Assembly (NCBI GenBank): GCA_035533755.1
Contig: DATLTC010000019.1
Span: forward strand, 1 to 64,000
Source of the DNA: Gemmatimonadaceae bacterium
GTDB taxonomy: Bacteria; Gemmatimonadota; Gemmatimonadetes; Gemmatimonadales; Gemmatimonadaceae
Length of the DNA stretch: 64,000 nt
Reading direction: 5' to 3'
Below the pieces are notes generated by a model that did no database searches, was not told the DNA's origin, and saw only the letters and a program-made list of their open reading frames with translations. Below, piece after piece: positions 1-64,000 of the stretch. The stretch's first letter is position 1; every line of letters starts with the position of its first letter. The translations under genes and the position numbers were made by a program.

Positions 1-491
1 ACCGCCTGCGGTTCCTGCCCGGCGCGTGGGCGGGGCTGGGCTTTGACGTGAACTGGACGCACGTGGAATCGCAGGCCCAGATCCTGGCCGACACCGCCAC
101 CACGGCCGCCGGACTCGGCGCCCCCGTGGTGGCCCGCACCGCGCCCCTGCCCCGCACCTCGCCCAACGTGGCCAACGTGGCGCTCACGTACAACTGGGGG
201 CCCGTGGACGCCCGGGCAGCCTGGCAGTACCAGGGCGCCAACATCGCCGGCTACGGCGACGGCTCCCAGACCGCCAACGGCGACAACTACTTCTACGCCC
301 ACTCCCAGATCGACGCCTCGCTGGTCTACAACGTGACCAGCGACGTGCAGGTGCAGCTGCAGGGGCTGAACCTGAACGACGCCGTGTTCGGCTTCTTCAA
401 CGGCTCGCCGGGCCACGCCTACAGCGTGCAGCGCGAGTTCTACGGACGCACCGTGATCCTGGGCACCAAGATCGGGTTCGGCGGGGCGTGA
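1..491 (+). CDS. TonB-dependent receptor, C-terminal fragment (5' truncated)
   Basis: The reading frame is open from base 3, so the gene starts left of the window; about 162 C-terminal residues are present. They alternate polar and aromatic residues as in outer-membrane beta-barrel strands, with Tyr/Trp/Asn-rich stretches such as LTYNWGPVDARAAWQYQG and a late segment REFYGRTVILGTKIGF. This is typical of the last strands of a TonB-dependent receptor barrel, which imports siderophores, vitamins or oligomers across the outer membrane using TonB energy. The plug and TonB box are not visible, so the substrate cannot be named. A strong hairpin follows the stop. Family assignment rests on the barrel-end pattern only. 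Confidence 0.7.
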   Translation, partial: RLRFLPGAWAGLGFDVNWTHVESQAQILADTATTAAGLGAPVVARTAPLPRTSPNVANVALTYNWGPVDARAAWQYQGANIAGYGDGSQTANGDNYFYAHSQIDASLVYNVTSDVQVQLQGLNLNDAVFGFFNGSPGHAYSVQREFYGRTVILGTKIGFGGA

Positions 492-538
492 GGCCCCGGG
501 CGCTGTAAGGTTCCTGACAGGCACCGAGCCCACATTTC

Positions 539-568
539 GGGGAGCCGGCGGGTCACCGTCGGCTCCCC
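539..568 (+). terminator. Hairpin terminator after TonB receptor
   Basis: GGGGAGCCG at 539-547 pairs perfectly with CGGCTCCCC at 560-568. Inner bases extend the stem to about 13 bp with one G-T pair and a GTCA loop. There is no T-tract, which is common in very GC-rich genomes. It lies 48 bases after the receptor stop and before the next plus-strand start. Confidence 0.6.
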
Positions 569-625
569 GCTCGCGTCAGGGGCCGGCCCACCCGGCTCCG
601 CATTCACTCATCTGGAGCGCATGTC

Positions 626-1636
626 ATGTCGATGTTTCGGTCGTTCCTCCTTCCCGCGGCAGCCGTGCTGATGGCGGCCGCCCCCGCGCAGGGCCCGGGC
701 TACCATGTGGCCGCCACCCACGCCATCGGCGGCGACGGCGGCTGGGACTATCTCGCGCTCGACGGCCAGGGACACCGGCTGTTCATCGCGCGCGAGAATC
801 GCGTGATGGTGGTGAACCCGGCCACCGGCGCCGTGATCGCCGAGATCCCCGGCTTCGACCGCGCGCACGGCGTGGCGTTCGCCTACGGCGCCGGCCACGC
901 CTTCGCCACCTCGGGCGGCGACAGCACCGTGCGCATGATCGATCTCAAAACGCTCAAGGTGATCGGCAAGACGCACGCCGCCGTGGACGACGACGGCATC
1001 CTGTACGATGCGTACAGCAAGCACATCTTCACCATGAACGGCGACGCCGGCTCGTCCAGCGTGATCGACGCCGTCACGGGCCGGAACCTGGGCACCATCG
1101 ATCTGCAGGGCAAACCGGAGTTCGGCGTGTCGGACGGCGAGGGACACGTGTACGTGAACATCGAGAGCAAGGGCGCCGTGGACGAGGTGGACGTGACGTC
1201 CATGAAGGTGGTGCGGCAGTGGTCCATCGCCCCGTGCAAGGCGCCCACCGGGCTGGCCATCGACGTGGCCCACCACCGGCTGTTCAGCGGCTGCCGGAGC
1301 GGCGTGATGGCCATCTCCGACGCCGCGGCCGGCAAGCTCGTGACCACCGTGCCCATCGGTCAGGGCGTGGACGCCACGCGGTTCGACGCCGGCACGCAGC
1401 TCGCGTTCGCGTCGTGCGGCGACGGCACGATCACCGTGATGCACGAGGATTCGCCCGATCACTACACGGTGGTGCAGACGGTGAAGACCATGGAGGGCGC
1501 GCGGACCATGGAACTCGATCCGGCCACGCACACGCTCTACACGGTGTCGGCCGAGTTCGGCGCCAGGCCGGCCGGTGGACGCGGCCGCCCGCCCGTGAAG
1601 CCCAATTCGTTCGCGCTGCTCACGCTCACCCGGTAG
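626..1636 (+). CDS. Secreted YncE/YVTN-type beta-propeller protein
   Basis: A 336-residue protein with an N-terminal signal peptide (hydrophobic residues about 5-20, then AQG) followed by repeated blades of about 40 residues with motifs such as GHRLFIAREN..MVVNPATG, GHAFATSGGDSTVRMIDLKT and HHRLFSGCRSG. These are hallmarks of YVTN/YncE seven-bladed propellers, which are scaffolds or binding proteins exported to the periplasm or surface. The start at 626 has GGAG at 614-617, eight bases upstream; the ATG at 632 would be spaced less well. It follows a TonB receptor, and such pairs may work on a shared ligand, but no enzymatic residues are recognisable and no substrate is proposed. Confidence 0.75.
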   Translation: MSMFRSFLLPAAAVLMAAAPAQGPGYHVAATHAIGGDGGWDYLALDGQGHRLFIARENRVMVVNPATGAVIAEIPGFDRAHGVAFAYGAGHAFATSGGDSTVRMIDLKTLKVIGKTHAAVDDDGILYDAYSKHIFTMNGDAGSSSVIDAVTGRNLGTIDLQGKPEFGVSDGEGHVYVNIESKGAVDEVDVTSMKVVRQWSIAPCKAPTGLAIDVAHHRLFSGCRSGVMAISDAAAGKLVTTVPIGQGVDATRFDAGTQLAFASCGDGTITVMHEDSPDHYTVVQTVKTMEGARTMELDPATHTLYTVSAEFGARPAGGRGRPPVKPNSFALLTLTR

Positions 1637-1639
1637 GAA

Positions 1640-1690
1640 GCGTGGGCGGTGGGCAGTGGGCGGTCGCCGCCTGCTGCCCATCGGCCACGC
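1640..1690. terminator. 51-base near-perfect hairpin between convergent genes
   Basis: Arms of 24 bases (1640-1663 and 1667-1690) pair around the loop TCG with one mismatch and three G-T pairs (read as plus-strand RNA). The left arm is built of repeated GGGCGGTGGGCAGTGGGCGG-like units. It occupies almost all of the gap between the converging propeller gene and argF and probably terminates both. A 12-base core (GGCGGTGGGCAG) recurs in the hairpin at 53610-53635. Confidence 0.65.
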
Positions 1691-1702
1691 CCGGCGGAGG
1701 CC

Positions 1703-2668
1703 CTACCCGACCTCTTCCCCGCCCATCAGCACGGCCATGATCGCCTTCTGCACGTGCAGGCGGTTCTCGGCCTCGTCCCACACGCGGCTCTGCGGCCCGT
1801 CGATCACGTCGGCCGAGACCTCCTCGCCGCGATGCGCCGGCAGGCAGTGCAGGAAGATCGCGCCCGGGTCGGCCTTCTTCATCAGCTTGGCGTTGACGGT
1901 GTACTTGGCGAACGCCTTGGCGCGCGTCTTCTGCTCCTCCTCCTGCCCCATGCTCGCCCACACGTCGGTGGTCACCACGTGGGCCCCCTCGGCGGCGGCC
2001 ATCGGGTCGCGCGTCACGGTGATCCTGGCGTGCTTCTTGGCTTCCACCAGCAGGTGGTCGGCCGGCTCGTAGCCTTCGGGACAGGCGATGCGCAACTCGA
2101 ACCCCAGCCGGTTGGCGGCGTTGATCCACGAATTGGCCATGTTGTTCCCGTCGCCGATCCAGGCAATCACCTTTCCCTCATAGCTGCCCAGATGCTGGCG
2201 CACGGTGAGCAGGTCGGCCAGCACCTGGCAGGGATGCACCATGTCGGTGAGCCCGTTGATCACGGGCACGCCCGCGTACTGCGCCAGCACCTCGGCGTCC
2301 TGGTGCGCGAAGGTGCGGATCATGATCCCGTTCACGTAGCGCGACAGCACGCGCGCCGTGTCGGCGATGGGCTCGCCGCGGCCCAGCTGCACGTCGCGGG
2401 GCGAGAGGAACAGCGCGTGCCCGCCCAACTGGTACGTGCCCACCTCGAACGACACGCGCGTGCGCGTGGACGCCTTCATGAAGATCATCGCCAGCGTCTT
2501 GCCGGCCAGCGGCTGTTTGGTGTAGCCGCCGCCGCGCATCCGCTCGGCGAGCGCGAACAGCCGCTCGAGCTGGGGGCGCGTGAAGTCGGTGATCTGCAGG
2601 AAGTCGCGGTGCGGCGGATACGACTCGGGCGGCAGGGCGGGCGCGGCGGCGGTGACGGGCTTGGCCAT
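1703..2668 (-). CDS. argF: Ornithine carbamoyltransferase
   Basis: Catalyses carbamoyl phosphate + L-ornithine to citrulline + phosphate in arginine biosynthesis, in the cytosol as a trimer. The 321-residue length is normal. The carbamoyl-phosphate motif STRTR is at residues 67-71, HPCQ at 145-148, the ornithine-binding SMG at 239-241 and the catalytic HCLP at 274-277. The SMG motif favours ornithine over N-acetylornithine or N-succinylornithine as substrate. The start at 2668 (MAKPV) gives the usual N-terminus; the frame is open further upstream, but that part lies in antisense-like shadow of hslU. No clear Shine-Dalgarno is seen. It begins 32 bases after the hslU stop, so co-transcription is likely. 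argF sits where codY sits in the Bacillus operon of the same order. Confidence 0.97.
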   Translation of the reverse strand: MAKPVTAAAPALPPESYPPHRDFLQITDFTRPQLERLFALAERMRGGGYTKQPLAGKTLAMIFMKASTRTRVSFEVGTYQLGGHALFLSPRDVQLGRGEPIADTARVLSRYVNGIMIRTFAHQDAEVLAQYAGVPVINGLTDMVHPCQVLADLLTVRQHLGSYEGKVIAWIGDGNNMANSWINAANRLGFELRIACPEGYEPADHLLVEAKKHARITVTRDPMAAAEGAHVVTTDVWASMGQEEEQKTRAKAFAKYTVNAKLMKKADPGAIFLHCLPAHRGEEVSADVIDGPQSRVWDEAENRLHVQKAIMAVLMGGEEVG

Positions 2669-2700
2669 GGGAAGATGCCGAGTGGTTTGAGGGTTGGGGA

Positions 2701-4146
2701 CTAGAGAATGTAGCGCCGGAGGTCTTCGTCTTCCACGATGGCCTTGAGCTTGTCGCGCACGGCGGCGGCGTCGACGACGATCTCGGCGGTGCCGCGGTCG
2801 GGCAACTCGTAGAGCACCTCCTCGAGCTGCGTGGTCATCACGGTGTGCAGCCGGCGGGCGCCGATGTTCTCCATGCGCTCGTTCACCAGCGCGGCGATGC
2901 GCGCGATCTCGCGGATGCCGTCGTCGGTGAACGTGAGCTTGGCGCCCTCGGCCTCGACCAGCGCCGCGTACTGCTTGGTGAGGGCGTTCTCGGGCTCGGT
3001 CATGATGCGCACGAAATCGGCCTCGGTGAGCGGCTTGAGCTCCACGCGGATGGGAAACCGCCCCTGCAGCTCGGGGATGAGATCGCTGGGCTTGGACACG
3101 TGGAAGGCGCCGGCGGCGATGAACAGCACGTGGTCGGTCTTCACCATGCCGTACTTGGTCTGCACGTTGGAGCCCTCGACGATCGGCAGCAGGTCGCGCT
3201 GCACGCCCTCGCGCGACACGTCGGGGCCGCCCATCTGCGAACGCTCGCCGGCGATCTTGTCGATCTCGTCGAGGAAGATGATGCCGAGCTTCTCCACGCG
3301 CTCCAGCGCGTCGGCCGTGACCTCCTCGATGTCGATCAGCTTCTCGAACTCCTGCTCGAGGAGAATGCGCCGGGCCTCGCTCACCTTCACGCTGCGCTTC
3401 TTCTGGCGCTTGGGCAGCATGTCCTTGAGCATGTCGGTGAAGTTCTCCATCCCCTCGGGCGCGCCCTGCGCCGACAGCACGTCGATCATCGGCGCGCGCG
3501 GCGTGACCTCCACCTCCACCTCGCGCCCCTCGAGCTGCCCGTCCTTGAGCAGCTGGTGCAGCTTCTCCCGCGTGCGCTGGTGGCGCTCCTGCGCCAGCTC
3601 CTGCTCGCGGGTCACGTCGCCGCGCGCCGAGACCACGAACACGTTGGACGTCTCGGCGTCCGGCTGCTCGGGGGTCCTGGCCTTGGGCGCCTCGGGCGCC
3701 GGGAGCAGCAGGTCGAGCAGCCGCTGCTCCACGCGCTCGTGCGCCAGGTCCTCGATCTCGGCTTCGCGCTCGGTGCGCACCATGTCGATGGCGCTCTCCA
3801 CCAGGTCGCGCACCATGGACTCCACGTCGCGCCCCACGTAGCCCACCTCGGTGAACTTGGAGGCCTCCACCTTGATGAACGGCGCGCCGGCCAGCTTGGA
3901 CAGGCGGCGCGCGATCTCGGTCTTGCCCACGCCGGTGGGCCCGATGAGGATGATGTTGTTGGGGGCGATCTCCTCGCGGATGCCCTCGGGGGCGCGCTGC
4001 CGGCGCCACCGGTTGCGGAGCGCGATGGCCACCGCCTTCTTGGCGTCGGCCTGGCCCACGATGTAGCGGTCCAGCTCGGCCACGATCTGACGCGGGGTCA
4101 GGTCGGCGAGACGGGCCAGGACTTGCTCGGTATGGTTGGTTGGCAT
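2701..4146 (-). CDS. hslU: ATP-dependent protease ATPase subunit HslU (ClpY)
   Basis: AAA+ unfoldase hexamer that feeds substrates into the HslV peptidase. A Walker A motif (GPTGVGKT) lies at about residues 69-76 and a Walker B motif (FLDEIDKI) in mid-protein. An insertion (I) domain, rich in Glu and Arg, lies between them. The C-terminus DLRRYIL matches the conserved HslU tail that docks into HslV. The length of about 481 residues is slightly above the usual 440-460 because of the I domain. ATG 4146 is preferred; an in-frame GTG at 4152 adds two residues, and neither has a good Shine-Dalgarno. hslV lies 73 bases upstream, so the pair is almost certainly one operon. Confidence 0.96.
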
Positions 4147-4219
4147 GGGCACGCGCCGGGAGGCCGGCGGCGGGCGCGGCGGCGCGGAATGGGCCGTCGC
4201 GTGCGCCGGCTACGCCGGC

Positions 4220-4759
4220 TCAGGCATCGAGGACGGTTATATTGGTATTGGTATAGATGCAGATCTCGCCCGCGATCTGCAGGCTGCGCTCCACGATCTC
4301 GCGCGGGGCCAGCGTGGTGTTGTTGGCCAGGGCGCGGGCGGCGGACAGCGCGTACGGGCCGCCGGAACCGATGGCGAGGATGCCGTCGTCGGGCTCGATC
4401 ACCTCGCCGGTGCCCGAGATGATGTAGCCGTTGCTGACGTCGGCCACGATGAGCATCGCCTCGAGCCGGCGCAGCACGCGGTCGCTGCGCCATTCCTTGG
4501 CCAACTCCACCACGGCGCGCGGCAGGTTGCCCGGAAAGCGCGTGAGCTTCTCCTCGAACTTCTCGAACAGCGTGAGCGCGTCGGCCACCGAACCGGCAAA
4601 CCCGGTGAGCAGCTTGCCGCCCTGCATGGCGCGCACCTTCTGCGCCTTGGCCTTCATCACGGTGTCGCCCACGGTCACCTGTCCGTCGCCGCCGATGGCG
4701 ACCTTGCCCTCGCGGCGGACGGCCAGGATGGTGGTGGCGCGAATGATCGGGAGTGGCAT
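4220..4759 (-). CDS. hslV: ATP-dependent protease peptidase subunit HslV (ClpQ)
   Basis: N-terminal nucleophile threonine peptidase, the bacterial proteasome-beta-like dodecamer partner of HslU. The start MPLPIIRA is followed by TTILAV: a short propeptide and the catalytic threonine (Thr9 before processing). GGDGQVTVG and [17 protein letters not shown]-type motifs match the family, and the 179-residue length is normal. ATG 4759 is preceded by a G-rich run about 12 bases upstream. The C-terminus carries an Asn-Thr repeat encoded by TTGGTAT-type direct repeats near 4238-4255. Upstream lies a methyltransferase-like gene and then xerC, the same neighbourhood as the cod operon of Bacillus apart from the inserted methyltransferase. 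Confidence 0.97.
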
Positions 4760-4798
4760 GAGTGAAAGATAGCCCCCCTCCCGACGGGCGGCGACCGG

Positions 4799-5368
4799 CT
4801 ACCAAATGCGTGGGATAATTGCGCTTACCCGTTTCCGGTAGTCCAGGTACCGGTCTCCGAACTCCTCGATCATGAAGCGCTCCTCGATCGGCCACTTGAG
4901 ACGCCAGGCGAGCAGCATGAGCCCGACCGCGACCACCCCGCGCAGTTGGTCGATGGCCAGCGCCGTGCCCACGGCGGCCAGCGAGAACCCCGAATAGATG
5001 GGGTGGCGGACCAGCCGGTACGGGCCACGCTCGACGAGATCGTGGTCGTCCTTGACGGTGACGGTGGCGCTCCAGTTGCCGCCGAGGACGCCGCGCGCCC
5101 AGATCGCGAGGCCGACGCCGGCCGCCGTGAGCGCGACGCCCGTCCAGGCGATCGGAGCGCTCGGCTTGGAGAATTGCCAGCCCAGCCATCCCTTCGCCGT
5201 GTCCGAATCGAAGAGCAGGAAGTACGCCGAAACCACGAACACCATCTGAACCATGCGGGAGCCGCGACCCTGGCGCCGGGCCGTCCGCTTGGTGGCAAAG
5301 GCGCCGACCAGCCAGACGGCCAGGAGCAGCAGCCAGAGATCGTGAATGAGCGGGCCGGGACGCAGCAT
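4799..5368 (-). CDS. Isoprenylcysteine carboxyl methyltransferase (ICMT/PEMT-like) family membrane protein
   Basis: A 189-residue integral membrane protein with about four or five transmembrane segments. The conserved C-terminal block contains LVERGPYRLVRHPIYSG and later IEERFMIEEFGDRYLDYR. The RHPxY...EE(R/E) signature binds S-adenosylmethionine in ICMT, PEMT and NnrU-like bacterial proteins. Bacteria do not prenylate CaaX proteins in the same way, so the substrate is unknown; phospholipid or small-molecule methylation is possible. The start ATG 5368 has no evident Shine-Dalgarno; a GTG about 8 codons upstream is an alternative. The gene interrupts the otherwise conserved xerC-hslV adjacency. 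Confidence 0.85.
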   Translation of the reverse strand: MLRPGPLIHDLWLLLLAVWLVGAFATKRTARRQGRGSRMVQMVFVVSAYFLLFDSDTAKGWLGWQFSKPSAPIAWTGVALTAAGVGLAIWARGVLGGNWSATVTVKDDHDLVERGPYRLVRHPIYSGFSLAAVGTALAIDQLRGVVAVGLMLLAWRLKWPIEERFMIEEFGDRYLDYRKRVSAIIPRIW

Positions 5369-5478
5369 GATGGTCGGGTGATGACGGATCACACAACGGA
5401 CACGGGACGATCCCGGTTTCGTTCGGGCATCCTGAACGGAAGGTCGCGAGCAACCGGCGTACGGCCGCGAGCCAACGG

Positions 5479-6414
5479 CTATGCTCTCGGGTGCGACTTG
5501 TGGTACACCTCTTTCAGCCGCTCCACGCTGGTGTGCGTGTAGATCTGCGTGGTGCTGATGGACGCATGGCCCAGCAGCTCCTGAACCGCCCGGAGGTCGG
5601 CGCCGGCGTCGAGCAGATGCGTGGCAAAGGTGTGCCGCAGCGAGTGCGTGGTGAGCCCCGCCTCCTCGTCCACCTGCGATAGGAACTTGCTCATGAGCTT
5701 CTGCACGGCGCGCACGGTGAGGCGCTTGCCGGTGCGCCCCACGAACAGCGCCCGCCGGTCCGCCCCGGCGCCCAGCGCGCCCGGCAGCGCCTCGCGCTTG
5801 GCCTCGTAATTGCGCACGGCGAGCTGCGCGTGGTCGCCCACGGGGATGATGCGCTCCTTGCGCCCCTTGCCGCGCACCTTCACCTGCTGCGAGATCAGAT
5901 CCAGATCCGGACGGTTGAGCCCCTGCAGCTCCGACACGCGCATGCCGGTGGAGTAGAACAGCTCCAGGATGGCCAGGTTGCGCACGTCCTCGAACCGCCC
6001 CTCCATGGCCCGCGCCTCGGCCGCCTGGAACAGCAGGTCGATCTGCGCGCGGTCGAGGTATCCGGGCAGGTGCTTCTCCAGCTTGGGCGCGCCCACGGCC
6101 CGCGCCGGATTCACCGACACGAGGTCGTTGAGGGCCAGGAACCGGTAGAACCCGCGCACGGCGCTCAACGTGCGCGACATCGAGCGCCGCGACAGCCCGC
6201 GCCGCGTGAGGTGGCCCAGAAACCCGCGCATGGTCAGGCGGTCCACGCCCTGCCAGCTCCACACCGCGCCGCCATGGTAGGCGCCCAGGAACCCGACGAA
6301 TTCCTTGAGGTCGCGCCGGTACGCGATCACCGTGTTGGGCGACACGTCGCGCTCCTTGGCCAGATGCGTGAGGTACTCCTCCACCTCGGCCGGCGCCGGC
6401 GCGTCGCTGGTCAC
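5479..6414 (-). CDS. xerC: Tyrosine site-specific recombinase XerC/XerD
   Basis: Resolves chromosome dimers at dif with its Xer partner. The 311 residues comprise an N-terminal SAM-like core-binding domain (about 8-95) and a C-terminal catalytic domain. The catalytic set is complete: Arg159 (STGMRVSEL), Lys183 (RGKGRKER), His257 and Arg260 (HSLRHTFATH), His283 (LLGHASISTTQ) and Tyr292 (IYTH). The GTG start overlaps the trmFO stop by four bases (GTGA, 6411-6414), so translation is coupled. Its place between trmFO and hslV matches Bacillus codV, which argues for a housekeeping Xer rather than a phage integrase. XerC versus XerD cannot be settled without the second paralogue. Confidence 0.94.
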   Translation of the reverse strand: MTSDAPAPAEVEEYLTHLAKERDVSPNTVIAYRRDLKEFVGFLGAYHGGAVWSWQGVDRLTMRGFLGHLTRRGLSRRSMSRTLSAVRGFYRFLALNDLVSVNPARAVGAPKLEKHLPGYLDRAQIDLLFQAAEARAMEGRFEDVRNLAILELFYSTGMRVSELQGLNRPDLDLISQQVKVRGKGRKERIIPVGDHAQLAVRNYEAKREALPGALGAGADRRALFVGRTGKRLTVRAVQKLMSKFLSQVDEEAGLTTHSLRHTFATHLLDAGADLRAVQELLGHASISTTQIYTHTSVERLKEVYHKSHPRA

Positions 6415-7760
6415 GGCGCCGCCACCGCGGACACGAACTCGTCGCGCCAGCGCTCCATGTCGGCCAGCGCGCGCTCGGCGATCATGCCGCGCTTCCTGGC
6501 CTTGTCGCGCACCTCCTGCGGCAGCGGCTCCACCAGCCCGAAGTTGGCGTTCATGGGCTGGAAGTGCCGCGGGTCGGCCTCGCGCAGATACCGGTACAGC
6601 GCGCCGAGCATGGTCGTGGGCGGCGGCACCGCCGCGTCCTGCCCGTGCAGCAGGCGCGACAGATTGACGCCGGCCACGAGCCCGGTGGCGGTGCTCTCGG
6701 TATAGCCCTCGACCCCGGTGAGCTGGCCGGCGAACAGCGTCATCGGGTCATCGCGCAGCGAGAGATGCGGGGTGAGCGACGCCGGCGCGTTGAGATACGA
6801 ATTGCGATGGATGGTGCCGAAGCGCAGGAACTCGGCGTTGGCCAGCGCCGGGATCATGGTGAACACGCGCTTCTGCTCCGGAATGCGCAGCCGCGTCTGG
6901 AAGCCCACCAGGTTCCACATCTGTCCGGCCCGGTCCTCCATGCGGAGCTGCGCCACCGCCCACGGACGCCGGCCGGTGCGCGGATCCACGAGCCCCACCG
7001 GCTTCATGGGGCCAAAGCGCAGCGTGTCGCGGCCGCGCTGCGCCATCACCTCCACCGGCATGCAGCCTTCGAAGTACGGCACCTCGTCGAACTCGTGGCC
7101 GTGGTGCAGATCGGCCGCCAGCAGCGCGTCGAGGAACGCTTCGTACTCGTCGCGCGTGAACGGGCAGTTGAGATAGGCGCCCTCGGGCTCGGCGCCCTCC
7201 ATGGTTTCCTTGTCGTAGCGCGACGCGCGAAACGCGATCGAGTCGTCGATCGACTCGCGCGAGACGATGGGCGCGATGGCGTCGTAGAACGCCAGCGAGG
7301 CCACGCCCAGCCGCGCGCGAATGGCCTCGGCCAGCGCGTCGGAGGTGAGCGGCCCGGTGGCGACGATGCCCGGCGACGGAAGCGCCGTGACCTCCTCGCG
7401 GATCACGGTCACGCGCGGATGCGCCATGAGGCGGTCGTGCACGGCGCGCGAGAACACGTCGCGGTCCACGGTGAGCGCGCTGCCGCCCGGCACGCGCGCC
7501 TGATCGGCCGCCCAGAGCACCAGCGAGCCCAGCAGCCGCATCTCGGCCTTGAGCAGCCCGTGCGCGTTGGTGGCTTCGGTGCTCTTGAACGTGTTGGAGC
7601 ACACCAGCTCGGCCAGACGATCCGTCTTGTGCGCCGGCGTGCCGCGCACGGGACGCATCTCGTGCAACACCACGTCGTGCCCGCGCTCGGCCAGCTGCCA
7701 CGCGGCTTCCGATCCGGCGAGTCCGCCGCCGGCGATGGTTACTGGAGTCTGGTGGCTCAT
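6411..7760 (-). CDS. trmFO: Folate-dependent tRNA m5U54 methyltransferase TrmFO
   Basis: Methylates U54 of the tRNA T-loop using methylene-tetrahydrofolate and FAD. The FAD-binding Rossmann motif GGGLAG lies at residues 11-16, followed by the family signature LVCSNTFKS near residue 52 and YLNCPFTRDEYEAFLDAL in mid-protein. The 449-residue length is typical. It ends in a 4-base overlap with xerC and follows topA after a repeat-rich 103-base gap. TrmFO is the alternative to SAM-dependent TrmA and is common in Gram-positives, Deltaproteobacteria and several other phyla, so this is consistent with a non-proteobacterial genome. Confidence 0.97.
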   Translation of the reverse strand: MSHQTPVTIAGGGLAGSEAAWQLAERGHDVVLHEMRPVRGTPAHKTDRLAELVCSNTFKSTEATNAHGLLKAEMRLLGSLVLWAADQARVPGGSALTVDRDVFSRAVHDRLMAHPRVTVIREEVTALPSPGIVATGPLTSDALAEAIRARLGVASLAFYDAIAPIVSRESIDDSIAFRASRYDKETMEGAEPEGAYLNCPFTRDEYEAFLDALLAADLHHGHEFDEVPYFEGCMPVEVMAQRGRDTLRFGPMKPVGLVDPRTGRRPWAVAQLRMEDRAGQMWNLVGFQTRLRIPEQKRVFTMIPALANAEFLRFGTIHRNSYLNAPASLTPHLSLRDDPMTLFAGQLTGVEGYTESTATGLVAGVNLSRLLHGQDAAVPPPTTMLGALYRYLREADPRHFQPMNANFGLVEPLPQEVRDKARKRGMIAERALADMERWRDEFVSAVAAP

Positions 7761-7775
7761 TACTAGTAGAGTCGG

Positions 7776-7859
7776 ACGGTAGGGGGGTAGGAGCGTAGGA
7801 CCGATGACTGCGGTACGCAGTCTACCGTCCTACCCCCCTACCGTCCTACCGTCCTACCG
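7776..7859. repeat. Intergenic inverted and tandem repeat between topA and trmFO
   Basis: A 17-base arm at 7776-7792 is repeated perfectly inverted at 7828-7844, with a smaller 6-bp palindrome (ACTGCG/CGCAGT, 7807-7821) inside the 35-base spacer. The right side continues as tandem 8-base units (CCGTCCTA) to about 7859. The minus-strand transcript would fold into a long hairpin immediately before trmFO, so it may terminate or process topA mRNA. It does not look like a known mobile element. Confidence 0.7.
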
Positions 7860-7863
7860 TCTT

Positions 7864-10314
7864 TCATCCCGCCAGCGCGGGCTCGGCTTCTTCGCTCTTG
7901 GGCGCTTCCCACTCGTTGCCGCACTTGATGCACTTGCGGAAGTCGCCGCGCGCCTTGGTGGACTTCATCTCGGCGCCGATGTAGCCGCACTCCGGGCACT
8001 TCTCCACCGCCGGGCGGTTCCACACCACGAAGTCGCAGGTCTCGTTGGCGCAGGCAAAGAACGCGGTTCCGCGCTTCTTGGACCGGCGCTCCACGATCTC
8101 GCCGCCGTCCTTGGGGCAGTACACACCCGTGGGCATGGACCGCGTGCCGCGGCACTTGGGAAACGTGCTGCAGCCCAGGAATTCCCCGCTCCGTCCCTGC
8201 CGCACCACCATCGGCTGCGCGCACAGGGGACAGGGCACGTCGGTCATCCGCGGCTTGGCCTTCTCGCCCTTGATGGGCCGCGTGTACTTGCACGTCTTGG
8301 GATGGTTCTCGCAGGCCAGGAAGGGCCCGAAGAATCCGCCGCGCGGCTCGAGCTTGCCGCCGCAGTCGGGACAGCGCAGCGCCGCCAGCCCCGACAGATC
8401 GTGCGCCGCCGCGATCAGCGCCGGCGCATCCACCGACGCCAGCGACTTGGCGAACGGGCCGTAGAAATCCTGCAGCACCTTGCGCCAACTCAGCTCGCCG
8501 TCCTCGATCTTGTCCAGCTCGCCTTCCATCTCCGACGTGAACCCCACGTTGAAGACGTCGGGGAACTGCTTGACCATCACCTTTTCCACCGTCTCGCCCA
8601 GCTCGGTGGGAAAGAAGCGGCGCTGCTCCAGGTTCACGTAGCGCCGGTCGGCCAGCACCGAGATGATCGCCGCGTACGTGGACGGGCGGCCGATGCCGAG
8701 CTTCTCCAGCTCCTTGACCAGGCTGGCCTCGGAGAAGCGCGGCGGCGGCTCGGTGAAGTGCTGCGACGGCGTGATCGACTTGACGGGCACCTGCTCCTTG
8801 ACGTCCACCACCGGCAGCGCCTGTTCGTCCTCGAGCGCCTTGTGCTCGCCCTCCTCGTGCGCCTCGCGGTACAGCACCAGGAACCCCGGGAACTTCACGA
8901 TGCTCCCCGTGGCCCGGAACAGATAGTTGCGGCGCCCGATGTCGGGTTGCGACGACGCGGGAAGATCGAAGTCCACGGTGGTCGTGTCGAACACCGCCGG
9001 CGCCATCTGCGACGCCATGAACCGCTGCCAGACCAGCTGGTAGAGCTTGAACTGATCGGGCGACAGATAGCGCTTCACGTCGTCCGGACGCCGCGCCGGA
9101 TCGGTGGGCCGCACCGCTTCGTGCGCGTCCTGCGCGTTCTTGCTCTTGTTCTTGCCGTCGCCGTACAGTTGCGGCGCCGACGCCAGGTACTCCTCGCCGT
9201 GCGCCTTGCGCACCACGTCGCGCGCCTGCAGCGCGGCGCTCTCGGCCACACGCGTGGAGTCGGTGCGCATGTAGGTGATCAGACCCACGGCGCCCTCGGC
9301 GCCCACCTCGATGCCCTCGTACAGATCCTGCGCCACGCGCATCGTGCGCTTGGAACCGAACGACAGCTTCTTGGCCGCTTCCTGTTGCAGCGTGGACGTG
9401 GTGAACGGCGCCGACGGATTCTTGCGCCGCTCGCGCCGCTTCACGTCGGTCACGCCGAACGTCTTGCGCCCCTTGAGATCGGCAAGGATCCGCTCGGCGT
9501 CGGCCTGGTGGTGAATCTCCGGCTTCTTGCCGTCGATGTGGTGCAGCTTGGCGGTGAACGTCGTGCCGCTCTTCTCGAGCAACGCCTCCACCGTCCAGTA
9601 CTCCACCGGATTGAAGGCGCGGATCTCGCGCTCGCGCTCCACGATCAGGCGCAACGCCACGGTCTGCACGCGCCCCGCCGAGATGCCCTTCTTCACCGTC
9701 TTCCAGAGCACCGGGCTGGCCTTGTAGCCCACCAGACGGTCGAGCACGCGGCGCGCCTGCTGCGCCTCCACCTTGCGCTCGTCGATCTCGCCGGCGGCGC
9801 TGATCGCCCGCTGCACCGCGTCCTTGGTGATCTCGTGGAACAGCACGCGCCGAATGGGAATGGTGGACTTGCCGCGCTTGGGCTTGAGTTGCTCCGCCAC
9901 GTGCCACGCGATCGCCTCACCTTCACGATCAGGGTCGGTGGCGATCAATACTTCCTTGGACGTCTTCGCCGCGCTCTTGAGCTCGGCGATCGTCTTCTCC
10001 TTGCCGGGAATCGGCACGAGATCGGGCTCGAACCCGTTCTCCACGTCGATGCCGAGCTTCTTCTCGGGCAGGTCCATGATGTGGCCCACCGTGGCCCGCA
10101 CCCGGTAGCCGCGGCCCAGATACTTGCCGATGGTCTTGGCCTTCGCCGGCGACTCGACGATCACCAACGACGTCGAACCCGGCTCGGACGGCAGCTCCTC
10201 TTCGGGCTCGGCCGCCGCCGCGCGGCCCCGCCGCTTGGTGGTGGCCGCGCTGCCCTTGGCCTTGCGGGCGGTGGCGCGCTTCTTGGTCGTTGTGGTCTTC
10301 TTCTTCACAGCCAT
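7864..10314 (-). CDS. topA: DNA topoisomerase I (type IA)
   Basis: Relaxes negative supercoils by single-strand passage. After a Lys/Thr/Ala-rich N-terminal extension of about 45 residues comes the Toprim domain (VIVESPAKAKTIGKYLG, then ATDPDREGEAIAWH with the acidic metal ligands). The active-site tyrosine is Tyr348 in LITYMRTDSTR. The C-terminus carries several Cys-based zinc-ribbon modules (CPDCGG, CPLC, CPKDGG, CPECGY, CIKCGNEW) that bind single-stranded DNA. 816 residues is normal. The lysine-rich extension is probably disordered and DNA-binding. The smg-like stop ends two bases before the ATG, so the two are co-transcribed. Confidence 0.97.
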   Translation of the reverse strand: MAVKKKTTTTKKRATARKAKGSAATTKRRGRAAAAEPEEELPSEPGSTSLVIVESPAKAKTIGKYLGRGYRVRATVGHIMDLPEKKLGIDVENGFEPDLVPIPGKEKTIAELKSAAKTSKEVLIATDPDREGEAIAWHVAEQLKPKRGKSTIPIRRVLFHEITKDAVQRAISAAGEIDERKVEAQQARRVLDRLVGYKASPVLWKTVKKGISAGRVQTVALRLIVEREREIRAFNPVEYWTVEALLEKSGTTFTAKLHHIDGKKPEIHHQADAERILADLKGRKTFGVTDVKRRERRKNPSAPFTTSTLQQEAAKKLSFGSKRTMRVAQDLYEGIEVGAEGAVGLITYMRTDSTRVAESAALQARDVVRKAHGEEYLASAPQLYGDGKNKSKNAQDAHEAVRPTDPARRPDDVKRYLSPDQFKLYQLVWQRFMASQMAPAVFDTTTVDFDLPASSQPDIGRRNYLFRATGSIVKFPGFLVLYREAHEEGEHKALEDEQALPVVDVKEQVPVKSITPSQHFTEPPPRFSEASLVKELEKLGIGRPSTYAAIISVLADRRYVNLEQRRFFPTELGETVEKVMVKQFPDVFNVGFTSEMEGELDKIEDGELSWRKVLQDFYGPFAKSLASVDAPALIAAAHDLSGLAALRCPDCGGKLEPRGGFFGPFLACENHPKTCKYTRPIKGEKAKPRMTDVPCPLCAQPMVVRQGRSGEFLGCSTFPKCRGTRSMPTGVYCPKDGGEIVERRSKKRGTAFFACANETCDFVVWNRPAVEKCPECGYIGAEMKSTKARGDFRKCIKCGNEWEAPKSEEAEPALAG

Positions 10315-10316
10315 GA

Positions 10317-10553
10317 TCAGTGTACCGTCTGATTGTCGTTGCCCGAGCGCCCATCGTCCAAGCCGGTCCCTTCGAGCAGCGAGCGCAGATCGTCGAGCCC
10401 GATGCGGCCGTCCACCTGCGACAGCGCCCGTTCGATGATCGTCTCCAACTCAAAGGAGTTCACGGCTCCCGTACTGCCGAGCGCGAGCAAATATCCCCAG
10501 GCCTCCGGCGCGAACCGTCCGCGCTCGTGCGGCCCCAACACTCGTATCGTCAT
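10317..10553 (-). CDS. Short Smg-like (DUF494) protein
   Basis: 78 residues from ATG 10553. The segment HERGRFAPEAWGYLLALGSTG...IIERALSQVDGRIGLDDLRSLLE matches the C-terminal half of Smg/DUF494, a small protein normally of about 150 residues encoded between dprA and topA in Proteobacteria. Here only that half is present, directly before topA, i.e. in the ancestral position. An in-frame extension to 10745 is possible but is Arg/Gly/Ser-rich and unlike the Smg N-terminus. The 230 bases upstream to aroK contain no other recognisable gene. The function of Smg is unknown; a role linked to TopA is only suggested by position. It may be a degraded or minimal form. Confidence 0.7.
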   Translation of the reverse strand: MTIRVLGPHERGRFAPEAWGYLLALGSTGAVNSFELETIIERALSQVDGRIGLDDLRSLLEGTGLDDGRSGNDNQTVH

Positions 10554-10783
10554 GTCCCTGCCGGGCCCGGTGGCCCACCGGGACCACCAAATTTGACCGT
10601 CCGCCGAGCACGCATGGCATTGATCCCCTGCCGGACGTACCCGGCCGCTGCGTCGTGTGGACCGCGAATATCCGGGATCGCCGCCGCGAGTGCGGGCCGA
10701 TTCCGGGCCTTTCCAAGCCCCGCCCGAATGCCGCATTCTACGCACCGCGTCAACTTCTGGGCCACTCGGAGGGGTGAGAACCC

Positions 10784-11347
10784 CTAACGCAATTCCTTTG
10801 CTAATGCAACTACCTTTTCCGTAACCTCTTGCAACGTAAGGTGTTCCGAATCTATCACCTGGTCGGCCCCTTCATATAATAGGCGACGCGCCTCGAACAA
10901 CCGCCGCATCTCCTGAGCCGGATCGGCCCGCATGAGCAGGGGCCGGAGTTCCTGCCGCTTGCCCATGCGCTTGAGCGCCGTCTCCGGCCGTACCTTGAGG
11001 TACACCATGATGCTCGGGGGCCGGAGCAGCGACACCACGTCCGGGTTGACGATCCACCCGCCGCCGGGCGCGAGAATCATCCCGCCCATCTCGCGCAGCT
11101 CCTCGGTGAGGATGCGCTCCTTGGCCCGGAAGTGATGCTCGCCCGACTCGCCGAAGATCTGCGCGATGGGCCTGCCCTCGCGGCGCTCGATCTCGGCATC
11201 GAAGTCGAGAAAGGTCCGTTCGGCGATCTCGGCGGCCCGCATGCCGACCACGGACTTCCCGGAGCCCGGGAGCCCCACGAGGATCAGGTGCGGGACCGAC
11301 GGATCAGCCGCCGAGCCGCCCTGCGATGTGCGAAAGGTAGGCGTCAT
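10784..11347 (-). CDS. aroK: Shikimate kinase
   Basis: Phosphorylates shikimate at the 3-position, the fifth step of the shikimate pathway. Walker A GLPGSGKS lies near residue 27. FLDFDAEIERREG supplies the Asp/Arg substrate contacts, and LAPGGGW is the conserved glycine loop. RQELRPLL provides the lid arginines. ATG 11347 gives 187 residues and overlaps the 3' end of aroC by 44 bases; no ATG, GTG or TTG start was found after the aroC stop that would keep the Walker strand. It acts one pathway step group before AroC in the same transcript. pilQ-aroK proximity is also seen in Proteobacteria. Confidence 0.93.
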   Translation of the reverse strand: MTPTFRTSQGGSAADPSVPHLILVGLPGSGKSVVGMRAAEIAERTFLDFDAEIERREGRPIAQIFGESGEHHFRAKERILTEELREMGGMILAPGGGWIVNPDVVSLLRPPSIMVYLKVRPETALKRMGKRQELRPLLMRADPAQEMRRLFEARRLLYEGADQVIDSEHLTLQEVTEKVVALAKELR

Positions 11348-12500
11348 AGTTGCGGCGCATTTCTCCGAGAGAGTCCCCGCCGAATTTTTCGGCAAAGGCA
11401 TTCGCGATCACCAGGGCCAGCATGCCCTCGGCAATCACACCCATCGCCGGCACGGCGGTGACGTCGCTCCGTTCGGCCACCGCGGCCGCCGCTTCGCTGG
11501 TGGCCACGTCCACCGTGGCCAGCGGCCGCATGAGCGTGCTGATCGGCTTCATGCCCACGCGCACCACGAGCGGCTCGCCCGACGTCATGCCGCCCTCCAG
11601 TCCACCGGCGCGATTGGTGGTGCGGCGCACGTTGCCGGCCAGGGGGCGCCCCCTGGCGAGTTCGATCGCGTCGTGCACCTCGGCGCCGGTCACGCGCGCG
11701 GCCTGGAAACCCATGCCGATCTCTACCCCCTTCACCGCCGGAATGCTCATCATGGCCGCGCCGATGCGGCCGTCGAGTTTGCGGTCCCACGACACGTGCG
11801 AGCCGAGCCCCACGGGCAGGCCGTCGGCCACGACTTCACAGATGCCGCCCAGCGTATTGCCGGCGCGCTTGGCCTCGTCGATGCGGGCGATCATCGCCTG
11901 CTCGGCGTCGGGGTCGAGCGTGCGGAGCGGCGACGCATCGGCGGCGGCGTTGATGTCGGCCGGCATCGGCTCGGGGCGCCGCGCGTCGATGCCGCCCAGG
12001 TGGACGATGTGGCTGCCGATGCGCACGTCGAACTCGGCGAGCAGCCGGCGGCACACCGCCGACGCGGCCACGCGGGCCGTGGTCTCGCGCGCCGAGGCGC
12101 GCTCGAGGATGTCGCGCGCGTCGTCGCGGTCGTACTTGAGCAGGCCGGTGAGATCGGCGTGCCCGGGGCGCGGGCGGGTGACGGCGCGCTTGCGGAGCGC
12201 CGAGGGGTCCTCGCCATCGCGCGGCGCCGGATCCATGATCTCGGCCCAGTTCTGCCAATCGCGATTGCGGACGAGCATGGCGATGGGCGCGCCGATGGTC
12301 TCGCCGGCGCGCACGCCGGCCAGGAATTCCACGGCGTCCTGCTCGATCTGCATGCGGCGGCCGCGGCCGTAGCCCTGCTGCCGGCGGGCGAGTTCGGCGT
12401 TGACGTGGGCGGCAAGCAGGGGCAATCCGGCGGGGATGCCTTCGAGAATGGTGACGAGCGCCTGTCCGTGCGACTCGCCGGCTGTGGTGAATCGGATCAT
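11304..12500 (-). CDS. aroC: Chorismate synthase
   Basis: Converts 5-enolpyruvylshikimate-3-phosphate to chorismate using reduced FMN. The N-terminus MIRFTTAGESHGQALV contains the first family signature (GESHG). Later blocks GRGRRM, LEGGMTSGEPLVVRVGMKP and NAFAEKFGGDSLGEM match the conserved FMN-binding regions. 398 residues is at the upper end of the normal range. ATG 12500 is unambiguous. A hairpin separates it from the upstream lipoprotein gene. The 3' end is shared with aroK. Confidence 0.97.
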   Translation of the reverse strand: MIRFTTAGESHGQALVTILEGIPAGLPLLAAHVNAELARRQQGYGRGRRMQIEQDAVEFLAGVRAGETIGAPIAMLVRNRDWQNWAEIMDPAPRDGEDPSALRKRAVTRPRPGHADLTGLLKYDRDDARDILERASARETTARVAASAVCRRLLAEFDVRIGSHIVHLGGIDARRPEPMPADINAAADASPLRTLDPDAEQAMIARIDEAKRAGNTLGGICEVVADGLPVGLGSHVSWDRKLDGRIGAAMMSIPAVKGVEIGMGFQAARVTGAEVHDAIELARGRPLAGNVRRTTNRAGGLEGGMTSGEPLVVRVGMKPISTLMRPLATVDVATSEAAAAVAERSDVTAVPAMGVIAEGMLALVIANAFAEKFGGDSLGEMRRNYDAYLSHIAGRLGG

Positions 12501-12514
12501 GGGTCCTCAAACGC

Positions 12515-12543
12515 GGTGAGCCCGACGCAGGGCCGGGCTCACC
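12515..12543 (-). terminator. Hairpin between pil-operon lipoprotein gene and aroC
   Basis: GGTGAGCCCG (12515-12524) and CGGGCTCACC (12534-12543) form a perfect 10-bp stem with a 9-base loop, followed on the minus strand by GCGTTTGAGG. It lies 30 bases after the lipoprotein stop and 14 bases before the aroC start. It may be a terminator or attenuator dividing the pil and aro transcripts. Confidence 0.55.
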
Positions 12544-12573
12544 AATTCTACCATGCGAACGTCGCGGCGTGAA

Positions 12574-15153
12574 CTACGGCGAGCCGGCCTTGATGTCCGA
12601 CGCGCGCAGATTGATCACCACGAGCCCGTTGGCGGTCATGCCGTACAGCTTGAGCACGACGCCGGCGGGATCGCCGGGCAGCGGCCGCGTGGCGCGGAGC
12701 GGCCCGTAGAGCCCGTACTTGAGTTGCAGCGTGCCGCGGTTGTTGTAGTGCGCGATGTCCACGATCTCGATCTTTCCGGTGGCCGAGCCCACGAACGCCA
12801 CGCGATCGGCAAGGTTGGGCGTGCCGACGCCGTTGGCGCCCGGGCTGAACGTGATGCCCTGCCCCAGATCGGCCGAGTTGTAGCTGCCCAACAAGCGCAG
12901 CGGCAGTGGATTGCCAACGCTGAGGATGTACGACTCCAGGTTGCCGTGCATGCCGGCTACCTGGCCCGTGCTGTCGATGGCCAGTCCGTTCACGATGTCC
13001 GACGCGTTCTCGACGGCGTCGGAGATCGGAATGGATCCCGATACCGTGATCGCACCGAAGTTGGCGCCATCGTGGGCCATGATCACGCGGCCGGCTCGAC
13101 CCTTGGTGTCGCCCTCGCCGAAGCCGATCCACTGGCGATCGCCGCTGCGCGCCACGAAGGTGGTGTCGGTGAGCCCGAGGGTGGTCACGTCGAGGCCGGT
13201 GACCTCGTCGATGTCGCTGCCCACCTTGGCCACGAGCTGCGTCTGGATGCCGGCGGCCGTGGAGTCGGTCACGCACTGCTGGGGGTTGGCCGTGCCCGGC
13301 GCGTGGTCGCAGGCCACGATCTGGTCGGAGATGTTGGTGCTTCCCACCGGCGCCTTGATGACGTTCAGATAGTCCACGTTGAAGACGGCGATCTGGGCCA
13401 GATCGCCGGCCTGCGCGCCGTACTGCCAGATGTGGCGCGGGTCGGCCACGGCCTGCGTGGGATCGATCACGCGGATGGTGCCCGGCGTGGCGGCACTCGT
13501 GGGCCGCGTGGAGTAGTAGATCTGTCCGCTGGCGCCCTGTTCCACGTACTGCGGCCGGTCGGAGTAGCTGAACGGTCCGTCGAACGACGTGTGGTAGGTG
13601 TCGGTGGTGTCCTTGCCCGACGTATCGACGTTGAACGTGACCGTGGTGTGCACCACGTACACCACGGTATTCCGGGTGTTGATGCGCTTGGCCAGGTTCT
13701 CGGTGATCGAACTCGCCGTGGAGGTGCCGATGGACACCTCGCTGATGTTGGTACCGCCCGAATTGGCCACGAGCAGCGTGGTGGGGTCGGTGGAGATGTC
13801 CATGCCCCACGGTTGCGCGCCCACGGCCACGCCGTTGGGCACGAACGTCTGCGTGGCGTTCTGCCAGATCTCGAGCAGGTTGTAGTTGGTGTTCGAGAGG
13901 AAGACGTTGCCGTGCACGGGATCCACGGCGATGTCGCCCACCACGCCCTGGCGCGACGCCGGGAGCGGGAAGGTCTCGCCGTAGGCCACGAGCGTGGAGT
14001 CGGTGTACGCGCCAGACGCCGAGCTCTGCGGGTTGGTGGTGCCCACCTTGATCGAGTAGCCGACCCGGCCCGCCTGATCCTTGGCAAAGCTGTAGATGAA
14101 GACCTTGCTGCCCTGCGTGGTGGGATCGAGGTTCAGCGGCATGGCCTGCCGGACGTTGGACGCGTACGGCGCGAGGAGCACCACGCTGTCGCGCTTGAGC
14201 TGGTTGCCCAGGGTGTCGAGCACCACGAAGCCCACCGTCTGGATGCCGTCGCCGTTGGCGGAGATGGTCACGCTGTCGGTCATCTCGGAACGCGCGAGCA
14301 CGCTCTGCGTGACGGTCGGCTCGGCATTGCTGCCGCTGCGCACGATCACCGAGAGCGGGGCCGCGCTGCCGGGCTGGCCGTTCACGTCGGTGGCCGCGGA
14401 GGTGACCGTGATCCGGCCGCGCACCGGGGCGTCGGCGGGAATGCGGACGATGCCCGTGAGCGTGACGTCCCGGCTGTTGGGCGGGTACGTGGTGGCCACG
14501 GTGGTGTCGAGCTTGGTGGGCCAGTTGGACTCACCCTGCACGCGGAAGCTGAGACTGGCTACGCCCTGCGAGTGCGTGGCGTGGAGGGTGACCGTCATGC
14601 CGACGCCTGCCGGCACGCTGTCGCCGGTCACCGGCGCCACGAAGTTCACCTTGGGGCCGGCCACGATGTCCATGCGCCGCGAAGTGGAGTCCACGTTCCC
14701 GGCCGAGTCGCTGAGGATGGCCACCACCACGAGGCTGTCGAGCGACGTGTCCACCGGCTGCGCGGGCTGCAGATAGCGCCGGATGACGGTGTCGCGGAGT
14801 CCGGGGCGGAACACGCCGCCCACGGGCACCGCGATCGCGGCATAGCGCGCCGTGCGCTGGAACGTGCCGAGGGCGATGCTGCCGGTTTCCTTGTAGCCGG
14901 TGAGCATGAGACCGCCGAGGGCGCGGTCGTCGTGCAGGTGCATGGTGACGAGAATGGAATCGCCGGCGTTGACCACGCTGCCGACGGTGGGCGTGTCGAT
15001 GGTCACCGTGGGCGCGACCAGATCGACGCCCCCGGTGCCGGCATTGGCCGTGCCGCCGGAACCGAGCGGCGCGGTGAGCGGCGCGGAATCGCAACTGACG
15101 ACAATCGCGATGCCGGCGCCCAATGCGAGCAGGCGAACGAGTGCGGGTTTCAT
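12574..15153 (-). CDS. Large lipoprotein with Ig-like repeats and beta-propeller, in the pilQ operon
   Basis: 859 residues. The lipobox-like IVVSC puts Cys21 after a hydrophobic signal, with Asp at +2. Residues about 45-310 contain two or three Ig-like beta-sandwich segments (APTVTIDTPTVGSVVNAGDSI; GPKVNFVAPVTGDSVPAG). From about 370 on there are propeller-type blades (GVVGDIAVDPVHGNVFLSN; QPWGMDISTDPTTLLVAN; VNGLAIDSTGQVAGMHG). It begins 18 bases after the pilQ stop, so it is the last gene of the pilMNOPQ operon. I do not recognise a named family. Position suggests a type IV pilus or secretin accessory, possibly a pilotin-like or surface-exposed factor, but it shows no TPR as in PilF/PilW pilotins. 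Confidence 0.75.
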   Translation of the reverse strand: MKPALVRLLALGAGIAIVVSCDSAPLTAPLGSGGTANAGTGGVDLVAPTVTIDTPTVGSVVNAGDSILVTMHLHDDRALGGLMLTGYKETGSIALGTFQRTARYAAIAVPVGGVFRPGLRDTVIRRYLQPAQPVDTSLDSLVVVAILSDSAGNVDSTSRRMDIVAGPKVNFVAPVTGDSVPAGVGMTVTLHATHSQGVASLSFRVQGESNWPTKLDTTVATTYPPNSRDVTLTGIVRIPADAPVRGRITVTSAATDVNGQPGSAAPLSVIVRSGSNAEPTVTQSVLARSEMTDSVTISANGDGIQTVGFVVLDTLGNQLKRDSVVLLAPYASNVRQAMPLNLDPTTQGSKVFIYSFAKDQAGRVGYSIKVGTTNPQSSASGAYTDSTLVAYGETFPLPASRQGVVGDIAVDPVHGNVFLSNTNYNLLEIWQNATQTFVPNGVAVGAQPWGMDISTDPTTLLVANSGGTNISEVSIGTSTASSITENLAKRINTRNTVVYVVHTTVTFNVDTSGKDTTDTYHTSFDGPFSYSDRPQYVEQGASGQIYYSTRPTSAATPGTIRVIDPTQAVADPRHIWQYGAQAGDLAQIAVFNVDYLNVIKAPVGSTNISDQIVACDHAPGTANPQQCVTDSTAAGIQTQLVAKVGSDIDEVTGLDVTTLGLTDTTFVARSGDRQWIGFGEGDTKGRAGRVIMAHDGANFGAITVSGSIPISDAVENASDIVNGLAIDSTGQVAGMHGNLESYILSVGNPLPLRLLGSYNSADLGQGITFSPGANGVGTPNLADRVAFVGSATGKIEIVDIAHYNNRGTLQLKYGLYGPLRATRPLPGDPAGVVLKLYGMTANGLVVINLRASDIKAGSP

Positions 15154-15171
15154 CAGGTCACTCCGCTCCGG

Positions 15172-17124
15172 CTAGTGCGAGCTTCCGTCACCCGGCATCG
15201 GCTGCCCATCGTCAACGATGTGCGGCGTGATGAGGATGAGGAGATCGCGTTTGGTTTCCGATCGCTGCGTGAAGCCGAACAGCTTGCCGAGAATGGGCAG
15301 GTCGACGAGGACCGGGATCCCGCTCTTGGTCACGGTGACGGTGTTCTGCGTGAGTCCGCCCATGACGGCCGTCTGTCCATCGGCCACGAGCATCACGTTG
15401 TCCACGCTCTGCGTGGGAAACACCGCGCCGACGTCGTTGGAGAAGGTCTGCACGTCGGAGTTCTCGGCGTGCACGGTCATCTGGATCTGGTGATTGGCCG
15501 TGATCTGCGGCGTGACGGTGAGGATGATACCGGTCTGGTGGAAGCTCACGGTGGCCTTGGGGCCCGTCTGGCCGCCCACCGACGACGCATCCACCACGCG
15601 GATCGGCACCTGGGTGCCGGCGGTGAGGTTGGCCGTGCGGTTGTTGAGCGTGGTCACGCTCGGTTCGGCCTGCACGTCGAGCAGCGAGATCGTGGTCAGC
15701 GCCTGGATGAAGCTGGTGAAGCTGAACCCGCCCATGGCCGCCGAGTACACGGCCTTGAGCGCGGCGCCGGGCACCGACTGCGTGGCGTTGGCGATCGCCG
15801 AGATCGTGTTGCCGCCCAGGTAGATCACGCCGGGCGTGGTCTGCGGCTTGCCGGTGGAGTCGAGGCGCGGCACCAGGTCGTTGAAGTACTGATGTGCGCT
15901 GCCGATGTCGTACTGCAGACCGAGGGCCTCGAGCGAGGTCCGGTCCACGAGGATGATCTTGGCCTTGATGTTCACCTGCGGCTGCCGGAGGTCGAGGCTC
16001 TTGGCGTAGGCTTCGAGCGAGTCGATGTTGCCGGCCACGTCGGTGACGCTCATGCTGTTGGTGGTGGTGTCCACCGTGACCGCGCCGCGCACCGGACAGC
16101 TCAGGTTGGTGGTCACCGGCGCCGCGTTGCCGCCTTCGCCCGCGCCGCCGACGGTGCCGGTGGGCTGGCCCTGCTGCTGCTGGCCCTGGCCCTGCGTGCC
16201 GCAATCGCGCGACAGGCGCACCTGCACGCTCGGCATGAGATTGAAGGCCTTGGCGTAGTTCAGGCGGAACGTGCGCGTGACGAGTGGCGCCGCCGCGCGG
16301 CGGGCCGCGATGTGTTCCTGTGTATCGACGATCAGGATGCCGCTGGGATCCTCGACGGCGTCGAGCCCGTTGGCGTTGAGGACGACGCGGAGCGCGACGT
16401 CCCACGGCTGGTCGGTGATGTTGGCGGTGATCTTCGCGGCGTCGACACCCTTGGACAGGATGATCGTGCGGCCGGAGTACGTGGAGAATGCCGCGACGAC
16501 GTCGCGGATGTCGGCGTTCTCCCAGCTCACGGTGATGCGGGGCTGCGTGGTGTGCTGCGGTTCGAAGGTGGTGAGGCGTGCCGCGGATACGGCCTTGAGC
16601 GACAGGCGGGCCGGGGCGGCCGGCGCGGTCACCGGGACCGGCGCCGGGTTCTCGGCGGCCGGCGCGGCGTCCACGTGCGGCGCGGCCTCGGTGAGCGCCG
16701 AGCCCACGTGCCAGGCCGCGAAGTCGGCGGACGTCCCGTCCACCGTCACGCGGATGCGGCCGTTCTCCTGGGCCACGGAGTACCGGTGCGGGGCGTCGAG
16801 CGTGACGACCACGCGCACCACGCCGCGGCTGAACTGTGAATAGCGCACGCCGAGCACGCCGCCGCGGTCGGCCTGGTCGTAGCCGCCCGTGGGCACGCGC
16901 AGCGATGCGCCGCTGATGTCGACGATCAGCCGGTCAGGATCCTGGAGCGTGAAATCCTGAACCGACACCGTGCCGCCCACTCCGATCAGGACTTGGGCGC
17001 GGCCGCTCATCGGCACGACGCTCAACGACGTCACGGCTCCCGCGTCCGGCCCGGCGGCCGGCCGCCACGCGCCGGCGACGAGCGCGACGGCCAGCGCCGC
17101 GACAAGCGTCATCACTCGCTTCAT
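15172..17124 (-). CDS. pilQ: Type IV pilus secretin PilQ
   Basis: Outer-membrane ring through which the pilus passes. It has a signal peptide, an N-terminal AMIN domain (about 30-125, VSVQDFTLQDPDRLIVDISG) that binds peptidoglycan, and a secretin_N/STN-like region (about 215-290, ISWENADIRDVVAAFSTYSGRTIILSKG, split by normal variation). A Gly/Gln-rich linker precedes the C-terminal secretin channel (about 400-640), which ends in RDLLILITPHIVDDG. 650 residues is normal for PilQ. AMIN plus linkage to pilMNOP rules out a type II GspD. It overlaps pilP by four bases. Confidence 0.95.
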   Translation of the reverse strand: MKRVMTLVAALAVALVAGAWRPAAGPDAGAVTSLSVVPMSGRAQVLIGVGGTVSVQDFTLQDPDRLIVDISGASLRVPTGGYDQADRGGVLGVRYSQFSRGVVRVVVTLDAPHRYSVAQENGRIRVTVDGTSADFAAWHVGSALTEAAPHVDAAPAAENPAPVPVTAPAAPARLSLKAVSAARLTTFEPQHTTQPRITVSWENADIRDVVAAFSTYSGRTIILSKGVDAAKITANITDQPWDVALRVVLNANGLDAVEDPSGILIVDTQEHIAARRAAAPLVTRTFRLNYAKAFNLMPSVQVRLSRDCGTQGQGQQQQGQPTGTVGGAGEGGNAAPVTTNLSCPVRGAVTVDTTTNSMSVTDVAGNIDSLEAYAKSLDLRQPQVNIKAKIILVDRTSLEALGLQYDIGSAHQYFNDLVPRLDSTGKPQTTPGVIYLGGNTISAIANATQSVPGAALKAVYSAAMGGFSFTSFIQALTTISLLDVQAEPSVTTLNNRTANLTAGTQVPIRVVDASSVGGQTGPKATVSFHQTGIILTVTPQITANHQIQMTVHAENSDVQTFSNDVGAVFPTQSVDNVMLVADGQTAVMGGLTQNTVTVTKSGIPVLVDLPILGKLFGFTQRSETKRDLLILITPHIVDDGQPMPGDGSSH

Positions 17125-17726
17125 GGAATCCTCGCTTTCGTAGAATCAGTGAGCACCAGCGAATCCTGCCTGCTGAATCCGAATTCTTCGATGGTGAAGA
17201 TCACGACGCGGGGCTTGATCTGCGCCACGCGCATCCGGCCCAGCGTCTGCCCCACCGTCGCGCGGTAGAGCGTGTTGGCTTGATCGCGCATCACGGCCAC
17301 CGACCGGTGGCCGGACACGTCGTAGAGAATGCCGATCAGGTGCAGATCGGAGAGCACGGGCCGCAGCTCGCTGGTGTTGAGCAGCGAGACGAACGGATCG
17401 CGCGTGCCGGTGCGGTCGTAGTCGAACGCCTCGCGCATCACGAACGACGGCACGCTGTCGGTCTTGGCGGCCACGCGCCCGTGGGGCCCCACCTTGCCGC
17501 CGGTCCCGGTGCCGAGCGCCGCGCCCTTGGGCGGCGCCGACTGCGGAGCCGGCTTGGCCGGCGCCTTCTTGCCCTGCGCCTGGGCCGGGGCGTTCTGCTC
17601 GGCGGCCACGTGCGCGTCGGCCGCGCCCGCCGCCTTGCGGGCCTTGTCGATGGCCTTGGTCATCTGCGCGTGCGCCGTACCGGCCCCGAGGGCCACCAGC
17701 GCCGCGACGATCAGTGCACGCCTCAC
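17121..17726 (-). CDS. pilP: Type IV pilus assembly protein PilP
   Basis: Periplasmic link between the PilN/PilO inner-membrane pair and the secretin. 201 residues: signal peptide to AHAQ, a Lys/Pro/Ala/Gln-rich linker (about 40-90), then the conserved HR domain with YDRTGTRDPFVSLL and LHLIGILYDVSGHRSVAVMRD. Classical PilP is a lipoprotein, but no lipobox cysteine is visible here, so it may be anchored by its signal segment or soluble. It overlaps both pilO and pilQ by four bases. Confidence 0.88.
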   Translation of the reverse strand: MRRALIVAALVALGAGTAHAQMTKAIDKARKAAGAADAHVAAEQNAPAQAQGKKAPAKPAPQSAPPKGAALGTGTGGKVGPHGRVAAKTDSVPSFVMREAFDYDRTGTRDPFVSLLNTSELRPVLSDLHLIGILYDVSGHRSVAVMRDQANTLYRATVGQTLGRMRVAQIKPRVVIFTIEEFGFSRQDSLVLTDSTKARIP

Positions 17727-18331
17727 TTGCCCTCCTTGAGCGGCATCGCCGCCGGGGAGGTGTGGGCGACGTACGTCTGGATGTCGAACGTCGCGTCGAG
17801 CAGATGCACCATGGGGTTCTTGTTCCGGTCGTTGGCGCTGGACGGGGTCAACGACACGTTGATCGGCGCCACGATGCGGCGCAGTTCGCCCACGTTGGTG
17901 AGGAACTCCGCGATCTTGTGATAGGGCCCGGTGACTCCGAGCTTGTACTTGTAGGTATCGAACTGGTCACCCTGCGTGACGCCGTCGGGCGAGACCGACG
18001 AGATGTCGAGCCCCACCTGGCGCGCCGCGGTGGACACCGCCTCGAGCAGCGCCGGCACTTCGTTGCCGGTGGGCACGAGTTGACGCATGATCTCCACTTC
18101 GCCCGCATACTCGTTGGCCTGCGCCCGCAGCTTGTCGATGCTGCCGCGCGCCACGTCGTCCTTGGCCTTCTTGTTCATGGCCTGCAGGCTGTCGACGTGC
18201 TCGCTGGCCAGCTGCAGCACGAGGGCCTTGGGCGTCCACACGTACTGGTAGTACAGCCCGGCGATGGCCAGGAACAGGATGACCACCATGAGCTTGATCT
18301 GATCGTTTCGGCCGGTCGGAAGGAGAGCCAT
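17723..18331 (-). CDS. pilO: Type IV pilus inner-membrane protein PilO
   Basis: 202 residues with a short cytoplasmic tail (MALLPTGRNDQIK), one membrane segment (about 13-31), a coiled coil rich in Lys, Ala and Asp (about 38-75) and a ferredoxin-like periplasmic domain (about 85-185, VSPDGVTQGDQFDTYKYKLGVTGPYHKIAEFL split in two strands). This is the standard PilO architecture. It dimerises with PilN below the secretin. The start is two bases after the pilN stop, and the 3' end overlaps pilP by four bases. Confidence 0.92.
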   Translation of the reverse strand: MALLPTGRNDQIKLMVVILFLAIAGLYYQYVWTPKALVLQLASEHVDSLQAMNKKAKDDVARGSIDKLRAQANEYAGEVEIMRQLVPTGNEVPALLEAVSTAARQVGLDISSVSPDGVTQGDQFDTYKYKLGVTGPYHKIAEFLTNVGELRRIVAPINVSLTPSSANDRNKNPMVHLLDATFDIQTYVAHTSPAAMPLKEGK

Positions 18332-18333
18332 GG

Positions 18334-19077
18334 CTATTTCACCGAAACGTTGAGAGGCACCCGATGGATGACGCTCGAGTCCGGGCGCGTATAGAGCATC
18401 GTCAGCTGGAAGTCGGTGACCTGGACGCCGTTGTCCACCGCGACTTCCGACTTGTCGAGCGTCACGTTGCCGAGGAACGGCGAGTCTTCGAGACCCTTCA
18501 TGAACCGCGTGAGCGCCTGGATGTCCACCGTCCGGCCCAGCACGCGTACGCGCACCGTATCGAGCGGAATGGTGGTGTCCAGCCTGGCGACCTTCTTGGC
18601 CTTGGGCGCTTCATCCCCGGGCGGGCGCGCGGTGACGATGTTCTGGCCCTGCGGCGTGCCCGTGTACGTGAGCCCGGTGAGCCAGGTGTACGGCGGCAGC
18701 GCCTGACTCACTTCCTCGAGCACGTGCGGCCAGACGAACCGATCGCCGTCGATGGCGCGGATGATGTTGAGCTGACGGAGCAGCGTGTCGCGCTTGGCTT
18801 CCAGGTGCACGCGTTCGTTGAGCACCGAGGCGTAGCGCGTGGAGTCGGCCAGTCCGAGCTGCTCGGCATTGGTGAGTTGCGACTCCTGGCGGCTCTGGTA
18901 CACATACATGGCCCCGACGGCCGCCAGCGACACGACGCCGCAGACCACGGCGGCCGCGAGCCACCGATCCTTGATGCGATCCGAAAATCCCGACGTCAAC
19001 GACGCGAAGTCGACCCGCGGCGCACCGCCGCGTCTCGATTTCTTGCGAGCGCCTGGGAGAAGATTGATTTCGATCAT
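18334..19077 (-). CDS. pilN: Type IV pilus inner-membrane protein PilN
   Basis: The N-terminus IEINLLPG is the diagnostic motif that inserts into the groove of PilM. A basic stretch, then a single membrane segment (about 38-60, WLAAAVVCGVVSLAAVGAMYVYQ), a coiled coil and a periplasmic ferredoxin-like domain with VRVLGRTVDIQALTRFMKGL follow. At 247 residues it is longer than the usual 180-210, with a Lys/Asp/Pro-rich insertion near 145-170. It starts 19 bases after pilM. Confidence 0.94.
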   Translation of the reverse strand: MIEINLLPGARKKSRRGGAPRVDFASLTSGFSDRIKDRWLAAAVVCGVVSLAAVGAMYVYQSRQESQLTNAEQLGLADSTRYASVLNERVHLEAKRDTLLRQLNIIRAIDGDRFVWPHVLEEVSQALPPYTWLTGLTYTGTPQGQNIVTARPPGDEAPKAKKVARLDTTIPLDTVRVRVLGRTVDIQALTRFMKGLEDSPFLGNVTLDKSEVAVDNGVQVTDFQLTMLYTRPDSSVIHRVPLNVSVK

Positions 19078-19096
19078 GAGGCGTGACGCATGGGGG

Positions 19097-20140
19097 CTAT
19101 GCGACCTTCCGCAGCGCCAGCCCGATGGGAAGCATCAGGAGCGGTGCGATTTCGTCAGTGACGAGCGAGTCCAGCGCCCCGTCACGCACCTTCAGCGATG
19201 CCAACGGGTTGGCCTGCTCCACGGCGAGCTTCAGTCGGTTGGCCAGCATGCCGGTGAGCCCCGGAATCCGGGACCCGCCGCCACAGGTGTAGACGGCCCG
19301 CACCGAACTTGCCGTGCGCGAGTTGGAGGCGAGAAACGCCACCGCCCGCTCGATGCCCAACGCGATCTCCTCGCCGCGGCCCTCGAGAATCACGTCGAGG
19401 TGCGGCGAGCGGTCGAATCCCTGCAACAGCGCCTGCGAGTCGTCGGCGCTCAGGCCGCGCTCGCGCTGTAGATCCTCGCGGAACCGCCGCGTCCCCACCG
19501 CCAGGTCGCGGGTGAGAATCGGCACGCCGTCCTCGAGGATGTTGATGTTCGTGACTTCATGCCCCACGTTCACCAGCGCCACCACCCCCGTCATCGCGTC
19601 GGGATGGTTGAGCTCGAACGCGTTGTGCAGCGCGAACGCATCCACGTCCACGATGCCGGCCTCGAGCCCCGCGTCGGTCAGCACGCGCAGCTTGGATTCC
19701 ACCAACTCGCGCTTGGCCGCCACCAGCAACACGCTCATCTCCAACCCGTCGCCGTCAGGATCGAGGATCTGGAAGTCCAGCTCCACCGATTCCATATCGA
19801 AGGGCACGTGCTGCTCGGCTTCCCAGCGCATCAACTCGCGCGCCTGCTGCTCCTTCACGCGCTCGATCTGGATCTTCTTGATGATCACGTCGCGCCCGCC
19901 CACGGCCGTCACCACCTGCTTGGCTTTGACGCCCGCCGCCAGCATCGCCGACTGGATCGCCTCGGCGACGATGCCGGGATCCATCACCTCGCCCTCGACG
20001 ATGGCGTCGACGAGCAGCGGCGCCGTGGCAACCTTCACCAGTTCCGGCTCGCCCTTCGAGTGATCGATCACCGCGACTTTGATCAGGCCCGATCCGATAT
20101 CCAGGCCGATTGTCGTCTTGCTCCGACCAAGGAATGCCAT
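19097..20140 (-). CDS. pilM: Type IV pilus assembly protein PilM (actin-like)
   Basis: Cytoplasmic actin/FtsA-fold ATP-binding protein that couples to PilN. 347 residues from ATG 20140: TTIGLDIGSGLIKVAVID is the phosphate-1 loop, VALVNVGHEVTNINILEDG phosphate-2, and VYTCGGGSRIPGLTGMLANRL the adenosine motif. The frame is open 52 codons further upstream but has no family similarity there. No Shine-Dalgarno is obvious. It is the first gene of the pilMNOPQ-lipoprotein operon. Confidence 0.94.
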   Translation of the reverse strand: MAFLGRSKTTIGLDIGSGLIKVAVIDHSKGEPELVKVATAPLLVDAIVEGEVMDPGIVAEAIQSAMLAAGVKAKQVVTAVGGRDVIIKKIQIERVKEQQARELMRWEAEQHVPFDMESVELDFQILDPDGDGLEMSVLLVAAKRELVESKLRVLTDAGLEAGIVDVDAFALHNAFELNHPDAMTGVVALVNVGHEVTNINILEDGVPILTRDLAVGTRRFREDLQRERGLSADDSQALLQGFDRSPHLDVILEGRGEEIALGIERAVAFLASNSRTASSVRAVYTCGGGSRIPGLTGMLANRLKLAVEQANPLASLKVRDGALDSLVTDEIAPLLMLPIGLALRKVA

Positions 20141-20446
20141 GGGGAAGGTCTGGGTCGTGCCGCACTCACCACGCGGGGCCCGTGCCCCAAGTGCAGGTGA
20201 GCGTCGGCGTCTGAAGAAAACGGCGGGGAATCCCGCCGTATTCCGTGGAAGGTCAACGCTGCAACGGTGAGCCGTACCGGGTAGTGCCGACAGCACTTAC
20301 CACACACTCGGACTGCCGATTCCGGACACCGGACGCCGCCAAACCGAACCCGGCCGGTTGCGCCTCACGGTACACGAACTACGCGCAACGAGGTAACACC
20401 CACAGGCCCGAAGCTCGATGCCGCCGCCAGCCGGCCACCCGGGCGG
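20141..20446 (-). other. 306-base gap upstream of pilM with hairpin leader
   Basis: No gene is seen. On the minus strand a stem CGGCGGG/CCCGCCG (20221-20238) with a 4-base loop is followed by TTTTCTTCAG. This is a plausible terminator for the minor pilin operon that ends at 20447, or an attenuator in the pilM leader. A TTGACC at 20256-20251 has no good -10 partner. I looked for the conserved blocks of a c-di-GMP riboswitch and did not find them. Confidence 0.5.
20216..20238 (-). terminator. Intrinsic terminator downstream of minor pilin operon
   Basis: A 7-bp perfect G/C stem (20221-20227 with 20232-20238) is followed on the minus strand by TTTTC (20220-20216). It lies about 210 bases after the third minor pilin stop and about 80 bases before pilM. 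Confidence 0.55.
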
Positions 20447-21460
20447 TCAGGGAGTCGGCGCCCAGCCCCGCGGAATCACCAACCGCAGCCGGCCGATTGG
20501 CCAAACGGCAGCCTCCACAGCGCACACGGAATATCGTAAGTGCAAGCCAGCATTTGGCTTAACAAGTACGCTCGACGCATCTACTGATGCCGACAGTATC
20601 AGGCCATCAACCGTGACCCCGGCCGCCGCCACCTCCAGTCCACCCACGGCCACGATCACACCGCGGTACGACACCGGTCCCGTCACCCTGAGGCGACCAT
20701 CCACGATCAGGATTCCCGATCCGGATCCACCCACCAGTTCCAGATCGCCGGCCGCGTGCGCCAGCACCGCGGCCGGCGCGGCCACCGCCGCGCCGGCCCC
20801 CAATTCGAGCGTGGCGCCGCGCACGAGCCCGTCCAGGGAACTGGTCCCGAACACGAGGTAGGTGGAGTCGATGCCGGCCTCGCGCCCCTCGACGGCCATG
20901 GGCGGCGCCGTCCGCCCGGGGGGCACCATGATCCCCGGCACCGCCGCGGCCATCGACCCGCATCCGCTCGCGTCGGCCGAATCGTCGGCGCTGGTCTGGA
21001 GCACGCCGTCGGCGCGCACGTCGCCGCGGGCCACGAGCGCGGCCAGCCCCGGGAACCGCGGCGACTCGACGCGCAGAAGGTGCGTCGCGCCGGCGGCGGC
21101 GCTGTCCGCCCGATCCGTGGCCCGGATCGTGGCCAGGAAGGTGCGGCTGGACACCCGCGTGATCCAGCCGCGGGTGCGCGCACCGGCATCCACGTCGAAC
21201 TCCAACGCCGGCTGCGTGGTGCCCACCGGCTGGCGCAGCCAGCGCGCCGCGTCCCATGCCTGGATCAGTTGCGCTAACGCGATGTCGGTGGCCCCCTGGA
21301 GCTGCAGCGTGCGCTGCGCCAGACGGTCGGCGGTCCACGCGATACGCGCTGCGAAGAATGCGGCTGCCACGAAACTGCCGGCCACCCCGAGCGCCACGAG
21401 CGCAAGCAGCAGCGCGATGCCGCGGCGCGCCCTGCGGGAGCGCCCGCTACGGGCGCGCAT
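20447..21460 (-). CDS. GspK/PilX-like minor pilin
   Basis: 337 residues. The N-terminus RRARRG then IALLLALVALGVAGSFVAAAFF is a prepilin-like leader ending in Gly14 and a hydrophobic helix. The mature residue 5 is Leu, not Glu. Absence of Glu5 is a known trait of the GspK class that caps the fibre tip. The large C-terminal part is beta-rich and Ala/Gly-rich (VLQTSADDSADASG; GILIVDGRLRVTGPVSYRGVIVAVGG). ATG 21460 overlaps the upstream pilW-like gene by 14 bases. With the two genes before it, the order resembles gspI-J-K. Sequence similarity beyond the N-terminus is not recognisable. Confidence 0.75.
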   Translation of the reverse strand: MRARSGRSRRARRGIALLLALVALGVAGSFVAAAFFAARIAWTADRLAQRTLQLQGATDIALAQLIQAWDAARWLRQPVGTTQPALEFDVDAGARTRGWITRVSSRTFLATIRATDRADSAAAGATHLLRVESPRFPGLAALVARGDVRADGVLQTSADDSADASGCGSMAAAVPGIMVPPGRTAPPMAVEGREAGIDSTYLVFGTSSLDGLVRGATLELGAGAAVAAPAAVLAHAAGDLELVGGSGSGILIVDGRLRVTGPVSYRGVIVAVGGLEVAAAGVTVDGLILSASVDASSVLVKPNAGLHLRYSVCAVEAAVWPIGRLRLVIPRGWAPTP

Positions 21461-22283
21461 CGCGCAGCACGACGGCCAGATGCGCCGCGAACGCGCCCGG
21501 ATCCGAGCGCGCCGCGATCTCCACGCCGCCAATGGACTCGGCGAGCGCGAGCGGCCGGGCGAGCGGACGGCCGGCAGCATCGAGATACGTGAACCGTAAT
21601 CCGGACCGATCGGAGTTCGCGCGGTACGCGCTCAGCGGACCGGCCACCGGCTGGATGCCGGCAAAACGCGACGCGTCGGCGTTCCACTCGCGCAGCCCCA
21701 GATACCAGAGGCCGTCGCCGCTCAGATACAGGCTGAATCGGGTACGGCGGGCGACCCGGACCGCAACCAGCGCCGAGCCGGCCATCGGGAGCGGCGCGTC
21801 GAGCGCCAGGACGAGCCCGTCGCCACGCGCCACGAACAGGCACGCCGCGCCGCCGCTGACGACGCGCGTGACGGTGCGCTCCACCCAGCGTTCGGGGGCG
21901 CCGCGCTCGTCGAGCGCGAACAGGCGATCGCCGGCGCGGGGCGGCGTGACGAACGACGCGAGCGCCGGGCCGTCGGCAACGGCATCGCCGGCCACGCGAA
22001 GCTCGGCACCCTGCATGCAGGCCACCGCCGTCCCGACGAACGCCTGCGCCTCGACGGCCGAGTCGGACGCCGCCTGAGGCGCGATGTCGCCCCCAGCGAT
22101 CGGCGCCAACTGCGCGGCGAGCACGTCGAGTGTCTGGCGCGCCGCCCACGCCTGCTGCCGCGACGCCTGGAGCGCGCGCTGCCAGCGCTCGAGCGAAGCG
22201 GCGCGACGCGCGAGCAACGCGAGCACCAGGCCGAGTAGGCACAGCGTGACCGCCATCTCGATGGCCGTGACGCCGCGCCGCAT
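21447..22283 (-). CDS. PilW/GspJ-like minor pilin
   Basis: 278 residues. The short leader MRRG is followed by VTAIEMAVTLCLLGLVLALLARR: a type III/IV prepilin cleavage site with Glu5 present. After the helix comes SLERWQRALQASRQQAWAARQTL and a beta-rich globular region as in PilW/GspJ. ATG 22283 lies three bases after the stop of the preceding minor pilin gene. It probably forms part of the priming complex at the pilus tip with its two neighbours. Confidence 0.82.
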   Translation of the reverse strand: MRRGVTAIEMAVTLCLLGLVLALLARRAASLERWQRALQASRQQAWAARQTLDVLAAQLAPIAGGDIAPQAASDSAVEAQAFVGTAVACMQGAELRVAGDAVADGPALASFVTPPRAGDRLFALDERGAPERWVERTVTRVVSGGAACLFVARGDGLVLALDAPLPMAGSALVAVRVARRTRFSLYLSGDGLWYLGLREWNADASRFAGIQPVAGPLSAYRANSDRSGLRFTYLDAAGRPLARPLALAESIGGVEIAARSDPGAFAAHLAVVLRDARP

Positions 22284-22286
22284 GAT

Positions 22287-22682
22287 CTAGCAGACCAGGG
22301 CGGCGCGCAGCACGAACGCGGCCTGCGGCGCCCGCGCGTCGTACGTCACGCTGTCGTACAGCAGGCGGGCGGTGGCACCCAGGCGGGCCACCGCCCAGTG
22401 TTCGACCAGGCCGGGCGCCGGCGATGCGGTGCCGGTGGCGGCATCGGGACAGCCCTGCGCCCGGAGGAGCGCAATGCGCGTGGCGGCGGCCGCAGCCGCG
22501 GCGGCCCGCCGGTTGGCCGTGGCGTGCAGCCGGACGAGCAGGGCGGCGTTCCCGGCCATGGCCAGCAGCGCACCGTCGAACAGCACGAGTGCCACGAGCA
22601 ACTCGACGAGCGTGAATCCGCGCCGGAGTCGGCGGCGATGGGAACGGGAACGGGCGTGAACGCATACGGAGGCAGGCCGCAT
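22287..22682 (-). CDS. PilV/GspI-like minor pilin
   Basis: 131 residues from ATG 22682, with an unusually long Arg-rich leader of 22 residues ending RRLRRG, then FTLVELLVALVLFDGALLAMAG. Glu5 is present. Two cysteines (in RAQGCPD and at the C-terminal ALVC) could form a disulfide. ATG 22712, ten codons upstream, is an alternative. It is the first gene after the sigma-54-like site at 22738-22752, so it probably heads the minor pilin operon. Confidence 0.8.
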   Translation of the reverse strand: MRPASVCVHARSRSHRRRLRRGFTLVELLVALVLFDGALLAMAGNAALLVRLHATANRRAAAAAAAATRIALLRAQGCPDAATGTASPAPGLVEHWAVARLGATARLLYDSVTYDARAPQAAFVLRAALVC

Positions 22683-22737
22683 GCCGCATGATGGGCGGGC
22701 AAAGGGCCGCACCCGTAACCGGATTCACCCGCAACGT

Positions 22738-22752
22738 GCGAAACCAGTGCCA
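22738..22752 (-). promoter_or_regulatory. Candidate sigma-54 promoter for minor pilin operon
   Basis: The minus strand reads TGGCACTGGTTTCGC. The -24 box TGGCAC is perfect, the GG-to-GC spacing is the required 10 bases, and the -12 box is TCGC instead of TTGC. The predicted start of transcription is about 22727, some 45 bases before ATG 22682. The site lies between the pilA terminator and the first minor pilin gene, the expected place for a separate promoter. Confidence 0.6.
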
Positions 22753-22762
22753 CAATGCAAGA

Positions 22763-22790
22763 GGGGCCGGACGCATGCGCGTCCGGTCCC
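22763..22790 (-). terminator. pilA terminator
   Basis: 12-base arms (22763-22774 and 22779-22790) pair around the loop with one G-T pair. The minus-strand hairpin is followed by TCTTGCATT. It lies 24 bases after the pilA stop. Confidence 0.75.
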
Positions 22791-22814
22791 TTTCAAGCGT
22801 ACCGAGCCAGGCGC

Positions 22815-23198
22815 TCAGTTACAGACCGGCTCGCCCTCGCCCGCCGTGGTCACGAGCGGGTTGGCCGTGTTCACCGCGATGGCGCAGGTGTGGCCCGACA
22901 GCTGGCTGTGGGTGACGGTAGCCGACCAGTAGCCGGCGCCCACCACGACGGCCGGCGTGTTCACGCCCGTCGACTGCTTGAAGTTGATGGCGCTCAGGTT
23001 CGTGGAGTACTTGGACGAATCCGAGAAGAAGGCCTCTTCCGCCGTCACCATGTTGCGGAGGTCCGACTTCATGGCCGTGACGTACGCCTTGGACTTAGTG
23101 TTCGCGAACTTGGGGATCGCGATCGCGGCCAGAATGCCGATGATCACGACGACGATCAGAAGCTCGATGAGCGTGAAGCCCTTGCGATTCTGCAGCAT
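22815..23198 (-). CDS. pilA: Type IV pilin (major pilin, PilA-type)
   Basis: 127-residue precursor. MLQNRKG is the leader, cut after Gly7. FTLIELLIVVVIIGILAAIAIPKF is the canonical N-terminal helix with Phe1 and Glu5 of the mature protein. The C-terminal part has two cysteines (HTCAIAV and EPVC) that can form the D-loop disulfide, and a Ser/Thr/Asn-rich middle (SDSSKYSTNLSAI). ATG 23198 has GAGG about seven bases upstream. A strong terminator follows and a sigma-54 site precedes. It is single, short and strongly bounded, as expected for an abundant major subunit. Glycosyltransferase genes lie directly upstream. Confidence 0.93.
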   Translation of the reverse strand: MLQNRKGFTLIELLIVVVIIGILAAIAIPKFANTKSKAYVTAMKSDLRNMVTAEEAFFSDSSKYSTNLSAINFKQSTGVNTPAVVVGAGYWSATVTHSQLSGHTCAIAVNTANPLVTTAGEGEPVCN

Positions 23199-23258
23199 GG
23201 TCTGCCTCAGGTGTGGTGTGTTCAGGGGGGGGATCGCGAATCTCAACGATTCCTTAAT

Positions 23259-23274
23259 GGCAATGCCGATGCCA
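23259..23274 (-). promoter_or_regulatory. Sigma-54 (RpoN) promoter of pilA
   Basis: The minus strand reads TGGCATCGGCATTGCC. Against the consensus TGGCAC-N5-TTGCW the -24 box differs only at its last base, and the -12 TTGC is perfect. GG and GC are separated by exactly 10 bases. The predicted transcript start near 23249 leaves a leader of about 50 bases with a Shine-Dalgarno before ATG 23198. PilR, a sigma-54 activator, is encoded four genes upstream. In Pseudomonas pilA is known to be PilR/RpoN-dependent. Confidence 0.8.
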
Positions 23275-23304
23275 GGTTCTGAAACCCCACTAAGACGCTC
23301 TGTA

Positions 23305-25041
23305 TCAACGAGTTGTATTTACTGCCTGCCCCTTGGCTCCAACGGGCCGTGGTGTGTTCTGCAACGACCGCCGCAATTCGCCAGAATCGGGTTTGGCGGT
23401 CTTTCGGGCGGCTTCCGCTGCCAGCGCGCTGTCGCTCCGCACGATGATCCGGTGGAGCTCGGTGATCGGACCGTGATGCTTGAGCGCCTGCAGGGCGATG
23501 ACCTTGGCGGAGTCGTACTTGCTCTCCATGTACAGGCAGTCGGCCCATTGCGGCCGGGCGACGACGATATTGCTGTCCACGGCCACGGCCCACCGATACA
23601 ACTCGATGGCGGGCTTGCAGATGCCCCAGGCGCGATAGTTCTCGGCGAAGCTGAACGCCATGAACGGATCGAACTGGAAGAGCTGCATCCCGCGGTGGTA
23701 TTCGGCCTCGCCGTCGCGCATGCGCTTGTTCTGCATGTACCAGGCGCCCAGCATGAAGTGGGCGCGGTAGCTGTCGGGCGCGTCCTTGACGGCGGTCTTG
23801 AAGAGGATGTCGTCATCGTGCCACACGCGCTGGCGCTCGGCGCTGCGCCACGCGCCGATGCCGATGAGCCCGGCGGTGACCACGGCGCCGGTCAGGGCCA
23901 GCCGCCGCGCCGAGAGCCATTCGTACACCAGCGGAATGAGCGATCCCACGAAGATGGCCACGCCCACGCTGGGAAAGAGCAGCGTGCGCTCGGCGATGAG
24001 GAACCCGGCCGGCACGACGATGTTGCTCACCGGCGACATGGCGACGATGAGCCAGCCGAGGCCGAAGCTGGCGGCGGGGATCCGCTTGCGGAGCGCGAAC
24101 GTGAGACCGATCACGCCGATCATGAGCAGAAAGCCGGGCAGTTGCGTGATGCTCACGCCCTGGGCGATCTCGATGTACGGCGGCGCGTACTCGGTGGTCA
24201 GGTGCGCGGGCCAGAGGAAGAGGCGTCCCCATTGCGGCGCCACGCCGATCATCGTGAGGATGCGATTGGTGTTGGAGAGGTGGAGTCCCTGGAAGGGCAC
24301 GAACGGATGGAACCCCTCGAAGCTGCCGGGCAGCACCACGCCCCGCGCCCACAGGAACGCGAGGGCGACGGCCGTGAGGCCGAGTACGAACGGGCGCATG
24401 GCCACCAGGCGGTCCCAGAGCGGGCGCGGATCGCGCACCACCGTCATCTCGGCCACGACCACCAGCGCCACCAGCGTGATGCCGTGCTCCTTGAACAGCA
24501 TGGCGGCCGCGTAGCAGGCGGCGATCGCGATCATGCGGCCCACGGAGAGCGGCCCGAACTGGCGACCGTACACGTAGAGCCCCATGGCCACGGTGAGCAG
24601 GAGCCCCACGGTGAGTTCCGACTGGCCGACGATGTTGCCTACGGCCTCGACGTGCAGCGGGTCGACGGCGAACAGCGCGGCGGCGATCCACGCCGGCACG
24701 GTGGGCAGCACGCCCGAGAGCACCCAGTACACCGCGACGCACATGGCGATGTAGAGCCCGACGTTCGTGGCGTGGAAGATGGCGGGGGATCCGTGCCCCA
24801 GCACCCACTGCACGGCGAAGCCGAGGATGGTGAGCGGACGGTAGCCGTCGCCGCCCCACGCCTTGGACCAGTACGAGTCGGCGAAGAAGTGCCACCAGTG
24901 CGCCAGCGAGTGCAGGCGATCGTCCCGTTGGATGACGTAGACGTCGTCGTAGGCGAACTGGTTGGCCAGCGACGTGAACGAGGCGAGGAACGAGAGCAGA
25001 CCGATGCTCGCGGCGAGCATCCACCAGGTGCGGCGTTTCAT
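23305..25041 (-). CDS. TMTC-like GT-C glycosyltransferase with C-terminal TPRs
   Basis: 578 residues with about ten membrane segments and then TPR-like repeats (about 420-540: APDSYRAHFMLGAWYMQNKRM, DPFMAFSFAENYRAWG). The first periplasmic loop has FAYDDVYVI with the Asp-Asp of GT-C enzymes, followed by WGGDGYRPLTILGFAVQW and VDPLHVEAVGNIVGQSEL, the signature blocks of TMTC/DUF1736 proteins. In animals TMTC1-4 are O-mannosyltransferases for cadherins (GT105). It presumably moves sugar from polyprenyl phosphate to a periplasmic protein acceptor. The 5' end overlaps the GT2 gene by four bases, and the next gene downstream is pilA, so pilin is a natural candidate acceptor (inference). Confidence 0.82.
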   Translation of the reverse strand: MKRRTWWMLAASIGLLSFLASFTSLANQFAYDDVYVIQRDDRLHSLAHWWHFFADSYWSKAWGGDGYRPLTILGFAVQWVLGHGSPAIFHATNVGLYIAMCVAVYWVLSGVLPTVPAWIAAALFAVDPLHVEAVGNIVGQSELTVGLLLTVAMGLYVYGRQFGPLSVGRMIAIAACYAAAMLFKEHGITLVALVVVAEMTVVRDPRPLWDRLVAMRPFVLGLTAVALAFLWARGVVLPGSFEGFHPFVPFQGLHLSNTNRILTMIGVAPQWGRLFLWPAHLTTEYAPPYIEIAQGVSITQLPGFLLMIGVIGLTFALRKRIPAASFGLGWLIVAMSPVSNIVVPAGFLIAERTLLFPSVGVAIFVGSLIPLVYEWLSARRLALTGAVVTAGLIGIGAWRSAERQRVWHDDDILFKTAVKDAPDSYRAHFMLGAWYMQNKRMRDGEAEYHRGMQLFQFDPFMAFSFAENYRAWGICKPAIELYRWAVAVDSNIVVARPQWADCLYMESKYDSAKVIALQALKHHGPITELHRIIVRSDSALAAEAARKTAKPDSGELRRSLQNTPRPVGAKGQAVNTTR

Positions 25042-25826
25042 TCGAACAGGTTGTATTTGAGGATGTGCCAGAACGCGGCGACGCCGTCCTTCCAGTTGAT
25101 CTTCTTGCCTTCGGCGTAGGTGCGGCCGGAATAGCTGATCGGCACTTCGAAGATGCGGGCCTTGGCATGGGCGAGGCGGGCGGTGACTTCGGGCTCGAAC
25201 CCGAACCGGTTGGCGGTGAGCCGCAGCGAGCGCGCCAGGTCACCGCGCATGGCTTTGTAGCAGGTCTCCATGTCGGTGAGGTTGAGGTTGGTGAGCATGT
25301 TGCTGAACGTGGTGAGCATGCGGTTGCCCACGGAGTGCCAGTAGTACAGCACGCGGTGGGGGCCGCCGAGGAACCGCGAGCCGAACGACGCGTCGGCGCG
25401 CCCGTCGATGATCGGGGCGAGCAGCACCGGCCAATCGGACGGGTGGTATTCGAGGTCGGCGTCCTGCACGATCACCACGTGCCCGGTGCTGGCGGCGAGC
25501 GCGGTGCGGATGGCGGCGCCCTTACCCATGTTGTGCGGCTGCAGGATCAGCCGGTCGATGCGGCCTTCCGCGTGCAGCTGCTGGAGCCGTTCGCGGGTGC
25601 CGTCGGTGGAGTAGTCGTCCACGCAGACGATCTCCTTGGGCAGGGGCGTGGCGTGCACCCGGTCGAGGATCGTCTCGATGGTGTTCAGTTCGTTGTACAC
25701 GGGGATGAGCACCGACAGGCGCCAGGCATTCATGTCGAGCGGCGTGAGCGGCGTTCGGCGGGCGGCGGGGCTCAGCCCTCCCGGGACGCGGGATCCGGTG
25801 GGCACGTCGGGGACGGACATCGTCAT
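25038..25826 (-). CDS. GT2 polyprenyl-phosphate sugar synthase (DPM1-like)
   Basis: 262 residues, soluble. LSVLIPVYNELNTIETIL opens the GT-A fold. EIVCVDDYSTDGTRE and QDADLEYHP (DxD at 122-124) bind nucleotide sugar and metal, and FGSRFLGG and GRTYAEGKKINWKDG are typical of the dolichyl/polyprenyl-phosphate mannose or glucose synthase group. No C-terminal membrane pair is present, as in DPM1-type enzymes. It probably charges undecaprenyl phosphate with one hexose for the GT-C enzymes encoded on both sides. It overlaps both neighbours by four bases. The first about 30 residues are low in conservation; Met32 (MNAWRLSVL) could be the true start. Confidence 0.88.
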   Translation of the reverse strand: MTMSVPDVPTGSRVPGGLSPAARRTPLTPLDMNAWRLSVLIPVYNELNTIETILDRVHATPLPKEIVCVDDYSTDGTRERLQQLHAEGRIDRLILQPHNMGKGAAIRTALAASTGHVVIVQDADLEYHPSDWPVLLAPIIDGRADASFGSRFLGGPHRVLYYWHSVGNRMLTTFSNMLTNLNLTDMETCYKAMRGDLARSLRLTANRFGFEPEVTARLAHAKARIFEVPISYSGRTYAEGKKINWKDGVAAFWHILKYNLFE

Positions 25827-27430
25827 CTCGGGATCGGGGAATAGACCAGTCCGCCGGGAAAGCTGTCCCGCAGGGCAAGCTCGGGCGGGTGTTGCGCGAC
25901 CAGCGTCTGCGCGATGTCGCGCTGATCGGACGTCGTCACCACGACGTCGTCAATGGCGTACGCCGCCAGGATCGCCCGCAGCATGCCGGCGCCCTCGGTG
26001 ATCGTGGGCGGGTGCGAGAAATCCGTGGCGCTGAACGAGTAGAACGGGACCGCAGGGTGGCCGGTGTACAGGTAGATCGCCGCATCGTCCTCGGCGGATA
26101 GCGTCGCGGTGGGCGTGGCGTATTCCTTCACTCCCAAGACCACGGCACGCAGCGTTGCGCCACGCTGGCGCGGAATATTGGCCCACCAGCTGCCGCGATA
26201 CCCCTTCACGGTATACACCGTGTACCCCATGGCCGGCAGCGCGGCCACCGCGAGGACGCAGGCGCGCAGCACCCGCGCCCCGCGCCCTGCGGGGCACCAC
26301 CGCCAGAGGGCCACGACGCCGAGCAGGGGCAGGGCGAGCAGCAGCGGCCAGATGCCCCACAGAAACCGCGCCGGCGCGTACGGCCACACCAGCACAATCG
26401 CGACATAGAACCCGAGAAAGAGCGCGCTCACGCGGGCCGCGCGCCACATGCGCCATGCGCCGGCGGCGGCGAGCGCGAGCAGGGCGCCGAGCGCCAGGGG
26501 CACGACGGCGCGCGGCGCCGATGGGGCCGCCAGCGTGGCGAGCAACGCGGCCACCTGGCCCACGGTGCCGCGCACGGTCCCGGCCACGAACGCGGCACCG
26601 CCAAGGCGCCAGCCGTCGGCCAGCCAGGCGCCGTACGGTCCGTAGGTGCCCCGGATGGGTGCCGGCACGGCGGTGGCGTTCATGTGCACCCACCACTGCC
26701 AGGGCAGCATGACGAGAAGGGCGGCGCTGCCCGCCAGCAGTGCGTCGCGCACGCGGCGGCGCGCGAGCAGGGCCATCACCACGGCCGCCACCAGCGCCAG
26801 GCCAAGCCCGCGCACGAGGGTGAGCGCGCCCGCGAGCAGTCCGGCGAACGCGGCCAGGCGCGCATCAGCGGCGGCGGGGCCGCGTCCGTCCACCGCCCGT
26901 TCGGCCACGAGCAGCACCGGCACGAGCAGCGCCAGGAAGAGGGGCTCCGACATCACGAGCGCGCTCAGCACGAGCATCGGCACGGCGGCTGCCGAGACCA
27001 CCGCGAACACGCTCGCGGCCATCGGCGAGCAGTCGAACCGCCGGCGCGCCCACTGCGCCACGCCCACGGCCACCAGGGCCACGAGCAGCGCGTTGACGAG
27101 CTTGAACAGCAGCACGTTGGCGGGAAACGTGGGCGCCATGCGCCAGAGCAGCGCGATCAGGGCCGGGTAGCCCGGCGGGAAGTGCGTGGCCGCGGGCGCG
27201 CCGGGAAGATTCAGATACCGGTATCCCTGCCCCGTGGCGAGCGCCTTGCCGAGCACCACGTACACCGCTTCGTCGGGCACCGCGCCCACCGGAAACGGGT
27301 TGACGGCGCGCGCCGCCAGCACGAGCACGATCACCGGCGCCAGCCAGCCAGTGAGGCGCACCAGCCCCGCCGGCCAGCCGAGCGCCGCGGACGCAGGCGA
27401 CGGTTCCACCTCCTCGGCCCCCGCGGTCAC
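25823..27430 (-). CDS. ArnT/PMT-like (GT39-type) membrane glycosyltransferase
   Basis: 535 residues with roughly ten to twelve membrane helices. VPDEAVYVVLGKALATGQG carries the acidic catalytic loop of GT-C enzymes, and THFPPGYPALIALLW is the typical following motif. It probably transfers a sugar from a polyprenyl-phosphate carrier on the periplasmic side. GTG 27430 overlaps the pilR stop by four bases (GTGA), which decides this start over one 35 codons upstream. It is translationally coupled to pilR before it and the GT2 gene after it. Confidence 0.83.
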   Translation of the reverse strand: MTAGAEEVEPSPASAALGWPAGLVRLTGWLAPVIVLVLAARAVNPFPVGAVPDEAVYVVLGKALATGQGYRYLNLPGAPAATHFPPGYPALIALLWRMAPTFPANVLLFKLVNALLVALVAVGVAQWARRRFDCSPMAASVFAVVSAAAVPMLVLSALVMSEPLFLALLVPVLLVAERAVDGRGPAAADARLAAFAGLLAGALTLVRGLGLALVAAVVMALLARRRVRDALLAGSAALLVMLPWQWWVHMNATAVPAPIRGTYGPYGAWLADGWRLGGAAFVAGTVRGTVGQVAALLATLAAPSAPRAVVPLALGALLALAAAGAWRMWRAARVSALFLGFYVAIVLVWPYAPARFLWGIWPLLLALPLLGVVALWRWCPAGRGARVLRACVLAVAALPAMGYTVYTVKGYRGSWWANIPRQRGATLRAVVLGVKEYATPTATLSAEDDAAIYLYTGHPAVPFYSFSATDFSHPPTITEGAGMLRAILAAYAIDDVVVTTSDQRDIAQTLVAQHPPELALRDSFPGGLVYSPIPR

Positions 27431-28809
27431 ACCTCGACCCCGTACCGGGAGAGCTTCCGATAGAGCGTGGACGGATCGATGCCCAGGGCCTCGGCGGCGC
27501 GCGACTTGTTGCCGCCTTCCGTCTGGAGCACCCACATGATGTACGCCCGCTCCACGGCCTCGAGCGTGGGATTGGCCGGCGTGCGCGACGCCACCAGCGG
27601 CTCGGCGTTGCGTTGCGTGACCCGCTCGGGCAACCCGCTCACGCCGATCGTCTCGCCGGTGGTGAGGATGGCGGCGCGCTCCAGCGCGTTCTCCAACTCG
27701 CGCACGTTGCCGGGCCAGGCGTACCCCTGCGCCACCTCGAGGGCATCGGCGTCGAGATGCTTGGGCGCCTCGCCGCGAGCCTGCGCGATGCGCTGCAGGA
27801 AGTGATCCACGAGCAGTGGGATGTCGTCCCGGCGCTGGCGCAGCGGCGGCAGATGGAAGAGGATCACGTTGAGCCGGTAGTACAGGTCGCTGCGGAACCG
27901 CCCCACCTTGATCTCCTCCTCGAGATCGCGATTGGTGGCGGCGATCAGCCGCACATCGATCGGCTCGGCGTCGGTGGCGCCCACGGGGATCACCTCGCGG
28001 TGCTGCAGCACGCGCAGCAGCTTGACCTGCGTGGCCGGCGTGGTCTCGCCGATCTCGTCGAGAAAGAACGTGCCCCGGGCGGCGGCGGCGAACAGCCCCG
28101 ACTTGTCCTTCACGGCGCCCGTGAACGATCCCTTCACGTGGCCGAACAGTTCGCTCTCGAGCAGGCTCTCGGGCAACGCCCCGCAGTTGATGGACAGGAA
28201 CGGCCCGCCGGTGCGCGTGGACAGCTCATGGATGTACCGCGCCACGACTTCCTTGCCCGTGCCCGACTCGCCCTGGATCAACACCGTGCTCTCGGTGGGC
28301 GCCACCGTCTCGGCCAACTGCAGCACTTCGATCCACGGCTTGCTGTTGCCCACCGGGCGGTCACCATGATGGCGATCGCGTCGCTTGATCTCCTGCTTGA
28401 GCGACTTGTTCTCCACGCGCAGCTGCCGGTGCTCGGCGGCGCGCTTGAGGATGGCGATCAACTCGTCGTTGCGGAACGGCTTCTGGATGTAATAGAAGGC
28501 GCCCTCGTTCACCGCCTGCATGGCCGACTGCAGCGTGGCCTGGGCCGTCATCAGGATCACGGGCACGTCGGGGTCGTTCTGCCGCGCCGCGGCGAGGATC
28601 TCGACGCCGGTGGCCCCGGGCATGCGGATGTCGGTGAGGACGATGTCCGGCGACATCGCGGCCAGCATCTCGAGGCCCTTGTTGCCGCCGAGCGCGAGGT
28701 GCGGTTCGAATCCCTCGTGGCGCAGCAGGATGCGCAGCGACTCGAGGATGCCGGCTTCGTCGTCCACGACGAGGACGTTGGGGGGATGCTCCACGACTCT
28801 GGTGCTCAC
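27427..28809 (-). CDS. pilR: Sigma-54-dependent response regulator PilR
   Basis: 460 residues. The receiver domain (about 11-125) has phospho-acceptor Asp60 (VLTDIRMPG) and Lys110. The AAA+ domain (about 150-380) has Walker A GESGTGKE 180-187, the sigma-54-contact loop GSFTGA 227-232 and Walker B FFLDEIGE. A Fis-type helix-turn-helix follows at about 420-458 (NKSRAAEALGIDPSTLYRKLSRYG). GSFTGA rather than GAFTGA is, to my knowledge, also found in PilR of Pseudomonas. GTG 28809 overlaps pilS by four bases. Its likely targets are the -24/-12 sites upstream of pilA and the minor pilin genes. Confidence 0.9.
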   Translation of the reverse strand: MSTRVVEHPPNVLVVDDEAGILESLRILLRHEGFEPHLALGGNKGLEMLAAMSPDIVLTDIRMPGATGVEILAAARQNDPDVPVILMTAQATLQSAMQAVNEGAFYYIQKPFRNDELIAILKRAAEHRQLRVENKSLKQEIKRRDRHHGDRPVGNSKPWIEVLQLAETVAPTESTVLIQGESGTGKEVVARYIHELSTRTGGPFLSINCGALPESLLESELFGHVKGSFTGAVKDKSGLFAAAARGTFFLDEIGETTPATQVKLLRVLQHREVIPVGATDAEPIDVRLIAATNRDLEEEIKVGRFRSDLYYRLNVILFHLPPLRQRRDDIPLLVDHFLQRIAQARGEAPKHLDADALEVAQGYAWPGNVRELENALERAAILTTGETIGVSGLPERVTQRNAEPLVASRTPANPTLEAVERAYIMWVLQTEGGNKSRAAEALGIDPSTLYRKLSRYGVEV

Positions 28810-30527
28810 GCGGTGTCTCCGGAAGCGGTCTGGGTGCGCGGCAGGATCACGGTGAACGTGGTGCCGCGCGGCCCGCTGTCGAGGAACACCATGCCGCGAT
28901 GCGCCTCGATCGCCCGGTGCACGACGGCCAGACCGAGGCCGCTCCCGCCGGGCTTGGTGGTGAAGAAGGGATCGAACAGGCGGTCGCGGATCTCGAGCGG
29001 AATGCCCGGTCCCTCGTCGCTCACCCGCACCGATACGCTGCCCGCCTCGTAGCGCACGCCCAGCGGGAGCTGGTCGGGACTCATCGCCGTCGCCTCGATC
29101 TTCACCACGCCCCCCTCGGGCGAGGCCTGAATGGCGTTCAGCAGCAGATTGAAGATCGCGCGGTGCAGGAGATCCTCGTCGCCTTGCACCGACAGGTCGT
29201 CGTCCTCGGGCACCACGCACACCACGCGGTTGCGCCCCTGTTCCTCGGGATGGGCTTCGGCCAGCCGCGCCGCGCCGCGCACCATGTCGGCCAGCTTCAC
29301 GTCGCCGGTGCGCGCCACGCGCACGCGCGCGAAGTCCAGGAACTCGGTGAGCAGGCGGGACAGGCGGTCGGACTCGCGCAGCACGAGCCGGCTGAGCGTC
29401 TGCCCGTCCTCCGATTCCTGCGGCATGCCGGCCAGCTGCTCCACGGCGCTCCGGATGGACGCCAGCGGATTCTTGATCTCGTGGGCCAGCGACGCGCTCA
29501 GTTCGGCAACGCCTTCGAGGCGTTCGGCGCGCAGGCGCAGCGTCTCGAGGCGCTTCTGGTCGGAGATGTCCTGGAAGATCGCCGTCGCCGTGCGATCGGT
29601 GCGCAGCCCGTCGCCTTCGGTATAGGTGGTGGTCACGCCGATCGGGAACCGCTTGGACGCCGTGGTCACGATTCCTTCGGCCCGCGTGGTGCGGATGCGG
29701 TCGGCCACCGACCGTCGCAGTGCCTGAGCCAACTCGGGGGCCGCGGCCGCGATGCGGTCGAGCACTGGCTCGCCCAGCGCCGTGTCGAAGGGCACGCCGA
29801 GCAGCCCCTGCGCCTTGGGGTTGGCGTACAGCAGGTGGCCGCTCGAATCGATGGTCAACACGCCGCTCTGGATGTTCCGCAGGATGTCGGCGGCCTGCAA
29901 TCGCGCGTGCTCCAGGGCCGCGACCAGGATCTCCTTGCCCTCGCCGGCCTTCTGCAGTTGCGAGGCGAGAATGGCGCTGCCCACCGAGACCGCGGCGAAC
30001 ACGCCCAACTGCGCCCACACGATGCCGCTGTGCATGACCACGTTCACGCCGAACACCGTGTCGGCAAAGAACAGCACGATGCCCAGGGCCGCCACGAGCA
30101 GCCCGCCGCCCACCGGGAGCATGAGCGTGGCCGCGGCGATGACCAGGATGTACAGGGCCGAGAACTGTGAGACGCCGCCCGATTCACCCACCCCGGGCGT
30201 CACGTGCACCACCACCGTCACCAACAGCAGATCGATGATGCTCTGGACGTAGAGAAACGTTTTGCCGAGCGGCTTTCGGTATATTTCGCTGTACACGAAC
30301 GACGCTAGCGTGAAGACGGTGACCAGCGCGAAGGTGACCGTGACCACCGTGAGCTTGCTGGCATCCGTTTCCTGCGTGGCCCAGTTCACCACGCCGGCGA
30401 TGAAGATCGCGCTGGCCACCGAGAACCGAACCAGATAGACCCACCGCAGCAGATAGCGTGGGTCGAGCATGGCCTGGAGCGGCGCGGGTTCAACTCTGGA
30501 TGGGGAGCGCACAGGAGTTTGGTTCAT
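28806..30527 (-). CDS. pilS: Sensor histidine kinase PilS
   Basis: 573 residues from ATG 30527 (a TTG four codons upstream is possible). Five or six membrane helices lie within about 25-190, as in PilS. A PAS domain (about 210-325, IQSGVLTIDSSGHLLYANPKA) is followed by a HisKA domain with phospho-acceptor His349 in SLAHEIKNPLASI, and a HATPase domain (NLLLNAIQ, DEGPGIP, GGSGLGLAVV). In Pseudomonas PilS senses pilin in the membrane and controls PilR. It is the first gene of the five-gene operon pilS-pilR-GT39-GT2-TMTC. The leader upstream is AT-rich for this genome. Confidence 0.88.
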   Translation of the reverse strand: MNQTPVRSPSRVEPAPLQAMLDPRYLLRWVYLVRFSVASAIFIAGVVNWATQETDASKLTVVTVTFALVTVFTLASFVYSEIYRKPLGKTFLYVQSIIDLLLVTVVVHVTPGVGESGGVSQFSALYILVIAAATLMLPVGGGLLVAALGIVLFFADTVFGVNVVMHSGIVWAQLGVFAAVSVGSAILASQLQKAGEGKEILVAALEHARLQAADILRNIQSGVLTIDSSGHLLYANPKAQGLLGVPFDTALGEPVLDRIAAAAPELAQALRRSVADRIRTTRAEGIVTTASKRFPIGVTTTYTEGDGLRTDRTATAIFQDISDQKRLETLRLRAERLEGVAELSASLAHEIKNPLASIRSAVEQLAGMPQESEDGQTLSRLVLRESDRLSRLLTEFLDFARVRVARTGDVKLADMVRGAARLAEAHPEEQGRNRVVCVVPEDDDLSVQGDEDLLHRAIFNLLLNAIQASPEGGVVKIEATAMSPDQLPLGVRYEAGSVSVRVSDEGPGIPLEIRDRLFDPFFTTKPGGSGLGLAVVHRAIEAHRGMVFLDSGPRGTTFTVILPRTQTASGDTA

Positions 30528-30550
30528 TGCAAAGTGCAAGGAATTCCGTT

Positions 30551-30579
30551 TTGGAACAACTCTGGCATTCTGCTATAGC
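30551..30579 (+). promoter_or_regulatory. Sigma-70-type promoter for the corC-like gene
   Basis: TTGGAA (30551-30556), 17 bases, TATAGC (30574-30579), in a locally AT-rich island between the divergent pilS and CorC-like genes. The predicted start is near 30586, leaving a leader of about 50-75 bases. Confidence 0.55.
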
Positions 30580-30660
30580 CTTGGACGATCCTCTGGTACA
30601 GAAGTTTCCCCCACCGCCAGGCTGGCGAGCCCGCCCGTGAGACCCGCCTTCCTCCGCTCG

Positions 30661-31458
30661 ATGTTCCAACGGATGGACCGCTGGATTCGGGGCATGTTCG
30701 GGATCCCGGACGCCCCCGTGAGCCCCCGCGACGGCGATTCGGCCACCGACGCCGGCGCCAAGATGCTGGCCGGCGTGCTCCAGTTCCGCGACCAGCGCGT
30801 GCGCGAGGTGATGCGCCCCCGCACCGAGGTCACCGCGCTGCGGCTCACCGCCACCGAGGAGGAGGTGCACGACGTCCTCCGGCGCGAGCGGTACTCGCGA
30901 TACCCGGTCTACGCCGAGTCGCTGGACGACATCGTGGGCGTGTTTCTGGCCAAGGACCTGTGGCTGCACGAAACCGGCACGTCCTTCTCGCTGGCGCGCT
31001 ACCTGCGCGAGACGCTGTTCGTGCCCGACACCCGCCCGGCCCAGCGCGTGCTCGACGATCTGCGCAAGACGCGCGCCCACATCGCCGTGGTACTCGACGA
31101 GTACGGCGGCACGGCGGGCATCGTGACCCTCGAAGACCTGGTGGAACAGGTCATCGGCGACATCAACGACGAACACGACGTGGCCACGCGCTCGGCCATC
31201 GAGACCGACGGCGTGCTGGAGTTGGCGGGCTCGCTGTCGCTGCAGCACGTGCGAGGCGAACACCAGCTGCCCATTCCCGATGGCGATTGGCAGACGATCG
31301 GCGGGTACACGTTCGCGCGGCTGGGGCGCGTGCCGCGCGTGGGCGACCGGGCGCCGTATCCGGGCGGTGAATTGGAGGTGGTGGCGATGGACGGGCGCCG
31401 CGTGGCGGCGCTGCGGGTGCACCCCGACGCCGAGGGCGACGATGCCGGAACGGACTGA
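30661..31458 (+). CDS. corC: CorC-like CBS-domain protein
   Basis: 265 residues. DQRVREVMRPRTEVTALRLTA opens a CBS pair (about 40-165) with RYSRYPVYAESLDDIVG and AHIAVVLDEYGGTAGIVTLEDLVEQVIGDI. A CorC_HlyC C-terminal domain follows (about 185-260, IGGYTFARLGRVPRVGD). There is no DUF21 membrane part, so it resembles cytosolic CorC (YbeX), linked to magnesium/cobalt efflux and ribosome maturation. GTG 30637 is an alternative start giving eight more residues; neither start has a clear Shine-Dalgarno. The 3' end overlaps arfB by 17 bases. Confidence 0.88.
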   Translation: MFQRMDRWIRGMFGIPDAPVSPRDGDSATDAGAKMLAGVLQFRDQRVREVMRPRTEVTALRLTATEEEVHDVLRRERYSRYPVYAESLDDIVGVFLAKDLWLHETGTSFSLARYLRETLFVPDTRPAQRVLDDLRKTRAHIAVVLDEYGGTAGIVTLEDLVEQVIGDINDEHDVATRSAIETDGVLELAGSLSLQHVRGEHQLPIPDGDWQTIGGYTFARLGRVPRVGDRAPYPGGELEVVAMDGRRVAALRVHPDAEGDDAGTD

Positions 31459-31873
31459 CCTCTCCGTGAACGCGTCGGTGGCCATTCCGCGGCACGAGCT
31501 GGAGGTGCGCGCGTCGCGGGCCGGCGGCGCGGGCGGGCAACACGTGAATACCTCGTCCACGCGCGTCGCGGTGGAGTGGAACGTGGCGCGGTCGCGCGCC
31601 ATCACCGACGATCAGCGGGCGCGGTTGCTGACGGCGCTCGCCTCGCGCCTGACCACGGACGGGACGCTACGCGTGGTGGCCAGCGAGCGCCGGAGCCAGG
31701 CGCAGAATCGGGAGGCAGCCGAAGAGCGGCTGGCGGGCGTGGTGCGCCGCGCGCTGGTGGTGCCCAGGAAGCGGCGGCCCACGCGTCCTACGCGGGCATC
31801 GGTGGAGCGGCGGCTGGAGGCCAAGCGCCATCGCGGCAAGCGCAAACGTGACCGGCGCGACGACGTGGACTAG
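31442..31873 (+). CDS. arfB: Peptidyl-tRNA hydrolase ArfB (YaeJ)
   Basis: 143 residues. The catalytic GGQ lies in ASRAGGAGGQHVNTSSTRV, the class I release-factor signature without codon-recognition domains. The C-terminal Arg/Lys-rich tail (RRPTRPTRASVERRLEAKRH, then KRKRDRR) is the ArfB extension that enters the empty mRNA channel of stalled ribosomes. It rescues non-stop complexes by hydrolysing peptidyl-tRNA. ATG 31442 overlaps corC by 17 bases in another frame. The stop shares the palindrome CTAG (31870-31873) with the stop of the converging TPR gene. Confidence 0.93.
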   Translation: MPERTDLSVNASVAIPRHELEVRASRAGGAGGQHVNTSSTRVAVEWNVARSRAITDDQRARLLTALASRLTTDGTLRVVASERRSQAQNREAAEERLAGVVRRALVVPRKRRPTRPTRASVERRLEAKRHRGKRKRDRRDDVD

Positions 31874-32571
31874 GCGGGGCGGTCGTCGCTCACGTGCCGG
31901 GCTTTCAGATCGGCGATCGCCTGCCGCAGTTGGGGCGCGACGCGTGAGCCGGGATACCGATCGACCAAGCGCCGCAGCTCCACGAGCGCCCGCGAGGGGG
32001 TGCCGAGCGCCCCGAGGTAGAGGTCGGCGAGGCGGTTGCCCACGTACATATCGTCGCCGGATGAGAGGCCGGGAAGGCGCTGCACTTCGTGGAAAAGCTC
32101 GGCGGCGCGGGCGGGGTTGGCGGCGAGTGTGGCGTACAGTTCCGCGGCGCGGATGCGCACCGGGATGCCGAGCGGATCGGCCGCGATGCGTCGCTCGAAC
32201 GATGCGAGCGCCAGGGGCAGCTGGCCTTTCATCACCAGTGCCTGTTCGGCGGAGAACTGCTCCTGGTACGGCGTGCTGGCTCCGCTCGGATTCAGGTAGA
32301 ACCTGGCCACGGCCACGCCCGGTCCGATGAGGGCGAGCGAGAGCGCTGTGAGCCCCACCCATGCGAGCAGGACGCAGAGCGGCACGAAAACAACGGGCGG
32401 GAGGCCGGTCGGGTTGTGATTGGCCGCCACCGGAATGAACATCAGGGCCCCGAGCGCGCTCCAGCCAGCGGCCTTGAGGATCAACCAGGCGTCTGGCCCG
32501 TGCCGGTCGGACAGGGTGGGCCGGTACGGATGGGGTGCTCGGGGCGGTACCGAATGTTCGGAATTTCGCAT
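31870..32571 (-). CDS. Membrane-anchored TPR protein
   Basis: 233 residues. Two membrane helices lie at about 30-50 and 60-85 (WSALGALMFIPVAANH; VVFVPLCVLLAWVGLTALSLALIG), followed by TPR-like helices (EQALVMKGQLPLALASFERRIAADP; RAAELFHEVQRLPGLSSGDDMYVGNRLADLYLG). The soluble repeat part ends in a charged tail. No named family is recognised; such proteins usually scaffold envelope complexes. The start at 32571 is chosen because the upstream extension is Pro/Arg-rich; no Shine-Dalgarno is seen. Confidence 0.7.
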   Translation of the reverse strand: MRNSEHSVPPRAPHPYRPTLSDRHGPDAWLILKAAGWSALGALMFIPVAANHNPTGLPPVVFVPLCVLLAWVGLTALSLALIGPGVAVARFYLNPSGASTPYQEQFSAEQALVMKGQLPLALASFERRIAADPLGIPVRIRAAELYATLAANPARAAELFHEVQRLPGLSSGDDMYVGNRLADLYLGALGTPSRALVELRRLVDRYPGSRVAPQLRQAIADLKARHVSDDRPA

Positions 32572-32788
32572 GGGGGTGGCGGAGGGGGCGGCCGCGGGTT
32601 GTACGTTCGTCGGGCGGCGGCATCCGGGCAATCCCCGCCCGCTCGGGCACCTTGAGGGAAGTTCGGCGTACCACATTTTTGTTCCACCGGTGCCCCTTGC
32701 CCCGGCGCGCGGCGTCCGGTATTCAGCAGGGGATCATGCACAGCACGGCGATGACGTCCACATCAAGCGGTTCGACCGCGGGGCTTCA

Positions 32789-35700
32789 ATGATTCGTTCG
32801 CTCACGCGTCCGGTGGTCCTCGGCCTCGCGCTGGTCGCGCTGGGCGGGGTCCAGAGCGCCTCTGCCCAGTACTTCGGCCGGAACAAGGTCCAGTACGACA
32901 ATTTCAACTTCAGGGTGCTCAAGACCCCGCACTTCGACATCTATTACTATCCCGCGGAGTCGCTGGCCACGCACGATCTGGGGCGGATGGCGGAGCGCTG
33001 GTACACGCGCCACTCCGAGACCTTCTCCCACCAGTTCGACCGCAAGTCGATCGTGCTGTATGCCGATCACTCGGACTTCGAGCAGACCAACGTGGTGCAG
33101 GACTCCCCGGACCAGGGCGAGCAGGGCGTGACGGAGGGGATGCGCACCCGGGTGGTGATGCCGTTCCAGGGGAGCTACTTCGACAACGACCACGTGATCG
33201 GCCACGAGCTGGTGCACGTGTTCCAGTACGACATCGCGGAGAACGGGGACGTGAACGGCCTGGCGCGGATGAGCACGCTGCCCGGCTGGCTCATCGAGGG
33301 CATGGCCGAGTACTTCTCGCTGGGCCGGAACAGCGAGTTGACGGCGATGTGGATGCGCGACGCGGTGGAGCGCGACTCGTTCCCCACCATCAAGCAGTTG
33401 AACACCGACCCAAGGTACTTCCCGTACCGGTACGGCCAGGCCCTGTGGGCGTACGTGGCCGGCCGTTGGGGTGAGCGGGCGGTGGTGGACGTGTACCGCA
33501 CGTCGCTGCGGCTGGGTCTGGACAACGCGATCACGCGCGTGTTGGGCGAGACGCCCGATTCGCTGGGCAAGGACTGGGCCGACGCCAACAAGGCGCTGTA
33601 TACGTCGCAGCTCGTGGGGCGCACCAAGCCGCAGGACGCCGGGCAGCCGGTGCTGCAGACGGGGCGCAAGAGCGGGGACATGAACGTGTCGCCCGTGATC
33701 AGCCCGGACGGCCAGTACGTGGCGTTCTTCTCGTCGCGCGGGCTGTTCAGCATCGACCTGTACGTGGCCGACGCGAAGACGGGGCGGATCATCAAGAAGC
33801 TGGCGGCGCCGTCCAGCGATCCGCACTTCGACGCCCTGAACTTCATCAATTCCAGCGGCGCCTGGTCGCCCGACGGCAAGCAGTTCGCGTTCATCGTGGA
33901 TGAGAACGGCAAGAACGACATCGCCATTCTCAACGTGGAGAATTCGCAGATCGCGCGCCGGATCTCGATCACCGACGTGGGCGCGGTGACGGGCATCTCG
34001 TGGTCGCCCGACGGCAAGCAGATGGCGCTGTCGGGCATGCAGGGCGGCATCAGCGACATCTACGTGCTCGACCTGGCCACCGAGAAGGTGCGGCAGCTGA
34101 CCAATGATCGCTACGCCGACTTCATGCCGGAGTTCTCTCCCGACGGCCAGACGATCGCGTTCTCCAGCGACCGCGGTCCGCAGACCAGTTTCCAGAATCT
34201 GACGTACTCGCCGCTGCAGTTGGCGACGATCAGCGTGAACGGCGGACCGGTGACGGTGTACGCGCCGTTCCCGAACGCCAAGGAGATCAATCCGCAGTAC
34301 ACGCCCGACGGGCAGCATCTGCTGTTCGTGTCCAACCAGGACGGGTTCAGCGACGTGTACCGGCTCACGCTCGCCACGGGCGCGGTGACGCGCGTGACCA
34401 AGGTGGCCACCGGCGTGAGCGGCATCACCGAGGAGTCGCCGGCGATCACGGTGTCGCCCACCACGGGCCGGCTGCTGTTCACGGTGTTCCAGGGCCAGGG
34501 CTATGCGGTGTACGGGCTGGACGCCGACGCCACCAAGGGACTGCCGGTGCAGCCGACGTCGGCGGTGAACGTGGCCAGCATCCTGCCGCCGGGCGACCTG
34601 CCGGGCAGCAACACGGTGACGGCGTATCTCAACGATCCGCTCAATGGCCTGCCGTCGGGCAACGCATTCACCACCCATCCGTATCACTCGTCGTTCTCGC
34701 TCGACGCCATCAGCCAGCCGAGCATCGGCGTGCAGACGGGCGGCTATTTCGGCACCGGCGTGGCCGGCGGCATCGCGGCGCTGTGGGGCGATCAATTGAG
34801 CGACCGCCAGATCACCACCGTGTTGCAGGCCAACGGCACCGTCAAGGACATCGGCGGCGCGGTGTACTACCAGAATCTGAAGCACCGGTGGAACTGGGCA
34901 GTGGGCGTGGAGCACGTCCCGTATCTCACCGGCTACACGGGCCTCTCCGACACCGTGGCGGCCGGCGGCATCCCCGCGCTCAACTACTATCAGATTCTGC
35001 AGCGCATCTACATCGACCAGGTGTCGTTCAACACGCAGTATCCGTTCTCGACCACGCGCCGCGTGGAGCTGGGCGTGTCGGGCACGCGGCTGAGCTACGA
35101 TCAGGAGATCGACCGGTTCACGTTGGTGGGCAATCAGGTGGTGGACGAAGCGCGGACCACCGGCGTGGGATACCCGTCCAGTTCCTACGCGCAGGCCGAC
35201 ATCGCGCTCGTGGAAGACAACTCGTATTCGGCGTACACCGGGCCCGTGTCGGGCGACCGCTGGCGGCTGGAATTCAACCCCACGGTCGGACAGCTGAATT
35301 TCCAGGGGTTGTTGGCCGACTACCGGCGGTATTTCTTCATGCAGCCATTCACGCTCGCCATGCGCGGCATGCACTACGGCCGGTACGGACGAGACGCCGA
35401 GGCCTACGGCACCGGGCAGATCTATCCGCTGTACCTGGGCGAGGAAACGTTGATCCGCGGGTACGGATACGGGTCGTACGGCGTGAACGAGTGCGTGGCC
35501 AATGGAGCGTCCAACGCGTGCCCGGTGTTCGACCGCCTGCTGGGCAGTCGAGTGGACGTGTTCAATCTCGAGTTCCGCATTCCGCTGTTCGGTTCGCAGC
35601 AGTTCGGGCTGTTTCCCACCTCGTTCCTGCCGGTGGAGATCGCGCCGTTCTTCGACGGCGGCATCGCCTATTCGGCGTCGCAGCCGCCCGACTGGCGGAT

Positions 35701-35923
35701 TGCGACCACGGCCAACAACATCCCGGCGAGCTGCTCGAGCCCGGCCGCGCAGGCCACCAGCCAGTTCGTGAACTGCGTGGATCACATTCCGGTATTCAGT
35801 ACGGGGATCACGGCCCGCGTGAACGTGCTCGGCTACCTGATTCTGGAGACGTACATCGCGCATCCGTTCCAGCGCCCGGGCAAGGGCTGGGTGGTGGGCG
35901 TGCAGATGGCGCCGGGTTGGTAG
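32789..35923 (+). CDS. Secreted fusion: gluzincin-like peptidase, TolB-type propeller, outer-membrane beta-barrel
   Basis: 1044 residues with a signal peptide ending SASAQ. Residues about 40-280 form a peptidase-MA-like gluzincin domain: HELVH at 139-143 and the downstream WLIEGMAEYF (Glu170/Glu174) supply the zinc ligands and catalytic Glu. Residues about 300-580 hold PD40/TolB-like propeller blades (SPVISPDGQYVAFFSSRG; SGAWSPDGKQFAF; PEFSPDGQTIAFSSDRG). Residues about 650-1044 form a barrel with FNLEFRIPLFG and a terminal aromatic (GVQMAPGW), as in BamA/TamA-type surface-antigen domains. It may process or bind surface proteins. The combination is unusual, and no named function is known to me. 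Confidence 0.85.
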   Translation: MIRSLTRPVVLGLALVALGGVQSASAQYFGRNKVQYDNFNFRVLKTPHFDIYYYPAESLATHDLGRMAERWYTRHSETFSHQFDRKSIVLYADHSDFEQTNVVQDSPDQGEQGVTEGMRTRVVMPFQGSYFDNDHVIGHELVHVFQYDIAENGDVNGLARMSTLPGWLIEGMAEYFSLGRNSELTAMWMRDAVERDSFPTIKQLNTDPRYFPYRYGQALWAYVAGRWGERAVVDVYRTSLRLGLDNAITRVLGETPDSLGKDWADANKALYTSQLVGRTKPQDAGQPVLQTGRKSGDMNVSPVISPDGQYVAFFSSRGLFSIDLYVADAKTGRIIKKLAAPSSDPHFDALNFINSSGAWSPDGKQFAFIVDENGKNDIAILNVENSQIARRISITDVGAVTGISWSPDGKQMALSGMQGGISDIYVLDLATEKVRQLTNDRYADFMPEFSPDGQTIAFSSDRGPQTSFQNLTYSPLQLATISVNGGPVTVYAPFPNAKEINPQYTPDGQHLLFVSNQDGFSDVYRLTLATGAVTRVTKVATGVSGITEESPAITVSPTTGRLLFTVFQGQGYAVYGLDADATKGLPVQPTSAVNVASILPPGDLPGSNTVTAYLNDPLNGLPSGNAFTTHPYHSSFSLDAISQPSIGVQTGGYFGTGVAGGIAALWGDQLSDRQITTVLQANGTVKDIGGAVYYQNLKHRWNWAVGVEHVPYLTGYTGLSDTVAAGGIPALNYYQILQRIYIDQVSFNTQYPFSTTRRVELGVSGTRLSYDQEIDRFTLVGNQVVDEARTTGVGYPSSSYAQADIALVEDNSYSAYTGPVSGDRWRLEFNPTVGQLNFQGLLADYRRYFFMQPFTLAMRGMHYGRYGRDAEAYGTGQIYPLYLGEETLIRGYGYGSYGVNECVANGASNACPVFDRLLGSRVDVFNLEFRIPLFGSQQFGLFPTSFLPVEIAPFFDGGIAYSASQPPDWRIATTANNIPASCSSPAAQATSQFVNCVDHIPVFSTGITARVNVLGYLILETYIAHPFQRPGKGWVVGVQMAPGW

Positions 35924-35930
35924 GCTGATG

Positions 35931-35964
35931 CACGAAGGGCTCGCGGAAACGCGAGCCCTTCGTG
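35931..35964. terminator. Bidirectional terminator hairpin with GAAA loop
   Basis: A perfect 15-bp stem (35931-35945 with 35950-35964) is closed by a GAAA tetraloop, directly after the fusion-protein stop and before the converging Spy-like gene. There is no T-tract, but stability is very high. Confidence 0.85.
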
Positions 35965-35990
35965 GTCCCACCCCCGTCTATCCCGTCCGG

Positions 35991-36731
35991 TCAGCCGCCC
36001 GTGGGCGGCGCGGGCGGCGGTACCTTGGTGGAGTCGCGGCGCTGGGGCCCGAATCCACCGCGGGCACCTGGCGGACCGAAGCCGCGCTGCTGCGACGGGC
36101 CCATGCCGCCCGGGCCCATCCTGCCGGGCCCCATCATGCCCGGACCACCGCGCTGGTTCCACCGCGCGCCCGGCCCGAATTCCCCGCGGCCCGGCCCGAA
36201 GCCGCCGCGGTGCGGCATGAACGCGCGCATCATGGCCTGGTGGCGAAAGCGCATGCGCTCCTGCCGCATGGCGCGGCCCGCCATGGCCACGCGCTGGCCA
36301 ACGCGCGTCCGGTTGGCGTCGAACTGCTTCTGCTGATCGGCCGTGAGCACGCCGCGCACGCTCTGCTGGAGCTGGCCGCGGTACGCGATGGCCCGATTGC
36401 GATCGCCCTCGATCTTCTGGCGCGCGGCGCGGAGCGCGATCGTGTCGCCCTGCTCGCGCGCCGTACGCAGCGCCTCGCGGTCGGCCTGCGCCGACTTGCC
36501 CAGCGTCTGCATCTGCGCGCGGTTGCCGTCGCGCAGCTTCTGCATCTGCGCTTTCTGCGCGTCGGTGAGCGTGATCCCGCGGAACAGCTGGCGGGTGATC
36601 ATCGCTCCCATGCGCCCGCCCCTTCCCTGGCCCTGCATGGGCCCCATCGGGCCGGGGCGCTGGGCGGCGGCCACCGCCGCCACTCCGCAGACCAGCGCCG
36701 CACCGGCGATCATCGCATTGAACTTTCGCAT
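35991..36731 (-). CDS. Periplasmic Spy/CpxP-like (LTXXQ) protein with Gly/Pro/Met/Arg-rich tail
   Basis: 246 residues with a signal peptide to AAAQ. A four-helix, Arg/Gln-rich core carries two LTxxQ motifs (ITLTDAQKAQMQKLRDG; GVLTADQQKQFDANR), the family mark of Spy and CpxP chaperones. From about residue 150 the chain becomes a low-complexity tail rich in Gly, Pro, Met, Arg and Phe (GGPGMMGPGRMGPGGMG), which is not part of standard Spy. Met-rich tails can bind copper or silver, but this is a guess. ATG 36731 has AGGGGG about five bases upstream. Confidence 0.8.
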   Translation of the reverse strand: MRKFNAMIAGAALVCGVAAVAAAQRPGPMGPMQGQGRGGRMGAMITRQLFRGITLTDAQKAQMQKLRDGNRAQMQTLGKSAQADREALRTAREQGDTIALRAARQKIEGDRNRAIAYRGQLQQSVRGVLTADQQKQFDANRTRVGQRVAMAGRAMRQERMRFRHQAMMRAFMPHRGGFGPGRGEFGPGARWNQRGGPGMMGPGRMGPGGMGPSQQRGFGPPGARGGFGPQRRDSTKVPPPAPPTGG

Positions 36732-36865
36732 ACATCCCCCTGGTTCCCGTGCCGCACATTGTCGCGCGGCGTTCGTGAAGGGAGACGCCGGCGTGAGCAA
36801 AGCGTTAAGGCACGCGCGGGAGCGCGGGGCGGAGCGAGCCGCAAGTCGGCAACGGGAGAAACATC

Positions 36866-36885
36866 CGGCGGCTCACGTGCCGCCG
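36866..36885 (-). terminator. Hairpin overlapping oxidoreductase stop codon
   Basis: CGGCGGC (36866-36872) pairs with GCCGCCG (36879-36885). On the minus strand it is followed by GATGTTTCTCC. The stem spans the stop codon of the molybdopterin oxidoreductase gene. Confidence 0.5.
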
Positions 36886-37586
36886 TACCACTCGTAGCCC
36901 TGATCACTCCAATACCCACCATTCCGCTCGGCCATGAACTGCACGCGGACCAGGTACTTGGTGTTCTTGTACCCGAGCTTGACGGGGGAATGCACGCGGG
37001 CGGGCGCCCCGTGCGCCGGCGCGAGGAGCTTGCCGTCCATGCCGTACGCGATGAGGGTCTGCGGGTGCATGGCGCTGGCCAGATCCCAACTCTCATGGTA
37101 GTCGTCGTCGAACGACGCGAAGTCCACGTACCTGGCGTCGGGATGCACGCCGACGAGCTTGGCGATCTCCGAGACGCGCGTGCCGGTCCACTCGGCCACG
37201 GCCGTCCACCCTTCCACGCAGTAATGATTCACGCGCTGCGTGACGCGCGGCAGGCGGAGCAGATCGTCGTGCGACAGCGTGAGCGGGCGGTCCACGAGTC
37301 CGCCGATCTCCAGCGTCCAGGGGCCGCGCGTCTTCTCGTCCCAGACGGGAACGTCGTCCGAGATGTAGTACTCGGGAAATGCGGCGCCGGCCAGCGCGGC
37401 GCCGCGCGGCGCGCGGTCCATGGACGTATGCCGGAACAGCCAGCGCTCCACCGTCTCGTTCCTGCGCTCGGCGAACCGGAGCAGCGGCTGGGCGGCGTGG
37501 GGGCCCTGCGAATCGCACGCGGCGAAGAACGCCGCGGTGAGCGACGCGCCGGTGAGCTGCAGGAAACGGCGGCGGTCGATGGTCAT
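36873..37586 (-). CDS. Tat-exported molybdopterin-dependent oxidoreductase (MsrP/sulfite-oxidase-like)
   Basis: 237 residues. DRRRFLQLTGASL is a twin-arginine signal, and FFAACDS suggests a possible Tat lipoprotein at Cys24. The molybdenum cofactor domain has the metal-ligating Cys123 in VNHYCVEGWTAVAEWTG. Later SWDLASAMHPQTLIAYGMDG and PARVHSPVKLGYKNTKYLV match the MsrP/sulfite oxidase fold. It probably faces the periplasm. The substrate is unknown; methionine sulfoxide or sulfite are possible. The start overlaps the cytochrome b gene by four bases, so the two form a quinone-linked complex. Confidence 0.9.
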   Translation of the reverse strand: MTIDRRRFLQLTGASLTAAFFAACDSQGPHAAQPLLRFAERRNETVERWLFRHTSMDRAPRGAALAGAAFPEYYISDDVPVWDEKTRGPWTLEIGGLVDRPLTLSHDDLLRLPRVTQRVNHYCVEGWTAVAEWTGTRVSEIAKLVGVHPDARYVDFASFDDDYHESWDLASAMHPQTLIAYGMDGKLLAPAHGAPARVHSPVKLGYKNTKYLVRVQFMAERNGGYWSDQGYEWYGGT

Positions 37587-38320
37587 TCCGCCTCCGGCGG
37601 CAGCGCCGCGGGCGCGGCGGCGGGCGGCCGCTTCCACCAGAAGGGGCGCGCGTTGCGCGCTTCGGGCGATCGGTCGCGGTTGTAGCCGCCGGTGGTCATC
37701 GCGCGGAGCGCGTACGGATCGACGGCGAACACCATGAAGACGTGCGCCAGCGACAGCACGACGAGCGCGACCATGGCCAGGAAGTGCCAGTAGCGCGCCC
37801 ACACATAACCGCCGAGGATGCTGGTGAGCCAGCCCAGTTCGACCGGCTTCCAGATGGCGATGCCCGACACCACGGCCGCGATGCCGAACAGCGGAAGGGC
37901 GAAGTACGTGGCGCGCTGCAGCGCGTTGTGCTTGCCCTGCCGCGGATGGTCCGGGCGCGCGAAGACGTAGAACCGGGCCATCTCCCAGGCGTCGCGCAGC
38001 TGGCCGCGGCGCGGCACGAGGTCGCGCCACTCGCCGTGCAGATAGATGAACCCGAGGTACACGAGCCCGTTGAGCGCGAGCAGCCACATCATGGCGAAGT
38101 GCCAATTCCTGGCGCCGGCCAGCCAGCCGCCGAAGGTGAGCCCCACGGGGATGATCTTGCCCGCGAACGGGTAGCAGCAGAACGTCTCGCCCTTGCGCGC
38201 GAACGCGGGATACGCGTCGAAGATGCGCAGGCCGCTGGCCACCATGATGGTGAGCGCAAACGCATTCACCCAATGCGTGACGCGCACGATCCAGTGATGT
38301 CGTGGTTCCGGCATGGGCAT
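37583..38320 (-). CDS. Cytochrome b561-type membrane subunit of the molybdoenzyme
   Basis: About 245 residues with four or five membrane helices. Histidines placed for two haems occur in WIVRVTHWVNAFALTIMVASG, NWHFAMMWLLALNGLVY and YWHFLAMVALVVLSLAHVF. The family covers Ni/Fe-hydrogenase and thiosulfate-reductase b-type cytochromes. It passes electrons between the quinone pool and the Tat-exported molybdoenzyme encoded next, and replaces the usual MsrQ partner. ATG 38320 is preferred with GGGAT upstream; GTG 38323 and ATG 38314 are alternatives. Confidence 0.87.
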   Translation of the reverse strand: MPMPEPRHHWIVRVTHWVNAFALTIMVASGLRIFDAYPAFARKGETFCCYPFAGKIIPVGLTFGGWLAGARNWHFAMMWLLALNGLVYLGFIYLHGEWRDLVPRRGQLRDAWEMARFYVFARPDHPRQGKHNALQRATYFALPLFGIAAVVSGIAIWKPVELGWLTSILGGYVWARYWHFLAMVALVVLSLAHVFMVFAVDPYALRAMTTGGYNRDRSPEARNARPFWWKRPPAAAPAALPPEAE

Positions 38321-38363
38321 CACATTATCCCATCCGGGGTTGCCCGTCGAGGGGCCTGCGCGA

Positions 38364-40013
38364 TCAGTGCATGGAGCGCACCGTGGTGCGCGCCTTGCCG
38401 GTATGGAAGAAGAAGAGCAGCGGCAGCGACGACAGGAGCAGCGCGCCGCTCAGGAGGTAGATCTTGGAGAACGCGAGCACGCTGGCCTGCGCCGTGATCT
38501 GGTAGTCGAGGATGGCGAGCGCCTGCTGATGGGCCACGAGCGGCGCCGCGCCCCGGGCGATCATCGCCTGGGTGAGGGCGTGGAGCCGGCCGAGCGACTG
38601 CGGGTCCATGGTCGTCACATGCTCCGTGACGCCGGCCTTGGCGATCGTCGTGAATCGCGTGAGCAGCGTGGCCATGATCGCGATGCCCAGCGATCCGCCC
38701 AGTTGGCGCGTGAGGTTGAACATGCCCGTGCCCTGCGCCAGGTCCCGGGTGGCGAGTTCGGCCATCGTGGCGTTGGTGAGGGGCACGAAGATCAGGCCAA
38801 GTCCCACACCGCGCCACACGAGGGGCCAGAACAGATCGCCGCGCCCGGCGTCGAGCGTGAGCGTGGAGAGCTGCCACATCGAGAGGAAGAAGAACAGCGC
38901 GCCGATCGTGACCGTGGCGCGCGCGTCCAGCCAGTTGGCGTTGCGTCCCACCCAGGCCATGGTGATCGCCGACGCGATGGCGCCGGGCAGGATGACCAGG
39001 CCCGTCTGGTTGGCCGTGAACCCGTGCAACTGCTGGAGAAACACGGGGAGCACGAACACCGACCCGAACAGCGCCAGTCCCAGGAATGCGGCGATGCTCA
39101 CGCCGGCGGCCAGCTGCCGGCTCTTGAGCACGCGCAGGTTGATGACCGGTTCCTTGGCCGTGAGTTCGCGCCAGATGAGCAACACGAACGAGGTCACGGA
39201 GACCACGCACAGCACGGTCACGAACCGGGAATCGAACCAGTCGTAGCGCTCGCCGCGCTCCAGCATCCACTGCAGCGAGCCGACGCAGGTGGCGAGCAGC
39301 GCGATGCCCGGGATGTCGATGCTCGTGGCGCGCGCCTGGTGGGCGGCGTCGTGGACGTACGTGTACACCATGAACCCGGCCAGAATGCCGAGTGGGACGT
39401 TGATGTAGAAGATCCAGGGCCAGTTGTAGTTGTCCACGATCCAGCCGCCGAGCGTGGGGCCGATCGTCGGGCCCACCATCACGCCCACGCCGAACATCGC
39501 CTGGCCGATGCCCACCTCCTCCGGCGGGAACGATTCGAACAGCGTGGTCTGCGCGGTGGACAGCAGCGCGCCGCCGCCCAGTCCCTGGACCACGCGCCAG
39601 AGCACGAGCCCGCCCAGCGAGGTCGCCGCGCCGCACATGAACGACGCGAACACGAACAGCGCGATGGAGCCGGTGAGGTAGCGCTTGCGGCCGAAGTACG
39701 ACGACAGCCACCCCGACATCGGGATCACGATCACGTTGGCGATGATGTAGCCGGTGGACACCCACGAGATCTCGTCGAGCGTGGCGCCGAGGTTCCCCAT
39801 CATGTGGGGAATGGCCACGTTCACGATCGACGTGTCGATCAGCTCCAGCACCGCCGCCAGCGTGACCGCGATGGCGATGATGTACTTGTACTTGTATGGG
39901 TCCTCGTCGCCCACGGCCTGAGACGCCGCGGCTGGCAACACGACGCGCGCCGTGCCCCGCGCGCCGGCGATGATGCGCGCGCCGTCGTCGACCGTTCCGG
40001 TCGAATCCTTCAT
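38364..40013 (-). CDS. emrB: DHA2-family drug/proton antiporter (EmrB/QacA type)
   Basis: 549 residues, about 14 membrane helices. ELIDTSIVNVAIPHM is the motif near helix 1, SGWLSSYFGRKRYL the loop 2-3 motif A, and GVGVMVGPTIGPTLGGWIVDNYNWPWIFYINVP (read in parts) contains motif C and the DHA2 signature. It exports lipophilic compounds using proton force. It is the last gene of the tetR-tolC-hlyD-emrB set, with 18 bases between it and the fusion-protein gene. Confidence 0.95.
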   Translation of the reverse strand: MKDSTGTVDDGARIIAGARGTARVVLPAAASQAVGDEDPYKYKYIIAIAVTLAAVLELIDTSIVNVAIPHMMGNLGATLDEISWVSTGYIIANVIVIPMSGWLSSYFGRKRYLTGSIALFVFASFMCGAATSLGGLVLWRVVQGLGGGALLSTAQTTLFESFPPEEVGIGQAMFGVGVMVGPTIGPTLGGWIVDNYNWPWIFYINVPLGILAGFMVYTYVHDAAHQARATSIDIPGIALLATCVGSLQWMLERGERYDWFDSRFVTVLCVVSVTSFVLLIWRELTAKEPVINLRVLKSRQLAAGVSIAAFLGLALFGSVFVLPVFLQQLHGFTANQTGLVILPGAIASAITMAWVGRNANWLDARATVTIGALFFFLSMWQLSTLTLDAGRGDLFWPLVWRGVGLGLIFVPLTNATMAELATRDLAQGTGMFNLTRQLGGSLGIAIMATLLTRFTTIAKAGVTEHVTTMDPQSLGRLHALTQAMIARGAAPLVAHQQALAILDYQITAQASVLAFSKIYLLSGALLLSSLPLLFFFHTGKARTTVRSMH

Positions 40014-40031
40014 CGGGTGGTGCCTCGGCTG

Positions 40032-41123
40032 CTATTGCGTGACGACGTGCGCCACCACGGACATGCCGGGGCGCAGCGGATGATCGGGACCGCAGCCGCG
40101 CGTGACGGCGATGCGAACCGGCACGCGCTGCACGACCTTGGTGAAGTTTCCGGTGGCGTTGTCGGGCGGCAGCAGGGCGAACTTGGCGCCCGTGGCCGCG
40201 CTCAGGCTCTCGACCTTGCCCTTGACGTCGCATCCCGGATACGCATCGACGTCGATGTCCACCGGCTGGCCCACCAGGATGTCGGAGAGCTGTGTCTCCT
40301 TGAAGTTGGCGGTGACCCAGACGCCGGTGTCGGCGACGATCGTGAGCAGCGGCTGGCCGGGCTGGACGAGTTGTCCGATCTCCACCTGCTTGCGCGAGAC
40401 GAGTCCCGCCATGGGCGCGGTGACGCGTGTGTACGACAGCTGCAGCTTGGCGTTCTCCACCGCGGCCTGCGCCGCCGCCAACCGCGCCTGCGCCAGCCTG
40501 ACCCCGGCCTGCGCGGCCGTGATGTTCGACCCCGCCGCGCTCTGCTGGCGTTGCAGCGCCTGCAGCGTGGCCGCGGCCGCGTCGGCCGCCGCCTGCGCGG
40601 CGTCGAGCTGCTGCTTGGACACGATCTGCTTGGCCACGAGTTCCCGGGCCCGGGCCAGATCGGCGTTGGCCTTGGTGAGGTTGGCCCGGGCAGCCCCGAT
40701 CTGCGCCTGCAGCGACGCCCGTTGGCTGGACGCGGCCTGCACCATGGCCTGCGCCTGGCCCTCGCCCTGCGGACCCGACACGGCGGCGCGCGCCGCGGCC
40801 AGGTCGGCCTCGGCCTGCGCCAAGCGCGCCTGATACTCGGCCGGGTCGATCTGCACGAGCAGCGAATCGCCGGCCACGTGGACGTTCTCGTCGATCGTGA
40901 GCCGCTGCACGTAGCCGCCGACCTTGGCGAGGACGGGCGTCATGTCGCCGTCCACCTGCGCGTCGTCGGTGGACTCGTGGACGCGGGCGTAGCGCCACGC
41001 ATTGAACGCCCACCCGAGCCCGGCCAGCGCGGCTACGATGAGGATGGGAATGAGGATGCGCCGCCGGGAGCTGCCGGCGGTCGGTGTCGCGTCGAGATCG
41101 GAGGTATTCGGTGAGGTGGCCAT
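40032..41123 (-). CDS. emrA: Membrane-fusion protein of EmrA/HlyD type
   Basis: 363 residues: cytoplasmic tail, one membrane helix (about 22-42, RILIPILIVAALAGLGWAF), a biotinyl-lipoyl half (VGGYVQRLTIDENVHVAGDSLLVQIDP), a long Ala/Gln-rich coiled-coil hairpin (about 95-240), the second lipoyl half and a beta-barrel domain (VWVTANFKETQLSDILVGQPV). It bridges EmrB and the TolC-like channel. Expansion of the Ala-rich hairpin is within the family norm. Confidence 0.94.
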   Translation of the reverse strand: MATSPNTSDLDATPTAGSSRRRILIPILIVAALAGLGWAFNAWRYARVHESTDDAQVDGDMTPVLAKVGGYVQRLTIDENVHVAGDSLLVQIDPAEYQARLAQAEADLAAARAAVSGPQGEGQAQAMVQAASSQRASLQAQIGAARANLTKANADLARARELVAKQIVSKQQLDAAQAAADAAAATLQALQRQQSAAGSNITAAQAGVRLAQARLAAAQAAVENAKLQLSYTRVTAPMAGLVSRKQVEIGQLVQPGQPLLTIVADTGVWVTANFKETQLSDILVGQPVDIDVDAYPGCDVKGKVESLSAATGAKFALLPPDNATGNFTKVVQRVPVRIAVTRGCGPDHPLRPGMSVVAHVVTQ

Positions 41124-41173
41124 GGTCGGTACTTATGAGAGTTTCGTGGTGGTGACGGCGATCGGGACGCGGG

Positions 41174-42547
41174 CTACTGGATCGAGGTGGTGCGGCCTTC
41201 GGCGCGCGCGAGCGCGACGCGGGCGGCCTGGTACGACGTCTCGGCGTCGATGAGCTGCGTGCGGGCGGCGTTGAGCGACAGCGACGCGGTGATGACGTCG
41301 GCGTTGCCGGCCACGCCGGCGCGGAAGCGGTCGCGGGCCTGCGCCACTTCCTGCTCGGCCAGGCGCAACCGTTCGCGCGTCGCATCCACGACCTGGCGGG
41401 CCGACGAGAGGTCGAGCACCGCGCTGCGCACGTCGACCATCACCTGCTGGCGCAGGTCGCGCTCGCGCACTTCGAGGTCGCGCATGTTGGCCTGCTGCTC
41501 GCTCACGCGGCTGTCGCGGCGCATGCCGTCGAAGATCGGGACCGAGAGCTGGATGCCCCACGTGTACGTGGCGAGCATGTGGCTGAGCCGCATGCCGATC
41601 GTGCCGTCGTCGCCGAACGCCGCCACCGTGGGCAGCCGTTCCGACTGGATGGCGCGCACCTGCAGGCGCTCGGCGGCGAGCTGCTGTTCCAGCGCCCGGA
41701 TGTCGGGGCGGGCGCGGAGCGCCGCCTCCACCGCCGCCTGCGGGTCGGCGGCATCGGGCACGTCGGGCAGCGAGCCGAGCGAGTCGGTGAGCACGAGCGG
41801 CGTGTCGAGCGACAGATTCACGGCGCGCGCCAGGTTGAGGCGCGACCGCGCCTGGTCGTTGCGCGCCGAGATGAGCTGCGCCCTGACGCCCACCAACTGC
41901 GACTCGGCCCGGGTGACGTCGAGGGCCACGCCCACGCCGGCCGACAGCTGATCGCGCGCGATGCCGAGCAGATCCACGGCCAGCGACGAATCGGCGAGTC
42001 GCGCCGAGAGCTGCGCGTCGGCGCGCAGCGCCTGCAGATACGCCATCGCGGCCTGGGTGGCGGCCTGCTCGGCGGCAGCGCTCTCGTTCACGCGCACGGC
42101 GGACGCGCTGGCCTGCGCCGCGCGATAGTGCTCGAACGCGCCGGCGTCGAACAGGGTCTGCGAGATGCGGCCGCGCAGATCGAGGGTGGTCACCGGCCCG
42201 ATCACCTGCCCGAGCGGATCGAGCAGCGGCGGCTGGCCGGGCGCCGTGGGGAAGTTGAAGCCGAACGTCGCCGAGTTCACCGTGTGCCCCGACTCGAGGG
42301 CCGACGCCGAGAAGTTGGGCAGCAGACTGGAGCGCTGCTGGTCCACGCGGGCCCGCGCCGCCGCCGTCTGCAGCGTGGCGCTGGCCACGAGGGCGCTCTG
42401 CCGGGCCGCCATGCGCACGGCGTCGCCCAGCGAGAGCCGCTGGGGCGCGAGCTGCTGCGCGCCGGCCGCGGCCGGCAGCAGGAGCAGGGCGGCGAGCAAC
42501 GGGCGCGCGGTACGCGCGCGCGCGCGAGAGGGAAGGATGACGTTCAT
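41174..42547 (-). CDS. TolC-family outer-membrane efflux protein
   Basis: 457 residues with a signal peptide to AAGAQ. Two OEP repeats of long coiled helices (LSLGDAVRMAARQSALVASAT; RPDIRALEQQLAAERLQVRAIQ) and strand segments (TYTWGIQLSVPIFDGMRRD) are typical of TolC-like trimers. It forms the outer-membrane exit duct for the EmrAB pump encoded downstream. ATG 42547 overlaps the tetR stop by four bases. Confidence 0.94.
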   Translation of the reverse strand: MNVILPSRARARTARPLLAALLLLPAAAGAQQLAPQRLSLGDAVRMAARQSALVASATLQTAAARARVDQQRSSLLPNFSASALESGHTVNSATFGFNFPTAPGQPPLLDPLGQVIGPVTTLDLRGRISQTLFDAGAFEHYRAAQASASAVRVNESAAAEQAATQAAMAYLQALRADAQLSARLADSSLAVDLLGIARDQLSAGVGVALDVTRAESQLVGVRAQLISARNDQARSRLNLARAVNLSLDTPLVLTDSLGSLPDVPDAADPQAAVEAALRARPDIRALEQQLAAERLQVRAIQSERLPTVAAFGDDGTIGMRLSHMLATYTWGIQLSVPIFDGMRRDSRVSEQQANMRDLEVRERDLRQQVMVDVRSAVLDLSSARQVVDATRERLRLAEQEVAQARDRFRAGVAGNADVITASLSLNAARTQLIDAETSYQAARVALARAEGRTTSIQ

Positions 42548-43209
42548 GAGGGTGAATCCGTGGCCGCCGCATCGGACGCGGGGCGAATGGCGTTGAGGTA
42601 GAACTGCTTGATCTCGTCGAGCAGCTGCTGGTCCGACTTGCCGCCGATCGAGTCGCACAGCACCGGCTGGTGGCGCCAGTTGCCGTAGGTGACGAAGAGG
42701 GCGATGAGCATGCGGGCGGCCATGCCCGGATCCATGCGGCGGAATTCGCCGCGCTCCATGCCGCGCTCGAGAATCGACCGCAGGAGCGCGCGTCCGCGAC
42801 TGAACACCTGGCGGCCGTAGAAGTCGGCAAGGTCGGGAAAAGCGTGAAGCTCGGCGTTCACCCAGCGGTGGAGCGGCGGAAAGGCGGCGGAGCACATGAA
42901 GCGCCATTGGGCGTCCATGAACGAGTGCAGATCCTCGAGGGCCGTCTTGCCGGCGATGCGCCGTTCGAGTTCGTCGATCGCGTCGCCCACGGTATGGAGG
43001 ACGACTTCGCGGAACAGCTCTTCCTTGCTCTGGAAGTAGAGGTAGATGGTGCCCTTGGAGACGCCGGCGCGCTTGGCGATGTCGTCGAGCCGCGCGTCGG
43101 CGAGTCCGTGCTCGGCAAAGGTGGCGAACGCGGCATCGAGGATCTGCCGCGGCCGCTCTTCGGGGAGCCGGCGCCACTTGGGTTCGTGCGCGAGTTCTGG
43201 TTGAACCAT
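42544..43209 (-). CDS. TetR-family repressor of the efflux operon
   Basis: 221 residues. The N-terminal helix-turn-helix (about 15-65) contains RQILDAAFATFAEHGLADARLDDIAKRAG and VSKGTIYLYFQSKEELF (given in parts), the TetR/AcrR signature. The C-terminal part is a helical ligand-binding domain. ATG 43209 has a perfect GGAGG five bases away; an in-frame TTG at 43221 is less likely. It is the first gene of its own operon, and an inverted repeat lies 32 bases upstream of the ATG, so autoregulation and relief by an exported compound are likely. Confidence 0.94.
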   Translation of the reverse strand: MVQPELAHEPKWRRLPEERPRQILDAAFATFAEHGLADARLDDIAKRAGVSKGTIYLYFQSKEELFREVVLHTVGDAIDELERRIAGKTALEDLHSFMDAQWRFMCSAAFPPLHRWVNAELHAFPDLADFYGRQVFSRGRALLRSILERGMERGEFRRMDPGMAARMLIALFVTYGNWRHQPVLCDSIGGKSDQQLLDEIKQFYLNAIRPASDAAATDSPS

Positions 43210-43240
43210 CGTGTCCTCCAATGCCTTACACGTAACGGCT

Positions 43241-43256
43241 AACCGACGAGTCGGTC
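43241..43256 (-). promoter_or_regulatory. Probable TetR operator
   Basis: ACCGACGAGTCGGT (43242-43255) is a perfect 6-bp inverted repeat with a 2-base centre, within a larger AACCGAC...GTCGGTC context. It lies 33-47 bases upstream of the tetR start. The size and spacing fit TetR/AcrR operators. Confidence 0.65.
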
Positions 43257-43270
43257 ATTTACTGCACAGG

Positions 43271-43306
43271 ACAAAAAGAGGGCGAGGCTGTGGGTTAAGC
43301 CTCGCC
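43271..43306 (-). terminator. Intrinsic terminator after arsR-like gene
   Basis: GGCGAGGCT (43281-43289) pairs with AGCCTCGCC (43298-43306); on the minus strand the stem is followed by CTCTTTTTGTC. This is the clearest rho-independent terminator in the window. It separates the ArsR gene from the tetR promoter region. Confidence 0.85.
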
Positions 43307-43363
43307 GACGCGGTAACTTACTTGCTGGTCAGTAACATGTCAACTTATGGGTCCGCGATCCCC

Positions 43364-44050
43364 TTACCCGCGGCCGGTGAGCGTCGAGCGGAGTGCCCGC
43401 TCCCCCACGGCGGAGAAGGAGACCACCCGGGTAGTCCTGTGCGGCCGCGCCCATCCGAGGGCGAAGCACCGGCGCAGGATGGCGGCGCCGAGGGCGCCCG
43501 CCAGATGATGGCGTCGAACACTCCAGTCGAGGCACGGCAGGCAGAGGGGCCGGCGGGCCCGCTTCAACGCCGCGACGTCTATCCCCATCTCGAGGCAGAA
43601 CCGTTCGCCCTCCGCGGTGAGCGACAGGGCGCGGCCCTGGCCGCGAAGAAACCCGCGCTCTCTGAAGCGGTCGAAGACGAGCACCCCCAGGTCTCCGGCG
43701 AGGTGGTCGTAGCACACCCGGGCCTTGCGGAGGCCCGGATCCGCCGGCCCCGAGTTGACGTGGACGGCGCCGACGCGCCCGGCGAGCCCCATCAGGCGCT
43801 CGATCGCGGCGGCCACGTCGCGATTGGCCAGCCGGAAGTAGCGGTGGCGGCCGGCGCGCTCCACGGCGACCAACCGCACCTTGACCAGCTTGGAGAGATG
43901 GGAGCTGGCCGTCTGCTTGGTCACGCCCGCGGCCCGGGCCAACTCGGTTGCCGTGAGGGCGCGGCCCGTCATGAGCCCCATGAGCATCGTGGCCCGGGCC
44001 CGGTCGCCCATGAGCCTGGCGATCGGCACGATATCCGGCGCGGCGTCCAT
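43364..44050 (-). CDS. ArsR-family transcriptional regulator with C-terminal extension
   Basis: 228 residues. A winged helix lies at about 5-85: PIARLMGDRARATMLMGLM, ALTATELARAAGVTKQTASSHLSKL, GRHRYFRLAN. The C-terminal half (VCYDHLAGDLGVLVFDRFRERGFL; LSLTAEGERFCLEMGID; PLCLPCLDWSVRRHHLAGALGAAI) matches the long ArsR subgroup. It has Cys/His residues (CLPCLDWSVRRHH) that could be a sensor site, but no classical metal box. An operator-like palindrome touches its start codon. It is divergent from a small NIPSNAP-like gene. Confidence 0.9.
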   Translation of the reverse strand: MDAAPDIVPIARLMGDRARATMLMGLMTGRALTATELARAAGVTKQTASSHLSKLVKVRLVAVERAGRHRYFRLANRDVAAAIERLMGLAGRVGAVHVNSGPADPGLRKARVCYDHLAGDLGVLVFDRFRERGFLRGQGRALSLTAEGERFCLEMGIDVAALKRARRPLCLPCLDWSVRRHHLAGALGAAILRRCFALGWARPHRTTRVVSFSAVGERALRSTLTGRG

Positions 44051-44051
44051 A

Positions 44052-44069
44052 GTTCCACAATAGTCGAAC
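44052..44069. promoter_or_regulatory. Near-palindromic operator at the arsR-like start
   Basis: The minus strand reads GTTCGACTATTGTGGAAC: 7-base arms matching at 6 positions around TATT, ending two bases from ATG 44050. The placement between the ArsR gene and the divergent small gene suggests autorepression and possibly control of both. Confidence 0.6.
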
Positions 44070-44139
44070 CATATGCGTGGCGCAATCGGCTATGCTGCAG
44101 CCGATCGCCGGGGTGCGTCCCTTCACGCCAGGAGCGTCC

Positions 44140-44466
44140 GTGTCCATCACCTGCTTCATCCGCTACGAGATCGACCCCTTCCAGCGCGATGCGTTCGCCG
44201 AATACGCGGCCAACTGGACGCGCATCATCCCCCGCTGCGGCGGGGACCTGATCGGCTACTTCCTGCCCTACGAGGGAACGAACAACGTGGCCTGGGCGCT
44301 CATCTCGTTCTCGTCGCTCGCCGCGTACGAGGCGTACCGCAGCCGCCTGCGCGCGGACCCCGACGGGCGCGCGAACTTTGCCATGGCGCAGTCCAAGCGC
44401 CTGATCCAGCGTGAGGAGCGGAGCTTTCTCGAACGAGTCCAGGCCACCCGCGGCCCGGAGGAGTAG
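44140..44466 (+). CDS. NIPSNAP-like dimeric ferredoxin-fold protein
   Basis: 108 residues from GTG 44140, which has GGAG at 44131-44134. The domain [24 protein letters not shown], then [24 protein letters not shown] and a C-terminal EERSFLERV, matches the NIPSNAP/EthD-like alpha-beta barrel family (sequence parts given separately). Function is unknown in bacteria; members are often oxygen- or stress-related. It is divergent from, and perhaps regulated by, the ArsR-type protein. An in-frame ATG at 44077 would add 21 poorly conserved residues. Confidence 0.82.
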
Positions 44467-44524
44467 CCGGAGCGGCGGGGACGGGGGCGTGCGCACGCGG
44501 CGTGGCGCGCGATATAGTTCAGCC

Positions 44525-44926
<402 letters not shown>

Positions 44927-44929
44927 CGC

Positions 44930-45601
44930 TCAGTCGGGCGGCGGACCCGCCACCTGCACGAGCGTGTCGGCGTCGATTGCGTGACCGCCGGCAAAGGGCA
45001 CCGCGACCAGGGGAATGCCGGCGCCGCGCAGGAGATCCATCTGCTGCGCGTTCCGCGACGCACCGAAGTACGGGTCGCGATCGCCGTAGGCATAGGCCAC
45101 GGGCTCCGACCCGAACCGGTCGCGCGCGGCGCCGAAGTCGATGTCCTGCGGAATGCTCCCCGACCACGCGATCAGCCGGTCGGCGCGCGACTGCCCCTGC
45201 GCCAGCCAGCGCATGACCGTGGACACGCCCTGCGAGAAGCCGAGCGCCACGAGGCGCACGCGCGAGCGGTGGGCGCCGCCGAGGAGCGTGGCGGCGAGGG
45301 CATCGAGGTACGCCACGTAGTCGGCGATCTCATGCTCGCGGTCCTCGCGGGTCATCCAGGTAGCGCCGATCTTGGCGTCGGGGCTGTGGGGGAGCGCGGG
45401 GTCGAGGTAGAAGCGGGACAGCGCCTCGGGCGCGGCGATGAGACGCGACGGATGCGCGATGGGCGCGAAGTGGCGCAGGAACCGGCCGGCCAGCTGGCCG
45501 TAGCCGTGGCAGACGATCCAGACCTCTCGGACGCGCGCCCCGGGCTCGCCGAGCGTGTGGTAGCGCGCGGTGCGCGTGACGCGCAGGAAGTGCTCGCCCA
45601 C
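44930..45601 (-). CDS. Phospholipase/carboxylesterase-type alpha/beta hydrolase
   Basis: 223 residues. VREVWIVCHGYGQLAGRF is the oxyanion-side strand, LVALGFSQGVSTVMRW holds the nucleophile Ser in GFSQG, and DRDPYF and GGHAIDAD supply the probable Asp and His. This is the YpfH/phospholipase-carboxylesterase family; the natural substrate is unknown. The GTG start at 45601 lies four bases after the ctpA stop, so it is in an operon with the protease. Another start could not be supported. Confidence 0.88.
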   Translation of the reverse strand: MGEHFLRVTRTARYHTLGEPGARVREVWIVCHGYGQLAGRFLRHFAPIAHPSRLIAAPEALSRFYLDPALPHSPDAKIGATWMTREDREHEIADYVAYLDALAATLLGGAHRSRVRLVALGFSQGVSTVMRWLAQGQSRADRLIAWSGSIPQDIDFGAARDRFGSEPVAYAYGDRDPYFGASRNAQQMDLLRGAGIPLVAVPFAGGHAIDADTLVQVAGPPPD

Positions 45602-45605
45602 CGGA

Positions 45606-47183
45606 CTACTGCGTATGCGCGGCGGTGAACAGCTGCGACTGCGTGGCGCTGCGCCGGAGCAGGTCGATCGCCCTGGTGAGCTGGGGATCCTCGTTCAGCG
45701 TGAGCTGCTTGGCGACGCCGTCGCCGAACGCCTTGCCCACGGTGCGCACGGCGAGCTGCTGGATGAGGATCGAGTCGCCGACGGCGGCGAACTTGGGCTC
45801 GATGACCACGCCCCGCTTGTCCAGGCGATGCAGCAGCTCGGCGCGCCAGGCCGGCTTGAGTTCCAGCGTCGGCGTCTTGAGGCTGTCCTTGAGCTGGCGC
45901 GAATACTCGTCGAGTTCGGTGGCGACGGCGCCCACCTTGGGCGCCAGCGACCGGAAGAACTGCTGTTCGAGCGTGGTGAGCGTGTCGTCGTGGACCACGA
46001 CGTCGGGGGTGATGCCGCCGCCGCCGTACACGATGCGTCCGTCGTCGGAACGGAACTTGGGACGCGCCAGGCGCTCCGAGTCGGTCTCGAGCGAGTCCGG
46101 CCGGGTCTCCACCAGTTGGCCGGCGTCGTTGAGCTTGCGCGGCCGGTGAATGGAGCGGCCGCTGGGGGTGTACCACTTGCCCGTGGTGAGCTTGAGTCCG
46201 TAGCCCCCGTCGAGCGGGCCATACACGGACTGCACCAGGCCCTTGCCGAACGACGTCGTGCCCACGACGAGGGCGCGGTCGTGATCCTGGAGCGCGCCGG
46301 CCACGATCTCCGACGCCGAGGCGGTGCCGCCGTCGACCATCACCACGAGCGGCGCGCCCACCAGCATGTGCTGCGTGCCGGCCCGCGAGATCTCGTCGGG
46401 CACGTTGCGCGAGCGCACGCTCACGATCTCCTGGGAATCCTTGAGGAACAGGCTGCTCAGCTGCAGGGCCTGGTCCACGATGCCGCCGCCGTTGCCGCGC
46501 AGATCGATGACGAAGCCCTTGGCGCCCTGCGCCGACAGCTTGCGGATCGCGTCGGTGACCTCTTCCACGACGTTCTCATTGAACGTCTGGATGGGGATGT
46601 AGCCCACGCTGTGGTCGAGCACGGTGGCGTACTGCACGGCCGGGATGTGCACTTCGCGGCGCGTGAACGCGAGCTTGATGGGCGTGGGCACGCCCGGGCG
46701 CGCGTAGGTCACCTCGACGGTGGATCCGACTTCGCCGCGCAGCTTCGTGGCGATGTCGACGCTGGAGACGCCCATCACGCTCTTGCCGTTCACGGCGGTG
46801 ATGCGATCGCCTTCCTGCACGCCGGCGTCGGCGGCCGGGGTATGCGGGAACACCTGCGCCACGTACGTGCCGGCGGGATCCTCGCCGAGCACCATCCCGG
46901 TGCCGCCGTAGCGGCCGCCGGTGCCGCGCGCGAAATCGGCGCTGGCCTTGGGCGAGAAGAGCTGCGAGTAGGGATCGTCGAGTTCCCGCACCAGTCCCGC
47001 CGCGGCCTTGGCGTAGATGTCGGGCACCGGCACGGTGTCCACGTACTGGTTGGCCACGAGCGACATCACCTGCTCGAACAGCCGCGCGTTGGCGCGGGCC
47101 GGCGGTTCCTGGAGCAGGAATCCGCCGGCGACGATGGGGACGAACAGGAGCGTGGTGACAGCGGCGGTGCGAAAGCGCGGCAT
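45606..47183 (-). CDS. ctpA: C-terminal processing peptidase CtpA (S41)
   Basis: 525 residues. N-terminal signal anchor; a short helical region; a PDZ domain (about 90-175, YVAQVFPHTPAADAGVQEGDRITAVNGKS); then the S41 protease domain with catalytic Ser289 (GGTASASEIVAGAL) and Lys314 (SFGKGLVQ), 25 residues apart as in E. coli Prc. It cleaves C-termini of envelope proteins in the periplasm. A C-terminal extension of about 100 helical residues (YSRQLKDSLKTPTLELKPAW) is longer than in minimal CtpA. A perfect TTGACA (minus strand, 47244-47239) lies upstream, but the -10 spacing is only 15. Confidence 0.94.
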   Translation of the reverse strand: MPRFRTAAVTTLLFVPIVAGGFLLQEPPARANARLFEQVMSLVANQYVDTVPVPDIYAKAAAGLVRELDDPYSQLFSPKASADFARGTGGRYGGTGMVLGEDPAGTYVAQVFPHTPAADAGVQEGDRITAVNGKSVMGVSSVDIATKLRGEVGSTVEVTYARPGVPTPIKLAFTRREVHIPAVQYATVLDHSVGYIPIQTFNENVVEEVTDAIRKLSAQGAKGFVIDLRGNGGGIVDQALQLSSLFLKDSQEIVSVRSRNVPDEISRAGTQHMLVGAPLVVMVDGGTASASEIVAGALQDHDRALVVGTTSFGKGLVQSVYGPLDGGYGLKLTTGKWYTPSGRSIHRPRKLNDAGQLVETRPDSLETDSERLARPKFRSDDGRIVYGGGGITPDVVVHDDTLTTLEQQFFRSLAPKVGAVATELDEYSRQLKDSLKTPTLELKPAWRAELLHRLDKRGVVIEPKFAAVGDSILIQQLAVRTVGKAFGDGVAKQLTLNEDPQLTRAIDLLRRSATQSQLFTAAHTQ

Positions 47184-47310
47184 GCGGGGGTCCGAACGGC
47201 TGGAGGTATCAGGGGAAGAAGTACGGGCCGGGACGGTTTGTCAACGCAATCTGTCCCGATTGCGGTGGGCCCGCGTGGCACCGGCGCACCGGGCCTGCGA
47301 GATTCCCCGG

Positions 47311-48711
47311 ATGGCAACCGCCGCAAACCGACCGCCCGCCGACGGCACGAGCCCGCTGCGCACCGAATTCCGGGCGTTGGTATCGCTGGCCCTGCCGGTG
47401 GTGGTGGTGCAGGTGGGGCTGATGGGCATGGGCGTGATCGACTCGATCATGGTCGGTCATGTGTCGGCGCGGGCGTTGGCGGCCGTGGCGCTGGGAAACA
47501 TCTACTTCTTCAACGTGATCGTGTTCGCCATGGGCACGCTGATGGCGCTCGATCCGATCGTGGCCCAGGCCGTGGGCGCGCGCGACGACGCCGCGGTGGC
47601 GCGCGGCATCCAGCGGGGGATGCTGCTGGCGGTGGCGCTGAGCGTGGTCTGCGCCGCGGTCATGGCGCCGGCCACGCGGGTGATCACGCTGGCCCGCCAG
47701 CCGGCCGAGATCATACCCGACGCGGCGGCGTACGTGCGGATCTCGATCCTGGGCGTGCTGCCGTTTCTCGCCTTCGTGGTGTTGCGTCAGAGCCTGCAGG
47801 CGATGCACGAGCTGGCGCCGATCGTGCTCACGATCGTGGGGGCCAACGCGCTCAACGCGGGGCTCAACTGGGTGTTCATCTACGGGCATCTGGGGTCGGC
47901 GCCGCTGGGGGTGGAGGGGAGCGCGATCGCGACGGTCGTCAGCCGGTGGGTGATGTTCGCGGCGCTACTCGCGCTGTCGTGGCGCACCCTGCGCCGGTAT
48001 CTCATGGCGCGCCACGCCGATGCCTGGAAGGCCAGGGCGCTGGCGCGGATGCTGGCCATCGGCATCCCGATCGGCCTGCAGCAGGTGCTGGAGGTGGGGG
48101 CGTTCGGAGCGATCGGGCTGTTCATGGGGTGGTTCGGCACGGCGCAGGTGGCGGCGCATCAGATCGCGATCCAGCTCGCCGCGCTGACGTTCATGGTGCC
48201 ATTGGGGGTGTCGGCCGCGGCGGCGGTGCGCGTGGGGCAGGCCATCGGGGCGCACGACGGCGAGCGCGCGCGCCGGGCGGCACGGGCGGCGTTTCTGTGC
48301 GGCGTGGGATTCATGAGCGGCACCGCCCTGCTCTTCCTGACGCTGCCCGAGGCGCTGGCGCGGTTGTTCACCACGGACGGCGCGGTGATCGGGATCGCGT
48401 CGCTGCTGATCCCGGTGGCCGGCGTGTTCCAGGTGTTCGACGGCATCCAGGCCGTGGCGGCGGGGGTCCTGCGGGGCATCGGCGACACGCGGGCGCCGCT
48501 GGTGGCGATGCTCGCCGGCTACTGGGCGATCGGGCTGCCGGTGAGTCTCTACCTGGGATTCCGCACGGCGGCCGGGCCCACGGGCCTGTGGTGGGGGTTC
48601 GTGGCGGGACTGTCGTCGGTGGCGCTGTTCCTGTCGCTGCGCGTGGCGGCGTTGTTCCGCGGCGAACTCACGCGGCTGCACGTGGACGACGAGCGGGCGG
48701 CGGTGGAATAG
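47311..48711 (+). CDS. MATE-family multidrug/cation antiporter
   Basis: 466 residues, about 12 membrane helices in two homologous halves. Helix 1-2 contains LALPVVVVQVGLMGMGVIDSIMVGHVS (parts), and the second half begins near LAIGIPIGLQQVLEVGAFGA; both are MATE signatures (NorM branch). It exports cationic compounds using Na+ or H+. It runs divergently from ctpA and converges on the nadR-like gene. No obvious regulator adjoins it. Confidence 0.95.
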   Translation: MATAANRPPADGTSPLRTEFRALVSLALPVVVVQVGLMGMGVIDSIMVGHVSARALAAVALGNIYFFNVIVFAMGTLMALDPIVAQAVGARDDAAVARGIQRGMLLAVALSVVCAAVMAPATRVITLARQPAEIIPDAAAYVRISILGVLPFLAFVVLRQSLQAMHELAPIVLTIVGANALNAGLNWVFIYGHLGSAPLGVEGSAIATVVSRWVMFAALLALSWRTLRRYLMARHADAWKARALARMLAIGIPIGLQQVLEVGAFGAIGLFMGWFGTAQVAAHQIAIQLAALTFMVPLGVSAAAAVRVGQAIGAHDGERARRAARAAFLCGVGFMSGTALLFLTLPEALARLFTTDGAVIGIASLLIPVAGVFQVFDGIQAVAAGVLRGIGDTRAPLVAMLAGYWAIGLPVSLYLGFRTAAGPTGLWWGFVAGLSSVALFLSLRVAALFRGELTRLHVDDERAAVE

Positions 48712-48717
48712 CCGCGG

Positions 48718-49272
48718 CTACCGGCGCGCGAGCCGCGCGTCCACGGCGCGCACGGCGGCCGCGAACCGCGCGTCCCAGTCTCCGCGGATCTCCACGTAGG
48801 GCAGATGCAGCGCGTCGAGGCGATCGCGGAACAGCGCGTGCATCTCGTCGCGGCGATCGCCGCGGTCGCGCGCCGGATCGGGCACCCACGGCACGTCGAC
48901 GTCCATGAGCAGATACAGATCGGCGGCGCGCTCCATGGCCGCGTCGGCGATCCACGCGGGACAGCGGCCGAAGTAATGGTCGCAGTACACCACGGTGCTC
49001 ACGAGGTCGGTGTCCATGAACACGACGCGCGTGGCATGCGCCGCCGCGTCGTCCTCGGCGGCCATCTGTCCGCGGGCGATCGGCCCGTGGTCCTCGAAGC
49101 CGAGCACGTTGCCGCGCTCGAGCGCGTACTCGCGCACGAACTCGCGCGACGCCACCGTGCCGTAGTGCGCCGCCAGCCGGTGGGCGAGGGTGGTCTTGCC
49201 GGTGGACTCCGACCCGGTCAGGACGACGCGGACAACCGATGGCGATCGAGGCTGCGTTTCCATTCCACCCAT
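48718..49272 (-). CDS. NadR-like ribosylnicotinamide kinase domain protein
   Basis: 184 residues, an AAA_28-type P-loop kinase: LTGSESTGKTTLAHRLAAHYG (Walker A in GSESTGKTT) and LYLLMDVDVPWVPD match the C-terminal half of NadR. The NMN adenylyltransferase half and the repressor helix-turn-helix are absent. It would phosphorylate nicotinamide riboside taken up by PnuC, encoded immediately upstream with a 55-base overlap. ATG 49263 is an alternative start. The stop lies six bases from the converging MATE gene. Confidence 0.87.
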   Translation of the reverse strand: MGGMETQPRSPSVVRVVLTGSESTGKTTLAHRLAAHYGTVASREFVREYALERGNVLGFEDHGPIARGQMAAEDDAAAHATRVVFMDTDLVSTVVYCDHYFGRCPAWIADAAMERAADLYLLMDVDVPWVPDPARDRGDRRDEMHALFRDRLDALHLPYVEIRGDWDARFAAAVRAVDARLARR

Positions 49273-49796
49273 CCGAGGATCGCGAGCACCAGGAACACGG
49301 CGTACAGGCCCGACGTGACGTACAGCTTCTTATAGATGTACACCGGGACATAGACGATGTCGGCGATGATCCAGAGAATCCAGTTCTCGAGGATCTTGCG
49401 CGTCATCATCCACTGCGCGACGAGGCTGGTGGCGGTGAGGGCGGCATCGACGGCCGGGATCGACACGCCGTGCAGATGTCGCGTGACGGCGTAGATCGCC
49501 ACCCAGCCGAGGCTGCCGGCCACCGCCGACAGGAGCCACACCCGGCCCGACGCCCGTGAGACCTCGAGTCGCGTCTTGTCGGTTCCGCCATGCAGCCACT
49601 CGTACCAGCCGTACACCGACAGCACGAGATACACCACCTGCAGCCCCATGTCGGAGTAGAGGCCGTTGCGCTGGAAGATCAGGATGTAGAGGCCCACGTT
49701 CACGATTGCCGTGGGCCAGCTCCAGATGTTCTCTCGCGCGCTCAGGTACACGCTGATCGCGCCGGCCAGCGCGGCGAACCACTCGACGCCGCTCAC
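49218..49796 (-). CDS. pnuC: Nicotinamide riboside transporter PnuC
   Basis: 192 residues, seven or eight helices. ISVYLSARENIWSWPTAIVNVGL and VVYLVLSVYGWYEWLHG near the N-terminus and MTRKILENWILWIIADIVYVPVYIYK with the WxxW substrate motif (NWILW) are PnuC signatures (parts given). It takes up nicotinamide riboside by facilitated diffusion, driven by phosphorylation. GTG 49796 is the only start that keeps the first helix. A perfect 12-base palindrome lies seven bases upstream. It overlaps the kinase gene, forming a two-gene NAD salvage operon. Confidence 0.93.
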   Translation of the reverse strand: MSGVEWFAALAGAISVYLSARENIWSWPTAIVNVGLYILIFQRNGLYSDMGLQVVYLVLSVYGWYEWLHGGTDKTRLEVSRASGRVWLLSAVAGSLGWVAIYAVTRHLHGVSIPAVDAALTATSLVAQWMMTRKILENWILWIIADIVYVPVYIYKKLYVTSGLYAVFLVLAILGWVEWKRSLDRHRLSASS

Positions 49797-49803
49797 CGGC
49801 TAA

Positions 49804-49815
49804 GGTTCGCGAACC
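49804..49815. promoter_or_regulatory. 12-base palindrome upstream of pnuC
   Basis: GGTTCGCGAACC is perfectly self-complementary and lies 7-19 bases before the pnuC GTG. It could be an operator or an RNA hairpin hiding the ribosome-binding site. The rest of the 227-base gap to tsaC has scattered CCGGCGC repeats and no gene. Confidence 0.4.
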
Positions 49816-50023
49816 GCCGGCAGGCGGGCGATCCGATGCGCGGCGACGCGCCGGCGATGACGGGCGCGAGCAGCGCAGCGATGAGCGGTGGGCGAGGCGG
49901 CATGCGGTACCGGCGCGATGGGACGGCGCGCCGCGGGACCGTTCCCCGGCGCGACGTAACATACCCCGCGTGACCGGCGCAACACCACCGGCCGCGACCG
50001 GCGCGCGTTAACTTGCGGGCCGT

Positions 50024-51019
50024 ATGGAACTGCTCCGCGTGAACCCCGCCGCTCCCGATCCGGCCGCGCTGGCGCGCGCCGCGGAGGTGCTGCGCGCCGG
50101 AGGGCTGGTGGCCTTCCCCACCGAGACCGTGTACGGACTCGGCGCCCACGCGTTGGACGAGCGGGCCGTGGCGCGGATCTACGCCGCCAAGGGGCGCCCG
50201 GCGTACAACCCGCTGATCGCGCACGTGGCCGACGCCGACGCCGCGCGCGCGCTCGTGTCCGCCTGGCCGCTGGCCGCCGAACTCCTGGCGCGCGCCTTCT
50301 GGCCGGGCCCGCTCACGATGGTGCTTCCCAAGCGCGAGATGATCCCGGACGCGGTGACCGCGGGCCTGCCCAGCGTAGCGGTGCGCGTGCCCGGACACCC
50401 GGTAGCGCTGGCGCTGCTGCGCGCGGCGGGGATTCCGGTGGCGGCGCCGAGCGCCAATCGCTTCACGCAGGTGTCTCCCACCTCGGCCGAGCACGTGGTG
50501 GCGTCGCTGGGCGACGCCGTGGATCTGGTGCTGGATGGCGGCCCGACCACCGTGGGCATCGAATCCACGGTCGTGGATCTCACCGGTCCCGTGCCACGCG
50601 TGTTGCGACCCGGCATGATCAGCGCGGAACAGATCGGCGCGGTGGTGGGCGCGGTGGACGAGCGTCCGGTGGCCGTGGAAGCCGGCGCGGCGCGTTCGTC
50701 GCCCGGGCTGGTGGACCGTCATTACGCGCCGCGCGCGCGACTGCTGCCGTTCGACGACGGCTCGCGGGCCGCGGCCCTGGCCGAAGCCGCCGCCGCGACG
50801 GCGCGCGGCGAGCGGGTGGGCAGCCTGGCGTTCTCGCCGCTGCCGGTGGCCGAACCGCGCCTCATGCCGCGCCGCGCGGCCGCGTATGCGCGGCGGCTGT
50901 ACGCCGAGCTGCACGAGCTCGACGATCGCGGCTGCGCGCTGGTGCTCGTGGAGCGCGTGCCCGACGCGCCCGAATGGGCCGGCGTCCGCGACCGGCTGGA
51001 GCGCGCGGCCCACGAGTAA
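50024..51019 (+). CDS. tsaC: L-threonylcarbamoyladenylate synthase (Sua5/TsaC type)
   Basis: 331 residues. The YrdC domain (about 10-200) has GGLVAFPTETVYGLGAHA, KGRPAYNPL, and AAPSANRFTQVSPT. A C-terminal Sua5 domain (about 225-330) begins with the linker SSPGLVDRHYAPRA, whose HYAP motif is diagnostic. It makes threonylcarbamoyl-AMP for the t6A37 modification of ANN-decoding tRNAs. The long, Sua5-type form is common outside Enterobacteria. The ATG is preceded by GCGGGCC rather than a clear Shine-Dalgarno. Confidence 0.96.
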   Translation: MELLRVNPAAPDPAALARAAEVLRAGGLVAFPTETVYGLGAHALDERAVARIYAAKGRPAYNPLIAHVADADAARALVSAWPLAAELLARAFWPGPLTMVLPKREMIPDAVTAGLPSVAVRVPGHPVALALLRAAGIPVAAPSANRFTQVSPTSAEHVVASLGDAVDLVLDGGPTTVGIESTVVDLTGPVPRVLRPGMISAEQIGAVVGAVDERPVAVEAGAARSSPGLVDRHYAPRARLLPFDDGSRAAALAEAAAATARGERVGSLAFSPLPVAEPRLMPRRAAAYARRLYAELHELDDRGCALVLVERVPDAPEWAGVRDRLERAAHE

Positions 51020-51024
51020 CGGTC

Positions 51025-51064
51025 GTGCACCGGGCGGCTTACGCCCCATGGCCCCGGTGCTAAT
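51025..51064 (+). terminator. Hairpin terminator after tsaC
   Basis: GCACCGGG (51025-51032) pairs with CCCGGTGC (51051-51058). The loop has a further GGC/GCC pair, and TAATTT follows. It lies six bases after the tsaC stop. Confidence 0.65.
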
Positions 51065-51090
51065 TTCCACGCGTCCCCGACCCGAGACCC

Positions 51091-53586
51091 ATGTCGCACA
51101 GCCATCGCACGCCGGCGCACGCGCTCAGTGCCGCGACCGCTCTGCTCCTGCTCGCCGCCTGCCAGGCGTCGCCGCCGCGGTCGCCGCGAGCCGGCGATTC
51201 CATGGGCGCCACGATCGGCCGCCTGCCCACCGGCGTCCACCTCGACCCGGCCGGCGTGCAGTACCCGGTGGGCCAGTTTCCGCTGGGGATGGCGCTGGCG
51301 CCCGACGGCCGCCACGTGGCGCTGTTGATGAGCGGGTGGGGCGAACAGGGCGTGCAGATCGTGGACCGCACCACCGGCCAGGTGACGCAGACGCTCGATC
51401 AGGCCGCGGCGTTCATCGGCGTGGCGTTCGCGCCCGACGGACAATCACTCTACGCCTCGGGCGGCAATCAGGACGTGGTCTATCGCTACGCGTGGAGCGA
51501 CGGCCGGGCGACGCTCGCCGACAGCATCGTGCTGGCGCCCAAGCGCCCGCGCGCGCCGGGGCTGCGGTACGCGGCCGGCCTCGCGTTCTCGCCCGACGGG
51601 CGCACGCTGTACGTGGCCGAGAACATGGCCGATTCGCTGGCCGCGGTGGACGTGGCGAGCGGGCGCGTGGTGCATCGCTACGCGACCGATGCGTATCCGT
51701 ATGGCGTCGTGGTGGCGGGCGACGGTCGGGTGTTCGTCTCGGCGTGGGGCGGGTACACCGTCTCGGAATTCACGCCCGAGGGCGACGGCATGAGCGCGCG
51801 GAAAATCGCGGTGGGCCGTCACCCGTCGGCGATGGTGCTCAACGGCGACGGCACGCGACTGTTCGTGGCGTCGGGAAGCACCGATCGCATATTCGTCGTG
51901 GCCACGGCGGAGCATCGGGTGATCCAGACGCTGCTCGATCCGCCGCCGGCGGGACCGGGCGAGGGGAGCACGCCCAATGGGCTGGCGCTGTCCGCCGACG
52001 GCACGCGGTTGTTCGCGGCCGAAGCCGACGCCAACGCGGTGGCGGTATTCGACCTGAGCCCGAAGACGGCGGGCGTGGCGGCGGCCACCGGCACCGACGC
52101 GCTGGTGGGCCGCGTGCCCACGGCGTGGTATCCGACGCTCGTGGCCGCGGTGCGCGACACCCTGCTCGTGGTGAGCGCCAAGGGCCACGGCACGCGGGCC
52201 AATCCCGACGGCGCGCAGCCGGTGCCGATGCCCGGGCACCCGCCGCGCGGCACCAACTACACACTGGGGCAGTTGGAATCCACGATGACGATCGCGCCGC
52301 TGGCGGAGGTGCGGGGCGCCGAGTTGGCGGCGCTCACCCAGCGCGTGGTGCGGGCCAACGCGTGGGACCAGCCCACGGGCCGCACGGCGAACTATCCGCC
52401 GTTCCAGCACGTGGTGTACATCATCAAGGAGAACCGCACGTACGACCAGGTGTTCGGCGACATGCCGTCGGGCGACGGCGACACCTCGCTGGTGTTCTTC
52501 CCGCGCGCCGACTCGCCCAACCACCATGCGCTGGCCGACCGGTTCGGCCTGTACGACCGGTTCTTCGTGAACGCCGAGGTGAGCGCCGACGGGCACAACT
52601 GGTCCACGGCGGCGTACGCCACCGACTATCTGGAAAAGACGGTGCCGTCGAACTACTCCGATCGCGGCCGTCCCTATGACTACGAGGGCTCGGTGTTCGG
52701 GGGCGGCGTGAAGGCGCGCATCCCGCGCGACGACGAGGCCGCGCCGGCGAACGGGTATCTGTGGGACCTGGCCCAGAAGCGGGGGATCACCTTCCGGAAC
52801 TACGGCGAGTTCGTGGTGCCGGGCTCGCTCGACCCGGACGACCCGCTGCCGGCCGCCTATCGCGGCGACAAGCCGTTCCTCAAGGAGCACACGAATCCCG
52901 ACTATCCGGGCTTCGACCTGCGGATCACGGACCAGCATCGCGTGGACGTGTGGCAGGCCGAGTTCGACTCGTACGTGCGGTCGGGCACGCTGCCGGCGCT
53001 CGAGATCGTGCGCCTGCCCAACGATCACACGTCGGGCGCGCAGGCGGGCGCGCCGACGCCGCTCGCGGCGATGGCCGACAACGATCTGGCGCTGGGCCGG
53101 ATCGTGGCGGCGATCTCCCACTCACCGTACTGGAAGAACACCGTGATCTTCGTGCTCGAGGACGATGCGCAGAACGGGCCCGACCACGTGGACTCGCATC
53201 GATCGGTGCTGCTCACGATCTCGGCGTACAACCGGCCCGGCACGATTCACCGGTTCACGAATACCACCGACGTACTCCGCACGATCGAGGAGATCCTGGG
53301 GCTGCAGTCGATGTCGCAGTTCGACTATTACGGGCGGCCGCTGCGGCACATCTGGGCCGACACGCCGGATCTCACGCCGTACACGCCGCTCACCCCCGCA
53401 CCGTCGCTCGACGCGGTGAATCCATCCGTGGGGCGCGGGGCGCGCGAGTCGCGGCGGCTGGATCTGGAGGTGGAGGACATGTCGAACATGGACCTGTTCA
53501 ACCACATCCTGTGGCGCGACCTCAAGGGGAACGGGGTGCCGTATCCCGGCACGCACCGCATCCCGGCCCTCGACGTGATGCACTGA
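51091..53586 (+). CDS. Lipoprotein: YncE propeller fused to a phosphoesterase/alkaline-phosphatase-like domain
   Basis: 831 residues. The lipobox LLAAC puts the lipid on Cys24. Residues about 60-400 form YVTN propeller blades (FPLGMALAPDGRHVALLMSG; GLAFSPDGRTLYVAENM; NGLALSADGTRLFAAEADAN). Residues about 445-790 form a PF04185-type phosphoesterase: VVYIIKENRTYDQVFGDMPSG has the ENRxxD metal site, with DRFGLYDRFFVNAEVSADGH and IFVLEDDAQNGPDHVDSHRS (parts). Members cleave phosphate esters or phospholipids outside the cell. A propeller fused to this enzyme is known as a family. The substrate here is unknown. Confidence 0.9.
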   Translation: MSHSHRTPAHALSAATALLLLAACQASPPRSPRAGDSMGATIGRLPTGVHLDPAGVQYPVGQFPLGMALAPDGRHVALLMSGWGEQGVQIVDRTTGQVTQTLDQAAAFIGVAFAPDGQSLYASGGNQDVVYRYAWSDGRATLADSIVLAPKRPRAPGLRYAAGLAFSPDGRTLYVAENMADSLAAVDVASGRVVHRYATDAYPYGVVVAGDGRVFVSAWGGYTVSEFTPEGDGMSARKIAVGRHPSAMVLNGDGTRLFVASGSTDRIFVVATAEHRVIQTLLDPPPAGPGEGSTPNGLALSADGTRLFAAEADANAVAVFDLSPKTAGVAAATGTDALVGRVPTAWYPTLVAAVRDTLLVVSAKGHGTRANPDGAQPVPMPGHPPRGTNYTLGQLESTMTIAPLAEVRGAELAALTQRVVRANAWDQPTGRTANYPPFQHVVYIIKENRTYDQVFGDMPSGDGDTSLVFFPRADSPNHHALADRFGLYDRFFVNAEVSADGHNWSTAAYATDYLEKTVPSNYSDRGRPYDYEGSVFGGGVKARIPRDDEAAPANGYLWDLAQKRGITFRNYGEFVVPGSLDPDDPLPAAYRGDKPFLKEHTNPDYPGFDLRITDQHRVDVWQAEFDSYVRSGTLPALEIVRLPNDHTSGAQAGAPTPLAAMADNDLALGRIVAAISHSPYWKNTVIFVLEDDAQNGPDHVDSHRSVLLTISAYNRPGTIHRFTNTTDVLRTIEEILGLQSMSQFDYYGRPLRHIWADTPDLTPYTPLTPAPSLDAVNPSVGRGARESRRLDLEVEDMSNMDLFNHILWRDLKGNGVPYPGTHRIPALDVMH

Positions 53587-53609
53587 CGGCTGCGTACCGC
53601 GCACTGCAC

Positions 53610-53635
53610 GCTGCCCGCCGAAGGCGGTGGGCAGC
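53610..53635. terminator. Hairpin between converging phosphoesterase and infA genes
   Basis: GCTGCCCGCCG (53610-53620) pairs with CGGTGGGCAGC (53625-53635), one G-T pair, loop AAGG. The right arm contains the same GGCGGTGGGCAG core as the hairpin at 1640-1690. It probably works in both directions. Confidence 0.6.
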
Positions 53636-53644
53636 GGCCGGCTC

Positions 53645-53866
53645 TCAGTTCTTGTGTCGGAAGGTGATGCGGCCGCGGCTGAGATCGTAGGGCGATACCT
53701 CGATGGTCACCCGGTCGCCGGCGAGTACGCGAATGCGGAACCGGCGCATATTGCCTCCCAGCGTGGCCAGCACGGTGTGCCCGTTGCTCAGGAGCACGCG
53801 AAACGTGGCGTTGGGGAGCACTTCGGTGACTTGGCCTTCGAGTTGTATCGCTTCTTCCTTCGCCAT
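53645..53866 (-). CDS. infA: Translation initiation factor IF-1
   Basis: 73 residues, a single OB fold: [45 protein letters not shown] (parts) and [17 protein letters not shown] 53866 is chosen because GGAGA lies six bases upstream and the length then matches IF-1; an ATG four codons earlier lies within that Shine-Dalgarno region. It is not in the usual ribosomal-protein cluster here, so it may be a second copy or a relocated gene. Confidence 0.95.
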
Positions 53867-53932
53867 CCAGTTCTCCATGAAGGCGGCACCGCCCGGGAAA
53901 TTCCGGCGGGCGGGGCTGCGGCAGCGGGAAGT

Positions 53933-55129
53933 CTAGGACCGGCCACCGGTTCCGTCAACGCGCGCCGGCGCGGCATCGGACCGCGGCGCCCCCACCAGGC
54001 CCGATTCCCCCATCACGCAGTTGCGGCCGGCGCGCTTGGCGGCCAGCAGCAGGTCGTCGGCGCGCTGGAGGAGGTCGAGGGCGTGATCGCTCTCCCGATC
54101 GAGCGTCGCGACGCCGGCGCTGAAGGTGACGTGGCCGTCGACCACCCCCGGAATGTCGAACAGCATCGTCTCCATGAGCCGACGGATCTGGTCGAGTTTC
54201 ACCGCCGCGTCGTCGCCAGGCGTTTCGGGCAGCACGATCACGAATTCCTCGCCGCCGAACCGCGCCACGATGTCGGTGCTGCGGACGGTGCGCCGGAGCA
54301 GGTGCGCGAACGCCCGCAGGGCGGCGTCGCCGGAGGCGTGCCCGAACGTGTCGTTGAACTGCTTGAACAGGTCCAGATCCACCATCGCCAGAGCGAGCGG
54401 CCGGCCGTAGCGCCGGGCGCGCCCCACCTCCTCGCGCACGCGTTCCTCGAGCACGTTGCGATTGAAGAGCCGGGTGAGCGGATCGTGCGTGGAGAGTTGT
54501 CGCAGGCGGTGGGCGCGCTCGAGCACGGCACGGCTCAGCATGGCGGCCACACCGAGGACGATCAGACGGCCGATCTGATCGCCCCACGAGAAGTTGCCGT
54601 AGCCGGCGTAGCGCGGGTCGGACAGATCCCAATGCGCGTGCACGACGAGGACGAGCGCGGCGTATTCCACCACCGCCACGGCGCCGGCCACGAGCGGCGC
54701 CCGCCGGTCGTAGCGCAGCGCCGTGCTGGCGATGGCGAGAAGATAGATCTCGAATACGACGCGACTGTTGACGGTGATCTCGGGGCGGCCGATGAGGATG
54801 AACGCGGCCAGGATGGCGCTCACGCTGGTCACGTCGTAGACGCTGGTCGCGATGCTCCACCACGTGCGGTAGTGGCCGCGCGAGACGGCCGCCAACACCG
54901 ATGCGGCGAACCCCAGGCTGACCAACCCCACCACGAGACCCACGTAGTTCTCGAGCTGGTCGGACCGCTGGACGATGCTCTGCAGCGGGATCAGCAGGAG
55001 GATGGCCGTGAACACGAGGCGTGCCCGCGCCACCGTGCGCTCGCCGGCGGCTCCGGCATCGATCAGGCTGGCATCGCTGGCCGAGAGGAGACGCTCCCAG
55101 CGAGCACCGGTCGGGGGTTCCTGCAACAT
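53933..55129 (-). CDS. Membrane diguanylate cyclase (GGDEF)
   Basis: 398 residues. About six membrane helices lie in residues 35-210. The GGDEF domain (about 220-385) follows: STHDPLTRLFNRNVLEERV, MVDLDLFKQFNDTFGHASGD, and the active site RFGGEEF. The inhibitory I-site RSTD lies exactly five residues before GGEEF, so product feedback is expected. It makes c-di-GMP, which often controls type IV pili and biofilm. No EAL domain is present. It is divergent from the TPP riboswitch leader. Confidence 0.94.
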   Translation of the reverse strand: MLQEPPTGARWERLLSASDASLIDAGAAGERTVARARLVFTAILLLIPLQSIVQRSDQLENYVGLVVGLVSLGFAASVLAAVSRGHYRTWWSIATSVYDVTSVSAILAAFILIGRPEITVNSRVVFEIYLLAIASTALRYDRRAPLVAGAVAVVEYAALVLVVHAHWDLSDPRYAGYGNFSWGDQIGRLIVLGVAAMLSRAVLERAHRLRQLSTHDPLTRLFNRNVLEERVREEVGRARRYGRPLALAMVDLDLFKQFNDTFGHASGDAALRAFAHLLRRTVRSTDIVARFGGEEFVIVLPETPGDDAAVKLDQIRRLMETMLFDIPGVVDGHVTFSAGVATLDRESDHALDLLQRADDLLLAAKRAGRNCVMGESGLVGAPRSDAAPARVDGTGGRS

Positions 55130-55257
55130 CGGCCCGGGGAATGGGGGGTTGGATGGGGCACTCCGCGCGCCCCACTCCCCATAGTGTAACAGGCCGGCGG
55201 GCGGCGCCAGACCTCCCCGGGTGCCGGGCCCGGGGCGCCGGCATTAGGTTCCTCCGT

Positions 55258-55344
55258 TGACCGGGGTGCCCGGGCGCACATCCGCGCCCGCGCTGAGATC
55301 ACACCCGTCGAACCTGAACCGGCTCGTACCGGCGTAGGGAGTCA
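55258..55344 (+). promoter_or_regulatory. TPP (THI-box) riboswitch
   Basis: All conserved blocks are present in order: GGGGTGCC (55263-55270), CTGAGA (55293-55298), ACCC (55303-55306), GAACCTGA (55310-55317) and CGTAGGGA (55333-55340). The closing helix P1 pairs TGAC (55258-55261) with GTCA (55341-55344). It lies 78 bases before the TonB receptor start. TPP binding should reduce expression of the receptor. Confidence 0.95.
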
Positions 55345-55367
55345 TCCATGCACAATTCCGCCCACCG

Positions 55368-55387
55368 GGCGCGCCATCGGGCGCGCC
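55368..55387 (+). promoter_or_regulatory. Likely riboswitch expression-platform hairpin
   Basis: Two copies of the self-complementary octamer GGCGCGCC (55368-55375 and 55380-55387) are separated by ATCG and form a perfect 8-bp stem. It lies between the TPP aptamer and the receptor start and could act as a terminator (TCCTCTCTC follows further down) or in occluding the leader. Confidence 0.5.
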
Positions 55388-55421
55388 GGCACTCGCGTCC
55401 TCTCTCGTGGGGGATCCGCGC

Positions 55422-57638
55422 ATGACCATCCTGACCCTGTTGACCGCCCTGTTCGCGGCCACCGGCCTGGGCGGCGTGGTGCGCGACGCCCAGACCCATG
55501 CGCCGTTGGCCGGCGTCCGCGTGGAGGACGTGCGCACGCACGCCGCCACCGTGACCGACTCGGCGGGCCGGTTCACGCTCGCCGTCACGCCGCCGGCGCG
55601 GCTCCGGTTCAGCCGCCACGGGTACGTGACCGTGGAGCACGACGTGCTGGCCGAGCGCGGGACCGCGGTGGAACTGGTGCGCACGGCGCAGAGCCTGGAG
55701 CGGGTGACGGTGTCGGCGCTGCGGGCCGGCGCCAGCGCACCGATCTCGGCCGACGTGGTGACCCAGGCGCAGATCCAGGCGCGCTCATTCGGCCAGGAGC
55801 CGCCGCTGCTGCTGGCCAACACGCCGTCGTTCACGTCGTACGCCGAGCAGGGGGGCTATTCGGGATACAGCTACATCCGCCTGCGCGGCATCGATCAGAC
55901 GCGGATCAACCTCACGCTCGACGGCATCCCGCTCAACGATCCGGAGGACGAGGTTTTCTACTTTGCCGATCTGCCGGATTTCATGACCAGCATGCAGTCG
56001 GTGCAGATCCAGCGCGGCGTGGGCACGAGCACCAACGGCACGGCGTCGTACGGCGGATCGATCAACTTCGAGTCGGTATCGCTTACCGCGACGCCGGCCG
56101 GGGGGCACGTGGATCTGGGGACGGGCGCCTGGAATTCGCGCCGCGGCTCCGTGGACTACGCGTCGGGGCTCCTGCCCAGCCGGTTCGCGTTCTACGCGCG
56201 GGCCAGCGACCAGGCCACCGACAGCTATCGCGAGCACGCCGGCGACATGTCGCATTCGGGCTTTCTGAGCGCCGGATATTTCGGCGACCGCAACATCGTG
56301 AAACTCACGGCCATGGCCGGGCAGGAGCACAGCCAGCTGGCGTACTATGCCTCGGCTGAATCGACGCTGGTGCGCGACCGCCGCGACAATCCGCTCTCGC
56401 CCGACGAGCGCGACGACTTCGGCGAGCAACTCGGGAGTCTGGCCTACACGCGGCTGATCAACCCGCGGTCGTCCATCTCCACCACGCTGTACGGGGTCTC
56501 GGCCACCGGCTATTACGACGTGAAGGAGCCGCAGACCGACCGCTACCACCTGGACTTCTGGTGGGCGGGGGTGATGAGCACGTACACGTACCGCGGCGAC
56601 CGCACGCAGCTGGACATCGGCGTGCACGCAGCGGACTACCATCGGGACCACTACATGTTCACGCTGCCCGATCTGGCCAACCGGGTGTACTCCAACCGCG
56701 GGATCAAGCGCGAGGCGAGCGCGTTCGTGAAGGGCACCTACGACGTGGGCCGGGTGACGCTGTTCGGCGACGTGCAGGCGCGCGATGCCTGGTGGCGGTA
56801 CGTGCCCGACCAGAACGCCGACATCGCGCCGGCGAGCATCAGCTGGCGGTTCCTGAACCCCAAGGGCGGGCTCACCTACCGGTTGGCGCCGGCCTGGAGC
56901 GCGTACGCGTCGTACGGCGTGAACGGCCGCGAGCCGGCCCGCAACGACATCCTGGCCGGATTCGACAATCTGGACACGTCGAACGTGTCGTTCGTGGGGA
57001 GCTTCGAGCGGGTGCGTCCGGAGACGGCCCACGATCTGGAGCTGGGGGTGCACTACCGCGGCGCGGCCGTGACGCTGGACGCCGACGGGTACGACATGGA
57101 GTTCCGCAACGAGATCGCGGCGATCGGGCAGCTGAGCTATCTGGGGCTGCCGCTGCGGAAGAACGTGCCGGCGAGCACGCGCCGGGGGCTCGAAGCGGAC
57201 GTGGCCTGGCGGCTCGCGCCGGCGCTCACCGCGTCGGTGAACGGCAACCTGAGTCGCAACTGGATCGCCGCCTACACCGACGACGCGAGCGGCATCACGT
57301 ACCACGACGTCCCGCCGCTGCTCACGCCGCAGCTGTCCACCAACCAACGGTTGAGCTACGCGCCGGCGCGGGGGCTCGCGCTGTCGCTGGAGGGGCGCTA
57401 CACCTCGCAATCGTTCCTCGACAACACGGGCGACCGGCAGTTCGTGCTGCCGGCAGCGTACATCACGGATGCCCAGGTGGCGTGGAGCGACGCGGCCCGG
57501 GGCTACGAGATCACACTGTTCGTGAATAACCTGGCCGGGGTCAACCGCTACGGCAGCGGCTATACGGACGGCTCGATCTCATACTACTATCCGCTGCCGC
57601 CGAGGAACCTGTTCCTGCAGTTCCGGGCCGGATTCTGA
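55422..57638 (+). CDS. TonB-dependent receptor, probable thiamine transporter
   Basis: 738 residues. A carboxypeptidase-regulatory-like domain (about 18-90, GGVVRDAQTHAPLAGVRVED) is followed by the plug (about 95-210, PLLLANTPSFTSYAEQGG; RLRGIDQTRINLTLDGIPLND; VQIQRGVGTSTNG) and the 22-strand barrel ending FLQFRAGF. The TPP riboswitch upstream makes thiamine, TPP or a precursor the most likely substrate; TPP-riboswitch-controlled TonB receptors are established in Bacteroidetes and some Proteobacteria. ATG 55422 has GGGGGA about seven bases upstream; GTG 55407 is an alternative. Confidence 0.93.
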   Translation: MTILTLLTALFAATGLGGVVRDAQTHAPLAGVRVEDVRTHAATVTDSAGRFTLAVTPPARLRFSRHGYVTVEHDVLAERGTAVELVRTAQSLERVTVSALRAGASAPISADVVTQAQIQARSFGQEPPLLLANTPSFTSYAEQGGYSGYSYIRLRGIDQTRINLTLDGIPLNDPEDEVFYFADLPDFMTSMQSVQIQRGVGTSTNGTASYGGSINFESVSLTATPAGGHVDLGTGAWNSRRGSVDYASGLLPSRFAFYARASDQATDSYREHAGDMSHSGFLSAGYFGDRNIVKLTAMAGQEHSQLAYYASAESTLVRDRRDNPLSPDERDDFGEQLGSLAYTRLINPRSSISTTLYGVSATGYYDVKEPQTDRYHLDFWWAGVMSTYTYRGDRTQLDIGVHAADYHRDHYMFTLPDLANRVYSNRGIKREASAFVKGTYDVGRVTLFGDVQARDAWWRYVPDQNADIAPASISWRFLNPKGGLTYRLAPAWSAYASYGVNGREPARNDILAGFDNLDTSNVSFVGSFERVRPETAHDLELGVHYRGAAVTLDADGYDMEFRNEIAAIGQLSYLGLPLRKNVPASTRRGLEADVAWRLAPALTASVNGNLSRNWIAAYTDDASGITYHDVPPLLTPQLSTNQRLSYAPARGLALSLEGRYTSQSFLDNTGDRQFVLPAAYITDAQVAWSDAARGYEITLFVNNLAGVNRYGSGYTDGSISYYYPLPPRNLFLQFRAGF

Positions 57639-57718
57639 CCGGTCCGGGGGGAAACGGGGGCGGTTGGCCTTGAGAAATGGCCCCCGGACGTTGATACTCC
57701 TCGTGGACCAACCCTGCG

Positions 57719-58999
57719 ATGCCGCACTCTCCCGTTTCCCCCGACCAACTCAAGGATGCCTGTCTGCTCCTCGTCGACGACGAGCAGACGAATCTGACCC
57801 TGCTGCGGCTGATCCTCGGCCGCGCGGGGTATACGCGCGTGCATACGCTGTCCGACGCGCGCGACGTGCTGCCGCTGGCCCGGGCGTTGAATCCGGACCT
57901 CGTGGTGCTCGATCTGCGGATGCCCACGATGAGCGGGTTCACGGTGCTCGAGGGGTTGGTGGAGCAGACGGCGCCCGACGAATTCCTGCCGATCCTGGTC
58001 GTCACCGGCGATGCCAGCCAGACGGCGCGGCAGCGGGCGCTGAAGCTGGGCGCCAAGGACTTCCTGACCAAGCCGTTCGAGGCGACGGAGGTGCTGCTCC
58101 GCATCCACAATCTGCTGGTCACGCGCATGCTGCACGAGTCGGTGCGCGCGCAGAACGAGCTGCTCGAAGCCAAGGTCACCGAGCGCACGTCGCAGCTGGA
58201 GCGGGCGGCGGCGCAGGCCGAGGAGGCCAATCGCGCCAAGAGCGTGTTCCTGGCCACGATGAGCCATGAACTGCACACGCCGCTCAACGCCGTGATCGGC
58301 TTTGCCAACGAACTGCAGAAGAATCACGCCGGCAACCTCCTGCCGCAGGATCTGACGTACGTGCAGCGCATCAGCAGCAACGGACTCCAGCTGTTGCGCG
58401 TGATCAACGACGTGTTGGACCTGTCCAAGGTCGAGGCCGGGAAGATGGAAGTGGAGCTGGCGCCGGTGGCGCTGGACCGCCTGGTGCTCGACACGCTCAA
58501 GGACATGGAGAGCCGATCGGTGGGCACGGCGGTGGTGCCGCGTGTTTCGCTGCCGCCGTCGCTGGTGCCGATCGAGAGCGACGAGCACAAACTCAAGCGG
58601 GTGCTGATGAACCTCGTGGACAACGCCGTGAAATTCACCGAATCGGGAAGCTACCGCGTGGGGATCATCACCACGCCGGGCACCGGTCGGCCGCTCCGGC
58701 TGGACGTGATCGACACCGGGGTGGGCATTCCCGCCAACCGGCTGGACAAGATCTTCGGCGCCTTCGAGCAGGGCGAATCGGGCACGCGCCGGCGCCACGA
58801 AGGCACCGGCCTGGGGCTGGCGATCTCGCGCGCGCTGTGCGAGGCGATGAACTACCGGCTGACCGTGGTCAGCGAGCCGGGCCGCGGGTCGGCGTTCAGC
58901 GTGCTCCTGTCGCCCGACGCCGAGCCCCCGCGTTCGTACGACGATGCGCTGCGGGCGTACGCGCCCGCGTCCTCCGACCTGACGACACGTGGTTCGTAG
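57719..58999 (+). CDS. Response-regulator/histidine-kinase hybrid
   Basis: 426 residues, soluble. The receiver domain comes first (about 14-130): acidic pocket Asp20/21, phospho-acceptor Asp65 (VVLDLRMPT), Lys119 (FLTKPF). A coiled coil (about 140-175) follows, then HisKA with His183 in ATMSHELHTPLNAVIGFANEL and HATPase with LVDNAVKFTESG, DTGVGIP and GTGLGLAIS. The H-box reads HELHTP instead of the usual HELRTP; the phospho-acceptor is intact. REC-HK proteins take phosphate or sense through a partner. The next gene overlaps by 11 bases. Confidence 0.92.
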   Translation: MPHSPVSPDQLKDACLLLVDDEQTNLTLLRLILGRAGYTRVHTLSDARDVLPLARALNPDLVVLDLRMPTMSGFTVLEGLVEQTAPDEFLPILVVTGDASQTARQRALKLGAKDFLTKPFEATEVLLRIHNLLVTRMLHESVRAQNELLEAKVTERTSQLERAAAQAEEANRAKSVFLATMSHELHTPLNAVIGFANELQKNHAGNLLPQDLTYVQRISSNGLQLLRVINDVLDLSKVEAGKMEVELAPVALDRLVLDTLKDMESRSVGTAVVPRVSLPPSLVPIESDEHKLKRVLMNLVDNAVKFTESGSYRVGIITTPGTGRPLRLDVIDTGVGIPANRLDKIFGAFEQGESGTRRRHEGTGLGLAISRALCEAMNYRLTVVSEPGRGSAFSVLLSPDAEPPRSYDDALRAYAPASSDLTTRGS

Positions 59000-59990
59000 G
59001 GTATTGATGGCGGCCCTCGTGGCCGCGGCGGCGAGCGCGGCGTGCGCCGCCCCGCTCGCCGCCCAGGGAGCCCAGCCGCCCACGCGCCCCAAGCGCGTCG
59101 AGCACGCGCCGAAGGCCGCGTCCAGGGCCACGCCCAAGCCGAAGAAAGCGAAGGTGGACACCGCGCCCAAGCCCACGTGGCCGGTGGCGGGGCCGGCGCC
59201 GCTGCCGGGCTCGATCCTGCCGTCGCACCGCATCGTGGCGTTCTACGGCAATCCGCTCTCGAAGAAGATGGGGATCCTCGGCGCGCTGCCGCCGGAGCAG
59301 ATGCTGGCGCGGCTCGACACCGAGGTGGAGCGCTGGCGGGCCGCCGATCCCGCCACGCCCGTGGTGCCGGCGCTGCAGTTGATCGTGAGCGTGGCCCAGG
59401 GGCAGGCCGGCCGCGACGGGATGTACCGGGCGCGCATGGCCGACACGTTGATCGATCGCGTGGCCGGGTGGGCGGATCAGCGCCATGCGCTGCTCTTTCT
59501 CGACGTGCAGGTGGGCCACAGCACGGTGGCGGCCGAGTTGCCGCGGCTGCTCAAGTATCTCGCGCGGCCCAACGTGCAGCTGGCGCTCGACCCCGAGTTC
59601 TCGATGAAGGACGGCAGCACGCCGGGCACCAGGATCGGCACGATGGACGCGAGAGACGTGAACGACGCGGTGGCCGTGCTCGACAGCCTGGTGACGGCCA
59701 ACAACCTGCCCCCCAAGGTGCTCGTGGTGCACCGGTTCACGCGGCGGATGCTCACGCACGCCGATCGCATCCGGCTCGATCCCAAGGTGCAGATCGTGGT
59801 GGACATGGACGGCTGGGGCCCGCGGGCGTTGAAGGAGGATTCGTACCGGGCGTACGTGTACGAGGACCCCGTGCAGTTCACCGGCTTCAAGCTGTTCTAC
59901 CACAACGACACCAAGAGCGGGCGTCCGCTGATGACGCCGGCCGAGGTGCTCAAGCTGTTCCCGGCGCCGCTCTACATCCAGTACCAGTAG
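58989..59990 (+). CDS. Secreted protein of unknown function, possible TIM-barrel
   Basis: 333 residues with an N-terminal signal (MAALVAAAASAACAAPLAAQ), a basic Pro/Lys-rich linker (about 30-60) and a globular domain (about 70-333). Strand-like motifs occur in order: SHRIVAFYGNPLSKKMGILG, VPALQLIVSVAQGQ, HALLFLDVQVGHS, VQLALDPEFSM, KVLVVHRFT, VQIVVDMDGWG, GFKLFYHNDT. Asp/His/Asn-rich strand ends suggest a TIM-barrel hydrolase-like fold, but I cannot name a family. GTG 58989 overlaps the kinase by 11 bases; ATG 59007 would still leave the signal peptide. Confidence 0.7.
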   Translation: MVRRVLMAALVAAAASAACAAPLAAQGAQPPTRPKRVEHAPKAASRATPKPKKAKVDTAPKPTWPVAGPAPLPGSILPSHRIVAFYGNPLSKKMGILGALPPEQMLARLDTEVERWRAADPATPVVPALQLIVSVAQGQAGRDGMYRARMADTLIDRVAGWADQRHALLFLDVQVGHSTVAAELPRLLKYLARPNVQLALDPEFSMKDGSTPGTRIGTMDARDVNDAVAVLDSLVTANNLPPKVLVVHRFTRRMLTHADRIRLDPKVQIVVDMDGWGPRALKEDSYRAYVYEDPVQFTGFKLFYHNDTKSGRPLMTPAEVLKLFPAPLYIQYQ

Positions 59991-60011
59991 GCGCGCCTCG
60001 CCGGGCCCCGC

Positions 60012-60392
60012 TCACTGCGGGGAGAGAATCCTGACGAGCGCGGAATCTCCGACCGTGACGGAGTTGACGGTGATCGTCCCGATCACGTACGTCGCGCCCG
60101 TCGCGATCATCGTGACGAGGCCGGTGCTGCTGACCCTGGCCAGCGTGGTGTCGCGGGATGTCCAGGTGGTGTCGCCTTTCACCACCAGCGACCGGAGGTT
60201 CCCGTCGTACGCGGTCCCGGTGAGCTGCACCTTCGCGCCCGGGAGCGCCGATACGGTGTCCAGCCCGCCCTGGCCCGTGACCAGAAAATAGGTCAGCCCC
60301 CCGGAGACGACGGTGAGACCGGGTCCCGCAGAGGACCCGCCGCACGCGGCCGCGGCGGCCAGCACGCCGAGGATCACCAGTGTCCGTCGCAT
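60012..60392 (-). CDS. Small lipoprotein with Ig-like (BIG2) domain
   Basis: 126 residues. The hydrophobic signal ends AAAAACGG, with the putative lipidated Cys17. The rest reads as one bacterial Ig-like domain (TWTSRDTTLARVSSTGLVTMIATGATYVIGTITV, in parts; the pattern 'W.S.D...A.V...G.V.....G' is typical of BIG2). ATG 60392 has a perfect GGAGG about six bases away. It is probably displayed at the cell surface or periplasm. The gene is terminated near the converging secreted protein gene. No function is proposed. Confidence 0.8.
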   Translation of the reverse strand: MRRTLVILGVLAAAAACGGSSAGPGLTVVSGGLTYFLVTGQGGLDTVSALPGAKVQLTGTAYDGNLRSLVVKGDTTWTSRDTTLARVSSTGLVTMIATGATYVIGTITVNSVTVGDSALVRILSPQ

Positions 60393-60424
60393 CACATTCC
60401 TCCAAATTGCGGGAGCGGGTCCCG

Positions 60425-60452
60425 TCCCCACCGGCAGGATCGCCGGTGGGGA
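60425..60452 (-). terminator. Terminator after the M1 peptidase gene
   Basis: A perfect 11-bp stem (60425-60435 with 60442-60452) with a 6-base loop lies 44 bases after the peptidase stop and before the small lipoprotein gene. No T-tract follows. Confidence 0.7.
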
Positions 60453-60495
60453 GTGGTCCGATATCGGGGACCGCCCGCCGATCGTGAGTGGGTCG

Positions 60496-62451
60496 TTACG
60501 GGGAGGTCCAGGTGTTGTTCGTGCGGTCGATGTCAATGAGCTGGTGATCGGGATCGAGCTCGATCTTGGTCAGCGTCTTGCCCGCGAACGCATACTGCCG
60601 CAGGAACTTCGTGCTGTTCATGTACCAGGCTTCGGCGGGATACCTGAAGTCCTGCGTGGTGCCGTCGGAGAATGTGAACCGGGCGAGGATGGGCAGCACG
60701 CCGCGCGCCAGGTTGCCGTACACCACGGCCACGTGTTCGGTGTCGCCCATCGTGCGCGTCACCACCGTGTCGACGGTCTGGTCGAACCGGTCGTTGGTCT
60801 CGAAGAACTCGCGCCAGAACCAATCGAGGCGGCGGCCGCTCGCGTCCTCCATGGTGCGGAAGAAGTCGGCGGGCGTGGGGTGCTTGTACGCCCAGCGATG
60901 GATGTACTCGCGGAACGCGTCGTCGAACGCGCTGTCGCCCAGCACCTGGCGGCGCAGGAGATGGAGCGCCATCGACGTCTTCTCATACTGATTGATGCCG
61001 AGGAGGCCCGGATTGATGCGGTCGGGCCCGACGTCGATCGGCGTGTCGTACCCAGCCTTCATCACCTGTTCCACGCCCTGGCGTTCCTCGAGCTCGCGCT
61101 GCGCCTCGTCGCCCTTCTGGGGATAGCGGAGCGCTTCGGAGAAGGTGTTGATGAACGTGTTGAAACCCTCGTCCTGCCAGAAGTGCATGCGCTCGTTGGA
61201 GCCGACGATCATCGGGAACCAGTTATGCCCGATCTCGTGCGTGATCACGTTGTAGAGGCCGTACACGTCGCGGCTGCGGGCCTCCATGGCGAGCATCGGA
61301 TATTCCATTCCGCTGATCGGGCCCTCGGCCACGGTGATCTGCGGGTACGGATACGCGAACCAGCGCTGCGAGTACTCCATGATCGACATCCGCGCCTGGT
61401 CGGCGGCATCGGACCACGGACTCACGGCCGACGGGCGGTAGTAGGCCTGGGCGAGAATGCCCTTCCAACTCGACGCGTCCCAGATGTATTCGGGCGAGGT
61501 GGCCCAGGCCACGTCGCGCACGTTCCGGGCGACGAACTTCCACGTCTGCGTACCCGACTTCCTGGGGCGCGCCGCGCCGCTCGCCAGTTCGGCCTGGGTG
61601 ACGATGTGCACGGTCGTGTCGGACCTGGCCGCGGCGTGGAGGCGCGCGATCTCGGGCTTGGTGAGCACCTCGGCCGCATTCTGGAGCATGCCGGTGGCGG
61701 CCACGATGTAGCCGGCGGGGACGGTGGCGGCGAGCGTGAAGTCGCCGTATTCGCAGTAGAATTCGCCCTGGCCGAGGTACGGCTCGATGTTCCAGCCCTT
61801 CACGTCGTCGTACACCACCATGCGCGGATACCACTGGCCGAACTCGAACAGCGAGCCGTCATAGCCCATGCGATCGGCGCCGTGCTCGGGAATGGCGAAG
61901 TGCCAGGCGATGTCGAACGTGGTGCTCTTGCCCGGCTTGAGCGGCTCGGCCAGATCCACCTTCATCACGGTGGTCGAGACGCGGGTGGTGAGCGGCACGT
62001 TCTTCTTGCCGGGGATCACCTGCTCGAACCGGTCGATCACGTCGCCGCCCTGGAAGCCGCGCGCGCCGAAGCGCGAATTCTGCGGATAGACGTACGAATT
62101 GAGCGACCCTTCCTTGAACGCGTCCTGCTCCACCTGCACCCACACGTAGTCGAGCGTGACCGGCGAGTTGTTGGTGTACTTGAGCGTCTCGTGGCCGGTG
62201 AGCACGCGGGCCGCGGTGTCGAGCGACGCCTGGATGTCGTAGTCGGCGCGATTCTGCCAGTACAGCGGACCGGGAGCGCCCGACCCCAGCCGGAACGCGT
62301 TGGGCGTGTTCAGGTGGAGCGGCGCGAAGATGGACGTGTCGCCCACGCCGGTGGCGTCGATCTTCTGCTGCGCCATGGCCGGCGCGGCCAGGCCGCCCAG
62401 CGCCGCGGCGGCGATCAGGATTCGAGAAATGTTGCGCACGGGAACGGTCAC
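60496..62451 (-). CDS. Secreted M1-family metallopeptidase
   Basis: 651 residues with a signal peptide to APAMAQ. The HEIGHNW motif (His405, Glu406, His409) with Glu428 (WQDEGFNTFINTF) is the gluzincin site. GMEYP at 381-385 stands in place of the aminopeptidase GAMEN exopeptidase motif. The N-terminal beta-rich domain and C-terminal helices follow the M1 plan. Such exported members often cleave N-terminal residues from peptides. GTG 62451 was chosen because it starts the signal peptide; the frame is open 14 codons further. There is no Shine-Dalgarno on this strand. Confidence 0.9.
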   Translation of the reverse strand: MTVPVRNISRILIAAAALGGLAAPAMAQQKIDATGVGDTSIFAPLHLNTPNAFRLGSGAPGPLYWQNRADYDIQASLDTAARVLTGHETLKYTNNSPVTLDYVWVQVEQDAFKEGSLNSYVYPQNSRFGARGFQGGDVIDRFEQVIPGKKNVPLTTRVSTTVMKVDLAEPLKPGKSTTFDIAWHFAIPEHGADRMGYDGSLFEFGQWYPRMVVYDDVKGWNIEPYLGQGEFYCEYGDFTLAATVPAGYIVAATGMLQNAAEVLTKPEIARLHAAARSDTTVHIVTQAELASGAARPRKSGTQTWKFVARNVRDVAWATSPEYIWDASSWKGILAQAYYRPSAVSPWSDAADQARMSIMEYSQRWFAYPYPQITVAEGPISGMEYPMLAMEARSRDVYGLYNVITHEIGHNWFPMIVGSNERMHFWQDEGFNTFINTFSEALRYPQKGDEAQRELEERQGVEQVMKAGYDTPIDVGPDRINPGLLGINQYEKTSMALHLLRRQVLGDSAFDDAFREYIHRWAYKHPTPADFFRTMEDASGRRLDWFWREFFETNDRFDQTVDTVVTRTMGDTEHVAVVYGNLARGVLPILARFTFSDGTTQDFRYPAEAWYMNSTKFLRQYAFAGKTLTKIELDPDHQLIDIDRTNNTWTSP

Positions 62452-62568
62452 CCCGATGAATGGAGGAGGAAAGGAGAATAGAGGACGATACACCCGGGTC
62501 AGGGGCCGGGGCCACCCGAACCGGCGTAAAATATGTGTCTGGCCGCGCGCCGCGCCCCGCGCCCGCGG

Positions 62569-64000
62569 TCAGGCGGCACCGGCGCCGCGGCGCCGATACC
62601 AGTAGGCGATGCCGAGCAGGAACGCGCTGGCCACGAGGTACGACGCGATACGAACGCCCACCGACGGCACGGTGCGGGCCGCGGCCAGCGCGCGCACGGC
62701 GGCCACGACGGCCAGCAGGAGACCGGCGCGGCGCAACCACCGGGCGTCGCGCGCCCGTCCGATCCCCACGGCAAGCACTGCGGTGCCCGCTTCCAGGCTC
62801 ACCAGCGCCAGCGAGGCGGTGGCGGCGCTCACGGCGGCGGCGAGTTCCTGATGCGCCCACAGGAACGCCCAGCACCACGGCGCCGCGCGGACCAGGGCGT
62901 ATGCCGCGCGCGCATCGCCGGCGCCGGCCCCTGCGGCGTCGGGCGACGCGCGCTCGACCGCCGCGGCGAGCGCGGGCCCCATCCAGGCCACCACCGCCCA
63001 GCCGGCGAGCGCCGCGGCTGCCGCCAGCGATTCGGGGGTGGCGAACGGGCGGTAGGCGAACGCGGGCCGCAGCAGCATCAGGACCCAGGCATACGCGCTG
63101 GCCCCCGTGAGCGCGAGCGCCATCATGAGCAGCCACGAACGGCTGGGACGCCAGCGCAGCCCGCCGGCGAAGGCCACGCCCAGCCCGGCCACGGTGGCGG
63201 GCATGATGGCCACGCGGCCCCACGGCGCGATGTACGCCCCCACCAGGGCGCACGCCGCGACGGCGAACGCCAACGCGTCGCGCAGCGCACCCACGCCGCG
63301 CCGCCAGACCGCGACGGTGAGCAGCACCGCCGCCGCCGCCGCGACCCGCGTGTGGGACCACGGGCCAGGCGCCACCGCTTCGCCGGTGGCGAAGGCGAGC
63401 ATGAGCGGGATCGCCGCGCCGTCCATCCACGCCGGCGCGCGCACCTGGGCCACGTTCCCGCCCTGTGGCGCCAGCGCGGGCGCATCGGCGGTGAGCTCGA
63501 GGAGCACCAGCCACGCCAGCGCCGCCGCGCCCACGAGCAGGCTCGTGGACGCGGGCGACAGCGCCGAACCCCGCGCACCCAGCCAGAGCGCCGCCAACGC
63601 GCCGATGACGCCCATGGCGCGCAGCCGCGAACGCACGAACTCCGCCGGCGCCGCGGGCAGGACGCCGGCCGCGGCCACCGCCAGGGGAAGGGCCACGGCG
63701 AGGGCCGGCCCCCACGCCCCGCCGCGCGCCGCCAGGACCACCGCGAACAGTGCCACCGCGGTGGCGAGCACGCGCTCCGCCGTGCGCCAGGCGCGGGCGC
63801 CGATCCCGACGGCGCCGGCGACTCCGATCACGGTGCCATACGAGGCGAGCATCAGCGCGCTCCCCTCCGGGCCGGCGGTGACGAAGGGCGCCACGGCCGC
63901 GCCGCCGAATCCCACGCACCAGAGGATCTCGTCGCCCTGGACATGCGCGAACGCGGCCAGCGCGATGGACGCGCCAGCGGCGAGCGCGAATGCGCCCCCG
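62569..64000 (-). CDS. DUF2339-like polytopic membrane protein, 5' truncated by window end
   Basis: At least 476 residues are visible; the frame continues past base 64000, and a GTG at 63915 is internal. The protein is almost all hydrophobic helices, very Ala/Val/Leu-rich, with short loops such as RPAFAYRPFATPESLA and a C-terminal RIASYLVASAFLLGIAYWYRRRG. This matches the DUF2339 family of large predicted membrane proteins, whose function is unknown. It is the last gene of its transcript, 117 bases before the M1 peptidase gene on the same strand. Confidence 0.72.
   Translation of the reverse strand, partial: GGAFALAAGASIALAAFAHVQGDEILWCVGFGGAAVAPFVTAGPEGSALMLASYGTVIGVAGAVGIGARAWRTAERVLATAVALFAVVLAARGGAWGPALAVALPLAVAAAGVLPAAPAEFVRSRLRAMGVIGALAALWLGARGSALSPASTSLLVGAAALAWLVLLELTADAPALAPQGGNVAQVRAPAWMDGAAIPLMLAFATGEAVAPGPWSHTRVAAAAAVLLTVAVWRRGVGALRDALAFAVAACALVGAYIAPWGRVAIMPATVAGLGVAFAGGLRWRPSRSWLLMMALALTGASAYAWVLMLLRPAFAYRPFATPESLAAAAALAGWAVVAWMGPALAAAVERASPDAAGAGAGDARAAYALVRAAPWCWAFLWAHQELAAAVSAATASLALVSLEAGTAVLAVGIGRARDARWLRRAGLLLAVVAAVRALAAARTVPSVGVRIASYLVASAFLLGIAYWYRRRGAGAA

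Follow-up and report, generated by a model that had tools for sequence, protein, structure and literature searches.

A probable three-part sigma-54 promoter, with a palindromic IHF-like element, upstream of pilA in a Gemmatimonadaceae bacterium

The pilA gene in the 64-kb stretch of Gemmatimonadaceae DNA analysed here (the window) probably has a three-part promoter, in which PilR would bind an upstream element (B), a homodimer of an IHF-like protein would bend a palindromic element (A), and sigma-54 polymerase would use a -24/-12 core. The mechanism we propose, on the strength of sequence comparison, is as follows: PilS would control PilR, which would bind the dyad-containing enhancer B at roughly -106 to -135 relative to the transcription start; the IHF-beta-like protein, of which the genome encodes one, would bind A as a homodimer at about -41 to -70; and the bend at A would let PilR contact the sigma-54 holoenzyme at TGGCATCGGCATTGCC and open the promoter, so that pilA mRNA would be made from about position 23248. 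Element A, spaced in phase with the helix, is probably a common part of Gemmatimonadota sigma-54 promoters, and the enhancer upstream of it would then set which activator responds. We are evenly divided on the broadest form of this idea, namely that most sigma-54 promoters of the phylum carry a third element, a palindromic double IHF core set at either of two helically equivalent distances from -24, where a universal IHF-beta-like homodimer provides built-in bending.

The pilA gene (22815..23198, minus strand) encodes a 127-aa type IV pilin with an N_methyl domain and a GFTLIELL start. The predicted core, TGGCATCGGCATTGCC, was found on the same strand at 23259..23274 (read from 23274 to 23259), and its end is 60 nt from the pilA start codon at 23198. 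Its GG-N10-GC frame is exact and it agrees with TGGCACG-N4-TTGCW at 9 of 12 informative positions, the mismatches being at positions 6, 7 and 16; the spacing given in the original prediction thus stands, while its statement that the consensus is matched in nearly every position was too strong. The transcription start predicted from the position of the -12 GC is near 23248 (minus strand), which would give a 50-nt leader containing a TGAGG Shine-Dalgarno sequence at 23205..23209.

The genome has a single rpoN gene (G000:C9:268948-270402; 427 bits, over the cut-off), which excludes the absence of rpoN as an objection to the prediction; since rpoN is present in 248 of 249 Gemmatimonadota genomes, its co-occurrence with the site is uninformative and was not used as a test. 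Strong sigma-54 activator domains number nine in this genome. One of the activators is PilR, whose gene (27427..28806, minus; Sigma54_activat, Response_reg and HTH_8 domains) lies with pilS upstream of pilA on the same strand and inside the window. PilR has the receiver-AAA+-Fis type of architecture and, as had been claimed, a sigma-54 loop, GSFTGA, the commonest form at related loci (77 of 85 loops); its closest relatives nearly all carry Gemmatimonadota or Gemmatimonadaceae labels. The adjoining partner gene pilS (28806..30527, minus, start codon uncertain) encodes a membrane sensor kinase with a 6TM_PilS match. The pilR-pilA interval (23305-27535) holds two large membrane-protein genes without family match and a GT2 glycosyltransferase gene, possibly a set for pilin or surface glycosylation.

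Motif discovery in 82 non-redundant pilA upstreams aligned on the sigma-54 site returned elements A and B with log-likelihoods of 508 and 503, respectively, against about 90 and 115 for shuffles. The A consensus is cGTAAgT.gTTG....gCAA.GagTTA and begins 44–45 nt before the TGG, counted upstream from its T. In the window, a model trained with the genome's own genus left out places A (ATACAACTCGTTGATACAGAGCGTCTTAGT; 23289..23318, minus) at -44 on the same count from that T, with 15.9 bits, when the best of 46,602 control positions reaches 8.6, and the same model finds A at -43 to -45 in eight of nine own-genus promoters, the ninth being without it. The element is strikingly symmetric: its matrix, derived with no symmetry constraint, correlates with its own reverse complement at 0.918 (the next best alignment gives 0.22), and its form YAANNNNTTG-N5-CAANNNNTTR amounts to a pair of IHF cores (consensus WATCARNNNNTTR, PMC8421141) in inverted orientation. 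The window's A contains a perfect reverse core, CAACTCGTTGATA, at 23315-23303, between B and the promoter. A is separated from the -24 element by 42–47 bp, or by 54–55 bp in many flagellar promoters, with almost no intermediate values, and the two spacings differ by one helical turn. Of 50 strong A sites in 1.0 Mb of loci, 44 are paired with a sigma-54 site at this spacing, a share enriched for pilA promoters because the loci are centred on pilR.

What might read such a site? The genome, like most of its family, has one HU/IHF-family gene only, and an IHF alpha/beta heterodimer is not encoded in it. The protein falls below the curated cut-offs for both IHF-alpha and IHF-beta, so we do not class it as IHF, and at most it works like IHF. 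Its near-invariant sequence is nearer to IHF-beta than to HU, with the motifs FKPSKELR and IEVRGFG, the latter in place of the IHF-beta IEIRGFG. Arg46 of IHF-beta lies in this stretch. In IHF, Arg46 of the beta subunit inserts into the minor groove (PMC8421141). A homodimer of this IHF-beta-like protein could read both halves of A alike, which would explain the symmetry of A.

The strongest competing explanation is that A is a general sigma-54 co-activator site read by some other dimeric DNA-binding protein or by the polymerase alpha C-terminal domains. The dyad and its very rigid spacing would suit any dimer that contacts polymerase, and the position of A overlaps the place where UP elements lie. 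We nevertheless consider this explanation unlikely, though a serious competitor, for both halves of A match the IHF core, A occupies the classical IHF place, and the sole HU/IHF protein resembles IHF-beta and has to pair with itself. The reading we prefer is that the IHF-like homodimer bends A.

Element A is found well outside pilA. It precedes 24 of 27 flgF-type flagellar genes found by homology (in-gene control 0, shuffles 1–3%) and 16 of 30 efflux-adaptor genes found by protein homology, the latter with a palindromic enhancer unlike B and often with TTCC as the -12 sequence. A profile of A plus the sigma-54 site finds sites in 38 of 39 genomes of the family; in another Gemmatimonadota family, which was absent from its training, 32 of 38 genomes have them. 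Its top three matches in the window's own genome are pilA copies, all three of which belonged to the training set, and further matches there are weak (E of at least 0.1) and were left uncounted. Two of these weak matches, near other activator genes, look plausible. No flgF match was found in the window's own genome. Among the flgF-type promoters (L253-L279), CGGCAG-N3-CTGCCG-like enhancer dyads lie upstream of A, and MacA-like adaptor genes beside a sigma-54 activator gene (L163-L190) show the enhancer TGTCCG..GGGAC...GTCCC..CGGACA, then A, then a -12 in which TTCC replaces TTGC.

Element B behaves differently from A. Its consensus, T.GCAaaCTGC.AGa...CttGCAAAACgC, begins near -110, and in the window the model without the own genus places it (TGGCGAATTGCGGCGGTCGTTGCAGAACAC; 23354..23383, minus) at -109 with 20.7 bits against a control maximum of 13.2; it is weak at three of the nine own-genus promoters. 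It combines a GCA-N3-TGC dyad with TTGCA and lies within the 3′ end of the preceding gene, a membrane-protein gene without family match (23305..25041, minus) whose stop codon is in A. B is missing from the flagellar and almost all of the efflux-adaptor promoters, and of 40 matches to the A plus sigma-54 profile those linked to pilA mostly have B and those at flagellar and other genes lack it. B is therefore pilA-specific, and because it is confined to pilA promoters it is likely the PilR enhancer; the earlier suggestion to scan for PilR sites 50–150 bases upstream thus led to an element in that interval. A, which stands before flagellar and adaptor genes with other enhancers and without B, is a general sigma-54 promoter element, not specific to PilR; it was absent from the original prediction and is the less expected of the findings here. 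Both this distribution and the recovery of A and B in the held-out genus support the three-part promoter.

The same distribution bears on a second alternative, in which a PilR dimer would bind A and some other regulator would use B. In its favour, sigma-54 activators bind dyads, and A is a clean one that lies upstream of the promoter by a constant distance; however, A also precedes flagellar and adaptor genes that have palindromic enhancers of their own, B is confined to pilA, and A is nearer the promoter than enhancers usually are. Because A is found at promoters with other enhancers, we rejected it as the PilR site, and we regard this alternative as quite improbable.

We return to the core. 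As a bare 16-mer string, TGGCATCGGCATTGCC is not above chance, because 14 places in the window (its own included) score equal or higher by an ad hoc weighted consensus score. The pattern TGGCA-N6-TTGC occurs once in the window and ten times in the 3.25-Mb genome, compared with 16 for a control pattern read backwards, and two of the ten copies sit 60–70 nt ahead of pilA copies. The significance of the site comes instead from its position and its conservation among pilA upstreams. We compared 127 distinct pilA upstreams drawn from 250 Gemmatimonadota genomes plus 80 PilR loci, and 51 of them have a GG-N10-GC site of at least 10/12 in their final 150 nt, against none on the reverse strand, 0 of 125 at 151–300 nt, none in coding sequence and about one in shuffles. 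At the 9/12 level, that of TGGCATCGGCATTGCC itself, the count is 76, against 11 on the reverse strand, one at 151–300 nt, one in coding sequence and about five in shuffles. Nearly all sites of at least 8/12 end 34–97 nt ahead of the pilA start codon. These counts cover sequences related by descent and so are partly non-independent; the effect of kinship was reduced by de-duplication, the own-genus hold-out, comparison of paralogs and the use of other gene families. Since the site is conserved in many pilA upstreams with clean controls, TGGCATCGGCATTGCC appears to be the -24/-12 core of a genuine sigma-54 (RpoN) pilA promoter. That the 16-mer is a chance match and the pilA promoter lies elsewhere, as the equal scores and the unremarkable genome count might suggest, is hardly credible given this conservation of position and sequence and the fact that the held-out model puts A and B at the expected distances from it.

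Paralogs within the genome give a further view of the promoter. There are six pilA-like genes, five of which have a sigma-54 site scoring 8–10/12. The window's copy (C19) and the one on C71 are 95.8% identical in coding DNA, and the identity of their upstream 200 nt is about that of shuffled sequence; both upstreams nonetheless retain the sigma-54 element and element A. This retention in C71 despite its diverged upstream also supports the three-part promoter. More widely, dispersed pilA copies (C19, C71, C37 and C62 of this genome; L032, L033, L034) have near-identical coding DNA and unrelated upstream DNA, most have a sigma-54 promoter of their own, and many copies are also present in related genomes, which suggests gene conversion or a cassette-like spread of the pilin.

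Control of pilA by PilS/PilR and RpoN is known in Pseudomonas aeruginosa (PMC6058289), Geobacter sulfurreducens (PMC2725144) and Myxococcus xanthus (PMC6211767). The original prediction saw here the extension of Pseudomonas-type control to a distant phylum; one more phylum is indeed added, but such control had already been described beyond Pseudomonas, in Geobacter and Myxococcus. In a search of largely open-access papers we found none tying PilR/RpoN pilin control to Gemmatimonadota, and the sigma-54 survey of Francke et al. (PMC3162934), which covers Gemmatimonas, does not mention pilA or PilR. The present locus shares with the pilA systems of the three species a sigma-54 promoter, an upstream enhancer and PilS/PilR near upstream on the same strand. 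It differs from them in that its enhancer is of the TTGCA/GCA-N3-TGC type, a palindromic IHF-like element holds a set place between that enhancer and the promoter, and there are several dispersed pilA copies, five of six with a promoter. The closest likeness to B that we noted is the M. xanthus NmpR enhancer GCGCA-N5-TGCGC (PMC11841059), also a GCA...TGC dyad for an NtrC-like regulator within an upstream gene; its spacer, however, is 5 rather than 3, and it acts on pilR and on genes for oxygen use, with no direct control of pilA.

IHF sites between an enhancer and a sigma-54 promoter are likewise known elsewhere (PMC7962754, PMC3897727). As in the Desulfovibrio vulgaris orp (PMC3897727) and Geobacter (PMC7962754) systems, where expression falls without IHF and PilA is lost from ihf mutants of G. 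sulfurreducens (PMC7962754), the IHF-type site here lies between enhancer and -24. The known IHF-assisted promoters, however, have single asymmetric cores at varying places and an alpha/beta heterodimer, whereas here two inverted cores stand at one or the other of two helically equivalent spacings, and there is just one IHF-like gene. A symmetric, phase-locked IHF site across different regulons of one phylum appears to be new. Sigma-54 promoters are described as a pair of boxes with a variable enhancer, IHF being an optional helper, and a fixed, phased, symmetric bending site over several regulons offers a natural way to probe the construction of enhancer loops. The symmetry of A also suggests how a single-subunit IHF-like protein can work, and the element eases prediction of sigma-54 regulons in a phylum with few cultures.

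Some smaller observations concern A-like sequences and the pilA leader. The matrix of A on its own can match unrelated places: a hit of 22.3 bits at window position 10819, within the 3′ end of a gene that resembles shikimate kinase, has no sigma-54 site, and we treated it as chance; the stretch around it (10804-10849) is AT-rich with overlapping A-like repeats of up to 22.3 bits. A strong A-like palindrome without a sigma-54 site also lies directly 3′ of a tRNA-Met gene (L158 3232-3261, G000:C22), and is perhaps an attachment-type or other IHF-like site. The pilA 5′ leader carries a run of eight C (23225-23232), which could have a slippage or translation effect, and the leaders of relatives are likewise rich in C and poor in G.
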